Positions 1-64,000 of a stretch of DNA of 64,000 nt are shown one piece after another (position 1 is the first letter of the stretch; each line of letters opens with the position of its first letter). Origin of the DNA: Streptomyces sp. NBC_01463 (GTDB lineage: Bacteria; Actinomycetota; Actinomycetes; Streptomycetales; Streptomycetaceae); contig CP109468.1 in NCBI GenBank assembly GCA_036227345.1, forward strand, positions 1,240,001 to 1,304,000. The letters run 5' to 3'. The translations under genes and the position numbers were made by a program. The notes beneath the pieces were generated by a model. It was not told the DNA's origin. It made no database searches and saw only the letters and a list, made by a program, of their open reading frames with translations.

Positions 1-451
1 CGACGGTGAGACCGAGGTCGGCCGCGATCTCCTCGGCCCGCTCGTCCAGGTCGGCCCCGCCGAGGGCGAGCCAGCGCTCCAGGGACTCGGAGTACGCGTC
101 GTCGGCGCCGGGGGCGCCGTCGACGAGGGCCTGGGTGGCGGTGTCCATCGTCGCCTGGGCCTCGGCGACGCCGGTGCGCCGGGCCAGGAACTCCCGCACG
201 GTCTCGCCGGGGCGGCGGTCCGGTTCCTGCGGCAGGTGGCCGACCGTGGCGGTGGGCGGGGAGAGCCGCAGCTCGCCCTCCTCCGGCTGGTCGAGACCGG
301 CGAGAAGCCGGAGGAGCGACGATTTTCCGGCCCCGTTGACTCCGACGAGACCGATCACGTCACCGGGCGCGACCACGAGGTCGAGCTCGGCGAAGAGAGT
401 GCGGTCGCCGTGTCCGGCGGCGAGGTCCTTGGCGACGAGAGTGGCAGTCAT
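1..451 (-). CDS. ABC-F family ATPase, N-terminal 150 residues (gene runs off the window)
   Basis: Soluble ATPase of the ABC-F (EttA/Uup-like) class, which acts on the ribosome rather than in membrane transport. The visible part starts MTATLVAKDL, has a Walker A at residues 37-45 (GVNGAGKSS) and a GHLPQEP segment (the Q-loop region), then the start of the helical arm. The ABC signature, Walker B and second ATPase domain lie beyond base 1, so the subfamily cannot be assigned. The ATG at 451 is the only good start; a spacer of about 100 bp separates it from the next gene upstream. The ABC-F identification rests on the soluble N-terminus and the typical early spacing; an ordinary transporter ATPase is less likely but not excluded. 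Confidence 0.85.
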   Translation of the reverse strand, partial: MTATLVAKDLAAGHGDRTLFAELDLVVAPGDVIGLVGVNGAGKSSLLRLLAGLDQPEEGELRLSPPTATVGHLPQEPDRRPGETVREFLARRTGVAEAQATMDTATQALVDGAPGADDAYSESLERWLALGGADLDERAEEIAADLGLTV

Positions 452-555
452 CAGGGTGCCGATCCTAATCGGCCGCCGGGCCGCTCCGGACGCTCAGGGC
501 GGCCCGGGCGGCCCTGCCGTCGGCGGGTGGTCCGCGGCCTGCGCCGACGGGCTGT

Positions 556-1602
556 TCAGCGGTGCACCACAGGGGCGGCCAGCACGCTTCCCGTCGTGCG
601 GGCCACCAGGAAGGAGCGGCCCTTCACGGCCCCCGCGTCCAGCGGGATGCGGTGTTCGCCCGGTTCCAGGAAGCCGTTGAACAGCTCGTGGGCGCGGGTG
701 CGGGACAGCAGGTCGAGGCGGTAGGCGACCAGGGTCACCCGGCAGGGCGAGGTGACCTCCACCGCGGCCGTGCCGCCCGCCGCGTCCAGCCGGACCAGCC
801 GGTGCTGGGCGGGGGCGCCGCGGTCCAGGGCGTGCTCGATCTGGGCGACGAGGACGGGGACGACCGGGGCGAGCCCGTCGACGTACGCGACGTCCGTGCC
901 GGCCCGGCCGAACGCCTCGCGCACGGCGGTGCGCTCCGGGTCGCCGACCGCGCGCCCGAAGAGGACGGCGCGGTAGGCGCGCAGTTCCTCGCCGGGCACC
1001 TGTGCGGCGTCCGCGGTGATGTCGGCGCCGATGCCGATGGTGCGCAGGGCGGCGGCGAGCCGGGCCAGGCCGGCGACCCGGGCGCCGATGAGCAGGACGC
1101 GGCGGGCGGCGGGAGCCTGTGCCTGCGGGGCGGCCTCGTCGGCGGCCGGCAGGAGCCGTTCCAGCTCGCGGCGGTACTGCTCGCCGTCGAAGCGGTACGG
1201 CCCTATGTCCCGGTAGCCGCCCTCCTCCAGGTCGACGGACTCGTACGTCTGCCAGGCGAAGTCCCGCCACACGATGTCCGTGCCGTCGCGTTCGATGACG
1301 GCGGTGACCGCCCCGCATTCGAGACTCTCGCACTCGGGGCAGCCGTAGATCACATAGCGTCCGCCCGCGAGCGGCGCCTCGGCCTCCAGCAGCAGCCGGC
1401 GCACATGGGTGGTGAAGATCGCGGGCGGTACGTCGGAGGCGAGCGGGGAGACGGCGTCGAGGTCGGACAGGCGGAAGAGCAGCGGGCGGCCGTCGACGAG
1501 GAAGTCCATGAAGTCCCGGTGCACCTGGTGGTCACCGTTGGCCAGGACACCGCCGGCCCGCATGGCGGGTGCCAGACCGAAGGTCGCGTACGGGGCAGAC
1601 AT
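556..1602 (-). CDS. Conserved protein of unknown function with Cys cluster and Rossmann-like half
   Basis: I do not recognise this 348-residue protein. The N-terminal half carries a tight cysteine cluster, C88-x2-C91-x4-C96 (CPECESLEC), in a stretch that looks like a small beta-rich domain. The second half begins around residue 167 with RRVLLIGARVAGLA, which resembles a nucleotide-binding beta-alpha-beta fold, and ends in a beta-rich tail. No signal peptide or membrane segment is visible. Two or three cysteines could bind a metal or cluster, but there is no fourth nearby ligand that I can name. It is divergent from the D-amino-acid oxidase-like gene that starts at 1709, sharing a 106-bp intergenic region, and this may mean co-regulation. 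Confidence 0.75.
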   Translation of the reverse strand: MSAPYATFGLAPAMRAGGVLANGDHQVHRDFMDFLVDGRPLLFRLSDLDAVSPLASDVPPAIFTTHVRRLLLEAEAPLAGGRYVIYGCPECESLECGAVTAVIERDGTDIVWRDFAWQTYESVDLEEGGYRDIGPYRFDGEQYRRELERLLPAADEAAPQAQAPAARRVLLIGARVAGLARLAAALRTIGIGADITADAAQVPGEELRAYRAVLFGRAVGDPERTAVREAFGRAGTDVAYVDGLAPVVPVLVAQIEHALDRGAPAQHRLVRLDAAGGTAAVEVTSPCRVTLVAYRLDLLSRTRAHELFNGFLEPGEHRIPLDAGAVKGRSFLVARTTGSVLAAPVVHR

Positions 1603-1708
1603 GACCCGAGTATTCCCGTCCGGAGCCCGTTGTGAGCACGCCGTGGCGGATTTCCGTTAGCGTCGCCACCTGAACGAGGAACAGTCGAACGGATACGGCG
1701 GGGCGGCA

Positions 1709-2632
1709 GTGTCGGAAGTGATTGTGGTGGGCGGTGGGGTCAGTGGTCTCACCACGGCGACGGTCCTGGCGGAGCGCGGCCATCGCGTGCGGGTCTGGTC
1801 CAGGGAACCGGCCGCGACCACGACGTCGGCGGTCGCGGGCGCCCTGTGGTGGCCCTACCGGATCGAGCCGCGGGACCGGGTCGGCGACTGGTCGCTGACC
1901 TCGCTGCGGTGGTACGAGGAACTGGCCGGCCGTCCGCACGAGACCGGTGTACGGCTGGTCGCCGGGGTGCACCGGGGCGAGCGGCTCGCCGCGCTCGGGC
2001 CGTGGGCCGCACAGCTCGCGGATGTCGTGGAGACCGCCGAGGGGCTGCGGTGCCGGCTGCCGCTGCTCGACATGCCGGCCCATCTGGAATGGCTGGAGAA
2101 CCGGGTCAGGGCCGCCGGGGGTTCGGTGGAGCGGCGCAAGGTCAACTCGTTCGACGAGGCGGCCGCGGAGGCGGCGACGGTGGTCAACTGCACGGGGCTC
2201 GGTGCCCGGGCCCTGGTCCCGGACGCCGGGATGCGTTCGGTGCGCGGGCAGTTGGTGCTGGTCGAGAATCCGGGGATCGACGAGTGGTTCACCGAGGCGG
2301 ACCCGGCGTCGAGCGAGACGACGTACTTCTTCCCCCAGCCCGGCAGGCTGGTGCTCGGCGGCACGGCCGGCGCCGACGACTGGAGCACGGTGCCCAATCC
2401 CCGTACCGCACAGGAGATCGTGGCCCGCTGCGCCCGGATCCGGCCGGAGATCGCCCGGGCGCGGGTCATCGGACACCGCGTGGGGCTGCGGCCGGCCCGG
2501 GAGGCCGGGGTGCGGATCGAGGCGGAGGCGCTGCCGGGCGGCGGGCGGCTGGTGCACAACTACGGGCACGGGGGCGCGGGCGTGACGGTGGCCCTGGGCT
2601 GCGCCGAGGCGGCGGCCCAGCTGGTGGGCTGA
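1709..2632 (+). CDS. FAD-dependent D-amino-acid oxidase family protein
   Basis: Flavoprotein of the DAO superfamily, predicted to oxidise D-amino acids to 2-oxo acids, ammonia and hydrogen peroxide. The 307 residues open with the FAD-binding GGGVSG motif (residues 8-13). Near the C-terminus a RPAREAG segment precedes the diagnostic HNYGHGGAG signature of D-amino-acid and D-aspartate oxidases. The length is slightly below eukaryotic DAAO (about 340) and normal for actinobacterial members. The start is GTG at 1709. There is no signal peptide, so the enzyme is cytosolic. Substrate preference (neutral versus acidic D-amino acid) cannot be read from the sequence. Confidence 0.9.
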   Translation: MSEVIVVGGGVSGLTTATVLAERGHRVRVWSREPAATTTSAVAGALWWPYRIEPRDRVGDWSLTSLRWYEELAGRPHETGVRLVAGVHRGERLAALGPWAAQLADVVETAEGLRCRLPLLDMPAHLEWLENRVRAAGGSVERRKVNSFDEAAAEAATVVNCTGLGARALVPDAGMRSVRGQLVLVENPGIDEWFTEADPASSETTYFFPQPGRLVLGGTAGADDWSTVPNPRTAQEIVARCARIRPEIARARVIGHRVGLRPAREAGVRIEAEALPGGGRLVHNYGHGGAGVTVALGCAEAAAQLVG

Positions 2633-2717
2633 GCCGCCGTGTCCGCCGGCGGAACCCAGGGCCTCTCGTTTGGATCATGCCGGGCTCGCGGGGTCCGGCC
2701 TGATCCGGACGAAGACC

Positions 2718-4463
2718 CTAGGTGTCAGCCGCGGTCGAGCCGCCGGGCCCGTCGTGGCGTTCCGTGGTGACCTGGCTGCCGCCGGGGCCGATCCGGATCT
2801 CGAAGTCGCCGTCGTACTTGGCGTGGCCCTCGATGACCGCGGACTCGACGGCTTCCACGCCGAACTCGCGCCGCACGATCAGCGGGTCCTCCCGCAGGTC
2901 GCGCATCAGGGAAACGCACATGCCGATCATCACGAGGGTGAACGGCGCCGCCACCAGAATGGTCAGGTTCTGCAGGCCCTCCAGCGCATTGCCCTTGCCG
3001 TTCCCGATCAGCAGCATGATCGCGGCCACGGCGCCGGTGACGACGCCCCAGAAGATGACGACCCACTTGGCGGGTTCGAGGATGCCCTTCTGCGAGAGGG
3101 TGCCCATCACGATGGAGGCGGCGTCCGCGCCCGAGACGAAGAAGATGCCGACCAGAACCATCACCAGCACGCTCATCACGGTGGCGATCGGGAACTCCGC
3201 GAGGACGCCGAAGAGCTGGGCCTCCGGGGTGTCCGCCCCGCTCAGCCGGCCGGCCTCCTGGAGCTTGATCGCGGTTCCGCCGAAGATCGCGAACCAGACG
3301 AGGCTGACGGTGCTCGGGACGAGGATGACCCCGCCGATGAACTGGCGGATGGTCCGGCCCCGGCTGATCCGTGCGATGAACATGCCCACGAAGGGCGTCC
3401 AGGAGATCCACCAGGCCCAGTAGAAGACGGTCCAGCTGCCCAGCCAGGTGGCCACCTTGCCCTCGCCGGTCGCCTCGGTGCGTCCGATGAGCTGCGGCAG
3501 GTCACCGAGGTAGGCGCCGAGCGAGGTGGGCAGCAGGTCCAGCACGATGATCGTGGGGCCCGCGATGAACACGAAGACGGCCAGGATCAGGGCGAGCACC
3601 ATGTTGATGTTGGAGAGCCACTGAATGCCCTTCTCCACGCCGGAGACCGCCGAGGCGACGAAGGCGACGGTGAGCACGGCGATGATCAGGACCAGGAGGC
3701 CGGTGCCCGTCTTCTCCTGCCAGTTCAGCTCCTGGAATCCGCTGCCGATCTGGAGGGCACCCAGGCCCAGTGAGGCCGCCGAGCCGAAGAGCGTGGCGAA
3801 GATGGCGAGGATGTCGATCAGGCGGCCGAAGCCGCCGTGGGCGTGGCGGGCGCCGATGAGCGGTTCGAACACCGCGCTGATCGTCTGCCGCCTGCGGCGC
3901 CGGAAGGTGCTGTAGGCGATGGCCAGCCCGACCACCGCGTAGATCGCCCAGGGGTGGAGCGTCCAGTGGAAGAGGGTGGTGGCCATCGCCGTCTGCAGCG
4001 CCTCGGCGGCGTCCGCGGGGTGGGTTCCGGGCGGCGGGTCGGTGAAGTGCGCCAGGGGCTCACTGACCCCGTAGAACATCAGACCGATTCCCATGCCGGC
4101 GCTGAACATCATCGCGACCCAGGACACGGTCCTGAATTCCGGCTCCTCGCCCTCCTGGCCGAGGGTGATCTTTCCGTACCGGCTGATGGCGAGCCACAGG
4201 GCGAAGACCACGAACCCGGTGGCTGCCAGCATGAAGGCCCAACCACCGTTGTGGAGGAGCCCGTTGAGCAGGGTGTCGGACACGTCCTCCAGCGAGTCGG
4301 TGGCCGTGGCCCCCCAGACCACGAAGGCGAGGGTGAGGACCGCGGCGACCCCGAACACCACCCGGTCGGTCGTGGGGCGCCGGCCCTGCGTCGGATCGAC
4401 GGGCAGATCCGCCGTCACCGACAGATCCCCCCTGCCGCCCGTTCTCTCATCGTCCTGCGACAC
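2718..4463 (-). CDS. BCCT family betaine/carnitine/choline transporter
   Basis: Integral membrane transporter of the BCCT family, which imports quaternary ammonium solutes such as glycine betaine or choline with sodium or protons. The 581 residues contain about twelve hydrophobic segments and the family core, including FYWAWWISWTPFVGMFIARI in the central unwound-helix region with its aromatic substrate box. The preferred start is GTG at 4463, because an AAAGG ribosome-binding site sits 8 nt upstream; an ATG 54 bp further up lacks one. A hydrophilic N-tail (about 30 residues) and a charged C-tail could be osmosensory, as in BetP, but this is inference. An inverted repeat CACAC-C-GTGTG lies upstream at 4515-4525. 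Confidence 0.93.
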   Translation of the reverse strand: MSQDDERTGGRGDLSVTADLPVDPTQGRRPTTDRVVFGVAAVLTLAFVVWGATATDSLEDVSDTLLNGLLHNGGWAFMLAATGFVVFALWLAISRYGKITLGQEGEEPEFRTVSWVAMMFSAGMGIGLMFYGVSEPLAHFTDPPPGTHPADAAEALQTAMATTLFHWTLHPWAIYAVVGLAIAYSTFRRRRRQTISAVFEPLIGARHAHGGFGRLIDILAIFATLFGSAASLGLGALQIGSGFQELNWQEKTGTGLLVLIIAVLTVAFVASAVSGVEKGIQWLSNINMVLALILAVFVFIAGPTIIVLDLLPTSLGAYLGDLPQLIGRTEATGEGKVATWLGSWTVFYWAWWISWTPFVGMFIARISRGRTIRQFIGGVILVPSTVSLVWFAIFGGTAIKLQEAGRLSGADTPEAQLFGVLAEFPIATVMSVLVMVLVGIFFVSGADAASIVMGTLSQKGILEPAKWVVIFWGVVTGAVAAIMLLIGNGKGNALEGLQNLTILVAAPFTLVMIGMCVSLMRDLREDPLIVRREFGVEAVESAVIEGHAKYDGDFEIRIGPGGSQVTTERHDGPGGSTAADT

Positions 4464-4537
4464 GAATGGCACCTTTCGCGGAAGCTGGAAAATCGCTCTC
4501 CGTAGGCAGTACCACACACCGTGTGCATCTCACGGGA

Positions 4538-5869
4538 TCAACAAGCGGTATCGGCTTGACCGTTTGTGAGGTGATATGTCGCCCTCCGGTCCAGGAGGAG
4601 CGGAATCAGCTTCCGGGCCGGCTGCCGCAGGGGCACGTACACACCGTCACCGTCGGGCCGGGACGTGACGCCGTGCAGAGCCAGTTCGTCCCCCACGTCG
4701 CCGAACTGTTCCGCCGTGAGCCGGTAGCCGCAGGGCGGGTGGCGCAGGACCTCGTCGGGCCGCGCCGCCTCGTTGTCCGCTCCCCCGAGGTACACGGGCC
4801 CCCGGTCGGTCCGCCCCGCCGCCCGGGACCGGGCCGTGACCTCCATGACCGCGTCATGCCGCTCTTCGAGATAGGAGAACAGCCCCTTGAGAGCGGCGAG
4901 TTGGGAGGTGACGCGGCGACGGTTGCCGAGTGCGGGGTCGGCCCGCTCGGCGGCCGAGAGCGCGTCCATGCGGGACTCGACGAGCAGGCCGACCGCGTGT
5001 TTGAGGGCCGCGGTGTTGCGCAGGATGCGTTCCTGTCCGTCGCCCGCGGTCTGCCTGACCGGGTCGCCCGTCACCGGGTCGGTCCACACGCCGTACCGGC
5101 CGCTGCTGAATCCGGCGTCCACCGCGGCCGTACGCACATGGCGCTCGGCCAGCAGCGCCGACTCGTCGTGCACCCGCTCGTCGGCGTTGAGGTTGCGGGG
5201 CCACAGGACGTAGAGGTCCTTGTCGTAGTACGGCGGGGTCGCGCCGTACTCGTGCAGGTCGTCGATCACCTCGGGCGTCCGGTCCCGGATGACGGCGGCC
5301 AGCGCGCGGGCCTCGGCGGTGCGCAGCGCGAGGTGGTCGCGGTTGATGTCCAGGCCGTCGGCGTTGCCCCGGGTCCCGGCGGCCAGGCCGTCGGGGTTGG
5401 CCGTGGGCAGGACCAGGACGCTGGTACGGGAGAGCAGGGCGCGGGTCGCCGGGTCGGTGGCGTAGCCGAGGTCACGGATCAGCGTCAGGCACGCCTCGCG
5501 GCCGGCGGGTTCGTCGCCGTGCTGGCTGCAGACCAGCAGGACGGCCGGCGCGGCCGGACGTTCACTGCCGATCCGGACGAGGCGCAGCGGCCGCCCCTCC
5601 TTCGTCGTGCCGATCCGTTCGACGGAGACCAGGCCGCTGTGGCGGTCGACGGCGGCGAGCAGGGACCGCTCCTCGTCCTGGCCGGTCCACCGCGCACCCT
5701 CGGCGGACTCGAAGCCGGTACGCGGCCGCAGGTGCGCGGCCTCCGAGGGGACGGTGACGAGCGGGACGGCGAGCGCGGCGGCGACGGCCGTGAGCGCGAG
5801 GTTGCGCACGCGGTGCGGGCCGGAGCCCCGGCCGGGGCCGTTCGCGGAACCCCGCACACGTGTCGGCAT
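4538..5869 (-). CDS. Secreted M14 family zinc metallocarboxypeptidase
   Basis: Predicted exported zinc carboxypeptidase, removing C-terminal residues from peptides. The start at 5869 (MPTRVRG) gives 443 residues with a twin-basic N-terminus, a hydrophobic core around residues 22-40 and cleavage probably after SEA (42-44). The zinc motif HGDE is at 117-120 (H117, E120), followed by the M14 landmarks NPDG, NRDH and a later HEYG histidine. The C-terminal 100 residues are a less typical extension. An upstream in-frame ATG at 5902 would add 11 residues with no benefit. The gene lies upstream of the BCCT gene on the same strand with a 74-bp gap, so cotranscription is possible but not needed. Confidence 0.88.
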   Translation of the reverse strand: MPTRVRGSANGPGRGSGPHRVRNLALTAVAAALAVPLVTVPSEAAHLRPRTGFESAEGARWTGQDEERSLLAAVDRHSGLVSVERIGTTKEGRPLRLVRIGSERPAAPAVLLVCSQHGDEPAGREACLTLIRDLGYATDPATRALLSRTSVLVLPTANPDGLAAGTRGNADGLDINRDHLALRTAEARALAAVIRDRTPEVIDDLHEYGATPPYYDKDLYVLWPRNLNADERVHDESALLAERHVRTAAVDAGFSSGRYGVWTDPVTGDPVRQTAGDGQERILRNTAALKHAVGLLVESRMDALSAAERADPALGNRRRVTSQLAALKGLFSYLEERHDAVMEVTARSRAAGRTDRGPVYLGGADNEAARPDEVLRHPPCGYRLTAEQFGDVGDELALHGVTSRPDGDGVYVPLRQPARKLIPLLLDRRATYHLTNGQADTAC

Positions 5870-6011
5870 GGCGGGAAGGTACCCCGGCCGCAGCCCGCGC
5901 AACAGGTGCGCCCGCCAGGAATCGCGGGACAGCCCTTAGGGTGATGAGGTTCGCGCTGATCGGCCGGGCCCGGCCGTTTCCTGCATCGTCCGTGCCCCCG
6001 AGGAGCGTCCC

Positions 6012-7124
6012 TTGCCCGGTCCGACCCCCGATGCCCAGCGTGACGCGCGCCCCACCCTGGAGGCGGTGGCGGCCCGCGCCGGTGTCTCCCGGGCAACGGC
6101 CTCCCGGGTGGTGAACGGCGGTGCGGGGGTGCGGCAGCCGCTCGTGGACCAGGTCCGCAAGGCGGTCGAGGAGCTCGGCTACATACCGAACCACGCCGCC
6201 CGGACCCTGGTCACCCGGCGCAACGGGGCGGTCGCCGTGCTCATCGACGAGCCCGAGGCCCGGATCTTCTCCGACCCCTTCTTCTCCCAGCACATCCGCG
6301 GCATCAGCCGTGAACTCAGCGTTCACGACGCCCAGCTGGTCCTGCTCCTGGTCGAGGGCAGCGGCGACTTCGAACGGGTCACCCGGTATCTGGCCGGCGG
6401 CCATGTGGACGGGGTGCTGGCCTTCTCGCTGCACACCGACGACGAACTCCCCGAGGTCATCAGGCGGTTCCGGGTGCCGACCGTCTACGGCGGCCGTCCC
6501 GGGCGGCCGGGTGCCGCGTCCGAGCTCGCGTTCCCCTATGTGGACTGCGACAACCGCGGCGGCGCCCGCGAGGCCGTGCGGCATCTGGTCTCGCTCGGCC
6601 GCCGCAACATCGCCCACATCGCGGGTCCGCGCGACCAGACGTCGGCGCTCGACCGGATCGACGGCTACACCGACGTACTGCCCGACGGCGATCCCGCCCT
6701 CATCACGGACGGCGACTTCACCGCCGATGGCGGCGCCCGGGCAATGACGCGCCTGCTGGAGCGACGGCCTGACCTCGACGCCGTCTTCGCCGCCAACGAC
6801 CTCATGGCGTCCGGCGCCCTGCGGGTGCTGCGCGACCGTGGCCTGCGCGTACCGCAGGACGTCGCCCTGGTCGGCTTCGACGACCTGGAGTCGGTCGCCG
6901 AGACGACCGATCCACCGCTGACGACGGTCCGTCAGGACGTGGTGGGCATGGGCAGGTTGATGGTCAGGCTGCTGATGGAACGGCTCAACGAGGGTGAAGG
7001 CGCCGGCAAGGGCAGAGGCGCGGGTGCCGAGGCCCTCTCCGGACCCGCCCGTTCCGGCTCCGGCTCCGGGGACACCGATTCCGTCATCATGCCGACGCAG
7101 CTGATCCGCCGCGCATCGGCGTGA
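6012..7124 (+). CDS. LacI family transcriptional regulator
   Basis: DNA-binding repressor with an N-terminal helix-turn-helix (about residues 14-38, TLEAVAARAGVSRATASRVV) and a periplasmic-binding-protein-like sensor domain to about residue 325. The TTG start at 6012 has AGGAG 6-11 nt upstream. The C-terminus carries an unusual low-complexity insert of about 30 Gly/Ala/Ser-rich residues before the final SVIMPTQLIRR, which replaces the short loop seen in typical LacI proteins. It is divergent from the M14 peptidase gene and may control it or itself; no sugar-utilisation operon is adjacent. The ligand is unknown. Confidence 0.92.
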   Translation: MPGPTPDAQRDARPTLEAVAARAGVSRATASRVVNGGAGVRQPLVDQVRKAVEELGYIPNHAARTLVTRRNGAVAVLIDEPEARIFSDPFFSQHIRGISRELSVHDAQLVLLLVEGSGDFERVTRYLAGGHVDGVLAFSLHTDDELPEVIRRFRVPTVYGGRPGRPGAASELAFPYVDCDNRGGAREAVRHLVSLGRRNIAHIAGPRDQTSALDRIDGYTDVLPDGDPALITDGDFTADGGARAMTRLLERRPDLDAVFAANDLMASGALRVLRDRGLRVPQDVALVGFDDLESVAETTDPPLTTVRQDVVGMGRLMVRLLMERLNEGEGAGKGRGAGAEALSGPARSGSGSGDTDSVIMPTQLIRRASA

Positions 7125-7163
7125 CCGTCGCCGTGCGAGGCCGGTCGCCGCGGAGAAGCCCGG

Positions 7164-8036
7164 TCAGCACCGCGCCTTCCGGTGGGCCGCCCTCGCCCGA
7201 CGCGCCCGCGGCAGATACCGCAGACGCTCCGGCAGCACCGGCACCACCACCCGCAGCACGGCGCAGAACCTCCGCAGTGCGCGCTCCTGCCCCTGTGTCC
7301 ACTCCAGACCGATCGCCTCGCGCGCGTCCGGCGGCATCAGTCCGACCGTGAGGAACCCGCGGAACCGGGTCAGGGGCGGCAGGAGAACCGGCCACAGCGC
7401 CCTCAGCAGCAGCCGCAGGGCCAGGGGGCCGCGGTCGGGCGGCGGTACGGGGGTGGCGGTGGCGACGAGTTCGTCGACGACGACCGTCCGCTCCACCTCG
7501 GTGGCGAGCATGCCGCGGTAGTAGGGCCAGAACTCCTCGATCGTCTGCGGCATGTCCCGGTCGTGGATCCCGAGCACCCGGCCCACCTGGAGCCACTCCC
7601 GGTACAGCGCCCGCTCCTGCGCCGCGCCGAGCGGGCGGATCAGGTACCGGGCCGCGTGCTGGTACACGGGGAATCCGGTGGCGTGCACCCATGCGTAGTT
7701 CGCCGGTGACAGTGCGTGGTACGGGCGGCCCCGGGTGTCCGTGCCCCGGATGGTGCGGTGCAGCCGGCGGAGCCTGCGCCCCTCCTCGGCGGCTTCCGCA
7801 CCCCCGTACACCCAGAGCTGGAGCGAGCTCAGGGAGCGTTCCCCGCGCCCCCACGGGTCCGTACGGAACACGGAGTGCTCGTCGACGCCCGCACCGACCG
7901 CGGGGTGGGCGACCTGGAGGGTGAGGGCGGCGGGCAGCATCAGCAGGGCCCGGACGTCCCCGGACAGACTCCACAGCACACCCCCGGGAGGGGGCGGTAC
8001 GGGGTCGTCACCCCTGGCCGGCTCGCTGCTGCTCAT
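7164..8036 (-). CDS. Oxygenase MpaB family protein (DUF2236)
   Basis: Member of the MpaB/latex-clearing-protein-like superfamily (DUF2236), thought to be haem-dependent oxygenases. The 290 residues contain the family opening VAHPAVGAGVDEHSVF with a following DPWGR, a central HALSPANYAWVHATGF segment with a probable axial histidine, and an IEEFWPYY motif. There is a short proline-rich N-tail, and the last 20 residues are strongly basic. It is divergent from a second member of the same superfamily at 8319, and the intergenic region holds an AT-rich element likely to be the shared control site. The substrate is unknown. Confidence 0.85.
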   Translation of the reverse strand: MSSSEPARGDDPVPPPPGGVLWSLSGDVRALLMLPAALTLQVAHPAVGAGVDEHSVFRTDPWGRGERSLSSLQLWVYGGAEAAEEGRRLRRLHRTIRGTDTRGRPYHALSPANYAWVHATGFPVYQHAARYLIRPLGAAQERALYREWLQVGRVLGIHDRDMPQTIEEFWPYYRGMLATEVERTVVVDELVATATPVPPPDRGPLALRLLLRALWPVLLPPLTRFRGFLTVGLMPPDAREAIGLEWTQGQERALRRFCAVLRVVVPVLPERLRYLPRARRARAAHRKARC

Positions 8037-8244
8037 ACGGTGCTCCCGACATTCGGCGGGCGTACGGATCGGCGCCCGGCCCCTGCGTGATCCAGTATGC
8101 GAGCGCTTCGCGCGCCGCGCGCAGCCGCCCCCGCGGCACGGGCTCGCACGCCGCTCCCTCGATGGCGCCGGCAGTGTTGACGGACCCCGTGAAACAAGTC
8201 GATAGTATTTGTAACTTTGACTCTCGCACCGGACGGTCAGTCAT
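8008..8244 (-). CDS. Possible small protein overlapping the MpaB gene start (doubtful)
   Basis: A 78-residue reading frame whose last 29 bases overlap the start of the MpaB-family gene. For it: an AAGGG element just before the ATG, and high third-position GC in the C-terminal half (ARREALAYW-like composition). Against it: the first 25 codons cross an AT-rich, promoter-like block at 8190-8222 that is unlike Streptomyces coding sequence, and the SD spacing is only 2-3 nt. I recognise no family. It may be nothing more than the shared control region. Confidence 0.25.
   Translation of the reverse strand: MTDRPVRESKLQILSTCFTGSVNTAGAIEGAACEPVPRGRLRAAREALAYWITQGPGADPYARRMSGAPYEQQRAGQG
8177..8222 (+). 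promoter_or_regulatory. AT-rich promoter/operator candidate between the two MpaB-type genes
   Basis: TTGACG at 8177-8182 is followed 18 nt later by GATAGT (8201-8206), a plausible -35/-10 pair reading toward the gene at 8319. The -10 lies in an island (8190-8222) with far lower GC than its surroundings. An imperfect inverted repeat, AGTC at 8197-8200 and GACT at 8219-8222, flanks the -10 element and could bind the nearby TetR regulator. The promoter call is by eye only. Confidence 0.4.
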
Positions 8245-8318
8245 ATCCCTTGCATCTCATGTGAGTTGACCCGTCGGTGGCCTCGCAGGGAGTCGGTACA
8301 CGGACAGGAGGGCGCACC

Positions 8319-9293
8319 ATGGGCCGATACAGCCGCCTGCACGAGATACGCCGGATGGATCCGGCACGCGACTACGCCGAGATCCTTCGGCTGATCTCGC
8401 AGTACGAGTTCCCCTGGGACTACCGGCAGGGGGTGAGCGTCGCCTTCCTCCGGGACTACGGCGTCCCGCGGATCTCCGTGCTCCTGGACCGGACCCAGGA
8501 GTTCGAACGGGCCGGGCAGAAGCGGTACGACGACACGGTGCTGCTCGGGTACGAGATGGCCGCCGACGGCTTCGACTCGGAGCGCGGACGGGCCGCCGCA
8601 CGCCATCTCAACCGGATCCACGGCAAGTACCGCATCCCGAACGAGGACTTCCGCTACGTCCTGGCGACCACGGTCGTGGGGCCGAAGCGCTGGATCGACC
8701 GGTTCGGCTGGCGCCCCCTGTGCGACCAGGAGGTGCAGGCGCTGGTCGAGGTCGGCCGCAAGATGGCCTCGGTCATGGGCATCGCGGATGTGCCCGACAC
8801 ATACGAGGGGTTCGAGCGGCTCCTCGACTCCTACGAGGAGCAGATGTTCGCGTACGACCCGGCCAACCGGCGGGTCGCGAACGCCTCCTTCCGCGTCATG
8901 GCCGGCTGGTATCCGCGTCCGTTACGGCCCCTGGTGGCCAGATTCTCGCTCGCCCTGCTCGACGAGCCGCTGCTCAGGGCGCTGGGCTTCCGGCCGCAAC
9001 CGCAGTGGGCGCAGGCCTCGGCCTCGGCAGCCCTGCGCCTGCGCGCCCGGTGCGTACGCCGGCTGCCGGCCCGGCCGCGCCGCTTCCCCTCGCGCCCGCA
9101 GCCCCGTTCGTACCCCTTCGGCTGGCGGCTCGACGACCTCGGACCGCACTGGGCCCGCAACCGCCCCCTGGAGCCGCTGCCCGACGAGGCCGGCGGGACC
9201 CCCGACGGCTCTAACCGGCAGCGAGCAGCGGCACCAGACAGCGGCGGGCGAACTCCCGCACCTGGGTGTCGTCGTCCAGCTCGAAACAGCTGA
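8319..9293 (+). CDS. Oxygenase MpaB family protein (DUF2236), second copy
   Basis: Second MpaB/Lcp-like protein, 324 residues, only distantly similar to its divergent neighbour. It has the longer N-terminal alpha-helical domain with WDYRQGVSVAFLRDYGVPRI and the family stretch NRIHGKYRIPNEDFRYVLAT followed by GPKRWIDRFGWR. The start at 8319 (MGRYSR) has GGAGG 6 nt upstream; an in-frame ATG at 8277 has no such site. The C-terminal 60 residues are rich in Arg and Pro. The last 83 bp overlap the convergent TetR gene, an unusually long overlap that leaves the exact C-terminus open to doubt only if a sequencing error exists. The substrate is unknown. Confidence 0.83.
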   Translation: MGRYSRLHEIRRMDPARDYAEILRLISQYEFPWDYRQGVSVAFLRDYGVPRISVLLDRTQEFERAGQKRYDDTVLLGYEMAADGFDSERGRAAARHLNRIHGKYRIPNEDFRYVLATTVVGPKRWIDRFGWRPLCDQEVQALVEVGRKMASVMGIADVPDTYEGFERLLDSYEEQMFAYDPANRRVANASFRVMAGWYPRPLRPLVARFSLALLDEPLLRALGFRPQPQWAQASASAALRLRARCVRRLPARPRRFPSRPQPRSYPFGWRLDDLGPHWARNRPLEPLPDEAGGTPDGSNRQRAAAPDSGGRTPAPGCRRPARNS

Positions 9294-9843
9294 CGGGATT
9301 GAGGAGGAAGGAGACGGTGATCCGCACCATCAGCTCGGCGACGGGGGTGGGATCACCCGCCGGCCTGCCCTCCGCCCACCGGGCCTCCCGCAGCCGGTCG
9401 GCCAGGTAGGCGCGGATGGCGAGGAAGGCCGGGCCGCTCTCCAGGGTCAGGAAGGGCAGCATGGTCTCGGGTTCCAGCCTCAGCAGACCGCCGATGAGCG
9501 GGTGCTCGCGGATGTGCCGGAGCACGGCGGTGAAGCCCTCGACGAGCCGGTCCTCCGTCGTGGGCAGCGCGGCCACGGCCTCGTCCACCTCCACGACGAA
9601 GCGGTGGTACTCGCGCAGCAGACAGGCGGAGACGAGGCTGTCCTTGTTGCCGATCCGCCGGTAGACGGTCACCCGGGAGACCTTGGCGCGCTTGGCGACG
9701 TCGTCGACAGTGGAGCGTCGCAGCCCGAAGGTCATGAACTGCTCGCGTGCGGCGTCCAGGATCTGCTCGCTCAGCGCGTCGGAGGGAGGTGCCGCGTCGA
9801 GCGCCAGGACCGGCGCCGTCCCGTCGGTGCTCCGTGCCGTCAT
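9211..9843 (-). CDS. TetR/AcrR family transcriptional regulator
   Basis: One-component regulator of 210 residues. The N-terminal helix-turn-helix spans about residues 25-70 (ILDAAREQFMTFGLRRSTVDDVAKRAKVSRVTVYRRIGNK), and the rest is an all-alpha ligand-binding and dimerisation domain. It lies tail-to-tail with the MpaB-type gene at 8319 and overlaps it by 83 bp. The closeness suggests that it controls the MpaB pair through the AT-rich site near 8200; this is inference. The ATG start at 9843 is preceded by a GGAGGG element. Confidence 0.93.
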   Translation of the reverse strand: MTARSTDGTAPVLALDAAPPSDALSEQILDAAREQFMTFGLRRSTVDDVAKRAKVSRVTVYRRIGNKDSLVSACLLREYHRFVVEVDEAVAALPTTEDRLVEGFTAVLRHIREHPLIGGLLRLEPETMLPFLTLESGPAFLAIRAYLADRLREARWAEGRPAGDPTPVAELMVRITVSFLLNPVSCFELDDDTQVREFARRCLVPLLAAG

Positions 9844-9961
9844 GGACCCTCCCCCGTTTTGTGGCTTCCTCTCCCACCATAGGAGCCGATACGGAGTGAC
9901 GTGCCCCGTATTCCTGTAACGCGCCCCGGCCGGCCGTTGACGGCAGTGGGGGCGCCTTCCG

Positions 9962-10438
9962 TCAGTCGAAGTCGTACACCGTCACGGGCAGACCCCGTCC
10001 GGTCAGCCGTTTGGCTATCAGCGGCTCGATCCGCGACCACTTCCCGCCCGCCAGCCCGCAGCCGATCCGGGGCATGTGCACCGAGGCCCCCAGCCCGGCC
10101 GCCCGGTCCGCCACCGCTCCCAGCGCCGTGTCGATCGCCTCGTACCGCACCGGGACCCCGTTGCTCCCCCTGCGCATCCCGTGCTGGCCCACCGCGTTCG
10201 CCACCCAGACGTAGGGGCTCACCTGCACGAACTGCACGGCGCCGAGGCCGAAGTCATTGGCCGCGCGCTCGCGGTGCCATCGGCGGTAGGCCGCCTCGGG
10301 CTCGGGCCAGCGGCGCGAGAGGGCCAGGACGAAGCCCTTGCCCCAGCCTCCGAGGTCGTTGCAGACATGGACGATCAGCTTGACGCCCTTGCCCTGCGGG
10401 GCCGTGGCGTCCCCCCGTACATAAGTGATCTCCGGCAT
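9962..10438 (-). CDS. Macro domain protein (ADP-ribose binding or hydrolysing)
   Basis: Single macro (A1pp) domain of 158 residues beginning MPEITYVRGDATAP. The GDAT motif and the VHVCNDLGGWGKGFVLALS loop correspond to the two ADP-ribose-contacting segments, and PRIGCGLAGG is the third conserved loop. Such stand-alone proteins remove or bind ADP-ribose, ADP-ribose 1-phosphate or O-acetyl-ADP-ribose. An upstream ATG at 10630 would add 64 residues across the promoter of the divergent MerR gene and is rejected. The start at 10438 leaves 118 bp to the MerR start. Confidence 0.9.
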   Translation of the reverse strand: MPEITYVRGDATAPQGKGVKLIVHVCNDLGGWGKGFVLALSRRWPEPEAAYRRWHRERAANDFGLGAVQFVQVSPYVWVANAVGQHGMRRGSNGVPVRYEAIDTALGAVADRAAGLGASVHMPRIGCGLAGGKWSRIEPLIAKRLTGRGLPVTVYDFD

Positions 10439-10556
10439 GAACCCACCGTATGGGCGCCCACTGACAACGGGGGCCGGGGTGGACGGCGCAGCCGCGGTGG
10501 CGGACACTTTCACAGCAGTGGTGAGACACCGATGCTGTCCGACACGAGGAGCAGAG

Positions 10557-11288
10557 ATGGCGACCGGGACCGACGAGCCGACGCTCACGGTGGACGAGCT
10601 GGCGGCGCGCGCCGGAGTCACCGTGCGCACCGTGCGGTTCTACAGCACCCGGGGTCTGTTGCCGCCGCCGGTCATCGGGCCGCGCCGGGTGGGGCACTAC
10701 GGGCACGAGCACCTGTCCCGGCTGGCGCTCATCGAGGAGCTCCAGCACCAGGGCATGACGCTCGCCGCGATCGAACGCTATCTGGAGCAGCTGCCGCCCG
10801 ATCTGAGCGCCCACGATCTGGCCATCCACCGTGCGCTCGTGGCCTCTTGGGCCCCCGATTCGGCGGAGGACGCGACGCGGGCGGAGCTGGAGCGGCGGGC
10901 GGGGCGGCCGCTGGCGCAGCAGGACATCGACCGGCTGGCCGCGATGGGGGTGCTGGAGCGGGCCGATCCGGGGGACGGTGTGTACCGGGTGGATCCGGGG
11001 CTGCTGCGGCTCGGGGTGGAGCTGCTCGACGTGCCGATCGCGCACGAGACGATCCTCGCCGCGCGCACCGTCCTGCTGGAGCACACCCGCTCGGCCGCGC
11101 ACGAGCTGACCCGGCTGTTCCGGGACGAGGTGTGGAATCCGTACCGGGAGCGGGAGTCGGACCCCGAGCACCTCAAGGCGATGAAGTCGCTCTCGGCTCA
11201 CATGCAGCCGATCGTGCTGCAGGCGCTGGTGACCGCGTTCCAGCGCTCCCTCAAGGAGGAGTTGCGGGCCGCCTTCGCGGCCGAGTAG
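10557..11288 (+). CDS. MerR family transcriptional regulator
   Basis: Activator or repressor of 243 residues with the N-terminal winged HTH LTVDELAARAGVTVRTVRFYSTRGLLPPP at about residues 9-37, followed by HLSRLALIEELQ and the usual long dimerisation helix. The large C-terminal half (about residues 90-243) is all-helical with no cysteine pair, so metal sensing is unlikely. The start at 10557 has AGGAG 6 nt upstream. The gene is divergent from the macro-domain gene and convergent with the fadB-like gene, from which it is separated by a strong terminator. The target is not evident. Confidence 0.9.
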   Translation: MATGTDEPTLTVDELAARAGVTVRTVRFYSTRGLLPPPVIGPRRVGHYGHEHLSRLALIEELQHQGMTLAAIERYLEQLPPDLSAHDLAIHRALVASWAPDSAEDATRAELERRAGRPLAQQDIDRLAAMGVLERADPGDGVYRVDPGLLRLGVELLDVPIAHETILAARTVLLEHTRSAAHELTRLFRDEVWNPYRERESDPEHLKAMKSLSAHMQPIVLQALVTAFQRSLKEELRAAFAAE

Positions 11289-11294
11289 CGGCCT

Positions 11295-11323
11295 GACGGG
11301 CCGCACCGGTGGTGCGGCCCGTC
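11295..11323. terminator. Bidirectional hairpin terminator
   Basis: A perfect 13-bp inverted repeat (GACGGGCCGCACC and its complement) with a 3-nt loop lies between the convergent MerR and fadB-like genes. There is no U-tract, which is common for Streptomyces terminators. Confidence 0.75.
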
Positions 11324-11347
11324 GTGGCGTCGACAGCCGTGGCGGCG

Positions 11348-13555
11348 TCAGTCGTGGAAGGTCTCGCCCTTCTCCGCCTTCTCGACGAGCAGTGCGGGCG
11401 GCAGGAAGCGGTCGCCGTACCGCTCGGCGAGTTCCCGGGCGCGGGCGACGAAGCCGGGCAGGCCGCCCTCGTACCCGTTGATGTACTGGAGCACGCCGCC
11501 GGTCCACGGCGGGAAGCCGATGCCCATGATGGAGCCGATGTTGGCGTCGGCGACGGTGATCAGGACGTTCTCCTCCAGGCAGCGGACACTGTCCAGCGCC
11601 TCGGAGAAGAGCATCCGCTCCTGCATGTCGGTGAACGAGACGTCCGTGTCCGGCTCCGTGCTGTGCCCGCCCGGGGAGCGGTCCCCGGAACGCCCGAAGT
11701 GCTCGCGCAGGCCGGGCCAGAGGCGGGTGCGCTTGCCGTTCTCGTCGTACTCGTAGAAGCCCGCGCCGCCGCTGCGGCCGGGGCGGCCGAACTCGTCGAC
11801 CATGCGGTCGATGACCGCGTCCGACGGGTGGCCGGCCCAGCTGCCGCCCGCCTCCTCGACGGCCCGCCTGGTCTCGTTGCGGATCTTGCGCGGCAGGGTG
11901 AGGGTCAGCTCGTCCATCAGGGAGAGCACCTTGGCCGGGTAGCCGGCCTGGGCCGCGGCCTGCTCGACGGAGGCGGGCTCGATGCCCTCGCCGACCATCG
12001 CGACGCCCTCGTTGATGAACTGGCCGATGACGCGCGAGGTGAAGAAGCCGCGCGAGTCGTTGACGACGATCGGCGTCTTCTTGATCCGGCGGACCAGGTC
12101 GAAGGCGCGGGCCAGCGCCTCGTCCCCGGTCTTCTCGCCCTTGATGATCTCGACGAGCGGCATCTTGTCGACGGGCGAGAAGAAGTGCAGCCCGATGAAG
12201 TCGGCGGGGCGCTCGACCCCTTCGGCCAGGGCCGTGATGGGCAGCGTGGAGGTGTTGGAGCAGAGCAGGGCGTCGGGCTCGATGATGTCCTGGATCTCCT
12301 GGAACACCTTGTGCTTGAGCGCGGTGTCCTCGAAGACGGCCTCGATGACGGCGTCGCAGCCCGCGAGGTCGGCCGGGTCCCCGGTCGGCGTGATGCGGGC
12401 CAGCAGCTCGTCGCGCTTCGCCTCGGTCGTACGGCCCCGGGAGAGCGCCTTGGCGAGCAGCTTCTCGCTGTACGCCTTGCCCTTGGCGGCGGCCTCCGTG
12501 GAGACGTCCTTGAGGACGACGTCGATACCGGCCCGGGCGCAGGAGTACGCGATGCCCGCGCCCATCATCCCGGCGCCGAGGACGGCGACCTTGCGGACCT
12601 GGCGCTCCTCGACGCCCTTGGGGCGGCTGGCACCGGAGTTGACGGCCTGGAGGTCGAAGAAGAACGCCTGGATCATGTTCTTCGAGACCTGGCCGGTGAC
12701 GAGCTCGGTGAAGTACCGGGCCTCGATGGTCAGCGCGGTCTCGAAGTCGACCTGCGAGCCCTCGACGGCCGCGGCCAGGATGTTGCGCGGCGCGGGCATG
12801 GGGGCGCCGTTCAGCTGCTTCTTCAGGTTGGACGGGAACGCCGGCAGGTTGGCGGCGAACTTGGGGTTCGACGGGGTGCCGCCGGGGATCCGGTAGCCCT
12901 TGACGTCCCAGGGCTGCTGGGATTCCGGGTTCGCGTCGATGAAGGCGCGGGCCTTCGCCAGCATCTCCTCGCGGGTCGCGGCGACCTCGTGGACCAGACC
13001 GTTCTCCAGGGCCCGCTGCGGAGTGTACTGGGTGCCCTGGAGGAGGACCTTGAGCAGCGCGTCGGCGATGCCCATGAGGCGTACGGTGCGGGTGACGCCG
13101 CCGCCGGCGGGCAGCAGGCCGAGGGTGACCTCGGGCAGTCCGATGCGGGAGCCGGGGGCGTCGAGGGCGACGCGGTGGTGGGAGGCGAGCGCGATCTCGT
13201 AACCGCCGCCGAGAGCGGCGCCGTTGATGGCGGCGACGACCGGCTTGCCGAGGGTCTCGATCCGGCGCAGTGACCTCTTGATGGCGGTGCCGGTGTCGAA
13301 CGCCTGCTGGGCGTTCTCGGGGCCGACCTTGATCATGTCCTTGAGGTCGCCGCCGGCGAAGAACGTCTTCTTCGCGGAGGTGTAGATGATCCCGCGGATG
13401 GAGTCCTTCTCGGCCTCGGCGCGGTCGGCGGTCGCCGCGATGGAGTCCTTGAACGCCTGGTTCATCGTGTTGGCGGACTGGGCGGGGTCGTCGAGTACGA
13501 GGGTGACGACGCCGGTCTCGTCCTGTTCCCAGCGGATGGTCGTGCTCTCGGTCAT
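11348..13555 (-). CDS. fadB: 3-hydroxyacyl-CoA dehydrogenase / enoyl-CoA hydratase fusion (fatty-acid oxidation alpha subunit)
   Basis: Multifunctional beta-oxidation enzyme of 735 residues. Residues 1-200 form the crotonase domain with the oxyanion and catalytic segments GGDLKDM, NGAALGGGYE (E120) and GLPEVTLG (E142). The NAD-binding domain starts at VAVLGAGMMGAG (about 324-335), with the dehydrogenase catalytic motif LHFFSPVDKMPLVEI. Both active sites look intact, so the protein should hydrate enoyl-CoA and oxidise the 3-hydroxyacyl-CoA. It is the last gene of the operon and follows the thiolase by 31 bp, matching the FadA/FadB pairing. Confidence 0.95.
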   Translation of the reverse strand: MTESTTIRWEQDETGVVTLVLDDPAQSANTMNQAFKDSIAATADRAEAEKDSIRGIIYTSAKKTFFAGGDLKDMIKVGPENAQQAFDTGTAIKRSLRRIETLGKPVVAAINGAALGGGYEIALASHHRVALDAPGSRIGLPEVTLGLLPAGGGVTRTVRLMGIADALLKVLLQGTQYTPQRALENGLVHEVAATREEMLAKARAFIDANPESQQPWDVKGYRIPGGTPSNPKFAANLPAFPSNLKKQLNGAPMPAPRNILAAAVEGSQVDFETALTIEARYFTELVTGQVSKNMIQAFFFDLQAVNSGASRPKGVEERQVRKVAVLGAGMMGAGIAYSCARAGIDVVLKDVSTEAAAKGKAYSEKLLAKALSRGRTTEAKRDELLARITPTGDPADLAGCDAVIEAVFEDTALKHKVFQEIQDIIEPDALLCSNTSTLPITALAEGVERPADFIGLHFFSPVDKMPLVEIIKGEKTGDEALARAFDLVRRIKKTPIVVNDSRGFFTSRVIGQFINEGVAMVGEGIEPASVEQAAAQAGYPAKVLSLMDELTLTLPRKIRNETRRAVEEAGGSWAGHPSDAVIDRMVDEFGRPGRSGGAGFYEYDENGKRTRLWPGLREHFGRSGDRSPGGHSTEPDTDVSFTDMQERMLFSEALDSVRCLEENVLITVADANIGSIMGIGFPPWTGGVLQYINGYEGGLPGFVARARELAERYGDRFLPPALLVEKAEKGETFHD

Positions 13556-13586
13556 GTGTCTGTCTTCTCCGTAGGAAGGGGGACGG

Positions 13587-14801
<1,215 letters not shown>

Positions 14802-14852
14802 GACAGCTGCCTTTCGAGGGTGGTGGCGCGGGCGTGGTCCGGCGATCGGGGG

Positions 14853-15995
14853 TCAGGCGAGCAGCGAGCGGCCGATGATCTCCTTCATGATCTCGGTCGT
14901 GCCGCCGTAGATGGTCTGGATGCGGCCGTCGGTGAACGCCCTGGCCACCGGGTACTCCGCCATGTAGCCGTAGCCGCCGTGCAGTTGGAGGCAGCGGTCG
15001 GCGACGCGCTTCTGCAGCTCGGTCGCCCACCACTTCGCCATCGAGGCGTGCACGGCGTCGAGGGTGCCCTCCGAGTGGTCGACGATGCAGCGGTCGAGGA
15101 AGGAGCGGGTGACGGCGCACTCGGTGGCCATCTCCGCGATCTCGAAGCGGATGTGCTGGAGCTTGGAGAGCGGCCGGCCGAAGGCCTCGCGCTCCTTGAC
15201 GTACGCGGTGGTGATCTCCAGGAGGTGCTCGGCCGCGGCGATCCCGGCGACGGCTATGCCCATGCGTTCCTGGGCGAGGTTCGTCATCAGGTGGATGAAG
15301 GCCCCGTCGGGCTCCCCGAGGAGGTTCTCCTTGGGGACGCGCACGTCGTGGAAGAACAGCTCGGCGGTGTCCTGGGACTTCTGGCCGATCTTGTCGAGGT
15401 TGCGGCCGCGTTCGAAGCCCTCGGCGCCGCGCTCGACGACGATCAGCGAGAGCCCCTTCGCTCCGCCCTCGGGCGTGGTCTTCGCGACGACGACCACCAG
15501 GTCGGCGAGGATGCCGTTGGAGATGAACGTCTTGGAGCCGTTGAGCAGCCAGTGGTCGCCCCGGTCCTCGGCGGTGGTGCGGATGCCCTGGAGGTCGGAG
15601 CCCGCGCCGGGTTCGGTCATGGCGATGGCGGTGATGATCTCGCCGCTGCAGAAGCCCGGCAGCCAGCGCCGCTTCTGCTCCTCGGTGCCGAGACCGGTGA
15701 GGTAGGGGCCGATGATGTCGTTGTGCAGCCCGAGCGCGAGGCCGGGGGCGCCCGCCCGGGTGAACTCCTCGGCCAGGACGGCGCTGTAGCGGAAGTCGGC
15801 GTTGCCGCCGCCGCCGTACTCCTCGGGGACGGCGAGGCCGAGGAGCCCCTGCCGTCCGGCCGCTCGCCAGGCCTCGCGCGAGACGATGCCGTCCTTCTCC
15901 CACTGCTCGTAGTGCGGGAGCACCTCCTTGGTCAGGAAGGTGCGGACCGTCTCGCGGAACGCGTCGTGCTCCTCGGTGAAGATCTGCCGCTGCAT
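14853..15995 (-). CDS. Acyl-CoA dehydrogenase, long-chain-like
   Basis: FAD-dependent acyl-CoA dehydrogenase of 380 residues catalysing the first step of beta-oxidation. It has the FAD-binding MTEPGAGSDLQG motif and the C-terminal IYGGTTEIMKE. The glutamate that short- and medium-chain enzymes carry in YEGT is glycine here (YGGT). Long-chain and isovaleryl-type enzymes have the same arrangement and use a glutamate on an internal helix, for which the ERMGIAVAGIAAAEHLLE region is the candidate. The ATG overlaps the stop of the upstream gene by one base (TGATG), so translation is coupled. Confidence 0.93.
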   Translation of the reverse strand: MQRQIFTEEHDAFRETVRTFLTKEVLPHYEQWEKDGIVSREAWRAAGRQGLLGLAVPEEYGGGGNADFRYSAVLAEEFTRAGAPGLALGLHNDIIGPYLTGLGTEEQKRRWLPGFCSGEIITAIAMTEPGAGSDLQGIRTTAEDRGDHWLLNGSKTFISNGILADLVVVVAKTTPEGGAKGLSLIVVERGAEGFERGRNLDKIGQKSQDTAELFFHDVRVPKENLLGEPDGAFIHLMTNLAQERMGIAVAGIAAAEHLLEITTAYVKEREAFGRPLSKLQHIRFEIAEMATECAVTRSFLDRCIVDHSEGTLDAVHASMAKWWATELQKRVADRCLQLHGGYGYMAEYPVARAFTDGRIQTIYGGTTEIMKEIIGRSLLA

Positions 15996-17155
15996 CAGTC
16001 GGTCGTGTCCTTCCGGTTGGTCCGCAGGGCCGGTACGCCCCAGTCGGCGGCGACGGCCTCGGTGTCCGCGCCCGGCAGCGCCGGTCCGCCGTACACCGAG
16101 GAGGGTGTGGCCGAGAACCGGGGCGCGGGCGCCGGCTGGGTGAGTCCGCTGTGTTCGACGAAGGTGGAGCGGGCCGCGAGGTGTGGGTGGTGCGGGGCCT
16201 CGCGCAGCGAGAGGACGGGTGCCACACAGGCGTCCGAGCCGTCGAAGACCTCGGTCCACTCGGCGCGGGTGCGGGTGCGGAACCGGGCGGCGACGGCCGC
16301 GCGCAGCTCGTCCCAGCGTGCCGGGTCGCCCCGGTCCGGCGCGGTGTCGCCGAGGCCGAGGAGCTCGGTGAACTCCGCGTAGAACCGCTGCTCCAGCGGG
16401 CCGACCGCCATGTACTCGCCGTCGGCGGTCTCGTATGAGCCGTAGAACGGGCAGCCGCCGTCCAGCAGGTTGGAGCCGCGCCGGTCCTGCCAGCCGCCGG
16501 CCGCGAGCATGCCGTGGATCATCATGGCGAGGTGGGAGGCGCCGTCGACGATCGCCGCGTCGACGACCTGGCCCGCCCCGCCGGGGGTCCGGGCGTGCTG
16601 GAGGGCCGCGAGGACGCCGACGACGAGGTAGAGCGAGCCGCCGGCGTAGTCGCCGAGCAGGTTGGCCGGGACGGTGGGCGGCTCCCCCGGCTTGCCGATC
16701 ATGGAGAGGGTGCCGGTGAGGGCGATGTAGGCGATGTCGTGTCCGGCCCGGTCGGCGAGCGGCCCGTCCTGGCCCCAGCCGGTCATCCGGCCGTAGACGA
16801 GCTGCGGATTGCGTTCCAGGCAGGCTTCGGGGCCGACGCCCAGGCGCTCGGCGACGCCGGGCCGGTAGCCCTCGATCAGGATGTCGGCGCGTTCCACCAG
16901 GTCCAGGACCGTGGCCGGGCCGTCGGGGGCCTTGAGGTCGACGAGGACGGAGCGTTTGTTGCGGTTGGTGAGGTCGTGGGCGGGGTCGATGCCGAGCCCC
17001 GCACCGCCGGGCCGGTCGACGCGCACCACGTCGGCGCCGAGATCGGCCAGCAGCATCGCGGCGAACGGGCCGGGGCCGATGCCGGCCAGCTCGACCACGC
17101 GCACTCCGGCCAGCGGGCCCCGCGGACCGTGTGAGCCGTTCCCTGTCGTTGCCAT
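15995..17155 (-). CDS. CaiB/BaiF family CoA-transferase, alpha-methylacyl-CoA racemase type
   Basis: 386-residue class III CoA-transferase-fold protein. The residues of alpha-methylacyl-CoA racemase are recognisable: His in AGHDIAYIALTG, Asp in LLGDYAGG and Glu in GEYMAVGPLE. This favours racemase over transferase function, that is, inversion of 2-methylacyl-CoA so that the S-form can enter beta-oxidation. Together with the dehydrogenase, thiolase and FadB-like genes it suggests breakdown of branched fatty acids, which are abundant in Streptomyces. It is the first gene of the operon; ATG 17155 follows GGGGGCTCG. Confidence 0.88.
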   Translation of the reverse strand: MATTGNGSHGPRGPLAGVRVVELAGIGPGPFAAMLLADLGADVVRVDRPGGAGLGIDPAHDLTNRNKRSVLVDLKAPDGPATVLDLVERADILIEGYRPGVAERLGVGPEACLERNPQLVYGRMTGWGQDGPLADRAGHDIAYIALTGTLSMIGKPGEPPTVPANLLGDYAGGSLYLVVGVLAALQHARTPGGAGQVVDAAIVDGASHLAMMIHGMLAAGGWQDRRGSNLLDGGCPFYGSYETADGEYMAVGPLEQRFYAEFTELLGLGDTAPDRGDPARWDELRAAVAARFRTRTRAEWTEVFDGSDACVAPVLSLREAPHHPHLAARSTFVEHSGLTQPAPAPRFSATPSSVYGGPALPGADTEAVAADWGVPALRTNRKDTTD

Positions 17156-17180
17156 CGAGCCCCCAGCGGTATGACACAAC

Positions 17181-17193
17181 CGATGTAACATCG
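17181..17193. promoter_or_regulatory. Palindromic operator candidate upstream of the acyl-CoA operon
   Basis: Perfect inverted repeat CGATGT-A-ACATCG, 26 bp upstream of the racemase start, inside a locally AT-rich stretch. Its place fits repressor binding over the promoter or transcription start. The regulator is not identified; no regulator gene adjoins this end. Confidence 0.5.
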
Positions 17194-17359
17194 ATGATGC
17201 TAAGAACGCACCGCGCTCCGCACAACCCTTTGGGGCGAGCAAGCGCTTAGTTCTTTCCCCGGGATCCTCCCCCACGAAGCCTCCCCGGCCGCACAGCGCC
17301 ACGGCCGGCTCCGCTACCCTCTGCCTGCTACATCGGCGCCGGCCCCTGCGGAGGCACTC

Positions 17360-18550
17360 GTGAACAGGCAGAACGGGGCACAACGCCCCTATGACGTGGT
17401 CCTCTTCGGCGCCACCGGCTTCGTGGGCGTGCTGACGGCCGAGTATCTGGCGGCCCATGCCCCGGACGGCTGCCGCTGGGCCCTGGCCGGCCGCAACCGC
17501 GCCAAGCTGGAGCAGTTGCGCAACCGTCTCACCGCCCTCGATCCGCGCTGCGCGGACGTCCCGCTGCTGCACGCGGACGCCGACGACCCGGACGCGCTGC
17601 GCGAACTGGCCGAGTCCACCCATGTGGTGGCCACGACCGTCGGCCCGTACGTCTGGTACGGGGAGCGGCTGGTCGCGGCCTGCGCCGAGGCGGGGACGGA
17701 CTACGCGGACCTCTCGGGCGAGCCGGAGTTCGCCGACCGGATGTATCTGGAGCACGACGCGAGGGCCCGGGAGACCGGGGCCCGGATCGTGCACGCCTGC
17801 GGATTCGACTCCGTGCCGCACGACCTCGGGGTGTACTTCACCGTCGGGCAGCTGCCCGAGGACGTACCGCTGCGCATCGACGGGTTCGTCCGCTCCAACG
17901 CCGTCTTCTCGGGCGGCACGTTCGCCTCCGCGCTCACCGCCATGGGCCGCGGCCCGCAGATGCTGCGCGCCGCGAAGGAGCGCCGGCTCCACGAGCCGCG
18001 GCTGGTCGGCCGCCGCGCCCGCGCCCCGCTCGGCGCGCCGCGCTTCAGCGCGGAGACCGGCACCTGGGCGCTTCCGCTGCCCACGCTCGACGCGCAGATC
18101 GTGGAGCGCTCGGCCCGGGCACTGCCGCGCTACGGCCCCGACTTCCGCTACCGCCACTACGCCTCGGTGAAGCATCTGCCGGTGGCCCTGGGGGGTACGG
18201 CGGCGCTGGGCGCCCTGCTGGGTGCCGCGCAGCTGCCGGCCGCCCGGTCGTGGCTGATGGACCGCTACGAGCCGGGCGACGGCCCGGACAAGGAGCGCCG
18301 CCGGCGGAGCTGGTTCACGGTCCGGTTCGTCGGCGAGGGCGGGGGCCGCCGGGTCTTCACGGAGGTGTCGGGCGGCGACCCGGGCTACGACGAGACGGCG
18401 AAGATGCTGGCGGAGTCGGCGCTGTGCCTGGCGCTGGACGAGCTCCCGCGGACCTCGGGGCAGGTCACCACGGCCGTCGCGATGGGGGACGCGCTGCTGG
18501 CGCGTCTGCGCGGGGCCGGTCTGCGCTTCCGGGTGGCGGCCGCGCGCTGA
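17360..18550 (+). CDS. Saccharopine dehydrogenase-like / trans-acting enoyl reductase family protein
   Basis: NAD(P)-dependent oxidoreductase of 396 residues. The N-terminus has the Rossmann motif VVLFGATGFVG, and the central ACGFDSVPHDLG and YADLSGEPEF segments are typical of the actinobacterial family that includes the mycobacterial trans-acting enoyl reductase of phenolic lipid synthesis. Here there is no polyketide synthase nearby, so the substrate is unknown, and an acyl-lipid role is inferred only from family and the adjacent lipid genes. GTG 17360 has GGAGG 6 nt upstream. Confidence 0.85.
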   Translation: MNRQNGAQRPYDVVLFGATGFVGVLTAEYLAAHAPDGCRWALAGRNRAKLEQLRNRLTALDPRCADVPLLHADADDPDALRELAESTHVVATTVGPYVWYGERLVAACAEAGTDYADLSGEPEFADRMYLEHDARARETGARIVHACGFDSVPHDLGVYFTVGQLPEDVPLRIDGFVRSNAVFSGGTFASALTAMGRGPQMLRAAKERRLHEPRLVGRRARAPLGAPRFSAETGTWALPLPTLDAQIVERSARALPRYGPDFRYRHYASVKHLPVALGGTAALGALLGAAQLPAARSWLMDRYEPGDGPDKERRRRSWFTVRFVGEGGGRRVFTEVSGGDPGYDETAKMLAESALCLALDELPRTSGQVTTAVAMGDALLARLRGAGLRFRVAAAR

Positions 18551-18557
18551 CGTACCG

Positions 18558-18701
18558 CTAGAGGATCCAGGACGCCAGGGTGTAGAGCATCGCCCCGGCC
18601 CAGACGAACCCGACCGCGCCCCCGATCAGCAGGCCCGCCGCCACACGGCGCTGAGCGGGGTGAAGGGGTGCGGTCCGGACGTCCGAGCGAGTTGCGTTCA
18701 T
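18558..18701 (-). CDS. Small single-pass membrane protein (47 residues)
   Basis: Short gene: a basic, hydrophilic N-terminus (MNATRSDVRTAPLHPAQRR) followed by one hydrophobic helix of about 24 residues that contains GLLIGGAVGFVWAGAMLYTL and ends at ASWIL. Third codon positions are strongly GC, as in real genes here, and the frame fills the gap between two well-supported genes. Function unknown. It ends 7 bp from the convergent enoyl-reductase-like gene. Confidence 0.6.
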   Translation of the reverse strand: MNATRSDVRTAPLHPAQRRVAAGLLIGGAVGFVWAGAMLYTLASWIL

Positions 18702-18783
18702 GTGTCCAGACTGCCGACCATGATCGCCGGGCGCTATCCGTACGGATACTCAGGCACCCCGGCCACCGGCACGGCGCCGCCGC

Positions 18784-19461
18784 TCAGGCGGTCGCCTCGC
18801 GCAGCGCACTCCTGCACAGCGCGTCGGCCCTGCGGGTGGTCTCCGGCTGCCGGAAGTCCGGGGCCAACAGCAGAGTGTGCGCGCACGCGTTGTCCAGGCC
18901 GGTGCGGTGCCCGACGGAGACGTACACCGGTTTGGTGCCGTCCTGGGTGCGCAGCGCCCGCCCCACCTCCTCGTCCCCGTCGAGCAGCGGTGAGCTGTCC
19001 CCGCGGCGGGGGCCGGGCTGTTCGTACGAGAAGGTGAACGGGTTCTTCGCGACGCCGATGACCGGGAGCCCGGTGAGGACGCCCAGGTGGCTGGCGAGGC
19101 CGAAACGGCGCGGGTGAGCCCGCCCGTAGCCGTCGCAGACGACGAGCCCGGGGTCGACGGTCAGCGACTCCAGTGCGGCCAGCACGGTGGGGATCTCCCG
19201 GAACGCCAGGAGGCCGGGGACGTACGGGAAGGTGATCGTGCCGACGGCGGTGGACTCCGCCACCACCTCCAGCGTGGCCGCGTCGAGCACGACGGCCGCC
19301 GCCGCCACGACATCGCGCTCGTCGTCGTAGGCGACGTCGACGCCCGTCACCCGGCCGGTGCCCGGCGGCGGCCCCGGCTCGTCGAGCACCACCCGGGTGC
19401 GCAGGGTGTCCTGGAGGGCGCGGGCCTCGGCCTCGTCGGCGGGCGTCCGGAGTGTTGTCAT
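18784..19461 (-). CDS. nfi: Endonuclease V (deoxyinosine 3' endonuclease)
   Basis: DNA repair nuclease that cuts one phosphodiester 3' of deoxyinosine. The 225-residue protein carries the family markers GVDVAYD (first catalytic Asp), FPYVPGLLAFREIP, the second acidic motif VVCDGYGRAHPRRFGLASHLG and the VIGVAKNPF loop near the usual lysine position. The start at 19461 (MTTLRTPADEAEARA) was chosen because the upstream extension to 19536 would overlap the divergent YciI gene. Confidence 0.93.
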   Translation of the reverse strand: MTTLRTPADEAEARALQDTLRTRVVLDEPGPPPGTGRVTGVDVAYDDERDVVAAAAVVLDAATLEVVAESTAVGTITFPYVPGLLAFREIPTVLAALESLTVDPGLVVCDGYGRAHPRRFGLASHLGVLTGLPVIGVAKNPFTFSYEQPGPRRGDSSPLLDGDEEVGRALRTQDGTKPVYVSVGHRTGLDNACAHTLLLAPDFRQPETTRRADALCRSALREATA

Positions 19462-19534
19462 GGTGCCGTCCAGTTTAGGGGGACGGGGACCGTCGCCGGC
19501 CGGTCCGGGGTCCCGCTCCCGTAGCCTGAGGATC

Positions 19535-19828
19535 ATGTTCGTACTGGATCTTTCCTACACCGCCCCGCTGGACCGCGTCGACGCCGTGATGAAGGATCAT
19601 GTCGCCTGGCTCGACAGGCAGTACGCGGCAGGAGTGATCATCGCCTCCGGGCGCAAGAACCCCCGCGAGGGCGGGGTGATTCTCGCCGTCGGGGACGACC
19701 GGGCCGCGATCACCCGGCTCACGGAGTCCGACCCCTTCGTCGTGGCGGGCGTCTGCGCCTACCGCGTCACGGAGTTCATCGCGACGAAGACGTCGGACGC
19801 GCTCGCCCCGTACCGCCAGCAGCCGTAG
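19535..19828 (+). CDS. YciI family protein
   Basis: Small alpha/beta-barrel protein of 97 residues (dimeric ferredoxin-like fold). The conserved pattern LDRVDAVMKDHVAWLDRQYAAG, with its His, and a later RKNPREGG Gly-rich turn are characteristic. Members are suspected lyase or dehydrochlorinase-like enzymes, but no activity can be assigned. It is divergent from nfi with 73 bp between starts. Confidence 0.88.
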   Translation: MFVLDLSYTAPLDRVDAVMKDHVAWLDRQYAAGVIIASGRKNPREGGVILAVGDDRAAITRLTESDPFVVAGVCAYRVTEFIATKTSDALAPYRQQP

Positions 19829-19835
19829 CCGCTTC

Positions 19836-20939
19836 TCAGCGGACCACCGCGCGCGCCGCCCGTCCCTGTTCGCCGGCCGCCCAGCAGGCGCCGTCCGCGG
19901 TGCAGTCCACCGTGTCGTAGGAGCCGGTGCCGACCGTGCGCCAGGTGCGTCCGCCGTCCGTGGTGAGGTCGGTGCCGGTCGGGCCGACGGCCAGCGCAGC
20001 CGACCGGCTGTGCGGCAGCCAGGCGACTCCCGAGCGGTAGGCGGCGGGCGCGGCGGGTGACGGCCGCCAGCTGCGGCCGCCGTCGGATGTGGTGGCGGAG
20101 GCCCGGGGCGAGGGCTGGTCGGCGCGGTAGTCGCCGCCGACCGCGATGCCGTGGGTACGGTCCCGGAAGGCGAGGCCGAAGACGCCCCTGGCCGGGTCCC
20201 CGGCCGGGACCGGCGACTCCGTCGCCGTCCAGGTCAGTCCGCGGTCGCGCGAGTGCAGGACGCGGGCGGTGGCCGCCCCGCCGGTCGCCAGCCAGACGTC
20301 CCTGGGACCGGAGCTGACCAGGCACTGGCCACTGGCGGCGAACCCCGCCTCGCCGGCCTGGGCCTGCGGCATGCCCGCACCGGGCAGCACCTTCCAGCTG
20401 CGCCCGCCGTCGGCGGTGGACAGGATGCGGAACCGCCCGTCCACCGGGTCGCTCATGGCCAGTCCGTGCCGGCTGTCGAAGAAGGTGAGGCAGTCGTAGA
20501 AGGCGTGTGCGTCGGTGTTGCGGAAGGACTCGGTCCAGGTGGCCCCGCCGTCGTCGGTGCGGAACACCCGGGACGCCTCGCCCTCGCCGATGGCCAGGGC
20601 CACCGCCCGCCGGGCGTCGAAGGCCTCGATGTCGCGGAACTCCAGCTCCTCCTGGGCCGTGCCGGGCGGCGACACGTCGCGCCAGTGTCTGCCGCCGTCG
20701 GTGGTGCGCAGCACCGTGCCCAGGGATCCGGCGAGCCAGGCCGTGCGGCTGCTGACGGCCGCGAGGCCGCGGAAGCGGGCGCCGGTTCCGGTGTCGGTGG
20801 ACGTCCACGCCGGCAGGCGGGCGGGCCCGTGCCCCTCGACGGGTGCCGCGTGGGCCGCCGGTGCGGCCAGTGCGGCGGCCAGCGCCGCCCCGCACAGCGC
20901 CGGAGACATCAGTCGTCGCATCTTCCCCTTGGCCCTCAT
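19836..20939 (-). CDS. Secreted BNR/Asp-box repeat (sialidase-fold or YCF48-like) protein
   Basis: Exported beta-propeller protein of 367 residues from the start at 20939 (MRAKGKMRRLMSP). A signal peptide with the hydrophobic core ALCGAALAAALAAPAAHA ends near residue 30. At least four Asp-box units of the form TDGGRxW are spread along the chain (TTDGGRHW, TDDGGATW, TADGGRSW, TTDGGRTW), which indicates a propeller related to the photosystem assembly factor YCF48 and sialidases. No catalytic Arg triad is evident, so I do not call it a sialidase. Confidence 0.8.
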   Translation of the reverse strand: MRAKGKMRRLMSPALCGAALAAALAAPAAHAAPVEGHGPARLPAWTSTDTGTGARFRGLAAVSSRTAWLAGSLGTVLRTTDGGRHWRDVSPPGTAQEELEFRDIEAFDARRAVALAIGEGEASRVFRTDDGGATWTESFRNTDAHAFYDCLTFFDSRHGLAMSDPVDGRFRILSTADGGRSWKVLPGAGMPQAQAGEAGFAASGQCLVSSGPRDVWLATGGAATARVLHSRDRGLTWTATESPVPAGDPARGVFGLAFRDRTHGIAVGGDYRADQPSPRASATTSDGGRSWRPSPAAPAAYRSGVAWLPHSRSAALAVGPTGTDLTTDGGRTWRTVGTGSYDTVDCTADGACWAAGEQGRAARAVVR

Positions 20940-21122
20940 GGCGCTGGAAGCTAACCCACGGACCGCGCCCCGTCCAGGGTGCGTCATCCGTAAGGGGGCA
21001 GGTGATCACGCAGCGGTGTGCGGTGACGCAGCTCACGCCGTGCCCCGGTGCACGGATCGGCGCGTTCCGTCGTCTCCATGAGTGCCGGGAACCGTCCGTC
21101 CCGTCGCGAGAGGGAGCAGGTC

Positions 21123-21539
21123 TTGTCCATCGTTATCGAACAGTCCGTGCAGGCCCGCATGGTCGCATCCGCACCGCAGATGGAGACCCTTCCCGCCGTC
21201 CTGAGCTACGACCGCACGGATCCCTTCGCCGTCCGCATGGCGTTCCCCGCGCCGGCGACACTGGAGGGCACCGAGGTGTCCTGGGCGTTCTCCCGGGAGC
21301 TGCTGGCGGCGGGGATGGACGGACCTGCGGGGGTCGGGGACGTACGCATCAGGCCCTTCGGGTACGACCGCACAGTGTTGGAGTTCCACGCCGCCGAGGG
21401 CATCGCGATGGTGCATGTGCGGACGGCCGAGCTGCGCCGTTTCCTGCGGCGCGCGCAGGAGCTGGTGCCTTCCGGCGACGAGCGGCGCTTCCTGGGGCTC
21501 GACCGGAGTCTGACGGACCTGCTCGACGGTTCCTGCTGA
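21123..21539 (+). CDS. SsgA-family sporulation/cell-division regulator (SALP)
   Basis: SsgA-like protein of 138 residues, a family found in sporulating actinomycetes that positions division and peptidoglycan machinery in aerial hyphae. Diagnostic stretches are YDRTDPFAVRMAFP, WAFSRELLAAGM and GDVRIRPFGYDRTVLEFH. A TTG start at 21123 with GGGAG 6 nt upstream gives the normal family length; the upstream ATGs add residues not seen in the family. Which SALP it is cannot be decided. A hairpin terminator follows immediately. Confidence 0.88.
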   Translation: MSIVIEQSVQARMVASAPQMETLPAVLSYDRTDPFAVRMAFPAPATLEGTEVSWAFSRELLAAGMDGPAGVGDVRIRPFGYDRTVLEFHAAEGIAMVHVRTAELRRFLRRAQELVPSGDERRFLGLDRSLTDLLDGSC

Positions 21540-21544
21540 CCCGG

Positions 21545-21562
21545 GGCCCCGCCGACGGGGCC
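21545..21562 (+). terminator. Hairpin terminator of the SsgA-like gene
   Basis: GGCCCCG-CCGA-CGGGGCC, a 7-bp perfect stem with a 4-nt loop, begins 5 bp after the stop codon. It separates the SsgA-like transcript from the promoter of the ABC-F gene that starts 11 bp further on. Confidence 0.6.
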
Positions 21563-21572
21563 GTGGCGCGTC

Positions 21573-21610
21573 AAAAACGGCTTGCCCCGCTGCGGGGCCG
21601 GCCGTACCTT
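21573..21610 (+). promoter_or_regulatory. WhiB7/WblC-type promoter of the ABC-F gene
   Basis: AAAAA at 21573-21577 lies 4 nt before TTGCCC (21582-21587); TACCTT follows after a 17-nt spacer (21605-21610). A short A/T run just upstream of a -35 element is the hallmark of promoters activated by WhiB7 (WblC in Streptomyces), whose regulon includes ABC-F resistance genes. Expected transcript start is near 21617, giving a leader of about 238 nt. Confidence 0.65.
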
Positions 21611-21641
21611 CGTTGTTGTCCTTGTCGTCGCCGATAGGAGT

Positions 21642-21734
21642 AGGACGTTGCTCGTCTGAGGTCTTGAGACACCGTGTCGCACGCCGTGCCATGTCCGCGT
21701 GCCCGAGTGTGACCTCAGCTCTCCGAGCCGTCCT
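21642..21734 (+). promoter_or_regulatory. Long leader stem enclosing the uORF (attenuator)
   Basis: Three complementary blocks nest in register: AGGACG 21642-21647 with CGTCCT 21729-21734, GCTCG 21650-21654 with CGAGC 21724-21728, and CTGAGGTC 21656-21663 with GACCTCAG 21711-21718. That is 19 perfect pairs interrupted only by small bulges. The uORF lies wholly within the 5' arm, so a ribosome on it would open the stem. The rest of the 315-bp gap (21735-21854) holds a terminator-like hairpin and the ABC-F ribosome-binding site. Confidence 0.6.
21648..21659 (+). CDS. Three-codon upstream ORF (uORF) of the ABC-F gene
   Basis: TTG CTC GTC TGA would encode fMet-Leu-Val. AGGAG at 21636-21640 sits 7 nt upstream, a near-ideal spacing. 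Very short uORFs that sense ribosome-targeting antibiotics are known for several ABC-F genes. The position inside the long stem supports a regulatory role. Confidence 0.5.
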   Translation: MLV

Positions 21735-21761
21735 CCGCGACCAGGGCCTTCCTTCTCCGCT

Positions 21762-21784
21762 TCCGGATTCCTTCCGGATTTCTT
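21762..21784 (+). terminator. Intrinsic terminator in the ABC-F leader
   Basis: TCCGGA at 21762-21767 and 21773-21778 (self-complementary, 6-bp stem, 5-nt loop) followed by TTTCTT. A hairpin with a U-rich tail inside a leader, 70 nt ahead of the start codon, suggests premature termination as the control point. The stem is short, so termination strength is uncertain. Confidence 0.5.
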
Positions 21785-21854
21785 GCGTGGAACGCCAGTG
21801 GCCGGTGTCTCGCCCCGTTGCCCCTGTCCTTCCTCGCAACCGGGAGATTTCCTT

Positions 21855-23486
21855 ATGTCAACCCCGCTCACACACATCACCTGCTCGTCGCTGTCCTTCT
21901 CCTGGCCCGACGGCAGCCCGGTGCTCGACGACTTCCATCTGACGGTGGGACCCGGCCGTACCGGGCTCATCGGGCTGAACGGCTCGGGCAAGTCGACCCT
22001 GCTGCGGCTGATCGCCGGTGAACTCACCCCCTCAGAAGGCCACATCAGGACGGCGGGCGAGATCGGCTATCTGCCGCAGAACCTGGTCCTGGACACCGCG
22101 TTGCGCGTCGATGAGGCACTGGGCATCGACGGGACCCGTGCGGCACTGCACGCCATCGAGGCGGGCGATGTCGGCGAGGAGCGGTTCGCCGCCGTCGGTG
22201 ACGACTGGGACGTGGAGGAGCGGGCGCTCGCCACGCTCGACCAGCTCGGTCTCGGTCACATCGGGCTCGACCGCACGATCGGCGAGATGTCGGGCGGCGA
22301 GTGCGTGCTGCTGCGGCTGGCCGCCCTGCTGCTGGCCCGGCCCGACGTCCTGCTGCTGGACGAGCCGACGAACAACCTGGACCTGTACGCACGCGGCCGC
22401 CTCTACGCGGCGGTCGACGCGTGGCACGGCGTCCTCGTCGTCGTCAGCCACGACCGCGAACTCCTGGAGCGGGTCGACCAGATCGCCGACCTGCGGGACT
22501 CCTCGGTCGCCTGGTACGGCGGAAACCTCTCGGCGTACGAGGAGGCGCTCGCGGTGGAGCAGGAGGCCGCCGAGCGCATGGTGCGGGTCGCCGAGGCCGA
22601 TGTGCACCGGCAGAAGCGCGAACTCGCCGAGGCCCAGGTCAAGCTGGCCCGGCGCAAGCGCTACGGGCAGAAGATGCAGGAGAGCAAACGCGAACCGAAG
22701 ATCGTCATGGGCGCCCGCAAGCGCTCCGCCCAGGAGTCGGCGGGCAAGCACCGCATCATGCACGCGGGGAAGCTGGCCGAGGCGAAGGAGCGCCTCGACG
22801 ACGCTGTCGAGGCGGTGCGGGACGACGACGAGATCAGGGTCGAACTGCCGCACACCAAGGTCCATCCGGGCCGCGGCGTGCTGCTGCTGAGCGGTCTGGA
22901 ACTGGCCTACGGGGCTCGGGTACAGGGCTCGTTCGAGGTGCGCGGTCCGGAGCGCATCGCGCTGGTGGGACGTAACGGAGCGGGCAAGACCACTCTGCTG
23001 CGGACCCTGGCCGGCGAGCTGGCACCGGTGTCCGGTGAGGCGTCGGTGGAGGTGCCGATGCGTTTTCTGCCGCAGCGGCTGGATGTGCTCGACGACGAGC
23101 TGAGCGTGGTGGAGAACGTGGCGCGGTTCGCACCGGACGCCACGGACAACCGCGTCAGGGCGCGGCTGGCTCATTTCCTGTTCAGGGGGGCACGGGCCGA
23201 CCGGCCCGCCGGGACCCTGTCGGGCGGCGAACGGTTCCGTGCGGCTCTGGCCGCGCTGCTGCTGGCCGAGCCGGCGCCTCAGCTGCTGATGCTGGACGAG
23301 CCGACGAACAACCTCGACATGGCGAGCGTGCGCCGGCTGACGGCGGCACTCGATTCGTACGAGGGGGCGCTGATCGTGGCGAGCCACGACGTGCCGTTCC
23401 TCGAATCGATCGGGATCACACGCTGGCTGTTGCTCGACGGCGGACTCCGGGACACGACGGCCGAGGAGGTGCGCACCGGGCTGTGA
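21855..23486 (+). CDS. ABC-F family ATPase, antibiotic-resistance type
   Basis: 543-residue protein with two ATPase domains and no membrane segments, of the class that protects ribosomes from antibiotics bound at the peptidyl-transferase centre or exit tunnel. Domain 1 has Walker A GLNGSGKST (40-48), signature MSGGE and Walker B LLLDEPTNNLD. The charged interdomain linker (about residues 225-345, rich in RKRYGQKMQESKREPK) forms the P-site arm. Domain 2 has GRNGAGKTT, LSGGE and MLDEPTNNLD. ATG 21855 follows GGGAG; an in-frame ATG at 21699 falls within the leader and is rejected. The promoter, uORF and terminator in the leader support antibiotic-induced expression. The drug class is unknown. 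Confidence 0.92.
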   Translation: MSTPLTHITCSSLSFSWPDGSPVLDDFHLTVGPGRTGLIGLNGSGKSTLLRLIAGELTPSEGHIRTAGEIGYLPQNLVLDTALRVDEALGIDGTRAALHAIEAGDVGEERFAAVGDDWDVEERALATLDQLGLGHIGLDRTIGEMSGGECVLLRLAALLLARPDVLLLDEPTNNLDLYARGRLYAAVDAWHGVLVVVSHDRELLERVDQIADLRDSSVAWYGGNLSAYEEALAVEQEAAERMVRVAEADVHRQKRELAEAQVKLARRKRYGQKMQESKREPKIVMGARKRSAQESAGKHRIMHAGKLAEAKERLDDAVEAVRDDDEIRVELPHTKVHPGRGVLLLSGLELAYGARVQGSFEVRGPERIALVGRNGAGKTTLLRTLAGELAPVSGEASVEVPMRFLPQRLDVLDDELSVVENVARFAPDATDNRVRARLAHFLFRGARADRPAGTLSGGERFRAALAALLLAEPAPQLLMLDEPTNNLDMASVRRLTAALDSYEGALIVASHDVPFLESIGITRWLLLDGGLRDTTAEEVRTGL

Positions 23487-23519
23487 CGTCCGGGGACGGG
23501 GGAACTGTCCTGCGAGGGG

Positions 23520-23984
23520 TCAACGGTGGAGTAAGGCCCAGGCCTTGGAGCCGCCGGAGGCCGTCAGCGCGGGAGCCAGTCCCCAGTCCCCGCCGTGTGC
23601 GTCCACCGCGGCGGCCAGCAGCCACATGCTGGCGCTGCGGTGTTCGCGGCACGCCTCGGACTTCTCGGGCGACTCATGGGCCGGATGCTGGTCGTAGAGG
23701 ATGATCCGCAGCGCGTCGAACTGCCAGTGGACCCGCAGGAGCATCTCCCGGTCCGGGGTGAAGCGGTAGGCGGCGGCGACGAGTTCCGATGCGGCGAGGA
23801 CCGCCGTGTCGCGGAGTTCCGCGAGTCCGTGCCGGGTGAGCAGTTCGCCCACGGCGCGGCGGGCCAGGCCCGCACAGAACGCGCCGCCCGGCAGGGCGAA
23901 CGAATAGCTGAGGTTGTCCGCCGCGGGCGGGCACGGTCCGGCGGGTGCGAGGGCCGGAAGACAACGCAGTGCGCCCTTCGTCAA
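23520..23984 (-). CDS. ATP-binding protein, HATPase/anti-sigma-like with degenerate N-box
   Basis: 154-residue protein of the Streptomyces GHKL ATPase type (anti-sigma or serine-kinase-like). The core FALPGGAFCAGLARRAVGELLTRHG and LRDTAVLAASELVAAAYRF aligns with the family pattern ending in SELVTNA. Here the N-box asparagine, which holds Mg-ATP, is replaced by alanine (SELVAAA), and a glycine-rich ATP lid is poorly formed. The protein may bind nucleotide weakly or act only as a partner. The start is uncertain; TTG at 23984 is the best candidate in frame. It is divergent from the HTH gene and belongs to the usual Scr1-type/DUF397/ATPase cluster. Confidence 0.75.
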   Translation of the reverse strand: MTKGALRCLPALAPAGPCPPAADNLSYSFALPGGAFCAGLARRAVGELLTRHGLAELRDTAVLAASELVAAAYRFTPDREMLLRVHWQFDALRIILYDQHPAHESPEKSEACREHRSASMWLLAAAVDAHGGDWGLAPALTASGGSKAWALLHR

Positions 23985-24149
23985 GTGCTGCTCACATTTC
24001 TCATATGTGTGGTGACGATCACACACAGAGGCATGGTCGCCCCGTGTGAGACTTGCACTACCGACCGTAGCGCACGACCGGAGCACAGTGCTACTACTTG
24101 TGTGGTTCCGGTCATTTCGCCAATCCCCCACCCCGGAAGGACGTGCACC

Positions 24150-25001
24150 GTGCCGCCCAGGAGCACCCCGACCGCACGGCAACAGCGTCTCGGGTACGAA
24201 CTGCGCAAACTGCGCGAACAGTCGGGGATGACGGCACAGCAGGCCGCAGCGCTGCTCGGCGTCGACCGCACCCGCATCCCCAACATCGAGTCCGGCCGGT
24301 TCGGCATCAGCGCCGAGCGGGTCCGGACCCTGGCCTTCAACTACGGGTGCCCCGACACGGGCCTGGTGGACCTGCTGGCCGACATGGCGCAGGAGCGGGC
24401 CAGGGGGTGGTGGGAGGAGCACCGCGGCCTGCTGCTGCCGAGCCTGCTGGACATCGCCGAACTCGAGTTCCATGCAGTCGAGTTGGTCACCGCCACCACC
24501 ACGCACATCCCCGGCCTGCTGCAGACCGAGGAACACGCGCGGGCGGTCTTCGACACCGCCGACCCTCAGCTCCCGGGCCCCGACCTGCTGGCCAGGCTCT
24601 CGCTGCGGCTGCGCCGCCAGGAGGTGCTGGTGCGCGACCGGCCGCCGCTGTACGAGGCGGTGGTCCACGAGGCCGCGCTGCGGATGCAGTTCGGCGGCCC
24701 CAAGGTGAGCCGGGCGCAGCTGGACCACATCCTCGACCAGTCGGAGCGCTCCCGGATCACGGTCCGGGTCATCCCGTTCTCGGCCGGTGGTTTCCCCGGC
24801 GCCGGGCAGTCGTTCACCTATGTCGGCGCGGCGGTCCCCCAGCTCGATACGGTGCAGCTCGATTCCTCGCACGGTTCGATGCTGCTCGACGCGGACATGC
24901 AACTTCGCCGCTACCGGGGCCTGTTGGAGCGCCTGCGCACGCTCGCGCTGCCCGTCGAGGAATCGCGCGACTTCATCCGATGCATAGCCCAGGACCTCTG
25001 A
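24150..25001 (+). CDS. Helix-turn-helix regulator, Scr1/DUF5753 type
   Basis: 283 residues: an XRE-type HTH at about 14-70 (LGYELRKLREQSGMTAQQAAALLGVDRTRIPNIESG), followed by a large domain with FHAVELVTATTTHIPGLLQTEEHARA and RQEVLVRDRPPLYEAVVHEAALR, diagnostic of the DUF5753 family abundant in Streptomyces. Such proteins pair with a small DUF397 partner encoded just downstream, as here (11-bp gap), and with a nearby ATP-binding protein. They act in development and antibiotic control, probably as toxin-antitoxin-like or bld-type switches. GTG 24150 follows GGAAGG. Confidence 0.93.
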   Translation: MPPRSTPTARQQRLGYELRKLREQSGMTAQQAAALLGVDRTRIPNIESGRFGISAERVRTLAFNYGCPDTGLVDLLADMAQERARGWWEEHRGLLLPSLLDIAELEFHAVELVTATTTHIPGLLQTEEHARAVFDTADPQLPGPDLLARLSLRLRRQEVLVRDRPPLYEAVVHEAALRMQFGGPKVSRAQLDHILDQSERSRITVRVIPFSAGGFPGAGQSFTYVGAAVPQLDTVQLDSSHGSMLLDADMQLRRYRGLLERLRTLALPVEESRDFIRCIAQDL

Positions 25002-25012
25002 GGAGAGAGACC

Positions 25013-25204
25013 ATGAAAGAAATCTGCTGGGACGAGGCCTTCTGCAGTGAGGGTGCGAACTGCTTCCGTTTCGGACTCGACGAACAGGGCCGCGCCTACA
25101 TCGGCTCGACGACCGACACCGCCACCTACGTCAGCGACTCCATGGAGGCACTGCGGGCACTCATCTTCGCGGTGAAGTCCGGCGCGGCGGACCACCTGCT
25201 CTGA
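25013..25204 (+). CDS. Small DUF397-like partner of the HTH regulator
   Basis: 63-residue protein, ATG preceded by GGAGAGAG. It has the short beta-rich pattern of DUF397 partners, including CFRFGLDEQGRAYIGSTTD and a C-terminal helix (SMEALRALIFAVKSG), but lacks the common SSYSG-type opening. That makes it a divergent member. It is probably cotranscribed with the HTH gene and expected to bind it. Confidence 0.75.
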   Translation: MKEICWDEAFCSEGANCFRFGLDEQGRAYIGSTTDTATYVSDSMEALRALIFAVKSGAADHLL

Positions 25205-25409
25205 TCCGGCCCCTGCGACCGCGCCCCTCGTGCGCCCTGAGCTCCGAGTACGCCGACTGTTCAGAGCCCATCGCCACCAGGGGCCCGGCCCGGCCGACAG
25301 CTCGATTTTCGAGCCTCTGCGACCCCCTCGATCCCACCGGGCTGACCCTCCGTATACACGCCTGACCTGGACTTATGACACTGCGTGAGCGATAGTCGCC
25401 CGGACGGGC

Positions 25410-25470
25410 TTGGCGGCGGCCTTACCTCCGCCTTAACCTACGGTCTCGTAACCTACGAAGCCGTAGGTAA
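25410..25470 (+). promoter_or_regulatory. Desaturase promoter with triple ACCTACG operator array
   Basis: TTGGCG (25410-25415) and TAACCT (25434-25439) with 18-nt spacing form a likely promoter. ACCTACG occurs at 25436-25442 and 25451-25457 and inverted at 25462-25468. The array contains two nested palindromes: TCGTA-ACC-TACGA (25446-25458) and CCTACGG...CCGTAGG (25437-25467). A TetR-type fatty-acid repressor is the likely binder by analogy with other desaturase genes. The other 200 bp of the 289-bp gap (25205-25409) show nothing I can name. Confidence 0.6.
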
Positions 25471-25493
25471 TTCTCCCGTCCCCAGGAGCCCCC

Positions 25494-26471
25494 GTGACGA
25501 TCACCTCTCCCCACCTCGGCAGTTCACAGGCGTGGACCGACGCCCAACTGCTGTACGCGCTGGAAGAGGTGGTGGAGAAGGAACTCAACCGCCATCTCAA
25601 GGTCGCCAAGGACTGGATGCCCCACGAGTACGTGCCGTTCTCCGACGGCCGGAACTTCCCCGGCATCTTCGAGGACGGCCAGGCCTGGGAGGCCGAGCAG
25701 TCCAAGGTCACGGACATCGGCAAGATCGCCCTCGTGGTGAACCTGCTGACCGAGGACAACCTCCCCAGCTACCACCACGAGATCGCCTCGCTCTTCGGCC
25801 GCGACGGCGCCTGGGGCACCTGGGTGCACCGCTGGACGGCGGAGGAGGGCCGCCACGGCATCGTGATGCGCGACTACCTCCTCACCTCGCGCGCCGTGGA
25901 CCCGGACAAGCTGGAGCAGTTCCGGATGGCGCACATGGCGGAGGGCTTCGAGTCCGACAACCGTCACTCGATGCTGCACTCCGTCGCCTACGTGGCGTTC
26001 CAGGAGCTGGCCACCCGGGTCTCGCACCGCAACACGGGGCACCAGTCGGGCGACCCGGTCTGCGACCGCATGCTGGCGCGGATCGCGACCGACGAGAACC
26101 TGCACATGGTGTTCTACCGCAACCTCCTGGGCGCGGCCTTCGAGCTCGCCCCTGACCTGACGATGCAGTCCGTGCGCGATGTCGTCGTGAACTTCCGGAT
26201 GCCCGGCCACGGCATGCCCGGGTTCGAGCGGGCCGCCGCCCAGATGGCGATCGGCGAGATCTACAACATGCGGATCCACCACGACGACGTCATCCAGCCG
26301 GTGCTGCGCTACCTGAAGGTGCTGGACATCGACGGTCTGGGCCCGGAGGGCCTCCAGGCGCAGGAGGAGCTCGGTCTGTACATGAACGGGCTGGACAGCG
26401 AGGCGTCGAAGTTCGACGAGAAGCTCGCCGCGCGCAAGTCGCGCATGGCTGCCCGCGCCGCCCAGGCCTGA
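25494..26471 (+). CDS. desA: Acyl-ACP desaturase (stearoyl-ACP type di-iron enzyme)
   Basis: Soluble di-iron desaturase of 325 residues that introduces a cis double bond into acyl-ACP or acyl-CoA, using ferredoxin electrons and oxygen. Iron ligands are in place: E87, E118-G-R-H121 (EEGRH), E171 and E201-N-L-H204 (DENLH). There is no membrane segment, in keeping with the plant-type soluble family. GTG at 25494 follows CAGGAG. It is a single gene with its own operator array and a strong terminator. Confidence 0.93.
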   Translation: MTITSPHLGSSQAWTDAQLLYALEEVVEKELNRHLKVAKDWMPHEYVPFSDGRNFPGIFEDGQAWEAEQSKVTDIGKIALVVNLLTEDNLPSYHHEIASLFGRDGAWGTWVHRWTAEEGRHGIVMRDYLLTSRAVDPDKLEQFRMAHMAEGFESDNRHSMLHSVAYVAFQELATRVSHRNTGHQSGDPVCDRMLARIATDENLHMVFYRNLLGAAFELAPDLTMQSVRDVVVNFRMPGHGMPGFERAAAQMAIGEIYNMRIHHDDVIQPVLRYLKVLDIDGLGPEGLQAQEELGLYMNGLDSEASKFDEKLAARKSRMAARAAQA

Positions 26472-26497
26472 CGGCAGGCGCGGCCCACACGACCCCG

Positions 26498-26530
26498 GAC
26501 GGGGGCGGACCCCATCGGGCCGCCCCCGTT
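26498..26530. terminator. Terminator after the desaturase gene
   Basis: ACGGGGGCGG (26499-26508) and its exact complement (26520-26529), extendable by a G-U pair, form a 10-bp stem with an 11-nt loop. It stands between convergent genes and may serve both. Confidence 0.7.
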
Positions 26531-26557
26531 CCGCGTACGTCCCCGTTCCGCGTACGT
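26524..26557. repeat. 17-bp tandem repeat, two copies
   Basis: The unit CCCCGTTCCGCGTACGT occurs twice in direct succession, with a degenerate third piece after it. It begins in the terminator arm. It looks like a local duplication; no function evident. Confidence 0.6.
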
Positions 26558-26604
26558 CCCCCTTCCGCACCCCGCCGCGGCCCTGCGTCCGGCCCGCGCG
26601 GCGG

Positions 26605-29600
26605 TCATTCGCGCACCGTCACCTCCGCGTAGGCGGCATCGCGCACATCCGCGTCCGGGTGGCGGCGCAGCAGTCTGAGCTGGGTCCGCCACTCCCCGCT
26701 CCAGCCCGCCTGCCCGCCGGCCACCGCGGTGAGCTGCACGGCCAGGTGGCCGTGACCGGGGCCCCCGTGCTCGGCGAGCCGGACCACGACCGCCAGCAGG
26801 GTCCCCGCGCCGTCCTCGTGCTGCGAGGGCCGGATCCGCGTACCGAGCACGCCCGCCGTGCGGGCGGCGAGCACCGGCCGGCCGTCATGCAGCCGGGCGA
26901 GCCGGTCCAGCGCGGCGTACAGCGCCTCGGCCCCCTCCTCCGGATCGACGGCCCTGACCAGCAGCTCCGCTGCCTGCGGTACGTGGTCCCGGTGCCGGGC
27001 CAGCAGTTCGCCCGCGGTGACCAGGACGGGCCGCAGCGCGTCACCGGTCCGTGCCCCGGCCGCCGCGGCGAGCCGGTGCGCGAGGTGGACGACCCGCTGC
27101 CGGCCCGGCCGGTCGCGTTCGCTGCCCGCGTCGTCCATCGCCACGGCGTCGGCGAGAGTGCGCAGCGCCCGCATGAGGGCCTGCGCGGCCTCCGCGGTGG
27201 CGGGCGCGGCGGTGACCAGTGCGTCGGCGGCCGACCGCCAGGAGCGGCGGCGGGCGAGGTCCGTCGTCGCGGCCACCAGCGCATCGCAGGCGCCCGGCGC
27301 CCACGGCACCCAGTGGGCCACCACGGCGTGGGCCGCCGCGGCGAGCTCCTCGTCGTGCGTCCCGCACACCTCACGCACCAGCCGTCCGTAGCGGGGCCGG
27401 TGCGGCGCGGGCAGGTCGATGGGCCGCACCCGCAGGACGGCGGTGCGCAGCACCGTGGCTCCCGTGGCCGCGTCGCTCAGCATCTCCCACATCCGCTCGT
27501 CGCCGAGCAGCCCGATACCGCAGGCCACGCACACGGCCCGCACGTCGGGGTGCTGGTCGGGCATCGCGTACGCCTCGGCCACCAGCTCGGCGGCCTGCGG
27601 CCGGGGCAGCCGGGTCGCGGCGAGCCGCACCGCTTCCTTGCGGCCGGTCACCTTGCCGGTGCCGGGGGCGAGACGTTCCCTCAGCAGGGGGCCGAGCGCC
27701 GAGGGGCGGGCGTCCTGCGAGGCGCGGCCGGCGGCGAAGACCGCGACCCGGGCCCGGTCGCCCCCGCTGTACGCGAGCAGCTCCGCCAGGACGTCCGGTG
27801 CCCGGTCCGTCCCGCCGAGGGCCGTGAGGGCGGCCTCCGCGAGCACGACGTCCTCCGAGCCGGTCCAGCCGAGCACCGCCCGGGCACCGGCCGAGGGGAT
27901 GCGGGCCATGTCCGCGATCGCCGCGGCGCGGGTGTACAGCGGGAGCTTCCCGTCCCGGGCCGTCCGCTCCAGCGCCCGCAGTGCCGCACGCCGCTGACGC
28001 GGCACCCAGCGGCGGACCTCGCGTCCGGGTGCGACATGCCACGCCGTGCCGTGCGGGAGGAACCGGCCGTACGGCGGCGGATCGCCGAGGTACGGGTCCA
28101 GCAGGTCGGTGCGGCAGCCGGTGAGCACCCGCAGCACCTCGGGCAGCGCCCCGGCGGAGGGGTCGACGGCCAGAATCCGTTCCACCCGCCCGCTCCGCCC
28201 GCCGACCGGCTCCAGCCACAGGGCGACCGCGGTCCGTGCGGCGTGGTTCTCGCCGTAGCAGACCGCCTGCCACAGGAGGTCCTGCAGCTCGGGCAGGCCG
28301 GCCGCACGGCGGCCGAGCGCCCTGGTCAGTGCGAACACGAGCCCGTAGTCGGCCTTGTCGGCCCCCGCCTCCAGCCAGGGCCGCAGCGCCTCGAACACCT
28401 CGGTCTCCTGGCCCCGCCGCAGGGAGCGGTCGAGCCGTCCGAAGTCCGCTCCGCCGGTGTTCCCCGAGATCCGGACCAGGGTGCGCAGGGCCCGGTTGAC
28501 CAGGGCGCGCTGTCCCGTGGCGGCGTGCTCGCGGAGCAGGCGCAGCGCGAGGGTGGTCAGGGCCTGCCGGGTGGCGTGCGAGGAGTCCCGGGCCTCGACG
28601 GCGTCGGCGGTGATCCGCTCCAGGGCGGGTTCCGCGGCGTCGGTGAAGAGTGCCGCCGGGAGGGCCGCCAGGGCGTGGAGGGCGGCCGAGCGGACCGGGT
28701 CCTGTTCGTTGCGCAGGCGCTCCATGTCGGTGAGCACCTCCGCGACCGCGTCCGCGGTGCCGGCCCGCCCGGCGTTGCGGATCAGCAGCGGCCACGCCCG
28801 CGCCCGGTCCTCGGCCGCGGGCCTGCGGGTGGCGGCCAGCAGCCGTTCGCGTACCTCGGGGACCGGCAGATACGACTCCGCGAGCAGCACGGTGCTCCAG
28901 TCGGCGCCGTGCCCGGCCGCGCGTTCCGCCATGCGCCGCGCCTCGTCGGCGACGCAACTGCGCGGCAGCGCGTCGAGGATCACGGCGTCCACGGTGACGC
29001 GCCGCCCCGGTCCGCGTCCGGCCGTGACGGATGTGTGGAAGGAGCCGCGTCGGCCCGGCGGGAGTGCGGCGAGCAGCCGGGAGAGCCCCGCGGAGTCCCC
29101 CGCCATGGCCCGCCCGAGCTCCACGACGAGTCCCTCGGGGGCGGTGCGGGCCAGCCGGTACAGGAGGCTTCTGCTCAGCGCCGCGCCCCGCAGCACCGGC
29201 CGGGCCTCCGGGCGCAGCAGGAGCCGGACGACCCGGGCGGGGCCGGCGGCGGCGAGCGTTCCGAGCCGGTCGGCCAGCGGTGCCGGCAGGTCGGCCGGAG
29301 CGAAGCGGTCGAGCAGGTCGAGCACCCGGTCGGGGAGGGCGTCGGCGGTGGCGGCGACACCGGGGGCGTAGCGCCGCCACCACTCGGCCCGGTGCGGTGC
29401 GGACAGCTCCGCCAGCTGCCCCTCGAAGGCGTCGAGGAGGAGCCCGGGGTGCCGGCTGCCGAGTCCGCCCCAGCCGTGCACCGCGTACAGGAGCTCGGGC
29501 AGCAGCCGGGCCGCGGTCGCCGCCGAGCACCCCGGCAGCAGCACGGTGACGTCCGCGTCGCCCCAGCTCGCCCGGACCTCGTCGGCGAGCCGGTCCGCGA

Positions 29601-29961
29601 GCGCGGTCCGCCCGTCGGAGACGACGGCCCGGAGCAGCCGGCGGCGTGCCCCGCGCGGCACATCGTCCAGGGAGGCGGCGTACGCCTCGTCCGGGACGCC
29701 GAGGCTGCGCGCGACCCGCAGCGCGTGCCCCTGCACGAAGGGGTCCGGGTCGGCGAGGTGGGCGCCGATCCACTCCCGGTCGCCCCCGACGGCCGCCGCC
29801 ACGACGGCGGTCCCCCGCTCGTAGGCATCGCCCTCGTCCAGATCGTCCAGAACGTCACGCAGTCGCCCCGATGCGGACAAAGCGCGCGCCTGTGACGCGA
29901 GTTCACGCATGCGCTGCGGATACGGAAGGGGGTCGAGGGCGTTCAGCAGGGCATCGGTCAT
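26605..29961 (-). CDS. Large alpha-helical repeat (HEAT-like) protein, unknown function
   Basis: 1118-residue protein made almost entirely of Ala/Leu/Arg-rich helices. Helical-pair repeats such as DPFVQGHALRVARSLGVPDEAY, AAAIADMARIPSAGARAVLGW and RTAVALWLEPVGGRSGRVERIL recur along the chain, resembling HEAT/armadillo solenoids. No catalytic motif, signal peptide or membrane segment is visible. A solenoid of this size usually binds other proteins or nucleic acid. It stands alone, divergent from the chitosanase gene. The function is not inferable. Confidence 0.8.
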   Translation of the reverse strand: MTDALLNALDPLPYPQRMRELASQARALSASGRLRDVLDDLDEGDAYERGTAVVAAAVGGDREWIGAHLADPDPFVQGHALRVARSLGVPDEAYAASLDDVPRGARRRLLRAVVSDGRTALADRLADEVRASWGDADVTVLLPGCSAATAARLLPELLYAVHGWGGLGSRHPGLLLDAFEGQLAELSAPHRAEWWRRYAPGVAATADALPDRVLDLLDRFAPADLPAPLADRLGTLAAAGPARVVRLLLRPEARPVLRGAALSRSLLYRLARTAPEGLVVELGRAMAGDSAGLSRLLAALPPGRRGSFHTSVTAGRGPGRRVTVDAVILDALPRSCVADEARRMAERAAGHGADWSTVLLAESYLPVPEVRERLLAATRRPAAEDRARAWPLLIRNAGRAGTADAVAEVLTDMERLRNEQDPVRSAALHALAALPAALFTDAAEPALERITADAVEARDSSHATRQALTTLALRLLREHAATGQRALVNRALRTLVRISGNTGGADFGRLDRSLRRGQETEVFEALRPWLEAGADKADYGLVFALTRALGRRAAGLPELQDLLWQAVCYGENHAARTAVALWLEPVGGRSGRVERILAVDPSAGALPEVLRVLTGCRTDLLDPYLGDPPPYGRFLPHGTAWHVAPGREVRRWVPRQRRAALRALERTARDGKLPLYTRAAAIADMARIPSAGARAVLGWTGSEDVVLAEAALTALGGTDRAPDVLAELLAYSGGDRARVAVFAAGRASQDARPSALGPLLRERLAPGTGKVTGRKEAVRLAATRLPRPQAAELVAEAYAMPDQHPDVRAVCVACGIGLLGDERMWEMLSDAATGATVLRTAVLRVRPIDLPAPHRPRYGRLVREVCGTHDEELAAAAHAVVAHWVPWAPGACDALVAATTDLARRRSWRSAADALVTAAPATAEAAQALMRALRTLADAVAMDDAGSERDRPGRQRVVHLAHRLAAAAGARTGDALRPVLVTAGELLARHRDHVPQAAELLVRAVDPEEGAEALYAALDRLARLHDGRPVLAARTAGVLGTRIRPSQHEDGAGTLLAVVVRLAEHGGPGHGHLAVQLTAVAGGQAGWSGEWRTQLRLLRRHPDADVRDAAYAEVTVRE

Positions 29962-30024
29962 GGGGCGATTGTGCCGTGCGGGGGCGATCCCTCCCCAGAG
30001 ATGTGCGGACCGTACTCTGTGCCG

Positions 30025-30945
30025 GTGAAACCTGTGACCCGTGTTGTTCTGATCGGCGCGCCGATAGCGATCGCCGCTGCCCTGCTCTTCAACGGCGGCG
30101 GCAACTCCGCGCTGCCCAAGAGCTCACCCACGGCAGCGGCCACGGCGTCCGACGACTCCGCCTCCGGCGACGAGGCGGAAGGGGCGGACGACGCGGAACG
30201 CGCGGAGGAGGACGCCCGGGTCGCGGCGATGCCGCCGGGGCTGGCCGCGCCGAAGATGCGCGAGGTCGCCTGGAAGCTGCTGGCCAGCGCCGAGGGTTCG
30301 ACCCTTGACTGGCGCAGCCAGTACGCCTCCATCGAGGACAACGGCGACGGCACCGGGTACAACGCCGGGATCATCGGCTTCTGCTCCGGGACGCACGACA
30401 TGCTCGCGTTCGTCGAGTCGTTCACCGGCGCTCATCCGGACAGTCCGCTGGCACCGTTCGTCCCGGCGCTGCGCAAGGTCGACGGATCGGCGTCGCACGA
30501 GGGGCTGGACCCCGGTTTCACGGCCGCCTGGAAGAAGTCGGCCGAGGATCCGGCGTTCCGCGCGGCCCAGGACCGGGTCCGGGACCAGCAGTACTTCGAA
30601 CCCGCGGTCCGGCAGGCGAAGCTGGACGGCCTGGGCACGCTCGGCCAGTTCGTCTACTTCGACGCCATGGTGCTCCAGGGGCCGGGGGCCGAGGAGGACG
30701 GCTTCTACGGCATCCGGAAGGTGGCCATGGCCCGGGCGGACACGGTCACGGGGGGCGGCAACGAGTCGGCGTATCTGAACGTCTTCCTGGACGCCGCCCG
30801 CGAAGTGATGAAGTCGAAGAAGAACCAGCAGGACACCTCGCGCATCGACACCGCCCAGCGGTACTTCCTGGAGCACGCGAACCTGGGCCTGGAACCGCCG
30901 CTGACCTGGAAGATGTACGGCGACACGTTCACCATCCCGTCCTGA
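30025..30945 (+). CDS. Chitosanase, glycoside hydrolase family 46
   Basis: Exported endo-chitosanase hydrolysing beta-1,4-glucosamine polymers with inversion. After a short hydrophobic N-terminus (VVLIGAPIAIAAALLF) and a Ser/Asp/Glu-rich linker comes the GH46 core: LASAEGSTLDWRSQYASIED with the catalytic Glu, and EDNGDGTGYNAGIIGFCSGT with the second acidic residue. GTG 30025 is chosen because TACTCT at 30013-30018 lies where a -10 box would be for a leaderless transcript and no ribosome-binding site is seen; GTG 30019 is possible. The N-terminus may be an uncleaved anchor. Confidence 0.9.
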   Translation: MKPVTRVVLIGAPIAIAAALLFNGGGNSALPKSSPTAAATASDDSASGDEAEGADDAERAEEDARVAAMPPGLAAPKMREVAWKLLASAEGSTLDWRSQYASIEDNGDGTGYNAGIIGFCSGTHDMLAFVESFTGAHPDSPLAPFVPALRKVDGSASHEGLDPGFTAAWKKSAEDPAFRAAQDRVRDQQYFEPAVRQAKLDGLGTLGQFVYFDAMVLQGPGAEEDGFYGIRKVAMARADTVTGGGNESAYLNVFLDAAREVMKSKKNQQDTSRIDTAQRYFLEHANLGLEPPLTWKMYGDTFTIPS

Positions 30946-30963
30946 CTCCCGCTCGCGCGGGAG
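30946..30963 (+). terminator. Hairpin terminator after chitosanase
   Basis: CTCCCGC-TCGC-GCGGGAG, a 7-bp perfect stem starting right after the stop codon, lies between convergent genes. Confidence 0.6.
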
Positions 30964-31015
30964 CCGGCGGGAACCAGTGAGAGTTGCCGGGATTCAGCGG
31001 GAGTGGGCAGGAGGC

Positions 31016-31270
31016 TCAGGCCCGGTCGCGGTCGACTCTGCGGAGCCGGTCGCGCTCCTTCTCGGAGAGGCCTCCCCACACACCGAAGCGCTCGTCGTTG
31101 TCGAGCGCGTACTCCAGGCAGGCCAGCCGGCCCTCGCAGGCGTTGCACAGTTGCTTGGCCTCACGTGTGGAGCTGCCCGGGGCGGGGAAGAAGAACTCGG
31201 GCCCCGTCTGTGCGCACAGCGCTGTCTCCTGCCAGGCGAGAGCGGGGTCGGTCGCGGTGTTGATCAGCAT
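31016..31270 (-). CDS. WhiB-family iron-sulfur transcription factor
   Basis: 84-residue Wbl protein with the four cluster-binding cysteines C19, C42, C45 and C51 (LCNAC...C), the GVWGG turn at 63-67 and a basic C-terminal tail (ERDRLRRVDRDRA) for DNA or sigma-factor contact. These 4Fe-4S proteins bind the principal sigma factor. The sequence is unlike WhiB, WblA, WblC and WblE and is nearer the variable minor paralogues. The start at 31270 gives the standard N-terminal length; a frame extending to 31309 is less likely. Confidence 0.9.
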   Translation of the reverse strand: MLINTATDPALAWQETALCAQTGPEFFFPAPGSSTREAKQLCNACEGRLACLEYALDNDERFGVWGGLSEKERDRLRRVDRDRA

Positions 31271-31377
31271 GCGGCACACAGTGCCCTGCCGCGATAAACG
31301 ACTGATCAACGATTCATCAATCCGCTGGGCGAGGCCGGACGGGCGGCTTCGGGATCGGCCTGACGCGCGGCCCGAGA

Positions 31378-32178
31378 TCAGCCGGCCGGCGCCTGCGCGC
31401 TCTTGATCACGGCGAAGGCGGCACCGTAGGGATCCGCGACGTTGGCGAAGGTGCCCACGCCCTCCATCTCCAGCGGTTCCAGCGTCAGCTTGCCGCCCAG
31501 CCGCTCGACCGCCGCCACCGTGGCATCGCAGTCGTCCACCTCGATGTACGGCAGCCAGTGGGTCCCGGCGGCGGCCCGGACGGGCACGGCGTCGAGCGGG
31601 ACGAGGCCGCCGAAGGAGGCGTCCTCACCGCCGCCCGCGGTCCTGATGATCGTGTACGCGCCGTCGCCGCCCGGATAGGGCATCTGGGCGGTCTCCCAGC
31701 CGAAGACCATGTCGTAGAACGCGGCCGCGGCCGGCACGTCCGGGGTGTAGAGCTCGGCCCAGCAGAGACTGCCCGGGGCGGTCACGACGCCGAGCCCCGG
31801 ATTCTGCCTGGGCTGCCAGACGCCGAAATACGCCCCGGCCCGGTCGGTGAATCCGCCCATCCGGCCGTAGTCCAGGACGTCCATCGGTGCGAACGGTGCC
31901 GCACCGCCCGCCTTCTCCACGGCCTGCGCGGTGGCGTCGACGTCCGCCGACCGGAAGTACACCGACCAGGACGGCTTCGCCTGCTCCTCGGTGACCGTCA
32001 TCGCGCCGCCGACCGTCTTCCCGTTCAGCATGAACATCCCGTAGCCGCCGGTCTCGGGGCCGCCGGCCTCGTAGTCCCAGCCGAGAAGCGCGGTGTAGAA
32101 GGCCGTGGCCCCTTCGAGATCCGGGGTGCCGAGATCCATCCAGTTGGGGGCTCCGTCAACAAAACGGGTGGTGAGCAT
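31378..32178 (-). CDS. VOC family (glyoxalase/bleomycin-resistance fold) protein, two domains
   Basis: 266-residue tandem vicinal-oxygen-chelate protein. Domain 1 (about 8-125) begins PNWMDLGTPDLEGATAFYTALLGWDYE and domain 2 (about 135-258) begins LCWAELYTPDVPAAAAFYDMVFGWE; both keep the FYxxxFGW motif. The metal-ligand His/Glu set is incomplete, so binding or sequestering of a small hydrophobic molecule is as likely as catalysis. Similar two-domain proteins are common in Streptomyces. Not clearly cotranscribed with the isochorismatase operon upstream (117-bp gap). Confidence 0.88.
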   Translation of the reverse strand: MLTTRFVDGAPNWMDLGTPDLEGATAFYTALLGWDYEAGGPETGGYGMFMLNGKTVGGAMTVTEEQAKPSWSVYFRSADVDATAQAVEKAGGAAPFAPMDVLDYGRMGGFTDRAGAYFGVWQPRQNPGLGVVTAPGSLCWAELYTPDVPAAAAFYDMVFGWETAQMPYPGGDGAYTIIRTAGGGEDASFGGLVPLDAVPVRAAAGTHWLPYIEVDDCDATVAAVERLGGKLTLEPLEMEGVGTFANVADPYGAAFAVIKSAQAPAG

Positions 32179-32295
32179 CGGGCGCTCCTTCGGTGGTCCC
32201 GTTCCCGGCCGGCAGGCCTTCCTGACCCTTCGAGTCTCGCACCGGGCACTGACAACCGCAGTGCCTGCTGACCCGCGCCGCCGAGTGTGCGCGGG

Positions 32296-32850
32296 TCAGC
32301 CCAGGGCCGCGATCCAGTCGTCGACGGTGGTGACATCGGCCTGGCGCGGAAAGACCTTCTCCGTCAGGACCCGGTGGACCTCGGGATCGGCGTCGGCGCA
32401 GCCGTCGGCCAGGACGGTGAGCCGGTAGTCGAGGTCGGCGGCCTGGCGCAGGGTGGACAGGACGACACCACTGGTGGCGATGCCGGTGAGGACCAGGTGG
32501 TCGACGGCCGCGCCGCGCAGCACGAGTTCCAGGTCGCTGCCCGTGAAGGCGCTCACGCGCTTCTTGGTGACGACGCACTCGCCGGGAAGGGGCTCGACGG
32601 CGGGGTCGATGGCGGCCCCGGGGTCGCCAGCGGTGAAGGCCCCGTCGGGCAGGGCGCTGAAGCGCGGGCTGGACTTCGTCTCCGGGTGGCCGGGGCGCAG
32701 GCCGACGACGACGAACACCACGGGGACGCCGGCCGACCGGGCCGCGGCGACGGCGCGGGCGAGGCGCGGCGTGAACCCGGCGACGTCGCCGGGGAGGCGC
32801 CCGGTGATCGACTTCTGGACGTCCATCACGAGCAGGGCGGAGTTGGTCAT
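32296..32850 (-). CDS. Isochorismatase-like hydrolase without the nucleophilic cysteine
   Basis: 184-residue isochorismatase-superfamily protein. D10 (VMDVQ) and the lysine of VTKKRVSAF are present. The position that carries Cys in nicotinamidase-type enzymes is glycine here (GIATSGVVLST). True isochorismatases such as EntB also lack the cysteine, so a non-cysteine hydrolysis of a vinyl ether or similar is possible; N-carbamoyl or nicotinamidase activity is unlikely. It is third in the marR-MFS-hydrolase operon, its ATG overlapping the MFS stop by 4 nt. Confidence 0.85.
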   Translation of the reverse strand: MTNSALLVMDVQKSITGRLPGDVAGFTPRLARAVAAARSAGVPVVFVVVGLRPGHPETKSSPRFSALPDGAFTAGDPGAAIDPAVEPLPGECVVTKKRVSAFTGSDLELVLRGAAVDHLVLTGIATSGVVLSTLRQAADLDYRLTVLADGCADADPEVHRVLTEKVFPRQADVTTVDDWIAALG

Positions 32851-34328
32851 CGTTCGTCCTTGGTTGCGGAGTGAGGGTCGGTTCGGGTTGCCGCCGGGGT
32901 CTCGTCCGGGGCGGCGTCGCCGATGCGGCGCAGCGAGCGGTCAGCGAGGGTCACCACGAGGAACAGCACGCTGACGGCGATCATGAAGGCGGCGAGGTGG
33001 TGCAGACCACCGGTGTCGGCGCGCTCGCCGAAGAAGCTGCCACTGGCGGCGGAGGCGATGATGGCGCCCAGATAGCCGAAGGTGCGCAGCAGCCCGGCGG
33101 AGGATCCCATGCGTTCGCCGTCGGCCTGGTGGAAGACGGAGTTCTGCAGAGCGAGGTTGTTGAGCCCCTGCGGGACACCCAGGACGATCACGACCATCAG
33201 GAGCATCCACAGGGGGCTGTGGTCGTTCAGGAGGAACAGCAGGGCGCAGGCGATGATCTGGCCGGTGGCGCCGACCAGGAGCTTGCCGCGGACCGCCTGG
33301 CGCCGCCCGGTGAGGGTGGACACGACGATCGCGGTGGCGAACAGCGGGAGCTGCACCAGCCCGGCCTGGGACGGGGAGAGGCCGCGCCCCTCCTCCGTCC
33401 ACTGCGTGTAGCCGTACAGGAAGGCGTAGGTGACGACGTAGCAGAGCAGCGTCCTGGTGTACGTGGCGAGGAGCGGCAGATTGCCGCCCAGCACGCGTAC
33501 GTCGATGAAGGGCTGCCGCGCACGCAGCTCGCGCCAGGTGAAGCCCGCCCCCGCGGCGGCGGTCAGGACCAGCAGGTACCAGTCGCCGCCGCCGGGGTTC
33601 ATGAGGAACAGCAGCAGGCAGACCAGCGCCGAGGCGAACAGCCCCATGCCCGGCAGGTCCAGGTCGCTCACGGGGTGGTGGCCGTCGTCCCGGCGGGTGG
33701 CGGGGGTCGCGGGGATGCGGCGGGCCCCGAGGTACAGACCGGCCAGGGCGAGCGGGATGTTGACGGCCAGGGTCGCGCGCCAGCCGCCGGCTCCGATCAG
33801 GAGCCCGCCGAGGCCGGGGCCGATGACGGCGATGGTCTGGGTGGTGACGGCGAGGGCGGTGAGTACCCCGGCGGGGCTCTTCTCCCCGGTGCGCTTCGAC
33901 TCGCTGCGGATGAGGTACATCGCCGCCGGATAGCCGGAGCAGGTGCCGAAGCCGAGGAGGACGCGCGCGGCGACGAGCACGCCCAGGTTCGGGGCGAGCA
34001 TGCCGACGACTCCGGCTATGCCGGTCAGCGCGGTGCCGGCCAGGAACAGCCGGCGGGGCCCGAAGAGGTCGATCAGCCGTCCCACGACCGGCTGCCCTAT
34101 GGAGGTGGCCAGGTAGAGGGAGGAGATGAGCCACGCCGTTTCGGAGGGCGGGGCGCCGAAGGCCGCGCCGATCGGCACCAGCGAGACCGAGATGATGGAG
34201 GAGTTGACCGGGTTGAGCACCGCCCCCAGCATCATCGGGGCCAGCAGCCGCCGGTCGAAGCCGCCCGCCGCCCCCTTGGCCCCGCCGGGGCGCAGCCGGC
34301 GCAGAACGCGGACCGGGCTTCCGCTCAC
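32847..34328 (-). CDS. MFS transporter, DHA2/EmrB-like drug efflux family
   Basis: 493 residues with about 14 predicted membrane segments, in the pattern of proton-driven drug exporters. The N-terminal part has ISVSLVPIGAAFGAPPSETAW and the loop GRLIDLFGPRRLFLAG (motif A). The antiporter motif C-like region is GVLTALAVTTQTIAVIGPGLGGLL. GTG 34328 overlaps the marR stop by 4 nt (GTGA) and the gene ends in a 4-nt ATGA overlap with the hydrolase gene. The MarR partner and palindromic operator suggest induction by its substrate, whose identity is unknown. Confidence 0.92.
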   Translation of the reverse strand: MSGSPVRVLRRLRPGGAKGAAGGFDRRLLAPMMLGAVLNPVNSSIISVSLVPIGAAFGAPPSETAWLISSLYLATSIGQPVVGRLIDLFGPRRLFLAGTALTGIAGVVGMLAPNLGVLVAARVLLGFGTCSGYPAAMYLIRSESKRTGEKSPAGVLTALAVTTQTIAVIGPGLGGLLIGAGGWRATLAVNIPLALAGLYLGARRIPATPATRRDDGHHPVSDLDLPGMGLFASALVCLLLFLMNPGGGDWYLLVLTAAAGAGFTWRELRARQPFIDVRVLGGNLPLLATYTRTLLCYVVTYAFLYGYTQWTEEGRGLSPSQAGLVQLPLFATAIVVSTLTGRRQAVRGKLLVGATGQIIACALLFLLNDHSPLWMLLMVVIVLGVPQGLNNLALQNSVFHQADGERMGSSAGLLRTFGYLGAIIASAASGSFFGERADTGGLHHLAAFMIAVSVLFLVVTLADRSLRRIGDAAPDETPAATRTDPHSATKDER

Positions 34329-34783
34329 GAGCGGACGACCCGTTCCAGCAGGGCCGCCGCCTCGATCAGGAGGCGGCGCTCCTCCTCCGTGCACCCGTCC
34401 TGGAGGGCGCGGGTGAGCCAGCCCTCCCCGGCCCGCCGCCGGTCCTCCAGGAACACGTGGCCGCTGTCGGTCACGAAGACCAGTTGACGGCGGCCGTCCT
34501 CGGGGTCGGGGCGGCGGGCCACCAGGCCGCGTTCCACCAGGATGCCGACGGTGGCGGCCACCGACTGGTGCCGGACGCGTTCGGCGGCCGCCAGGTCCGT
34601 GACCGACGCCTCGCCGTCCTTGTCCAGCCGGCTGAGGACCGACGTCTGGGTCGGGGTGAGGTCGCCGGGGTCGTACGTCTCGCGCATGCGGCGCCTGAGC
34701 CGGCTGTAGACCACGCGGACATCGTGCGCCGCGCGGACAGCCGACTCGGACACGCCGTCGGGGGTGCTGGTCTCCTCATCCAT
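34325..34783 (-). CDS. MarR family transcriptional regulator
   Basis: 152-residue winged-helix regulator: DLTPTQTSVLSRLDKDGEASVTDLAAAERVRHQSVAATVGILVERGLVARRPDPEDGRR covers the recognition helix and wing. It is first in the operon with the MFS exporter and the isochorismatase-like protein. Its own promoter carries a perfect palindrome, so autorepression relieved by a small ligand is the likely logic. Confidence 0.94.
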   Translation of the reverse strand: MDEETSTPDGVSESAVRAAHDVRVVYSRLRRRMRETYDPGDLTPTQTSVLSRLDKDGEASVTDLAAAERVRHQSVAATVGILVERGLVARRPDPEDGRRQLVFVTDSGHVFLEDRRRAGEGWLTRALQDGCTEEERRLLIEAAALLERVVRS

Positions 34784-34790
34784 GTACGCA

Positions 34791-34819
34791 GATTAACTTG
34801 CGCAGTCCGGACTGCGCAA
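34791..34819 (-). promoter_or_regulatory. Promoter and 22-bp palindromic MarR operator
   Basis: TTGCGCAGTCC at 34798-34808 is followed directly by its exact complement to 34819, a perfect 22-bp dyad. On the minus strand TTGCGC (34814-34819) serves as -35 and TTAATC (34791-34796) as -10 at 17-nt spacing, so a bound dimer would block RNA polymerase. A further half-site-like TGCGCAA lies at 34827-34833. Confidence 0.75.
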
Positions 34820-34871
34820 TTCATGGTGCGCAACACAGCCTGTGCACTGCCACCTGTGACCGCGCGACCCG

Positions 34872-35945
34872 TCAGCGCGTGACCCCCAGGGCCGGCAGCA
34901 CGGTCTCCGCCACCCGGTACGCCTCCTCCAGCAGCGGGTTCCCGGAGAGGATGAAGGTGTCGACGCCCAGGTCCTCGAACTCCTTGAGCCGCTCGACGAC
35001 CTGAGCCGTCGATCCCACCACCGCGGTGCCGGGGCCCGGCCGGAAGAGGCTCATGCCCGGCCACATGTTGGGGTGGACCTCCAGCTCACGGGCGTGCGCG
35101 GGGACCTTTCCGCCGTGCTGGCGGAACTGCCGCTGCCAGCCGACCCCGTCCTCGCCCGCCCGGTCGCCGAGCCGGCGGGCGTACGTCGCGTCGCTGGTGA
35201 CGTCGAGCAGCCGGTCCGCCGCCGCCCAGGCCTCGTCCTCGGTGTCCCGGACGATCAGGTGCAGCCGCAGTCCGATCCGGAGCGTGCGGCCGTACGCGGC
35301 GGCCCTCGCCCGGACCTTCTCCAGCTTCTCCTTCAGCAGGTGCGGCGGCTCGCCCCAGGTCAGGAAGACGTCGACGTGCTCGGCCGCCATCTCGATGCCG
35401 GGGTCGGACGAGCCGCCGAACCAGAGCGGGATGTGCCCGTCCTGGACCGGCTTCAGCTCGCGGAAGGAGGCCCCGGCGTTCTTCAGGTCGTAGAAGCGGC
35501 CCTTGTGGTCGAAGACCTCGCCGGCCGTCAGCCGCTTCACGATCGACCAGTACTCCGCGCTCAGCTCGTACCGTTCGTCGTGCTCCACGTGGAGTCCGTA
35601 CTCCTGGAGCGACTTCGTGGAGCCGTTGACCACGTTGAAGCGCAGCCGGCCGCCGAAGAGGGTGTCGAAACTGAGCGCCATCTTGGCGAGCAGCGTCGGT
35701 GCGATGAGCCCCGGGTGGACGGCGAGCAGGGGCTTGAAACGGGTACTCGTCGAGGCGGCCAGCGCGCTGCCCAGCGGCCAGACGTCGTACAGGTCGGTGG
35801 CGAGGAGCGCGCCGCTGTAGCCGAGCCGTTCGACCGTTCCGGCCAGCTGCGCGAGATAGCCGAGGTCGACGGGGCGCCGGCCCGCGGGCTCCCAGGGGTA
35901 GGCGCCCTCGCGCGGAATGATGTACCAGAGGACTTCGGTCGCCAT
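34872..35945 (-). CDS. ssuD: LLM-class FMNH2-dependent alkanesulfonate monooxygenase
   Basis: 357-residue TIM-barrel flavin monooxygenase that cleaves the C-S bond of alkanesulfonates to aldehyde and sulfite. It begins MATEVLWYIIPREG, has the flavin-binding region TRFKPLLAVHPGLIAPTLLAKMA and the SsuD-type RLRFNVVNGSTKSLQEYGL. It is last in the sulfonate operon, 4 bp after the second binding protein. No flavin reductase gene (SsuE) is in the operon, so reduced FMN must come from elsewhere. Start 35945 was preferred over 35981 because of the family N-terminus. Confidence 0.92.
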   Translation of the reverse strand: MATEVLWYIIPREGAYPWEPAGRRPVDLGYLAQLAGTVERLGYSGALLATDLYDVWPLGSALAASTSTRFKPLLAVHPGLIAPTLLAKMALSFDTLFGGRLRFNVVNGSTKSLQEYGLHVEHDERYELSAEYWSIVKRLTAGEVFDHKGRFYDLKNAGASFRELKPVQDGHIPLWFGGSSDPGIEMAAEHVDVFLTWGEPPHLLKEKLEKVRARAAAYGRTLRIGLRLHLIVRDTEDEAWAAADRLLDVTSDATYARRLGDRAGEDGVGWQRQFRQHGGKVPAHARELEVHPNMWPGMSLFRPGPGTAVVGSTAQVVERLKEFEDLGVDTFILSGNPLLEEAYRVAETVLPALGVTR

Positions 35946-35949
35946 GTCG

Positions 35950-36837
35950 TCATGCCGCCTTGTCGGCAGCGGTACGCGCACGGGCGTGGGCCACGGTGAC
36001 CGGCCGGTCGATGAACCCGGTGCGGTGGAAGATGTCGGCGGCCTCCTGCTGCTCGGCGATGAACGCGTCGGTGACGGGCTCGATCGTCCACGGCAGCGAG
36101 GCGAGCGCGGTCTCCCAGTCGTCGGCCGAGCCGCCGAGGTCGGCGGCGGCGATCTCGGCCGCCTGCCGGGGGTGGGCCGCGGCCCACTCGTCGGCCCGGC
36201 GCAGCGCCCGGGTCAGCGCCTCGATCACCTCGGGCCGGGATTCGGCGAGGTCGCGGCGGGCGAAGAAGACCGAGCGGTCGCTGATGACGTCGCCGGTACG
36301 GACCAGGGTCCGCAGTCCGCCGGTGCGCCGGGCGGCCGCCAGTTCGGCACCCTGGGCGACCCAGGCGGCGATCTCGCCGGTGCGCAGCAGTTGTTCGCTG
36401 TCCGCGGTGGAGCGGACGGCGGTGATGTCCTCGGCGTAGGACAGCCCGGCGTCGTCGAGCGCCTTGGCGATCAGGTGGGTCTGCCAGGAACCGATCGCCA
36501 GGTGCACGGTCGAGCCCTTGAGTCCGGCGACCGTACGCACGGGACTGTCCTCGGCGACGAGGAGGGCGCCGTGCTCGGGGCGCGGGGCGGAGACCGCGGT
36601 GTAGACGATGTCGTGCCCGGCCGCCTGGGCGGTGACGGGCGGGGTGGACCCGGTGCCGCCGAAGTCGATGACGCCCCGGGTCAGGAGCTCTCCGGTGCGC
36701 ACCCCGTTGGTGTACGGGTGGAAGACGACGGTCTCGCCGAGCGGGGCCAGTTCCTCCTGGGCGAAGCCCAGCCGGGAGAGGTGGTACAGGTGGTAGAGGG
36801 ACGGGTTGCTGCTGTGGACACCGATGGTGAGGGTCAT
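35950..36837 (-). CDS. SsuA-like substrate-binding protein lacking a signal peptide
   Basis: 295-residue protein with the NMT1/SsuA type II binding fold (IGVHSSNPSLYHLYHLSRLG, FGGTGSTPPVTAQAAGHDIVYTAVS and LKGSTVHLAIGSWQTHLIAKALDDAGL). It begins MTLTIGV, directly at the first strand, with no signal peptide or lipobox. The upstream stop is immediately adjacent (TGAATG), leaving no room for a missed signal sequence. It is probably cytoplasmic and may be a sensor or enzyme-like relative. The operon also encodes a proper lipoprotein SsuA, so this one is not the transport receptor. Confidence 0.85.
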   Translation of the reverse strand: MTLTIGVHSSNPSLYHLYHLSRLGFAQEELAPLGETVVFHPYTNGVRTGELLTRGVIDFGGTGSTPPVTAQAAGHDIVYTAVSAPRPEHGALLVAEDSPVRTVAGLKGSTVHLAIGSWQTHLIAKALDDAGLSYAEDITAVRSTADSEQLLRTGEIAAWVAQGAELAAARRTGGLRTLVRTGDVISDRSVFFARRDLAESRPEVIEALTRALRRADEWAAAHPRQAAEIAAADLGGSADDWETALASLPWTIEPVTDAFIAEQQEAADIFHRTGFIDRPVTVAHARARTAADKAA

Positions 36838-37596
36838 TCAGATCACTCCGGCTTCGGCTCGGTCGGGGGACGGACGGGAGGGTGCGGGAGGGGTTTCGAC
36901 GCCGAGATCGGCGAGGAGGCGCCGGCGCAGTGCGGCGAAGGCGGGGTCACCGGGATCGCGCGGCCGTGCGACCTCGACGGTCTCGTCGGTGACGAGCCGG
37001 CCGTCACGCAGGACGGCGACCCGGTCGGCCAGCCGTACGGCCTCGTCGACGTCATGGGTGACCAGCAGGACGGCGGGCCGGTGGCGGCGGCACAGCTCGC
37101 CGACCAGGTCCTGCATCTTCAGCCGGGTCAGGGCGTCGAGTGCGGCGAACGGCTCGTCGAGCAGGAGGAGTTCGGGTTCCCGGACCAGCGCCCTGGCGAG
37201 TGCGACGCGCTGGGCCTCGCCTCCCGAGAGGGTGGCGGGCCAGGCCTCGGCGTGCCGCTCCAGGCCGACTTCGGCCAGGGCCCGCAGCCCGTGTGCCGAG
37301 CGGCTGCGGGGCAGCGCGACCGTGACGTTGGCGAGGACCTTCTTCGAGGGGACGAGCCGGGGCTCCTGGAAGACGATGGTGCGGGCCTCGGGGACCAGCA
37401 CCTCTCCCCCGTCGGCGCCGTCGAGCGCTCCGAGGATGCGCAGCAGCGTGGTCTTCCCGCTGCCGCTGGCGCCGAGCAGGGCGACGAACTCGCCCCGGGC
37501 GATGTCGAGCCGCAGACCGTCGAGGACGGCACGCTCGCCGAACACCCTTCGCAGTCCGCGTACTTGTACAGCGGGCGTGGAGGAAGTAGCGGTCAT
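36838..37596 (-). CDS. ssuB: Sulfonate ABC transporter ATP-binding protein
   Basis: 252-residue ABC ATPase of the nitrate/sulfonate/taurine family. Walker A GASGSGKTT (42-50), Q-loop VFQEPRL, signature LSGGEAQRVALARAL and Walker B LLLLDEPFAALD are intact. The ATG at 37596 overlaps the permease stop by 4 nt. It powers import through the SsuC permease encoded just upstream. Confidence 0.95.
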   Translation of the reverse strand: MTATSSTPAVQVRGLRRVFGERAVLDGLRLDIARGEFVALLGASGSGKTTLLRILGALDGADGGEVLVPEARTIVFQEPRLVPSKKVLANVTVALPRSRSAHGLRALAEVGLERHAEAWPATLSGGEAQRVALARALVREPELLLLDEPFAALDALTRLKMQDLVGELCRRHRPAVLLVTHDVDEAVRLADRVAVLRDGRLVTDETVEVARPRDPGDPAFAALRRRLLADLGVETPPAPSRPSPDRAEAGVI

Positions 37597-38477
37597 CGGG
37601 CGGCTCCGCGGTGGTTGCGCCACGGCATCAGCAGACGCTCCAGGAGCCGCACGAGGATGTCGGCGGTCAGTCCGAGGAGCCCGTAGACGAGGATGCAGAC
37701 GGCGAGGATGTCGGTGCGGGCGTAGCTCTGGGCCTGGGACATCAGATAGCCGATGCCGGCGGTGGCGTTGATCTCCTCGGCGGCGATCAGGGCGATGACG
37801 CTGAGTGTCATCGACAGGCGCAGTCCGGCGAGCAGGGACGGCAGCGCGCCGGGCAGGACCACTTCGCGTACGAGGGCGAGTCGCCCCATGCCGAAGCTCC
37901 GCATGGCCTCGACGAGTTTCGGGTCGGTGTTGCGTACGCCGCTCGATGTGGACACGTACATCGGGAAGGTGGTGGCGACGGCGATGAGGAGGATCTTCGC
38001 CGTCTCGTTGATCCCGAACCAGACCATGAACAGCGGCACCAGGGAGAGGAAGGGGATGGTGCGCAGGGTCTGGAGCGAGGAGTCGAGGAGTTCGTCCCCG
38101 AGGCGGGTGAATCCGGTGGTGATGCCGAGGGTGAGTCCGGCGGCGAGTCCGATCAGGAGGCCCAGACCGGAGCGCGTGAGGGAGGTGGTCAGGGCGTCGG
38201 GCAGCTGCCCGTTCCCCCACAGCTCCCCTACCGCGCGGCCCACTTCGGCGGGCGATGCCAGGACGTCGGGGGTGAGGAGTCCGGTGGCCGAGGCCGCCCA
38301 CCACAGGGCGAGCAGGGCGACCGGGCCGATCGTGCGGACGGTCAGCGCGTAGCCCCGGCCGCGGGCCCTGCGGAGCTGGGGTCGGGGGCGGACGAGCCCG
38401 GCGGGCGGGGCGGTGGGGTCACCGGTCCCGGGGCCGCCCCGGCGGACCCTGCCGGGGGCCGCGGCGGTGTCGCTCAT
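37593..38477 (-). CDS. ssuC: Sulfonate ABC transporter permease
   Basis: 294-residue inner-membrane permease with about six membrane helices after a 45-residue basic N-tail. The EAA loop VEAMRSFGMGRLALVREVVLPGALPSLLAGLR contacts the ATPase, and the GINETAKILLIAVATTFPMYV region matches SsuC/TauC permeases. It is coupled by 4-nt ATGA overlaps to the lipoprotein gene upstream and the ATPase downstream. Confidence 0.94.
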   Translation of the reverse strand: MSDTAAAPGRVRRGGPGTGDPTAPPAGLVRPRPQLRRARGRGYALTVRTIGPVALLALWWAASATGLLTPDVLASPAEVGRAVGELWGNGQLPDALTTSLTRSGLGLLIGLAAGLTLGITTGFTRLGDELLDSSLQTLRTIPFLSLVPLFMVWFGINETAKILLIAVATTFPMYVSTSSGVRNTDPKLVEAMRSFGMGRLALVREVVLPGALPSLLAGLRLSMTLSVIALIAAEEINATAGIGYLMSQAQSYARTDILAVCILVYGLLGLTADILVRLLERLLMPWRNHRGAAR

Positions 38478-39496
38478 GTCAGTTTCCCGACGTCGAGCAG
38501 GTGGGCGGTGACGTCGACCCGGTCCTTGGTGACCTTCTGCTCGGCGTAGAACGCGGCGACCGCCTTGAAGCGTTCGATGTCCTCGGGACCCACGGGGTCC
38601 ACGGTGCCGCCCTTGGCGGTGAACTCCGTCTGGACCTCCTTGGCCTTTCCGGTCACAGCGGTCGGGCCGACGTCCGTGAACACGTTGAGGTACGCGGCCG
38701 GGTTCTGCTTCTCCTTGGCGCTGGCCTCGTGGAGGTACTGGTAGAGGGCCTTCACGACCTTCGGGTGCTGCTCGGCGAACTTCGTCCGGACAGCGTTGAG
38801 ACTGTAGTTGTCGGAGCCGATCGCGGCGCCGTCGGCGACGAAGTGCGCCTTGCCGCTGCCGATCTCGGCGACGGCGTACGTCGCCCAGACGGCCCAGGCG
38901 TCGACCTTGCCGGCGTTGAAGACCGCCGCTGTCTGGTCGGGTCGCAGATAGACCCGGGTGACCTTGTCGGCCGGGATGCCGGCCTTGGCGAGGGCCTTGA
39001 GCAGCAGGTACTCACCGGTGCCGCCCTGGTTGACGGCGACCTTCTTCCCGACCAGATCGGCCACCGAGCCGATCCCCGAGCCGTTCCTGACGAGGATGCC
39101 CTCGCCCGCGGCGTCCGGATCGACCGCGGTGAAGAACTTGAAGCCGGGGCGCTGGGCGAGCGAGGTGATGCCGGAGGTGATGGAGCCCGTGGCGATGTCC
39201 AGCTGGTCCGCGTTCATCGCCTGGGCGGCCGGGGCGAACGGTCCGGCGCTGCCGGTCCACGCCACCTTGGCCCCGGCCTTGGACAGGGCCTTGTCGAGGC
39301 TGCCGTCCTTCTTGCCGAGGGCGAGCACCCCGGAGTTGCCGGGGTCGGGGATGCGGACGGTCACGGTGCCCTTGCCGCCGGAGCCCGCTGCGCCGCTGTC
39401 GGCCTCGGACGTGCCGCAGGCGGTGAGGGCGACGAGCGCGGTGACCGTGAGGAGCGCCGGAACGGCTGTCGTACGCAGTGGTCGGGGGAGGTTCAT
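38474..39496 (-). CDS. ssuA: Sulfonate ABC transporter substrate-binding lipoprotein
   Basis: 340-residue lipoprotein: signal peptide with lipobox LTAC (lipid cysteine at about residue 27), then the SsuA/NMT1 fold with VRIPDPGNSGVLALGKKDG, SITSGITSLAQRPGFKFF and VGKKVAVNQGGTGEYLLLKALAKAG. It captures alkanesulfonates outside the membrane for the SsuBC transporter. The ATG at 39496 overlaps the stop of the DszB-like gene by 4 nt. Confidence 0.94.
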   Translation of the reverse strand: MNLPRPLRTTAVPALLTVTALVALTACGTSEADSGAAGSGGKGTVTVRIPDPGNSGVLALGKKDGSLDKALSKAGAKVAWTGSAGPFAPAAQAMNADQLDIATGSITSGITSLAQRPGFKFFTAVDPDAAGEGILVRNGSGIGSVADLVGKKVAVNQGGTGEYLLLKALAKAGIPADKVTRVYLRPDQTAAVFNAGKVDAWAVWATYAVAEIGSGKAHFVADGAAIGSDNYSLNAVRTKFAEQHPKVVKALYQYLHEASAKEKQNPAAYLNVFTDVGPTAVTGKAKEVQTEFTAKGGTVDPVGPEDIERFKAVAAFYAEQKVTKDRVDVTAHLLDVGKLT

Positions 39497-40521
39497 GATG
39501 CGGGTTCCTCTGGACTCGGAGGGGCGGAGGTTCGGCGGGCCAGTGCGGCTGCGCGGCGCAGCGGCTCGGGGTCGGCCCAGGCCGCGACGTCGACGGGCTC
39601 GGGCAGGAAGCCGTGGGCGCGCAGCCCGGCCTCCTGTGCCGCGAGCAGGGCGAGACGGTCGGCGGACAGGTCGGGGTGGAGGGTCAGATGGGTGCCGGGC
39701 CGGTAGGCGCCGGCGACTCCGTCGGCGCCCGCCCCGGTCTCGGCGCCGAGGATGCGGGCGACCTCGCCGGGCTGTCCTGCGGCCCAGTCGGCCGCCCGCA
39801 GCAGCACGCCGAGGAAGCGGTCGACGAGGTCGGGGCGGTCGTCGAGGAGCTGCTGGTGGACGGTGATGGGGCGCGGGGTGCCGTTGTTGACGCGGAACCG
39901 CCGGTCGGGCAGGTCGTCGAGTTCGACGGCCACCTCGGCTCCGGCCCGGCGCGCCGCCTCGACGGCCAGCGCGCCCTTGACGTACACGGCGTCGACGTCG
40001 CCGCGGCGCAGCGCGGCCAGTTCGGCCGCCCACTGGCCCTCGTGCCCGTCGGCGGGCACGTCGACGAGCGAGGCGTCGTCCAGGGCGAGTCCGGCGGAGG
40101 CGAGCGCCCCCTCGAAGCCGCGCAGCGCCATGGCGCGCCAGAAGTCGATGGCGATGTCGTGCTTCGGCACGGCGAGCCGCAGCCCGCGCAGCGCTTCGGC
40201 GCCCCGGATGCCGGATCCGGGTGCCACCAGGACGGTCTGCCGCTCCTCGATCCAGGTGAGTCCGATCAGCCGGGTGTGCTCGCCCCGTGAACGGGCCCAC
40301 AGGGCGGGGACGTTGCCGCCCTCGCGGAAGAGGCCGGGCAGGGCGTGGGTGTAGTGCGCGGCGCGGTCGGCGTCCGGGGCGGCCTCCTGGAGGGAGCGCA
40401 CGGAGATGCCGTCGGCGGCGAACTCGTCGGTGAGCCACTGCCGGTCGGCGGCGATGCCGGTGGCGGTGGGGACGGGACAGCGGGTGAACCAGAGGGTCCG
40501 GGGCAGGACGGCAGGTGTCAT
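39493..40521 (-). CDS. DszB-like (sulfinate desulfinase family) protein in the sulfonate operon
   Basis: 342-residue protein with the type II binding-protein fold, no signal peptide. Its start, LWFTRCPVPTATG, resembles the DszB segment NCPVPNA that carries the catalytic cysteine (C27 in DszB; C15 here). H56 in AAHYTHALPGLF and R66 in REGGNVPALW match the DszB H60 and R70, at the same spacing of ten. These three residues define the desulfinase active site, and ordinary binding proteins lack them. A C-S cleaving desulfinase is therefore plausible, though the substrate need not be a hydroxybiphenyl sulfinate. It is the first protein gene after the leader peptide. Alternative: a cytoplasmic binding protein that kept the residues by chance. 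Confidence 0.7.
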   Translation of the reverse strand: MTPAVLPRTLWFTRCPVPTATGIAADRQWLTDEFAADGISVRSLQEAAPDADRAAHYTHALPGLFREGGNVPALWARSRGEHTRLIGLTWIEERQTVLVAPGSGIRGAEALRGLRLAVPKHDIAIDFWRAMALRGFEGALASAGLALDDASLVDVPADGHEGQWAAELAALRRGDVDAVYVKGALAVEAARRAGAEVAVELDDLPDRRFRVNNGTPRPITVHQQLLDDRPDLVDRFLGVLLRAADWAAGQPGEVARILGAETGAGADGVAGAYRPGTHLTLHPDLSADRLALLAAQEAGLRAHGFLPEPVDVAAWADPEPLRRAAALARRTSAPPSPEEPAS

Positions 40522-40685
40522 GGAGTCTTCCCGAGGATCGGCGAAGCGGCGGAAGCCGGCGGGGCGCGCGGCGGGGTGTCCCCGTGCGGAGGGCGCGCAC
40601 GGCACGGGGCTGCGGCGCGGCGGGGCGCGGGGCGCGGGGCGCGGGGCGCGGAGAGAGGGGAAAGAGAAAAGGGGTGGTGCGGGGG
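40522..40685 (-). promoter_or_regulatory. GC-rich attenuator region between leader peptide and DszB-like gene
   Basis: After the leader peptide stop, the transcript can form competing hairpins: CCGTGCG (40582-40588) with CGCACGG (40596-40602), or CCCCGTGC (40580-40587) with GCACGGGG (40602-40609). These share bases, so they exclude each other. This layout fits attenuation tied to translation of the leader peptide. A tandem repeat at 40622-40649 lies between. Confidence 0.45.
40622..40649. repeat. 7-bp tandem repeat GGGGCGC, four copies
   Basis: Four perfect head-to-tail copies of GGGGCGC within the leader of the sulfonate operon; on the transcript they read as C-rich GCGCCCC units. Copy number could vary by slippage and change leader folding. 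Confidence 0.75.
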
Positions 40686-40796
40686 TCAGCGACAGGCGGC
40701 GCTGGACACGCGGGCCAGGTCGATGTGACGGCGCAGCGTGAGGGCGAGCAGGACCGGAGCGGTGCGGGCGGGGGTCGCGGTGCGGCGGCCGGCCAT
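40686..40796 (-). CDS. Sulfur-operon leader peptide (36 residues)
   Basis: Short ORF with GGGAG before the ATG, ending RRHIDLARVSSAACR. This C-terminal pattern with a near-terminal cysteine is that of the short leader peptides that precede sulfur-assimilation and sulfonate operons in Actinobacteria. Translation through the Cys codon (second last) is thought to sense cysteine supply. Here it precedes the DszB-like gene by 164 bp of hairpin-forming RNA. The peptide itself needs no enzymatic function. Confidence 0.75.
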   Translation of the reverse strand: MAGRRTATPARTAPVLLALTLRRHIDLARVSSAACR

Positions 40797-40870
40797 GGCG
40801 GTGCTCCCTTCAGCTCGTCGGTGGTGACGGCTGCAGCCTGCCACGGCCTCGCACCCGCCCACAACTCGCT

Positions 40871-40909
40871 TCCCATGATGTGGGATTGAGTGTGAACGCA
40901 GTGTTTCAC
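40871..40909. promoter_or_regulatory. Operator candidates between the IclR gene and the sulfonate operon
   Basis: TCCCA-TGATG-TGGGA at 40871-40885 is a perfect 5-5-5 inverted repeat, and GTGAA...TTCAC (40892-40896, 40905-40909) is a second with an 8-nt spacer. Both lie in the 193-bp divergent region and are the likely sites for the IclR protein. No clear -10/-35 pair could be assigned for either direction. Confidence 0.45.
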
Positions 40910-40989
40910 CAGCGGCTCTCCGCCGGGTACGGCTCCCGTAATGTGGCAACGTCGCAAGCCGCATCCCCACGAGCGGAGAGTGAAACCCC

Positions 40990-41772
40990 ATGACCGAGGC
41001 CGCCGCAGTACGCGCTCCCGGCGGAGCGCAGGCGGTACAGCGTGCGCTGGACGTCCTGCACTGTTTCCACGACAACGGCCCCGACCTCAGCGCATCCGAT
41101 CTCGCCCGGCGCCTGACACTCTCGGTCTCCACGGCCCACCGGCTGGCCCGCACCCTGCTGGGCGCCGGATTCCTGGAGCAGGACGCGCGGACGTCCCGCT
41201 ACCGGCTCGGGCCCGCCGTGACCGAGCTCGGCCGCCTCTCCTACCATCAGCGCGGTCTGCATCTGGCCGCCCCCGAGCTGGCCGATCTCGCCGAACGCAC
41301 GGGCGCCACCGCCGACCTGGCGCTGCGCAGCGGGCCGCACGCGGTGATCGTCGCGGGCGGTTCGGTGACGCCCAAGGTGGGGCTGCGCCGGCCGCTGCAC
41401 TCGACCGCGCTGGGCAAGGTGCTGCTGGCCTGGGCGAGGCCCGGTGAGGGCGGGCCCTTCTCGCTGCCGCCGCTGCCCGCCTTCACGGACCGCACGATCA
41501 TCGAACCGGCCGCCCTGGAGGCGGAGCTGGCCCGGGTGCGGTCGGAGGCGTACGCCGTCAACGACGGCGAGTCGGCCCACGGGGTTCGGACCCTGGCGGT
41601 GCCGGTGCTGGACGGTGCCGGACACGCCCGTTTCGCCCTGGCGGTACGGGCCACCCCGGCCGTGATCACCCAGGCGCGCACCGAGTGGTTCCTGACGCAG
41701 GCCCGTTCCTGCGCGCGCGCCCTGGAGGTGCTGCTGCTGTCCCCGGCCGAGCGGCGTCCGCCCGCGCCCTGA
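40990..41772 (+). CDS. IclR family transcriptional regulator
   Basis: 260-residue regulator: N-terminal winged HTH (VQRALDVLHCFHDNGPDLSASDLARRLTLSVSTAHRLARTLLGAGFLEQD) and a C-terminal effector domain with LRRPLHSTALGKVLLAW and the conserved ESAHGVRTLAVPVLD. It is divergent from the sulfonate operon, and in Actinobacteria this arrangement usually means direct control of it, with a sulfonate or sulfur metabolite as effector (inference). Confidence 0.92.
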   Translation: MTEAAAVRAPGGAQAVQRALDVLHCFHDNGPDLSASDLARRLTLSVSTAHRLARTLLGAGFLEQDARTSRYRLGPAVTELGRLSYHQRGLHLAAPELADLAERTGATADLALRSGPHAVIVAGGSVTPKVGLRRPLHSTALGKVLLAWARPGEGGPFSLPPLPAFTDRTIIEPAALEAELARVRSEAYAVNDGESAHGVRTLAVPVLDGAGHARFALAVRATPAVITQARTEWFLTQARSCARALEVLLLSPAERRPPAP

Positions 41773-41887
41773 GCCCCGCCCGCCGGGCCCGGCTGTCAGT
41801 CGCGCATGGGACGATATGAGTCGCTCCGGGCGGATGCCGGGCGGAGCGGCGCCAGGGGCGCGGGGACTGCGGGACAGAAGGACGTAC

Positions 41888-44119
41888 ATGACTGAGGCCG
41901 GGTCCACGGAGGGCGGGGCGCCGACCGGGCGGGCGGCCCGGGAACTGCTCGCGCGGGCCGACACGCTGCTCGACGCGGCGCGCGGGGTCCTCGCGGACCA
42001 CACCCGCGCCGTCACCGCCGTGCGCACCGCCCTGGACCCGCTCCTCGACTCCCTCGTACGGGCGGATCTGTCGTCCATCCCGGTGTCCCGGCTCAAGGAC
42101 GTCACCGAGGGCCGGCTGCGCCTGGGCGCGGTCGAGCAGGCCGGCTTCACGACGGTGGGGCAGGTGTACGGGGCCAATCGCTACGAGCTCCGCCAGATCC
42201 CCGGTGTCGGTGCGCAGACGGCCGACCAGACGCTGGCCGCCGCGGGCCGGATCGCGGACGCGGTGCGGGACACGGTCGCGCTGCGGATAGACGTCGACGC
42301 CCCTGACGACGCCACGACCGCCCTGGTCACCGCGTTGTACCGGCTGGTCGAGGCCGGGCCGGACGTGCGGCGGGCGGTGGACGGGGCCCGCCGGCTCGCC
42401 GAGGTTCTCGAGCCGCTGCTGGCCGCGGCCGGTCCGGCGCGGGGCCGGCTGCGGATGGTCTTCGCCCGGCGGCAGGTCAGGGCCCGGGCGCTGGAGGCCC
42501 TCGCCGCCGTGCGGGCCGCTGTGGCGGACGCCGTGGAGCGCGAACTCCCCCTGCTGTTCGGGCAGGTGTCGGTGGACCTGCTGCGGGATCCGGGGTCCGA
42601 CGTCGCGGCCTGGGTCGACTTCGAGCTGCGGTCGGCGGAGTACTACAGCCTGCTGGCGGAGATGTCAGGCAGCGGTCCCGACCGGGACGCGGCCGAGGGG
42701 TTCCTGCCGTCGGGGATCGCCGACCGGGTCCGTGGACTGCGGCTGGACGACGCCCGGCTGCGGGTCTCGCTGCGCGGGTACCAGTCGTTCGGCGCGCGCT
42801 TCGCGCTCGCCCAGAAGCGCGTGATCCTCGGCGACGAGATGGGGCTCGGCAAGACCGTGCAGGCCATCGCCGCCCTCGCCCATCTCGCGGCGCGCGGGGA
42901 GACGCACTTCCTGGTGGTGTGCCCGGCCAGTGTGCTGATCAACTGGACGCGGGAGATCCGCGCCCGCTCCACCCTGCGCGCCCTGCCGGTGCACGGACCG
43001 GAGCGGCAGGAGGCGTTCGCCGAGTGGCGCGAGAGCGGCGGGGTCGCACTCACCACCTTCGACGCCCTGCACAGCCTGCCGCCCGCGGCCGACAGCGGCG
43101 TACGGCCCGGCATGCTCGTGGTCGACGAGGCGCACTACGTCAAGAATCCGGTCACCCGCCGCTCCCGCGCGGTCTCGGGGTGGTCGGAGCGGACCGAGCG
43201 GGTGCTCTTCCTGACCGGCACCCCGATGGAGAACCGGGTGGAGGAGTTCCGCAGCCTCGTCCGGCACCTCCAGCCCGCACTGGCGCCGGCCATCAGCACC
43301 ACGCACGGCGTGGCCGGTTCGCAGGCGTTCCGCCGGGCCGTCGCCCCCGCCTATCTGCGCCGCAACCAGCAGGACGTGCTCAGCGAACTCCCCGCACTGG
43401 TACAGGTCGACGAGTGGGAGGAGTTCAGCGAGGCCGATCTCCGGGCCTACCGCGAGGCGGTGGGCGCCGGGCACTTCATGCGGATGCGCCGGGCTGCGTA
43501 CGCCCACCCGGCGACGTCCGCCAAGCTGAACCGGCTGCGGGAACTGGTCGCGGAGGCGGCCGGGAACGGGCTGAAGGTCGTCGTCTTCTCCTACTTCCGC
43601 GACGTGCTGGAGACGGTCCGGGCGGCCCTGGGGGACGAGGTGTTCGGCCCGCTCTCCGGGAGCGTCCCGGCGGCCCGGCGACAGGAGTTGATCGACGGCT
43701 TCTCCGCGGCGGACGGCCATGCGGTCCTGCTGAGCCAGATCCAGGCCGGCGGGGTCGGGCTGAACATGCAGGCCGCGTCCGTCGTCATCCTGTGCGAGCC
43801 GCAGATCAAGCCGACGATGGAGCACCAGGCCGTGGCCCGCGCGCACCGGATGGGACAGATACGCACGGTCCAGGTGCACCGGCTCCTCGCGGCGGACAGC
43901 GTCGACCAGCGAATGCTGGACATCCTGGCCCGCAAGGAGCGGCTGTTCGACGCGTACGCACGGCGCAGCGACGTCGCCGAGACGACGCCGGACGCCGTGG
44001 ACGTGTCGGACGGATCGCTGGCCCGCCGCATCGTCGAGGAGGAACAGCAGCGCCTGGCCGCTCGCTCCTCCGTCGCGGCCGGGGCAGAGGAGCCGGCGGC
44101 GGACGCGGCGGGTCAGTGA
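41888..44119 (+). CDS. SNF2-family DNA translocase/helicase with helix-hairpin-helix motif
   Basis: 743-residue ATPase. The N-terminal third is helical and includes a helix-hairpin-helix ([22 protein letters not shown], about 98-120) for non-specific DNA binding. The SNF2 core follows: motif [11 protein letters not shown] (about 316), motif [11 protein letters not shown] (about 412), motif [12 protein letters not shown], then motifs V and VI in [20 protein letters not shown] and [21 protein letters not shown]. It should move double-stranded DNA or remodel bound proteins. No nuclease or modification gene adjoins it, so a defence role is not supported. ATG 41888 has AAGGA upstream. It overlaps the convergent laccase gene by 7 bp. 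Confidence 0.92.
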
Positions 44120-45126
44120 CCCTCGTGCGCCGAAGCCGCCCCGGAGGCCTTCGCCTTCGGGGGTGATGCCATGGTGTGCCCCTCGTGCCCCGGGACCGTC
44201 CCGTCCGCCTTGGCGACGAGCAGCATTCCGGCCATGCCCATGTCGGAGTGGCTCTGCACATGGCAGTGGTACATCCAGGCACCGGCGCCCACGTGTTCGC
44301 CCGCGATGACCTGGAAGCCGAAGGAGTCGGCGGGGCCGACGATCTTCGTGTCGATGACGCGGCTGGGGTCGTCGGGCCCGGTCAGCAGGCCCGTGCGGTT
44401 GTCCGCCCAGCGGTGACCGTGGACGTGGAACGTGTGGTAGTACTCGCCGTGCGTGATCATGACGACCTCGAGCCGGTCCCCCACGGTGGCCTCGAAGTCC
44501 GGGCTCTGGTCGGCCGGCTTGTTGTTGATGGTCATGTCGTTGAAGACGATGGTGATCGTCTTGTCGGGCAGGATGTCGCCCTTGCGCCGGACGATCACCG
44601 GCCCGTACAGCCCCTTGCGGATGCCGCCGGTGCCGTGGTCCGTGCCGACGACGTGGTCGTGGTAGTGCCAGTAGCCCGCACTGCCCGGCTGCCAGGTGCC
44701 GTCCTTGCGCCGGCCCGGGGCGTGGGTGCGCCAGGTGTACGTGCGTGTCTCGCCCGGCTCGACGATGCTCTTGTTCATCCGGGTGCCGTCGCTCGCGATG
44801 TCGTAGTCGACGCCGTGCGCGTGGAGGCTGGCCGCCACGTCCATCGTGTTCTCGAACTCGATGTGCAGGGTGTCGCCCTCGTTGATCTCGATGAGCGGGC
44901 CGGGGACCGACGCCTTGCCCTTCTCGAACCCGTACCCCATCGAGCCGTCCGCCAGCTTCTCCGCGTACAGCTTGAGATGGCGGACCTCGCCGCCCGCGGG
45001 CGCCGTGCGGGGCGGGTTCTCCGCGGAGGTCGCCTCGATCGCTCCGAGCGACAACGATGTCACGCCGGTCGCCGCGGCCACCCCGCCGCCCATCAGAATC
45101 CGCCGGTTGAAGCTCCTACGGTCCAT
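44113..45126 (-). CDS. Two-domain multicopper oxidase, small laccase (SLAC) type
   Basis: 337-residue trimeric small laccase oxidising phenols with oxygen. The sequence is closely like the S. coelicolor SLAC. Twin-arginine signal [19 protein letters not shown] at 3-21 means Tat export. Copper-binding histidines are in [32 protein letters not shown] and [14 protein letters not shown] His-containing tail (HEGHTM, AHEGH) at the C-terminus is like that of the family. It stands divergent from the ThuA/PQQ-type gene with 199 bp between. Confidence 0.95.
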
Positions 45127-45272
45127 GTCGAACTCCCCACTGCGAGACGGATGTTGCGGAGGACGGGCCATACCGTAGCCCGGAGCACTTCGTTTATCCA
45201 CACTAAGGACAAAGTTCGTTTCATTGCTGCCATAGCTATTGGCGAGTCGCGAAAAGAGGTCTAGCTTCATGC

Positions 45273-45302
45273 GCTGTTGCAGTGCCCAAAGCTGTTGCAG
45301 TG
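45273..45302. promoter_or_regulatory. 12-bp direct repeat ahead of the ThuA/sugar dehydrogenase gene
   Basis: GCTGTTGCAGTG occurs at 45273-45284 and 45291-45302, spaced by 18 bp (centre to centre) and 24 bp ahead of the start codon. Tandem sites of this kind may bind an activator or repressor. The adjacent region 45180-45240 is AT-rich for this genome and probably holds the divergent promoters. Confidence 0.4.
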
Positions 45303-45325
45303 ACCAGAGAGGGGTGGGTGACCAC

Positions 45326-47818
45326 ATGCAGCGCACACCACATCACAGGTCCAGATCGCGACGCGGTGTTGCGGCGGCCCTGGCGGCCGGCGCACTGACC
45401 GCTTCCCTGCTCGGCGGCAACGCCGCCAGTGCCAGGCCGGATCCCGGAGCGCCGGGGTCCATGGCGACAACGTTGTCCCTGCCGTCGCCACCGGGCGGCG
45501 CCAACGTGAAGGTGCTCGTCTTCCATGGCTCGGCCACCGAGGAGTCGCCGACGGTCGACGCCGGGATCGCGGCGATCGAGAAGATCGGGCTCACCGGCCC
45601 GGAGGCGGGCCGGTTCAGGACCGTGGCGTCCGACGACCCGGCCGTCTTCACCAACGGCAAGCAGCTCGGCAAGTACAACGCGGTCGTCTTCCTGACGGGC
45701 GGCGGCGATGTCCTGGACCCGGAGCAGGAGGCGGGCCTGGAGGCCTACATGGAGGCCGGCGGCGGCTTCCTCGGCATCCATGACGCGGCGCGCACCGAAC
45801 CGTACTCGGACTGGTTCACCGGCCTGGTCGGCGCACGTCCGGCGGCCGGCAGTCCCACCGCCGTCCAGCGTGCGACGGTGGAGATCGGCGACCGGCAGCA
45901 CCCGGCGACCAAGAACCTGCCGCTGGAGTGGAAGCGTCCGGACAAGTGGCTGAACTGGAAGGACAACCCGTCCGGCGACGTGCACACCGTGGCACGGGTC
46001 CGGGAGATCACGTACAAGCCCGGCACGAGTGCCAACGGCTGGGACCACCCGGTCTCCTGGTGCCGTGACTACGACGGCGGCCGGTCCTTCTACACCGCTA
46101 TGGGCGGTACGGTCGACAGCTTCGCCGAGGCCGACTTCCGTGACCACCTGCGCGGCGCGCTGGACTGGACGACCCGGATCTCGCAGGCCGACTGCAAGGC
46201 GACGATCACCTCCAACTACAAGGCGGAGCGGGTCACCCAGCCCAACCAGCCCGGCAAGAACGACCAGATCGGCGAGCCGCACGGCCTGGTGACCGCCCCC
46301 GACGGGCGCGTCCTGTACATCGGCCGCGGCGGCGCGGACAGCAGCGTGCCGGTCGTCACCGACTGGGCCGACCCGAACGTCGGCAAGGGTCTGGGCCAGA
46401 TCCACGTCTACGACCCGAAGACCAGGAAGGTCACCCTCGCCGGTGAGCTGACGATCTTCGGCAACAAGGGCGGCGGCGACGAACTGGTCAAGGTCGAGGA
46501 GGGTCTGCTGGGCATCGAGCTGGACCCGGACTTCGAGAAGAACGGGTGGGTGTACCTGCACTACACACCCCACGACAAGATCGACCGCGACAAGCAGATG
46601 GCGGTCCGTCAGGTCTCCCGCTTCACCCTCGACCTGGCGACGAACAAGCTGGATCTGTCCTCCGAGAAGGTGCTGCTGCACTGGCCGGTCCAGATCCACA
46701 GCTGCTGCCACGCGGGCGGCGGCATGGCCTGGGACTCCAAGGGCAACCTGTACATCGCGGCCGGTGACAACAACTCCTCCGGCTTCAGCGACGGTTACTC
46801 CGGCAACAACCCGGAGCCGAACTACAAGGGCGTCTCGTTCGCCGATGCCCGGCGCACCGCGGGCAACACGAACAACCTCAACGGGAAGATCCTGCGGATC
46901 CACCCCGAGGACGACGGCACCTACACCCTGCCGGAGGGCAACCTCTTCACCGGCAAGGAGACCGACGAGGGCGGCGGCAAGACCCGCGGCGAGATCTATG
47001 TGATGGGCGTGCGCAACCCGGCCCGGATCGCCATCGACAAGTCGACCGACACGCTGTACGCGGGCTGGGTCGGCCCCGACGCGGGCGCCCCGAGCACCAC
47101 CTGGGGCCCGGCCAAGTACGACACGTTCGCCGCGATCACCAAGGCGGGCAACCACGGCTGGCCGTACTGCATGGGCAACAAGCAGCCCTACCGGGACCGC
47201 AATCTGCCGGACCCGAGCAAGCCGCTCGGCTGGTACGACTGCGACCACCCCAAGAACGAGTCGCCGAACAACGACGGTCTCGTGAACCTGCCGCCGATCA
47301 CCTCCAACACCATCTGGTACTCGCCGCAGGGCGGTGGCGTGGACTACCCGCGCGACGAGAACGGCATCCCGAGCTACAAGGTGGAGGACCAGAAGGAACT
47401 CCTGCCCTGGCTCAAGGGCGGTGGCCAGGCCACGATGAACGGCCCGGTCTACCGGTACGACGCGGCGAGCACGAGCGCCGACAAGTGGCCCTCGTACTGG
47501 GACGGCAAGTGGTTCGTCGGTGACTTCTACGACGACACCCAGCCGCGGCACGCCGTTCTCACCGATCCGAAGACGGTCGGCAAGGGCGGTCTGCCCACGC
47601 ACGCCGAGTCGTTGAAGGAGATCATCCCGGTGGGCGCGGACGGCATCCGCAACCTGATGGACTGGAAGTTCGCCCCGGACGGTTCGCTGTACGTCCTCGA
47701 CTACGGGCGCGGCTTCTTCACCTCCGACTCCAAGTCCGCGCTGTGGCGCGTGACCTACAAGGGCGGCGCACCCACCCCGGCCGTCAAGGACCTGGCCAGG
47801 AAGGCGGCAGTGCAGTGA
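45326..47818 (+). CDS. Secreted ThuA-domain / PQQ-type sugar dehydrogenase fusion
   Basis: 830-residue exported protein. The N-terminus ([19 protein letters not shown]) is a twin-basic signal, possibly Tat. Residues about 62-290 are a ThuA/trehalose-utilisation-like domain ([32 protein letters not shown]). Residues about 315-810 form a soluble glucose-dehydrogenase-like six-bladed propeller ([63 protein letters not shown]). The vicinal cysteines in HSCCHAGGG are typical of this subgroup. It probably oxidises a sugar or glycan outside the cell with PQQ or a similar cofactor. It is coupled to the next gene by a GTGA overlap. Confidence 0.85.
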
Positions 47819-50052
47819 GACACCGTTCGATCCTCTTCCGAAGGCGGTCCCGGCCCGCGCGGCTGTGGCTCGCGCTGCTGGGCTCGTTCCTGATGGTGCT
47901 GGGGCTGACCTCCACGGCGGCCTACGGCCGTACGGCGGCCCCGGCGGACGCGGCGGCCGACCAGGTGCTGACCTGGACGGCGGGCAACGCCATCGACCAC
48001 TACCTCTCCGCGCCGAAGACGGCGGTGGCCGGCAAGGCGACCATCGTCTTCGAGAACAGTGAGGCGACCGGGAACACCTCGGGGATGCCGCACACGCTGA
48101 CGTTCAGCGTGTCGGACCCCGAGTTCAACAACGACGTCCCGCTGAACCTGCTCGCCAACCCGGGCGACGACCAGGGCGGCAAGCAGACGGCGGAGGTCAC
48201 GCTCACCCCCGGCCGGTACTTCTACCACTGCACGATGCCGGGGCACGAGGCGATGCAGGGCATCCTGACCGTCACCGACGGTGGCGGTGGTGAGGACACC
48301 ACCGCGCCCGAGACCTCCGCGAAGGTCGACGGCGACAAGAACGCCGACGGCGCGTACATCGGTCAGGCGACGGTCACCCTCGCCGCCACCGACGAGGGTT
48401 CGGGCGTCGACACCGTCGAGTACGCGGTCGGGGCGGACGGCGCCTGGCAGCCGTACACCGTGCCGGTCGTCGTGAACGAGGTCGGCGCGCACGCCATCCG
48501 GTACCGCGCCACCGACAAGGCGGGCAACGCGGCCGCGGAGAAGACGGCCGAGTTCACGGTCGCCGCTCCGCCGACGGACGACACGACGGCTCCCGAGACG
48601 TCGGCGACCGTGTCCGGCGAGAAGGACGACCAGGGGCAGTACCTGGGCATGGCGACGGTCACCGTCACCGCGTCCGACACCGGGTCGGGCGTCAACACCA
48701 TCGAGTACGCGGTCGGGGCGGACGGCGCCTGGCAGGCGTACGACGGTCCCGTGATGGTGCACGAGGTGGGGGCGCAGAAGGTCCGCTACCGCGCCACCGA
48801 CAAGGCGGGCAACGCGGCGGCGGAGAAGACGGTGGAGTTCACCGTCGTCGAGCCGCCGACCGAGGACACGACGCCGCCGGAGACGTCCGCGAAGGTCGAG
48901 GGCGACAAGAACTCGGACGGCGCCTACCTCACCAGTGCCAAGGTGACGGTCACCGCGACCGACGCCGACAGCGGGGTGGACAAGGTCGAGTACTCCCTGG
49001 ACGGCGGCCCGTACCTGGCCTACACGGCCACGGTTCTCGTCGACCGGATCGGCTACCACACGGTCGCCCACCGGGCCACGGACAAGGCGGGCAACACCTC
49101 CGAGGCGAAGCAGACGTCGTTCACCGTCGCGCAGAGCGGCGGCGTTCCGGCGCCGAACTGCCCGGAGTTCGACGAACGCCTCACCGTCATCGTGGGCACC
49201 GTCGACACCGGTGTCCCCAACCGGATCACCGGCAACCGCTGCACGATCAACGAGCTGATCGAGGACGAGAAGGACTGGTCGTCGCACGCGCTGTTCCTCA
49301 AGCACGTCGACAAGGTCCTCGACAAGCTGCTCACCGCCGGGGTGATCGACGCCCGCGAGCACAAGAAGATCTACAAGGCGGCGAAGCAGTCGGGCATCGG
49401 CAAGCCGGGCCAGGACGAGGGCTACCGCAAGCTCTTCGACGGCACGGCCGCCTCGCTCGCCAAGTGGCAGCAGGTGGGTGGCGGGCAGTTCGCGCTCAAC
49501 GAGGCGGACAGCGCGATCACCAGCTCCACCACGGTGGACGGCATGGGCATGCTGTGGTTCCCGGGCCGCCAGTACGGGGACTTCTCGCTGAAGCTCCAGT
49601 GGCGGGACGACGCCCCGGGCACGGGCAACGCCAACGGCGGTGTCTTCGTCCGCTTCCCGAACGTCCACGACAACCCGGAGGAGCCGAATCCGGAGTGGGT
49701 CGCCATCAAGTACGGCCATGAGATCCAGGTCAACGACCGGCCGGACGGCGACATGTACAAGACCGGTTCGGTCTACGGATTCGACCGGGTGGGGCTCGCC
49801 GGCGCCGGCGTCACCCCCAAGGGCACCTGGAACGACTACGAGATCCGGGTGGTGGACCAGCACTACTCGATCTACCGCAACGGTGTCCTGCTCAACGAGT
49901 TCGACAACAACGGCGGTCAGGTCTTCGAGCCGCCGCGGGGTGACGACCCGGGTACCGACGGCCGGCGGTACGCCTCCGGCTACATCGGACTCCAGGTCCA
50001 CAGCACCTCGGACGTGATCTCCTACCGGGACATCCGGATCAAGGAGCTGTAA
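47815..50052 (+). CDS. Secreted cupredoxin / triple Ig-like / DUF1080 multidomain protein
   Basis: 745-residue exported protein, GTG 47815 overlapping the upstream stop by 4 nt. Order: signal peptide or anchor (1-40, LALLGSFLMVLGLTSTAAYG); cupredoxin (about 49-156) with type 1 copper ligands H93, C139, H144 and a Met at 147 (YHCTMPGHEAM); three Ig-like repeats of about 95 residues (from 159, 254 and 351) each ending in ATDKAGN...FTV; a linker; and a C-terminal DUF1080 (3-keto-disaccharide hydrolase/concanavalin-like) domain (about 537-745, YRKLFDGTAASLAKW, NGGVFVRFP, VQVHSTSDVISYRDIRIKEL). The copper domain may pass electrons from the partner dehydrogenase, and DUF1080 may act on its product; both are inference. 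Confidence 0.83.
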   Translation: MRHRSILFRRRSRPARLWLALLGSFLMVLGLTSTAAYGRTAAPADAAADQVLTWTAGNAIDHYLSAPKTAVAGKATIVFENSEATGNTSGMPHTLTFSVSDPEFNNDVPLNLLANPGDDQGGKQTAEVTLTPGRYFYHCTMPGHEAMQGILTVTDGGGGEDTTAPETSAKVDGDKNADGAYIGQATVTLAATDEGSGVDTVEYAVGADGAWQPYTVPVVVNEVGAHAIRYRATDKAGNAAAEKTAEFTVAAPPTDDTTAPETSATVSGEKDDQGQYLGMATVTVTASDTGSGVNTIEYAVGADGAWQAYDGPVMVHEVGAQKVRYRATDKAGNAAAEKTVEFTVVEPPTEDTTPPETSAKVEGDKNSDGAYLTSAKVTVTATDADSGVDKVEYSLDGGPYLAYTATVLVDRIGYHTVAHRATDKAGNTSEAKQTSFTVAQSGGVPAPNCPEFDERLTVIVGTVDTGVPNRITGNRCTINELIEDEKDWSSHALFLKHVDKVLDKLLTAGVIDAREHKKIYKAAKQSGIGKPGQDEGYRKLFDGTAASLAKWQQVGGGQFALNEADSAITSSTTVDGMGMLWFPGRQYGDFSLKLQWRDDAPGTGNANGGVFVRFPNVHDNPEEPNPEWVAIKYGHEIQVNDRPDGDMYKTGSVYGFDRVGLAGAGVTPKGTWNDYEIRVVDQHYSIYRNGVLLNEFDNNGGQVFEPPRGDDPGTDGRRYASGYIGLQVHSTSDVISYRDIRIKEL
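48416..48735. repeat. 35-bp exact direct repeat within the Ig-like repeat DNA
   Basis: A 35-bp block is identical at 48416-48450 and 48701-48735, 285 bp (95 codons) apart, inside the first two Ig-like repeats; the third copy is diverged. High DNA identity between the first two points to a recent duplication or gene conversion. Confidence 0.7.
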
Positions 50053-50067
50053 CCGCGTCGTTCCGCA

Positions 50068-51159
50068 TCAGGTGGCCGCGGCCGCATGCTGAGGCATGTG
50101 GTCGCGGCCTCCCGGGTGCCGGTGGCGCCACACCCAGAAGACCGTGCAGGAGACCAGGGACCAGCCCGCGAGCACCAGGAACGGGAAGAGCCGCTGATGC
50201 CCCTGGTAGTAGACGGCGGTGTGCTGGGCGTTGACGGAGGCGCCCGGCGGCAGCCAGCGCCCGATGTGCCCGAGCAGCGACGGCAGCAGCGGCCAGGACA
50301 CGGCTCCGCCGGAGGACGGGTTCCCCAGGAGCACCATCACGCCCCAGGTCGGGAGCATGGCCCAGCGCCCCATCAGGGTGTTGAACATGGTGAAGACCAT
50401 GCCCGAGGTGAACATGGTGAACGCCAGGATCGCCCAGGACTCGGCGAAGGGCAGATCGACCGCGCCCAGCAGCCAGTCCACCACCGCGGCGATGGAGAAC
50501 GCGCCGAGCATCGAGTAGGCGACCGTGAACGCGATCCGTTCCAGCGGGATCAGGCCCCTGGCGTGCACGCTCAGCTGGATGGAGCCGACGAAGCCGACGA
50601 TCACGGCGGCGAGCGAGATGTAGAACAGCGCGAGTCCGCGCGGGTCGCCCTTCTGGAGGGGTTTGACGTCCATGACGGCGACCGGGATACCGAGCGTGTC
50701 CCCCACTTTTACGGCCGACTCCCCCAGCAGCTGGGCGACGGCCGCCCCGGAGGCACTGGCCACGTCGAGCGCCACCCCGCGGCTGCCGGACCGCACGATC
50801 GCGAAGACCTCCTGCTCCTCCAGCGCCTCGCGGGCCTCGGCGGGCGTCCGGAAGACATGGATGACGAGCGAGGCGTCCAGCGCCTTGTCCATCGCGGCGA
50901 CGAACTCCTTGCCGCGGGCCGTGTCCGGCTGGCTGACCACCGCGGCCGGGATCCGGTGCGGGGTCGGATTGGCCATGGCGTACGTGTAGGAGCCGGCGAA
51001 GAGTCCGGCGGCGGCCGCCAGGATGAACAGCAGGACCGTGGCCGGGAAGTAGGGCGACTCCTTGTACGCCGCCCATTTCTCGCCCCGGGTCGGCGGCCGG
51101 CTGTGCGCACCGTGGTGCGGCCCGGACTCGGGACCGGTCTCCGGACCGGGCTCGCTCAT
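50068..51159 (-). CDS. DUF3533 (YhgE/SNG1-like) multi-pass membrane protein
   Basis: 363-residue membrane protein with one N-terminal helix (FPATVLLFILAAAAGLFAGSYTYAM), a 130-residue extracytoplasmic domain (AAVVSQPDTARGKEFVAAM...LGIPVAVMDVKPLQKGDPRG) and about five C-terminal helices, the topology of YhgE/ABC-2-like proteins. Such proteins are linked to export or envelope functions but no substrate is known. It overlaps the polymerase gene upstream by 4 nt (ATGA), so the two are cotranscribed although functionally unlike. Confidence 0.85.
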   Translation of the reverse strand: MSEPGPETGPESGPHHGAHSRPPTRGEKWAAYKESPYFPATVLLFILAAAAGLFAGSYTYAMANPTPHRIPAAVVSQPDTARGKEFVAAMDKALDASLVIHVFRTPAEAREALEEQEVFAIVRSGSRGVALDVASASGAAVAQLLGESAVKVGDTLGIPVAVMDVKPLQKGDPRGLALFYISLAAVIVGFVGSIQLSVHARGLIPLERIAFTVAYSMLGAFSIAAVVDWLLGAVDLPFAESWAILAFTMFTSGMVFTMFNTLMGRWAMLPTWGVMVLLGNPSSGGAVSWPLLPSLLGHIGRWLPPGASVNAQHTAVYYQGHQRLFPFLVLAGWSLVSCTVFWVWRHRHPGGRDHMPQHAAAAT

Positions 51160-52193
51160 GCGTCGCCGCCGGCGTCGTCGTCATGGCGGGCGCGGCTCGG
51201 CTGAACGCGTTTCGGTTCGCCCGGCATCTTGGGGTACTCCGGCGGGTAGGGCATGTCGCCGAGGCCGCGCTCCTTCTCGTCGCGGTCGGCCAGCTCCAGC
51301 AGCGCGTCGATCCGGAAGGCCTCCTGGTCCATGTCCGCGTGCACGTCGCCCAGTTCGGCGTAGCGCACCGGCATGGTCCGGATGTCGAAGTCGTGCGGCC
51401 GCGCGTCGTCGATCTCGTCCCAGCGCAGGGGCGCCGAGACCGGGGCGTGCGGGAAGGGGCGCACGGAGTAGGCGGAGGCGATCGTCCGGTCCCGGGCGGT
51501 CTGGTTGAAGTCGACGAAGATCCGCTCGCCGCGCTCCTCCTTCCACCAGGCGGTGGTGACCCGGTCGGGCATCCGGCGCTCCAGCTCACGCCCCGCCGCG
51601 ATGGTCGCCCGGCGGACCTCGGTGAACGTCCACCGGGCCTCGATGGGGACGAAGACGTGGATGCCGCGTCCGCCGGAGGTCTTGGGCCAGCCGCGCAGCC
51701 CGTGGTCGTCCAGGACGGAGCGCAGCTCGTGGGCGGCCCGGACCGCGTCGGCGTAGTCGGTGCCGGGCTGCGGGTCGAGGTCGATGCGCAGCTCGTCGGG
51801 GTGGTCGGTGTCGCCGCCCCGGACGGGCCAGGGGTGGAAGGTGAGGGTGCCCAGGTTGGCCGCCCAGATGACGGCGGCCACCTCGGTGGGGCAGACCTCG
51901 CGGGCGGGGCGTCCGCTGGGGAAGGCGATCTCGGCGGTCGGAATCCATTCGGGGAGGTTCTTCGGGGCCCGCTTCTGGTAGAAGAACTCGCCCTCGACGC
52001 CGTCGACGAACCGCTGGAGGGTGGTGGGCCGGTTGCGCAGGGCGCGCAGGATGCCGGGGCCGACCGCGAGGAAGTACTCGGCGACGTCCCGCTTCGTGCA
52101 GCCCTTCTCCGGGAAGTAGATCTTGTCCGGATTGGACAGCCGTACGGCCCGTCCCGCCGCTTCCAGCTCCACCGCTTTGCCCGCTGCTGCCAT
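51156..52193 (-). CDS. LigD-type primase-polymerase domain protein
   Basis: 345-residue stand-alone polymerase domain (AEP superfamily) as found in LigD and the mycobacterial PolD proteins. It fills gaps in double-strand-break or nick repair and prefers ribonucleotides. Catalytic acidic pair D138/D140 in RIDLDPQPG; the KIYFPEKG and KTSGGRGIHVFVP segments bind the 5'-phosphate and triphosphate. The third acidic residue lies in RIFVDFNQTARDRT. It is divergent from a LigC-like ligase, an arrangement also known from mycobacteria (polD1 beside ligC1). Confidence 0.93.
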   Translation of the reverse strand: MAAAGKAVELEAAGRAVRLSNPDKIYFPEKGCTKRDVAEYFLAVGPGILRALRNRPTTLQRFVDGVEGEFFYQKRAPKNLPEWIPTAEIAFPSGRPAREVCPTEVAAVIWAANLGTLTFHPWPVRGGDTDHPDELRIDLDPQPGTDYADAVRAAHELRSVLDDHGLRGWPKTSGGRGIHVFVPIEARWTFTEVRRATIAAGRELERRMPDRVTTAWWKEERGERIFVDFNQTARDRTIASAYSVRPFPHAPVSAPLRWDEIDDARPHDFDIRTMPVRYAELGDVHADMDQEAFRIDALLELADRDEKERGLGDMPYPPEYPKMPGEPKRVQPSRARHDDDAGGDA

Positions 52194-52269
52194 GTCGGCC
52201 ACGGTAGGCCGGGCACACATATGCCGCATATCGGAGGACTCCGGTCGCCGTACGGTCCACAATCGGGGC

Positions 52270-53334
52270 ATGGATCTGCCGGTGATGCCGCCCGTGAAGC
52301 CGATGCTCGCCAAGCCCGTGAAGCGCATCCCGCCGGGCATGCAGTACGAGGCGAAGTGGGACGGCTTCCGGGCGATCGTGCACCGGGACGGCGACGAGGT
52401 GGTGATCGGCAGCCGCACCGGCAAGCCCCTCACCCGCTACTTCCCGGAGCTGGTCACCGCGGTCCGGGCCAGTCTCCCGCCGCGCTGCGTCGTCGACGGC
52501 GAGATCGTGGTCGCGCACGAGGGGCGGCTGGACTTCGACCGGCTCAGCGAGCGCATCCACCCCGCCGACTCCCGGGTACGGCTGCTGGCCGAGCAGACCC
52601 CGGCGAGCCTGGTCGCCTTCGACCTGCTCGCACTGGGCGACGACTCGCTCCTGGAGACCCGGCAGTCGGACCGGCGCGCGGTGCTGGAGGCCGCGCTCGC
52701 CGACGCCTCGGCGCCCGTCCACCTCGCCCCGTCGACCACCGACCCGGCCGTGGCCCAGGAGTGGTTCGAACGGTACGAGGGCGCGGGGCTCGACGGGGTC
52801 GTGGCCAAGCCGCTCGATCTGCCGTACCGGCCGGACACCCGGGTGATGTACAAGATCAAGCACGAGCGGACCGCCGACTGCGTGGTGGCGGGCTACCGCT
52901 TCCACAAGAGCGGCCCGGTCGTCGGCTCGCTGCTGCTCGGACTGTACGACGAAGGGGGCGTCCTGCAGCACGTGGGCGTCTGTGCCGCCTTCCCGATGAA
53001 GCGCCGCGCCGAGCTGATCACCGAACTCGAACCCCTGGTGACCGATGTGGCCGGGCACCCGTGGGGTTCCTGGGCGGACGCCGAGGCGCACGCGGCGTCC
53101 CGGATGCCCGGCGCGCCGAGCCGCTGGTCGGGGAAGAAGGACATGTCCTGGGTGGCGCTGCGTCCCGAGCGGGTCTGCGAGGTGGCGTACGACCACATGG
53201 AGGGCGACCGGTTCCGGCACACCACCCAGTTCCGCAGGTGGCGGCCGGACCGCACCCCCGCCGGCTGCACGTACGCGCAGCTGGAAGAGGTGGTGCGGTA
53301 CGACCTGGCCGCCGTGCTGTCGGCGGGCGGCTGA
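52270..53334 (+). CDS. ATP-dependent DNA ligase, LigC-like
   Basis: 354-residue ligase joining nicked DNA with ATP. Adenylated lysine K29 lies in motif I YEAKWDGFR. Motif III is in SLVAFDLLAL, motif IV in GLDGVVAKP, motif V in RVMYKIKHERTADCVV, and a C-terminal OB-fold closes the chain. No zinc finger or nuclease domain is fused. Its divergent neighbour is the LigD-type polymerase (76 bp between starts). The pair may act in base-excision gap filling, and no Ku gene is in the window. Confidence 0.94.
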   Translation: MDLPVMPPVKPMLAKPVKRIPPGMQYEAKWDGFRAIVHRDGDEVVIGSRTGKPLTRYFPELVTAVRASLPPRCVVDGEIVVAHEGRLDFDRLSERIHPADSRVRLLAEQTPASLVAFDLLALGDDSLLETRQSDRRAVLEAALADASAPVHLAPSTTDPAVAQEWFERYEGAGLDGVVAKPLDLPYRPDTRVMYKIKHERTADCVVAGYRFHKSGPVVGSLLLGLYDEGGVLQHVGVCAAFPMKRRAELITELEPLVTDVAGHPWGSWADAEAHAASRMPGAPSRWSGKKDMSWVALRPERVCEVAYDHMEGDRFRHTTQFRRWRPDRTPAGCTYAQLEEVVRYDLAAVLSAGG

Positions 53335-53354
53335 GCTCTGGGCCGGGGCCGGGA

Positions 53355-54599
53355 TCAGTCGGCGGCCGGCGGCACCGAGGGCGTGGAGCAGGGTTCCTCG
53401 GTCTCCGTGGGGTCGGGTGACGGTGCCCCGGTGGCTGTCTCGGTGTCCGTCGGGTCCGGCGTCGCGCTGTCCGTCGGGCAGCCGGGGTCCTTGGGACCGG
53501 ACGGCGAGGTGCCCGGGTCGGGGGTCGTGGTCGGGTCGGGAGTGGTGGTCGGGTCCGGGCTGCCGGACCCGGTGCCGGTGGGATCGGGCGTGCCCGGGTC
53601 CGTGGAGCCGCCGGGGTCCGGGGAGTCCGTTTCGCCCGGTGAGGGGGTCGTGGAGCCCGGCGCCGTCGGATGTGCGGAGTGGCTCGGCTGCGGTCCGACC
53701 TCGATACCGCCTCCGTCTCCGTCTTTGCCGCCGCCGGTGCCGGGACCGGCCACGGGCTTCTTCGGCTCGTTCGGACCGCCGGCGCCGGGGCTCTTCGGGA
53801 TCGGACCCTTGCCGTCGGGCACCACGTGGCTGCCGTTTCGGTAGAACTCCAGCCAGGACAGCACGGTGCGCAGATAGGTGTCCGAGTGGTTGTAGCTCAG
53901 GATCGACCGGTCGAGGTCGGCGCGCACCGTCAGATCGCGGGTGCCGGCGCAGAGATAGGCTCCGGCGGCCAGGGCGGCGTCGTAGATGTTGCCCGGGTCC
54001 CTGCGCCCGTCGCCGTTGCCGTCCCTGCCCCAGTGCGCCCAGGTCGAGGGGATGAACTGCATGGGGCCGACCGCGCGGTCATAGGTCTTGTCCCCGTCGT
54101 ACCCGCCGCCGTCGGTGTCCGGGATGTTCGCGAACCCGGCGCCGTTGAGCACCGGTCCCAGGATCGGTGAGAGCGTCGTGCCGTGGGCGTCGACCCGGCC
54201 GCCGGCGGCGTGCCCGGACTCGACCTTGCCGATCGCGGCCAGTAACTGCCACGGCAGCCGGCAGCCCGGGTCGCTGCGTCCGAGCGCGCTCTCCGCCTTG
54301 CGGTAGGCGGCGAGGACCGTGGCCGGGATGCCCGCCTCGGCCCATGACTGAACGGCCTCCGGGCTCTGCTTCACCCCCGGCTTCGGCGGCTCGGGGCTCT
54401 TCAGCGGCGGGAGTTCGGTGTGGTACGAGTCGTCGTTGGGCACCGACGACCACGTGACCTCGTCGGTCTCCGTGTTCTGCTTCTGCGGCTTGTCCTGCGC
54501 GACGAGTCCCGGTGCCTGGGACGCGGTGAGCGCTGCCATCGCGGCGACGGCGGCCGCCGTGCCGCCGAGTCCGCGGCGCATGGTGCCGTTGAACCTCAT
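53355..54599 (-). CDS. Secreted lytic transglycosylase (MltB/SLT_2-like) with Pro/Thr-rich tail
   Basis: 414-residue exported muramidase-like protein. After a signal peptide (GLGGTAAAVAAMAALTASQAPG) comes the catalytic domain, with general acid E127 in AAIGKVESGH, AVGPMQFIPSTWAHWGRDGNGDG and AALAAGAYLCAGTRDL. The C-terminal 130 residues are a Pro/Thr/Asp repeat region (DPGTPDPTGTGSGSPDPTTTPDPTT), probably a wall-spanning spacer. It follows the mce operon by 22 bp on the same strand, and this may be more than coincidence, since Mce machinery must cross the cell wall. Confidence 0.88.
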   Translation of the reverse strand: MRFNGTMRRGLGGTAAAVAAMAALTASQAPGLVAQDKPQKQNTETDEVTWSSVPNDDSYHTELPPLKSPEPPKPGVKQSPEAVQSWAEAGIPATVLAAYRKAESALGRSDPGCRLPWQLLAAIGKVESGHAAGGRVDAHGTTLSPILGPVLNGAGFANIPDTDGGGYDGDKTYDRAVGPMQFIPSTWAHWGRDGNGDGRRDPGNIYDAALAAGAYLCAGTRDLTVRADLDRSILSYNHSDTYLRTVLSWLEFYRNGSHVVPDGKGPIPKSPGAGGPNEPKKPVAGPGTGGGKDGDGGGIEVGPQPSHSAHPTAPGSTTPSPGETDSPDPGGSTDPGTPDPTGTGSGSPDPTTTPDPTTTPDPGTSPSGPKDPGCPTDSATPDPTDTETATGAPSPDPTETEEPCSTPSVPPAAD

Positions 54600-54621
54600 G
54601 CGTGCTCTCCTCTCCCCCGGG

Positions 54622-55368
54622 TCACCGGGTGAACGTGTCGATGCCGGATATCCGCCAGGTGCCGCCGCGGCGCACGGCGTCCACGGCGAACATGGCCGCG
54701 GCGTACGTCGTCTCCTCCGACTTGCCCGTACGGGTGTTGCTCTGGTCGGCGAAGATGATCAGCCGGGCGCGGTCGCCGTCGAGCAGCTCCACCCCGCTCT
54801 CGGTGACGGTCGTGGTGAGCACGAGCTTCTGCTTGGGCGCCTGCGCCCGTACCTCGGCGAGCATGTCCGTGTGCTGCTGGACCGCCGCACCCGTCAGGTA
54901 CTTCTTCACCGCGGCGTCGGCCTTGGCGGGCGAGGCGTAGTCGTAGGAGAACACCGCGCCGACGGCCTCGGTGATCTGACCCTTCACCTCGCTGGTGCGG
55001 CCGATGTCGGTGAGCGCGGTGTTCCGCCGGCTCGGGTCGTCGCGCAGACTCCCGGCCGAGGTGAACGCCCAGGCGGCGAAGGCGCCGAGGAGCACGGTCA
55101 GGACACAGAGCACGGCGGGCAGCCGGACCCGGAGACGGGGTGACCGCCCGGACTTCGACGCCTTCCCCTCCTCCTGCGCCGATTCCTTCTCCGGTTCCTT
55201 CTCCGGTTCCTTCTTCGCTTCCTTCTGCTCCTCCGCGTCGTCCTGTGGTTCCTCCGCGACGGTCTCGGCGTCCACGGGCTTGCTCACGGGCGCGGGAGCG
55301 GCGGTGCGTTCGGCGGCGACGGTGGCCAGCCGACGCTGCCGGTTGACGAGGTGACGGGTCGTCGACAT
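54622..55368 (-). CDS. Mce-associated membrane protein
   Basis: 248-residue single-pass membrane protein: a long acidic/basic N-tail (AEEPQDDAEEQKEAKKEPEK), one membrane helix (LPAVLCVLTVLLGAFAAWAF, about 83-102) and an extracytoplasmic domain of the Mce-associated (mas, VirB8-like) type with VFSYDYASPAKADAAVKKYLTG. Fourth and last of the Mas-type genes. Mas proteins stabilise or assemble Mce transporters. Confidence 0.88.
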   Translation of the reverse strand: MSTTRHLVNRQRRLATVAAERTAAPAPVSKPVDAETVAEEPQDDAEEQKEAKKEPEKEPEKESAQEEGKASKSGRSPRLRVRLPAVLCVLTVLLGAFAAWAFTSAGSLRDDPSRRNTALTDIGRTSEVKGQITEAVGAVFSYDYASPAKADAAVKKYLTGAAVQQHTDMLAEVRAQAPKQKLVLTTTVTESGVELLDGDRARLIIFADQSNTRTGKSEETTYAAAMFAVDAVRRGGTWRISGIDTFTR

Positions 55369-55407
55369 GTCCGGGGTCCTCTCGGTGCGGGTGGGGAGTC
55401 GGTGGCG

Positions 55408-55938
55408 TCAGCCGGCGGTGTTGCCGACGGGTGCCTGGCCGAGGGCGCTGAGCTTCCACCCGTCGGAGGTGCGGGTGAGCTGCCCCAGCATCCGGCTCTC
55501 CTTCACCGCGGGCTTGCCCTTGGGCGCGGTCACGGTCACCCGCAGCGCCACCATCACGCCCGCCTTCCCGGCCCGGTCGTCGAGCTCGGTGACCGCGCCG
55601 GACAGCACCTTGGCGGTGCTGACGGTCTTCGCCTCCTGGATCTGCTTCACGAACCCGTCGCGTCCGTCGACGAGTTGCTGGTGCAGGTCCCCGGTGGTGG
55701 AGTCCTCCCAGCTGTCGAGTCCCTTGGCGAGCTGCTCGTGGTCGAGCGTGTTCATGTTCTGCACGGCCTGCTCGCCGGCGGCCAGCGCGTCGTCGCGGGC
55801 CTGGGCGTACGCCGCCGAGTCGTCGTGCGCCGCCTGGTACCGGGACACGCCGCCCCAGCCCGCGGCACCGGCCGCCGCGAGTGTCAGCACGATCGCTGCC
55901 GCCACCAGCGGGTTCCTCGTCATCCGTACCCGTGCCAT
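55408..55938 (-). CDS. Mce-associated membrane protein
   Basis: 176 residues, one N-terminal helix (LVAAAIVLTLAAAGAAGWGG) and a periplasmic-type NTF2/VirB8-like domain (AYAQARDDALAAGEQAVQNMNTLDHEQLAKGLDSWEDSTTGDLH). The DxxA-QARDDALAAG and LDSW patterns recur in the neighbouring Mas proteins, indicating gene duplication. It ends 39 bp from the next gene. ATG 55938 has a GGGAGAGG site. Confidence 0.88.
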   Translation of the reverse strand: MARVRMTRNPLVAAAIVLTLAAAGAAGWGGVSRYQAAHDDSAAYAQARDDALAAGEQAVQNMNTLDHEQLAKGLDSWEDSTTGDLHQQLVDGRDGFVKQIQEAKTVSTAKVLSGAVTELDDRAGKAGVMVALRVTVTAPKGKPAVKESRMLGQLTRTSDGWKLSALGQAPVGNTAG

Positions 55939-55997
55939 CGCTGCCTCTCCCTGCCGTGTGGTGCGGTATCGCCCGGTGCGTCGTGCGGTGGGGTGCG

Positions 55998-56609
55998 CTA
56001 TCTGGCCTTGATCTCCACGATCGTCCAGTGCCCTTCCCGGAGTTGGGCCGTGACGGACAGCTGCGCCGCCGCGGTGCTCGCGGCCTTGCCCTTGCGCTCG
56101 TAGACCTGGTCGAGGAAGACCAGGAGGTGGGCGCTGTCGCCGGTCAGCCGGGTCACCCCGGCACGCACGACGTGGGTGGTGAGGGTGAGCTTCTGGTCGG
56201 CGGCCTGCTTCTCGACCTGGCCGAAGAGCGCCGCGTACTGCTGGAGCGCCTTGCCCGCCAGGAGCCGCTGCGCGGACGCCTTGGTGGCGGCCGTGTCGCC
56301 GGGGCCGTAGGAGAAGACCTTGCCGAGTGCGTTGGTGACGTCGCCGGCGACCTGGGTGGTCACCGCGCTGTCCGTCAGCGCCCGGTTGGCGGTGGCGGGC
56401 GTGTCGCGCAGCTGCCGGCCCGCGACGAAGAAGGCGCCGCCGGCCGCGATCAGGGCGACGACGAGCACCCCGGCCAGCACGCGGGGCCACCGCCTGGCGG
56501 GACCGGCCTCGATGTCGGTGTCCGTGTCGGCTCCGGTGTCGTCGGGCGGGACGCTGCCGGACGCCTCCTGGACCGCGTCGTCGGGGTCGATCACACTGCG
56601 CAGCCTCAT
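55998..56609 (-). CDS. Mce-associated membrane protein
   Basis: 203 residues: acidic N-tail, one membrane helix (VLAGVLVVALIAAGGAFFVA) and the Mas-type domain (ALGKVFSYGPGDTAATKASAQRLLAGKALQQYAALF). It resembles the 54622-55368 product, so these two form one subtype and the LDSW-type proteins another. The ATG overlaps the preceding gene by 4 nt. Confidence 0.88.
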   Translation of the reverse strand: MRLRSVIDPDDAVQEASGSVPPDDTGADTDTDIEAGPARRWPRVLAGVLVVALIAAGGAFFVAGRQLRDTPATANRALTDSAVTTQVAGDVTNALGKVFSYGPGDTAATKASAQRLLAGKALQQYAALFGQVEKQAADQKLTLTTHVVRAGVTRLTGDSAHLLVFLDQVYERKGKAASTAAAQLSVTAQLREGHWTIVEIKAR

Positions 56610-57127
56610 GTGCCGCTCCCTATGCCGAGCGCGGTGAGCGCCTTGATCTTCCAGCCGTCCCCGGTCCGGACGAGCGTCGCCTCGAAGCGTTTGCGCTCGG
56701 TGCCGGCCTTGCCCGTGCGCGGGGTGACCTCGATGTCGACGGTCGCGATCATCAGTGCCGTGCCCGTACGCTCGTCCACTTCGGTGAGGGCCGCGTCGGT
56801 GACCTTGCCGCGCGCCGTCGTGCCGGACTTCTTGAGCTCGGCGGCGTCCTTGGCGCGGGTGCGCTTCAGCTGGTCGTGCAGCGGGCCGGTGGAGGCGTCG
56901 AGCCAGCCGGCGAGACCGGTGTCGACGCTCGTGGCGTCCTTGCCGTCCAGGCTGTTGAGCCGGGCCAGGTCCACCTTGCCGTCCGCCAGCGCGGCGTCCC
57001 GGCTCTTCGCGTACGCCAGGTCGTCGTCGCCGCGCGCCTGCGCGTACGACCAGCCCCCAAGCGCGCAGATCAGTGCGGCGACGAGCAGGACGGCCCAGCC
57101 GCCGATGCTGCGGGTACGGGGGGTCAT
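56606..57127 (-). CDS. Mce-associated membrane protein
   Basis: 173 residues: N-terminal helix (GWAVLLVAALICALGGWSYA), then AYAKSRDAALADGKVDLARLNSLDGKDATSVDTGLAGWLDASTGPLHDQLKR. It matches the 55408-55938 product. Subtypes therefore alternate along the operon. It overlaps the mceF stop by 4 nt. Confidence 0.88.
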   Translation of the reverse strand: MTPRTRSIGGWAVLLVAALICALGGWSYAQARGDDDLAYAKSRDAALADGKVDLARLNSLDGKDATSVDTGLAGWLDASTGPLHDQLKRTRAKDAAELKKSGTTARGKVTDAALTEVDERTGTALMIATVDIEVTPRTGKAGTERKRFEATLVRTGDGWKIKALTALGIGSGT

Positions 57128-58386
57128 GCGCCGCCTCCCTGTCCCAGGCCCAGCAGTCCGGCCATGCCGTCGGCCGCGGGCGCGGGGTCCGTCGCGGCGC
57201 CGAGCACTCCGGGCAGCCGGTCCTGACCGCGGTCGTCGAGGAGCAGCGTGCCGGGCTTGGCGGGTGCGGGCAGCGGACCGCCCTTCGGGGCGTTCGCACT
57301 GCCGCGGACGTTGATGCCGGTGCCGGGCGACGAGGTGCAGCGGGCCTTGGTGTTGACGGCCGGAGCGGGTGCGAGGTCGAGCCCGTTGCGGTACGTCGTG
57401 CCGCCGTATCCGGAGGTGCAGGGCAGCGGCTCGAAGAAGGTGACCGACATGCCGAACCGGGCACCGTCCTCGTCGACCGCGCTGGCCCCCGCCGCCGCGA
57501 CGGCCGGGAGTTTCACGAGGAGTTCCTCCAGTCCGCGCTGCCGGGTCACGGCGACGTCCGACGTGGTGAGGAGGTTGGCGACGACGACGCCGAAGCTCGG
57601 GTCGAGGTCGCGCAGCAGTCCGCTGATCTGCCCGGTCGCGTCGGGTGCGGCGGCGATCAGCTTGCGCAGGTCGGTGTCCGAGCCCTTGAGCTGGGCCGCC
57701 AGTTCCTTCGCGCCCGAGGCGAAGCCCTTGAGCGCCTCGCCCTGTTCGGCCTGGGTCCGCAGCACGGTCTCGCCGTCCCGCATGAGCCTGGTGTTGACGG
57801 GCAGCGCGTCGTCGGCGGCCTGGACGAACTCGCCGCCGGTGTCCAGCAGGACCTGGAGGTCGTCGCCGCGGCCGGAGAACGCGGTGCCGAACTCGTCGAC
57901 CACCGTGCGCAGGGACTCCAGGTCGACGGACGAGGCGAGGCCGTTGACGCTGGTGAGGACGTTGGTCACCGGTGCCGGGACGGTGGTCTCGGCCTGGTCG
58001 ATGACCGAACCGTTCGCGAGGACGGGGCCGTCGGTGCGGGCCGGCCGCAGGTCGACGTACTGCTCGCCGACCGCGGAGAGGTTGGCGACGACCGCCTTGA
58101 GGTCCTCGGGGATGGGCGGCGCCGACTTGTCGATGCGCAGCTCGGCCTCCACACCGTCCTCGGTGAGCTCGATGGGCCCGACCCGGCCGACGGAGACCCC
58201 GCGGTAGGTGACGTTGGAGTGGGTGAACAGGCCACCGGTGCGCGGGAGCTGCATCTTGACGGTGTAGTAGTCGCGCATGCCGACGTAGTGGCCGAGGTCG
58301 GCGTACCGCACGCCCAGGTAGCCGAGCACCAGCACCGCGATGATCAGGAACGCGATGTTCTTCAGCCGGATGGCGAAGGTGATCAT
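57124..58386 (-). CDS. mceF: MCE family protein MceF
   Basis: 420-residue Mce protein: N-terminal helix (LKNIAFLIIAVLVLGYLGVRYA), an MCE/MlaD domain (YYTVKMQLPRTGGLFTHSNVTYRGVSVGRVGPIEL) and a long helical needle domain, then a Gly/Pro-rich tail. Last of the six Mce subunits that form a lipid-conducting hexamer driven by an MlaF-like ATPase (not in this window). Overlaps mceE by 4 nt. Confidence 0.93.
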   Translation of the reverse strand: MITFAIRLKNIAFLIIAVLVLGYLGVRYADLGHYVGMRDYYTVKMQLPRTGGLFTHSNVTYRGVSVGRVGPIELTEDGVEAELRIDKSAPPIPEDLKAVVANLSAVGEQYVDLRPARTDGPVLANGSVIDQAETTVPAPVTNVLTSVNGLASSVDLESLRTVVDEFGTAFSGRGDDLQVLLDTGGEFVQAADDALPVNTRLMRDGETVLRTQAEQGEALKGFASGAKELAAQLKGSDTDLRKLIAAAPDATGQISGLLRDLDPSFGVVVANLLTTSDVAVTRQRGLEELLVKLPAVAAAGASAVDEDGARFGMSVTFFEPLPCTSGYGGTTYRNGLDLAPAPAVNTKARCTSSPGTGINVRGSANAPKGGPLPAPAKPGTLLLDDRGQDRLPGVLGAATDPAPAADGMAGLLGLGQGGGA

Positions 58387-59564
58387 CGGTTGCTCCCCTC
58401 CGTGGCCTGGCCCGTCCGGGGAGTGGCCGTCCCTGGCGTGGTGGTCGCGGGGAGCGGCAGCGGGAGTGCGGCGCCGGCTGCCGTTTTCGCCCCGGCGGCC
58501 GGGGGGTCCGGATCCGGTTCGAGGGCGGGGATGATCTGGGTGCCAGGTGCGGCCGTCATGTCCAGGTACACGTTGAGGTAGTCGCCCTTCACACCGCGCA
58601 GCACCTCGTCCGTGAACGGGTAGGTGAGCAGCACCTGGAGGGAGTCGGGCAGGTCGTCGCCGGAGTCGGCCAGGGCCCGGAGGGTGGGGGCGATGGCCTT
58701 CAGGTCGGCGATCGTGTCCGCCTTGCTCTTGTTGATGGTGGTGACGGCGACGTCGGAGAGGGTGTCCAGGGAGCGCAGCATGGTCAGGAGCGAGCCGCGC
58801 TGCTTCTCCAGGACCTTCATGCCGGGGCTGAGCCCGGTGAGGACCTTGCCGACGTCCTGTTTGCGGGTGGCGAGGGTGGCGGCGAGCCGGTTGACGCCGT
58901 CGAGCGCCGATGTGATGTCGCCGCGGTGGTCGTCGAGGTTGGTGACGAGGGTGTCGACGCGCTTGAGCATGGACCGGACCTGGGGTTCCTGTCCGGCCAG
59001 TGCCTTGTTGAGCTCGGTGGTGATGGTCTTCAGCTGCTGGACGCCGCCGCCGTTGAGGAGCATCGACAGCGCCCCGAACACCTCTTCGACCTCGGGGTTC
59101 CGGTTGGTCCGGGTGAGCGGGATGCGGTCGCCGGAGGCGAGGGTGCCGCGGGCGGTGCCGCTCGCAGGGGGCGAGAGCTGGATGTACTTCTCGCCCAGGA
59201 GGCTCGACTGTTCGAGGTGCGCGTAGGCGTTGGCGGGCAGTTTGATCTTCCCGTTGACCTTCATGGTGACCCGGGCCTGCCAGGTGTCGGGGGCGAGGGA
59301 GATCTTGGTGACGCGGCCGACGGCGACGTCGTTGACCTTCACCGAGGACTGCGGGGCGAGGCTGAGCACGTCCCCGAAGTCCGCCGTGATCTCGTACGGA
59401 TGGTCGCCGAGGTCCGCACCGCCGGGCAGCGGCACGTCCTCGATGCCGGAGAAGTGCGGGGCCTGGCAGCCGGTGACGAAGAGGGTGCAGCAGAGGCCGA
59501 ACGCGATCAGGGTGGCGGCGCCCGTCGTCGCGCGGGCTCCGGGTCCGCGCGGGGTCCGGCTCAT
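58383..59564 (-). CDS. mceE: MCE family lipoprotein MceE
   Basis: 393 residues with a lipobox (CCTLFVTGCQAPHF, cysteine in VTGC), making it the lipid-anchored subunit, as in mycobacterial MceE/LprN. MCE domain: YEITADFGDVLSLAPQSSVKVNDVAVGRVTKISL. The helical domain and a Pro/Ala/Thr-rich C-tail follow. It overlaps mceD by 4 nt. Confidence 0.93.
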   Translation of the reverse strand: MSRTPRGPGARATTGAATLIAFGLCCTLFVTGCQAPHFSGIEDVPLPGGADLGDHPYEITADFGDVLSLAPQSSVKVNDVAVGRVTKISLAPDTWQARVTMKVNGKIKLPANAYAHLEQSSLLGEKYIQLSPPASGTARGTLASGDRIPLTRTNRNPEVEEVFGALSMLLNGGGVQQLKTITTELNKALAGQEPQVRSMLKRVDTLVTNLDDHRGDITSALDGVNRLAATLATRKQDVGKVLTGLSPGMKVLEKQRGSLLTMLRSLDTLSDVAVTTINKSKADTIADLKAIAPTLRALADSGDDLPDSLQVLLTYPFTDEVLRGVKGDYLNVYLDMTAAPGTQIIPALEPDPDPPAAGAKTAAGAALPLPLPATTTPGTATPRTGQATEGSNR

Positions 59565-60682
59565 CGGTTCGCCCCCTTCTCGTCGTTGCCGCTCTTCGCC
59601 GCGGCGTTCTTCGGTGTGCCGTAGACGGTGCCCACGGCCGGCAGCGGCAGGGCGGGGAGCGCCGCCTGCCGTTCGGCGTCCACCGGGGTGAGCCCGGTGA
59701 GGGAAGGATCGATGAGCGGGCCGCCCATGCTGAGCTCGTTGAGGTCGGTCCGGCCGTTGAGGGTGCGGTGGGCGGGGTCGTACGCGTTCAGGACGTTGCC
59801 CGCGGCCAGCGGCAGGGTGTCGAGCGACTCGGCCAGTGAGGCGCGCTGGTCGACGAGGGTCTGGGTGATCGGCACCAGCGCGTCCACGTTCTCCTTGAGC
59901 GCGCCCCGGTTGTCCTTGATGAACGTCTTGACCTGGGCGAGGGCGGTGCCGAGTTCCTTGAGCGCGGCCCCGAGGTTCTTCTTGTCGTCCGCCAGGAAGC
60001 CGGTGACCGAGTTCAGCTGGTTCTCGGCCGTGCGCACGTTGCCGTCGTTGTCCTTCAGCATGGTGGTGAAGGTCTGGAGGTAGGCCAGGGTGTCGAAGAG
60101 GTTCCCGCTGCTCTTGTCGAGGGTCTTCGTCGCCTTGCCGAACTGCTCGATGGAGTCGCCGATGTCCTTGCCGTTGCCCTTGAGGTTCTTCGCGCCGGTG
60201 TCCAGGAGTCCGGCGAAGGCTCCCTGCGCGTTCGCCCCGTCCGGGCCGAGCGCGGTGGAGAGTTCGGTGATGGACGCGTACAGCTGGTCCACCTCGACCG
60301 GTGTCGCGTTCTTCGACGCGGGCAGTTCGGCGTCGTCCTCCAGGACCGCTCCCCCGGTGTAGACGGGGGCGAGCTGGACGTACCGGTCGGCGACGAGGCT
60401 GGGGGCGACGACGACGGCGTGCACGTCCTTGGGGACCTGGACGCCCTTGTCGACCCGCAGGACGACCTTGACGTCCTTGCCGCGGGGTTCGACCGATTCG
60501 ACGGTGCCGACCCGGACTCCGAGGATCCGCAGGTCGGATCCGGCGTAGACGCCGGTCGCCTGCTCGAAGTACGCGGTGACGGTCGTCGTGCCCTCTTCCT
60601 CCATGGCCATCACCCCGGAGGTGGCCGCGACGGCCACGACCACGAGGCCGGCCCCGATGCCGATGACGCGGGTGAGTCTCAT
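59561..60682 (-). CDS. mceD: MCE family protein MceD
   Basis: 373 residues. N-terminal helix (VIGIGAGLVVVAVAATSGVMA), MCE domain (TTVTAYFEQATGVYAGSDLRILGVRVGTVESVEP) and helical needle. Start ATG 60682 is one base after the mceC stop (TGA-G-ATG), so translation is coupled. Confidence 0.93.
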   Translation of the reverse strand: MRLTRVIGIGAGLVVVAVAATSGVMAMEEEGTTTVTAYFEQATGVYAGSDLRILGVRVGTVESVEPRGKDVKVVLRVDKGVQVPKDVHAVVVAPSLVADRYVQLAPVYTGGAVLEDDAELPASKNATPVEVDQLYASITELSTALGPDGANAQGAFAGLLDTGAKNLKGNGKDIGDSIEQFGKATKTLDKSSGNLFDTLAYLQTFTTMLKDNDGNVRTAENQLNSVTGFLADDKKNLGAALKELGTALAQVKTFIKDNRGALKENVDALVPITQTLVDQRASLAESLDTLPLAAGNVLNAYDPAHRTLNGRTDLNELSMGGPLIDPSLTGLTPVDAERQAALPALPLPAVGTVYGTPKNAAAKSGNDEKGANR

Positions 60683-60683
60683 C

Positions 60684-61703
60684 TCAGCTCCCGCCTTCCT
60701 GCTTGGGAGGCATGCAGCCGGTCGCCGGGGGCGTGTTGGCGGGCAGGTAGTCCTTCGGGACGACACCGCAGACGTAGTTGTCGAACCAGCGGCCGTTGCC
60801 CAGGGTGTTGCCGACGAGCCTGTTGTAGGAGCCGGCGATCGAGAGGACCTTGTCGAGGCTCTTGCGGTTCTTGTTCAGGACGGCGGTGACCCGGCCCAGC
60901 GCCTTCAGCGTGGGCTTGAGCTGCTTGTTGTTGTCGGCGACGAGTCCGGTGAGCTGGGTGCCCAGGTCACGGGTGCCGGTGAGCAGCAGGTGGATGGAGT
61001 CGCGGCGTGCCTGGATCTCGCCGAGGAGCAGGTTGCCGTCTTCGAGGAGGGTCTCGAAGCTGCTCTTCTTGGTGGCGAGGGTCTTGGTGAGCTGTTTGCT
61101 GCCCTTGAGGAGGGTCGCGAGCTGCGCGTCGCGCTCGGAGACGGTCTTGGAGAGGGCGGACAGCCCCTTGGCGGCACTCTTCACGTCGGGCGGGGAGTCC
61201 TTGAAGGTGGCGGAGATCGTCTCGAAGCTCTTGGCGAGCTGCTCGGTGTCGATCTCGCCGATGGTCTCGCCGAGACCGTTGAAGGCCTGGGTGACGTCGT
61301 ACGGCGAGGTGGTGCGGCTCGCCGTGATGCGCTCGTCGGGGTTCTGCCGGGCTTCGCCGAGGGGGTCCACGGCCAGGTACTTGTCGCCGAGGAGTGTCTT
61401 GATGGCGATGCCGACGGTGCTCGCGTTGCCGATCCAGGCGTCCTTGACCTTGAAGGTCACCTTCACCTTGGCGCCGTCGAGGGAGACCCCGGTGACCTTG
61501 CCGACCTTCACTCCGGCGATCCGCACCTCGTCGCCCTCGTCGAGCCCGGCGGACTCGGTGAAGTCGGCGCTGTAGGTGGTGCCACCGCCGATGAAGGGCA
61601 GCGAGTCGGCGCGGTAGGCGCCGTATCCGATGAGGGCGAGTACGAGGAGTCCGACGACGCTGACGGCGACGGGGTTGCGGTCGCGTATGGGCTTCATTCT
61701 CAT
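60684..61703 (-). CDS. mceC: MCE family protein MceC
   Basis: 339 residues. MCE domain: YSADFTESAGLDEGDEVRIAGVKVGKVTGVSLDGAKVKVTF; cysteines near the C-terminus (NYVCGVVPKDYLP...GCMPP) match other Mce subunits. N-terminal helix PVAVSVVGLLVLALIGYGAY. ATG 61703 overlaps the mceB stop by 4 nt. Confidence 0.93.
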   Translation of the reverse strand: MRMKPIRDRNPVAVSVVGLLVLALIGYGAYRADSLPFIGGGTTYSADFTESAGLDEGDEVRIAGVKVGKVTGVSLDGAKVKVTFKVKDAWIGNASTVGIAIKTLLGDKYLAVDPLGEARQNPDERITASRTTSPYDVTQAFNGLGETIGEIDTEQLAKSFETISATFKDSPPDVKSAAKGLSALSKTVSERDAQLATLLKGSKQLTKTLATKKSSFETLLEDGNLLLGEIQARRDSIHLLLTGTRDLGTQLTGLVADNNKQLKPTLKALGRVTAVLNKNRKSLDKVLSIAGSYNRLVGNTLGNGRWFDNYVCGVVPKDYLPANTPPATGCMPPKQEGGS

Positions 61704-62731
61704 GACAGGCACCTCGGCTGGGTGATCTCGATGCCGGTCGGCGGGGTGCTGCCGTCGCTGTTCGTCACGCCGCTGACCTTGGCCTCGCAGAGGTAGAGGT
61801 TGAGCCATGAGCCGTACGAGGCGAGGCGACTGATCGCCTCCATCTTGGCCGGGGTCTTCTGGAGGAAGTTCTCGATCTTCGGCGAGTTGTCGGCGAGCCG
61901 GTCGGAGAGCCGGCCGAGCTGCTTGATGTCCTCCTTCAGGGGTTTGCGGCCGTCCTGGAAGAGGTCCGCGGTGACCGTGGTGAGCGCGCCCATCGCCGTG
62001 ACGGCCTCGCCGAGCGGTTTGCGGTCGCCCGCGAACCCGGTGACGAGTTCCTGGAGCGTGTCGACGAGGTCGTTGAAGCCGGCCTCCCGGTCGTTGACCG
62101 TCTTCAGGACCGTGTTCAGGTTCTTGATCACCTCGCCGATCACCTTGTCCTTCGCGGCGACCGTGCCGGTCAGCGAGCCAACGTGCTGGAGGATGCTGTC
62201 GACGGTGCCGCCCTCGCCCTGGAGCACCTGGACGATGGAGCCGGCCAGCTGGTTGACGTCCGGCGGGGAGAGGCCCTCGAAGAGCGGCTGGAAGCCGTTG
62301 AAGAGCTGGGTGAGGTCGAGGGCCGGGGTGGTCCGGGACAGCGGGATGGTGGCGCCCGCGGCGAAGCTCTCGCCGACGGGTCCGGCGCCCTGGTCGAGGT
62401 CGATGTAGCGCTGGCCGACCATGTTGAGGTACTTGATCGACGCGGTCACCGACGCCGGCAGCTTGCGGCCCTTCTGGACACTGAAGCCGACCTCGGCGAG
62501 CCGCCGGTCGGCGACCTTGACGGAGTCGACCTGCCCGACCTTCACACCGGCGATCCGGACGCTGTCGCCGACGACGAGGCCGGTCGCGTCCGTGAACCTG
62601 GCCCGGTACGAACGGGTGTCGCCGACACCGGTGTTGGCGATGGACAGACCCAGCACCGTGGTGGCGAGCACCGTCACCACGATGAAGACGATCGATTTCG
62701 CGAGCGGTCCCGCGAGGGAGCGGCGCTTCAC
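61700..62731 (-). CDS. mceB: MCE family protein MceB
   Basis: 343 residues from GTG 62731, which overlaps the mceA stop by 4 nt. N-terminal helix IVFIVVTVLATTVLGLSIAN; MCE domain SYRARFTDATGLVVGDSVRIAGVKVGQVDSVKV; a helical domain with YLNMVGQRYIDLDQG. A frame extending to 62785 is less likely. Confidence 0.93.
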   Translation of the reverse strand: MKRRSLAGPLAKSIVFIVVTVLATTVLGLSIANTGVGDTRSYRARFTDATGLVVGDSVRIAGVKVGQVDSVKVADRRLAEVGFSVQKGRKLPASVTASIKYLNMVGQRYIDLDQGAGPVGESFAAGATIPLSRTTPALDLTQLFNGFQPLFEGLSPPDVNQLAGSIVQVLQGEGGTVDSILQHVGSLTGTVAAKDKVIGEVIKNLNTVLKTVNDREAGFNDLVDTLQELVTGFAGDRKPLGEAVTAMGALTTVTADLFQDGRKPLKEDIKQLGRLSDRLADNSPKIENFLQKTPAKMEAISRLASYGSWLNLYLCEAKVSGVTNSDGSTPPTGIEITQPRCLS

Positions 62732-64000
62732 TTGAGCTTCACCTCCACACCGCGGAAGGCCGGACCGATGAGCACGCTGCTCCACTCGGGCAGGGCCTGC
62801 GGCCGGACCTTCAGTGAGGGAGCGACCAGTTCGTTCACGAGCCGGCTCTCCTGCGGGGAGTTGGGCAGACCGAGCGACGCGTCGGCGGCCGGGACCTCTT
62901 CGGGGGCGTCCGTCTCCGGCTCGGCCGCGGTCCCGTTGTCCTTGGCGGTCCTGACGTCCGCGGTCGGGACCGTCCGGCCGACATAGGGGACGGAGTAGCA
63001 GTGCGGTCCGCCGGTCGCGTTGTAGACGGGCGTGTCCTTGCCCGCCACGTACTTCCCCTTGGAGGGAACGGCCTTGAGGGTGACGTGGAGCCCGGGCTCG
63101 TCGGTGCCCTTGCCGAGCGCCTTGTCCATGGCCGGGACGAACCCGGCCATGGTGCGGAGCGTGCAGGGGAATTCCGAGGAGTACGTGGCGAGGGTCTCCA
63201 GCGTCGGCCTGCCGGAGGCCGCGAGCCGGATGAGGTTGTCCTTGTTCTTCTCCAGGAACGCGGTGAGGTCCCGGGCGGACGCGGTGGTGGAGCCGTACAG
63301 GTCGGCGAGTTCGGCCTGCTGTTCGGCGACGGTGCCGCTGGTGGTGGTGAAGTCGGTGAGCGCGTCCAGGACGTCGGGGGCGGCGTCCCCGTACACCCGG
63401 CTCACCTTGACGAGTTCCTTGATGTCCGCGTTGAGCGTGGGGAGTTGCGGGTTGAACTTCTGGAGGTGCGCGTCGAGCGTGACGAGGGTGTCACCGAGCT
63501 TCTCGCCGCGGCCCTGGAGTGCCTGGGAGACCGCGTTGAGGGTGGCGGAGAGCTTCTCCGGCTTCACGGCGGTCAGCAGCGGCAGGACGTTGTCGAGGAC
63601 CTCTTCGAGTTCGAGGGCGTTGCTGGAGCGGTCCTGCGGGATGACGGCGCCCGCCCGCAACGCCCGCGGTGACGGTACGGGGGGCGGCACGAGGGCCACG
63701 AACCGTTCGCCGAACAACGTGGTGGGCAGCATCTGGGCGGTGACGTCGGCGGGGACGCGGTCGAGCTTGTCCGGGTCGATCGCCAGGGTGAGGCGGGCGC
63801 CCTCGCCGTCGGCCGCGATGCCGCGCACCTGGCCGATGACGACGCCGCGCAGCTTCACGTCGGCGTTGTCGTGCATCTCGTTGCCGACGCTCGACGTGCG
63901 TACGGTGACGGTCGCGTCATCCGTGAAGTCCTTCTCGTACACGGAGACCGACACCCAGATGAGTACGGCGGGTACGAGGAAGAAGGCGACCCCGGCGGTT
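62728..64000 (-). CDS. mceA: MCE family protein MceA, 5' end beyond the window
   Basis: C-terminal 423 residues. The open frame continues through base 64000 as a hydrophobic segment (VAFFLVPAVLIWVSVSVY), so the true start lies outside. MCE domain: VRTSSVGNEMHDNADVKLRGVVIGQVRGIAADG, and LFGERFVALVPP. The helical domain is followed by a Pro/Glu-rich tail. First of six overlapping mce genes; yrbEA/yrbEB permease genes are expected upstream but are not visible. Confidence 0.93.
   Translation of the reverse strand, partial: TAGVAFFLVPAVLIWVSVSVYEKDFTDDATVTVRTSSVGNEMHDNADVKLRGVVIGQVRGIAADGEGARLTLAIDPDKLDRVPADVTAQMLPTTLFGERFVALVPPPVPSPRALRAGAVIPQDRSSNALELEEVLDNVLPLLTAVKPEKLSATLNAVSQALQGRGEKLGDTLVTLDAHLQKFNPQLPTLNADIKELVKVSRVYGDAAPDVLDALTDFTTTSGTVAEQQAELADLYGSTTASARDLTAFLEKNKDNLIRLAASGRPTLETLATYSSEFPCTLRTMAGFVPAMDKALGKGTDEPGLHVTLKAVPSKGKYVAGKDTPVYNATGGPHCYSVPYVGRTVPTADVRTAKDNGTAAEPETDAPEEVPAADASLGLPNSPQESRLVNELVAPSLKVRPQALPEWSSVLIGPAFRGVEVKLK

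Follow-up and report, generated by a model that had tools for sequence, protein, structure and literature searches.

A predicted are5sc-type attenuator upstream of an ABC-F gene in Streptomyces sp. NBC_01463 and the candidate base pairings of its switch

In Streptomyces sp. NBC_01463, a gene for an ABC-F ribosome-protection protein is preceded by a leader that carries an upstream open reading frame (uORF) of three codons, and this raises the question of how a ribosome on so short a frame could switch the gene on. We analyzed the leader within 64,000 nucleotides of contig CP109468.1 (assembly GCA_036227345.1, positions 1,240,001 to 1,304,000 of the forward strand). This whole stretch is called the window; coordinates are those of the window, and features lie on its + strand unless stated otherwise. 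The gene (21855-23486) encodes a protein of 543 amino acids in which the Pfam model ABC_tran was matched in two stretches, and these two ABC domains place the protein in the ABC-F class. Its top NCBIfam model was NF000355, with a score of 343 bits that is below the 380-bit cut-off of that model. At E <= 1e-60, a threshold that by itself mixes orthologues with paralogues, 146 of the 150 Streptomyces genomes had a match to the protein. Directly 5' of the leader is a gene of the SsgA family (21048-21539; Pfam PF04686, E 1.7e-30). In S. coelicolor, the ssgD gene, which we take to be SCO6722, presumably lies close to SCO6720.

The gene is almost certainly an orthologue of are5sc (SCO6720), based on the features of its leader and a published description. 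According to a report in mBio of August 2025, the leader of S. coelicolor are5sc is 232 nt long and carries a Met-Leu-Val uORF that starts with TTG and is overlapped by an LRS/MRS frame (PMC12421871). The orthology is near certain because the window shares the uORF and the overlapping frame, in a predicted leader of ~238 nt, and because the genome has a separate TiaA-like gene (L209, G000:C1:8572871-8574493), whose product is 53% identical to the window protein. The leader peptide of this second ABC-F gene, MVGDDDISG, is exactly that published for TiaA, and the window ABC-F is thus distinct from TiaA. The protein match at L209 was flagged as having one TGA inside it. Another DNA match in the same genome (L002) was rejected as a second leader, as it lies reversed within another gene, by eye probably one for a peptidyl-prolyl isomerase. 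The antibiotic-sensing leader of the window gene is a system already published, in 2025, in S. coelicolor; in the literature found, it is PMC12421871 that describes the leader, for the S. coelicolor gene. Any novelty may be confined to the predicted anatomy of the switch, namely two pairings that we call P:P' and B:B'. There was no Rfam match within the leader at gathering thresholds. Elsewhere in the window, the Rfam antisense RNA ASdes (RF01781) was matched with 66.7 bits at 25845-25912 on the - strand, antisense within an ORF (25494-26471) whose product we presume to resemble an acyl-ACP desaturase; this match may represent either an RNA or conserved coding sequence.

The uORF, TTG-CTC-GTC-TGA (Met-Leu-Val, 21648-21659), is by its sequence the counterpart of are5scL1, for which an S. 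coelicolor toeprint has been published. It and its Shine-Dalgarno (SD) sequence AGGAG (21636-21640), 7 nt 5' of the uORF and conserved in our alignment of leaders (A1), were found where the original prediction had placed them. That prediction did not list the overlapping frame CTG-AGG-TCT-TGA (LRS, 21656-21667), the sequence counterpart of are5scL2, or either of the pairings P:P' and B:B'. To determine how widely the uORF is conserved, we compared 111 upstream regions. These come from the 80 best of at least 579 named relatives, from the top 30 among 150 Streptomyces genomes, and from the window, which is counted twice (L001 and L083); close relatives are over-represented, since the loci found by protein were taken from the top of the score ranking. 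The sequence TTGCTCGTCTGA was letter-perfect in 92 of these regions. The remaining 19 had close variants, among them MLF, MQI, MKV, MRY, and the four-codon MLHI, and in one the stop codon was lost.

A larger set comprised 174 distinct leaders (180 minus six duplicates), of which 105 were found by protein, 65 by a DNA pattern, and 4 by place; L161 was dropped for lack of the motif 5' of its ABC-F match. In this set, the invariance of the start codon and of the stop block is in part an effect of selection: the DNA pattern included TTG and TCTGAGG and tolerated one mismatch, and the locating script likewise required TTG, for which none of the first 111 regions was dropped. The uORF had three codons in 172 of the 174 leaders, which together encode 15 different peptides. 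A constant length with a variable peptide is what would be expected of stalling at the start codon, before any peptide bond is made. Within the family, 77 of 121 genomes had the uORF pattern (up to one mismatch), among them 22 of 28 Streptomyces genomes, compared to 13 of 121 for the reversed control, and the motif was 5' of an ABC-F match in 65 of the 66 loci fetched at pattern matches. A class-wide protein search had a match in 27 of 148 genomes (E <= 1e-150). Six class-wide loci of one other family (L190, L192-L196) keep the TTG layout, with the peptides MRI, MEF, MKL, and MEL; the layout was absent from several more distant class-wide ABC-F loci.

Additional variations were observed in some relatives. 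A related leader with GAGGTGGACGTTG was present in L114, L160, L163, L164, L190, L192, and L207, whose ABC-F proteins are 60-70% identical, and it encodes MRI in five cases and MLI in two. An ABC-F relative from another family, L205, has GTG-AAG-CTC-TGA (MKL) followed by GGTCC, with no obvious SD, and its leader is perhaps a distant form of the are5sc type judging from these letters. A functional role for the LRS frame was considered and rejected, as the frame is present in only 94 of the 174 leaders and PMC12421871 reports translation of only L1 and tiaAL.

What the uORF senses is known from S. coelicolor, where ribosomes are held at the start codon of the Met-Leu-Val uORF by lincosamides, streptogramin A, and pleuromutilins, all of them inhibitors of the peptidyl-transferase centre (PMC12421871). 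Transcription of are5sc rises with these drugs, and a transcriptional fusion of the leader is drug-inducible (PMC12421871). The original prediction had also named macrolides as inducers. This is unlikely, because erythromycin caused no stall on the are5sc uORF in the published toeprints (PMC12421871).

The uORF lies inside a stem, A:A', the 5' strand of which (A, 21642-21663) comprises an SD-proximal block, the uORF codons, and a stop block, and the 3' strand of which is A' (21711-21734). As originally predicted, the stem has 19 pairs in three in-register blocks of 6, 5, and 8 pairs (21642-47/21729-34, 21650-54/21724-28, and 21656-63/21711-18). RNAalifold recovered only 5 pairs from alignment A1, which holds 68 of 107 representatives, and so we counted the 19 pairs directly. 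The window pairs were formed in 87.1% of cells across the 68 aligned leaders, and 10 of them had double changes. On each of five measures, 0 of 500 shuffles were as high as the real stem. Slid controls had 22.5-45.5% of cells paired, up to 8 double-change pairs, and covariation scores of up to 0.092 versus 0.119 for the real stem. The original prediction had staked the stem on covariation, and covariation was found. Of the three blocks, that at the uORF stop was the strongest (97.1%); L132, L152, and L181 carry compensated changes.

Besides this stem there are two further candidate pairings. Counted from the first base of the uORF start codon, the segment B (GAGACACC, 21666-21673) begins 18 nt further on, and its complement B' (GGTGTCTC) is at 21804-21811, immediately 5' of the ABC-F ribosome-binding site. 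As a 30S toeprint lies 16 nt downstream of a start codon (PMC9226507), B begins about where a start-stalled ribosome would end. At least 8 contiguous B:B' pairs were present in 149 of 174 leaders; 118 leaders beat all 20 of their own shuffles, and 302 of 3480 shuffles reached the observed score. Compensated changes occurred in L026, L116/L123, L125/L127, and L157/L158, with a different matching sequence in L114. Separately, we noted a differently sequenced B:B' pairing in L114, L160, L163, and L164. The second pairing, P:P', joins the first nucleotides of the predicted transcript (P, 21618-21628) to a segment 3' of the uORF stem (P' GCGACCAGGGC, 21737-21747), and these are the proposed 5' and 3' arms of a terminator.

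The first score tests of B:B', P:P', and a hairpin beside the ABC-F SD were weak or uninformative, with 629 of 1520 shuffles reaching the observed score in the wide-region test of P:P'. After these, we ran a test of duplex energies in which the partners within a leader were compared with those from other leaders. This covered 152 leaders for A:A', 149 for B:B', and 146 or 145 for P:P', as 22 of the 174 leaders were without a findable A' and were excluded from the A:A' and P:P' tests. Own partners were favored in A:A' (p = 1e-19), with co-adaptation in all three of its blocks, in B:B' (p = 3e-8), and in P:P' (better in 100 of 146 leaders, p = 3e-7), these p-values being inflated by relatedness, for which wrong-partner controls are the only guard. 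The four wrong-partner controls had no own-partner advantage in duplex energies, P against a wrong region among them. For B the preference was uneven: in the 38 leaders with a non-canonical B, the canonical B was better in 25, the leader's own in 12, and there was 1 tie, and a leader's own B was the best among all B's in only 1 of 174. Overall, the sequence comparisons support three co-adapted pairings, A:A', P:P', and B:B'.

We consider it very probable that the locus is an orthologue of the published are5sc attenuator with these three pairings forming its switch, as follows. When no drug is present, the uORF would soon be vacated and A:A' would form; P:P' would stack outside A:A' to make a single long terminator, with B kept inside the stem. 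In the presence of drug, the ribosome would occupy A, with its leading edge just 5' of B, and A:A' would be blocked, such that the terminator closes poorly and transcription reads through. In the read-through transcript, B would then pair with B' and the region 5' of the ABC-F start would be remodelled. A more specific reading, which we put forward tentatively as somewhat short of probable, is that the sensor is itself the terminator: about the first 10 nt of the transcript would close round the uORF stem, a ribosome inside would disable it and expose B to remodel the gene start, and the same elements would serve in two versions of the switch, a long one that acts on transcription and a short one that acts on translation.

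Folding predicts that B:B' forms once a ribosome occupies the start codon. Among the 149 leaders with a helix of at least 8 bp (the other 25 of 174 were left out), the mean probability of B:B' was 0.19 for the free leader, 0.77 for a start-stalled ribosome, and 0.02 for one on the stop codon, and it exceeded 0.5 in 31, 123, and 1 leaders, respectively, although this contrast is partly built in because the stop mask overlaps B and the start mask bars A:A'. In the window, the start-stalled probability depended on the mask, being 0.07 with a narrow one and 0.67 with a wider one.

Could the leader act mainly on translation? The uORF and ABC-F initiation regions would then mask each other, stalling would free the ribosome-binding site, and termination would be minor. 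This draws on a group of short leaders that have no A'; the window has the long version. We folded 12 of these (L048, of the same type, was left out), and in 9, judged by eye (L016, L044, L061, L063, L090, L094, L098, L109, and L167), GAGGTC in the uORF stop region is folded against a GGCCTC between the ABC-F SD and ATG. As the stop region thereby folds onto the ABC-F initiation region, it points to translational control in these leaders, and B:B' was mostly present in them with or without a ribosome. From these folds, the short leaders are apparently a compact, translational version of the same switch. Moreover, a possible hairpin (CCCGTTGC/GCAACCGGG, 21814-21844), seen in the alignment, adjoins or overlaps the ABC-F SD of the window (GGGAG, 21842-21846), and the VmlR and CplR leaders combine transcriptional and translational levels (PMC9226507, PMC10201436). 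However, the GGCCTC partner is absent from the window, the predicted accessibility of the ABC-F SD was nearly unchanged by stalling (mean 0.14 to 0.19 in 134 leaders, 40 of the 174 being left out), and it is a transcriptional fusion of are5sc that is drug-inducible (PMC12421871). The shuffle test of the SD-adjacent hairpin was uninformative, with 722 of 1740 shuffles reaching it. We therefore regard a mainly translational switch as unlikely in the window, with perhaps a minority chance of being correct.

The original prediction of where transcription would stop differs from ours. It had the same sensor, with termination outside the uORF stem at a 6-bp hairpin, TCCGGA-N5-TCCGGA followed by TTTCTT (21762-21784). 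The window does contain the hairpin and its T-rich tract, which also appear in the full-length fold, but among 174 leaders they are present in one, the window itself, and they are missing from relatives whose ABC-F proteins are 93-94% identical. The hairpin is probably non-functional on this comparison and was rejected as the terminator, so that a leader terminating near 21784 is very improbable; drug stalling and attenuation, the other part of that claim, stand on the published S. coelicolor evidence (PMC12421871). We propose P:P', the outer pairing of the switch set out above, as the better candidate from the sequences compared. It was already visible in the first fold of the window, and it is followed by a pyrimidine tract (21748-21758) that is a U-tract in some other Streptomyces. 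Runs of at least 5 T occurred in 14 of the 148 leaders with an exact GACCTC, and the window has CTTCCTTCTCC, a poor U-tract. When those 14 leaders were folded only as far as the run, the conserved 5' end, as read by eye, paired with the segment before the tract in 13 of 14 folds and enclosed the uORF stem; among these 13, L077 has a 4-nt gap, and the pairing was missing in L118. A local five-pair hairpin, GUCCU/AGGGC, was discarded as terminator because folds up to the U-tract favored P:P'. The fraction of T 3' of the P' arm was 0.303 versus 0.204, and higher in 108 of 145 leaders (p = 3e-11, inflated by relatedness). The motif CAGG[GC] was at the expected place in only 72 of 148 leaders. In static folding with a ribosome mask, the mean P:P' probability went from 0.51 to 0.41 (lower in 62 and higher in 27 of 145 leaders), and in the window it did not drop (0.72 to 0.75). 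With so small a decrease under the mask, thermodynamics by itself does not predict that the terminator is lost, and we infer that stalling spoils it kinetically, by way of a long loop that holds a ribosome.

The promoter of the leader is of the WblC/WhiB7 type. In that motif, an A/T-rich box lies 3 bp 5' of the -35, the spacer is 16-19, and the -10 is TANNNT (PMC7157823). The window has AAAAA (21573-21577) 4 nt 5' of the -35 hexamer TTGCCC (21582-21587), or, when read as AAAAAC, a match by eye of 5 in 6 to GAAAWY at 3 bp, and a -10 hexamer TACCTT (21605-21610) at 17-nt spacing. From the 7-8 bp rule given in PMC7157823, the transcript is predicted to start at ~21617-21618. A scan that allowed spacers of 16-18 matched the promoter in 159 of 174 leaders, of which 106 have a 17-nt spacer and 53 an 18-nt one. 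In these 159, positions -8 to -5 before the -35 were 92-100% A/T, versus 32% in the background, and in 126 there were 65-67 nt between the -35 and the uORF. The A-tract, coordinates, and spacing that had been predicted thus hold, and are5sc belongs to the WblC regulon (PMC12421871). That this promoter alone regulates the gene, with the uORF and stem incidental, might be argued from the strong A/T box and regulon membership, but it is extremely improbable given that in S. coelicolor a fusion carrying just the promoter was constitutively active with no antibiotic present, the leader fusion was drug-induced and the uORF toeprints were drug-dependent (PMC12421871), and that the leader is conserved and covarying. 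In the switch that we propose, the WblC-type promoter would be a second layer of control.

Comparison with known attenuators places the window closest to are5sc, with which it has in common a TTG Met-Leu-Val uORF, an LRS/MRS frame, and a similar leader length, and with which it would share the ARE5 type of ABC-F gene, WblC regulation, and transcriptional attenuation; set against the published description, no difference in kind was found. The VmlR leader of Bacillus subtilis also has a three-codon uORF in its first stem-loop, responds to the same drug class, and combines transcription attenuation with an SD-sequestering hairpin, both of which the window may also have (PMC9226507). Its uORF stem, however, works as an anti-antiterminator, with termination at a separate hairpin, whereas the uORF stem of the window seems to form the terminator core itself, closed by the 5' end of the transcript. 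CplR of Clostridioides difficile has a three-codon uORF with transcriptional and translational attenuation together, and its drugs are expected to show little context-specificity, as here (PMC10201436); its host is of a different phylum, and the likeness is one of description rather than leader sequence or structure. The uORFs of VmlR (MIN), VmlR2 (MK[L/Q]), and CplR (MR[I/M]) are precedents for three codons, and so the sensor is not unusually small, contrary to the original prediction. Ribosome-mediated attenuation also controls the Streptomyces ARE5 genes tiaA (SCO0636; PMC12421871) and lmrC (PMC8546547). They differ in that tiaAL has nine codons (MVGDDDISG) and tiaA seems to be translationally controlled (PMC12421871), and in that translation of uORF2 is needed for the lmrC terminator to form, as its authors suggest (PMC8546547).

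These data extend a sensor published in one species to many Streptomyces and their relatives, in which the length of the uORF is kept and its peptide is not. The pairings P:P' and B:B' are specific base-pairing predictions, and they would explain how a ribosome parked on a start codon switches the ABC-F gene on.
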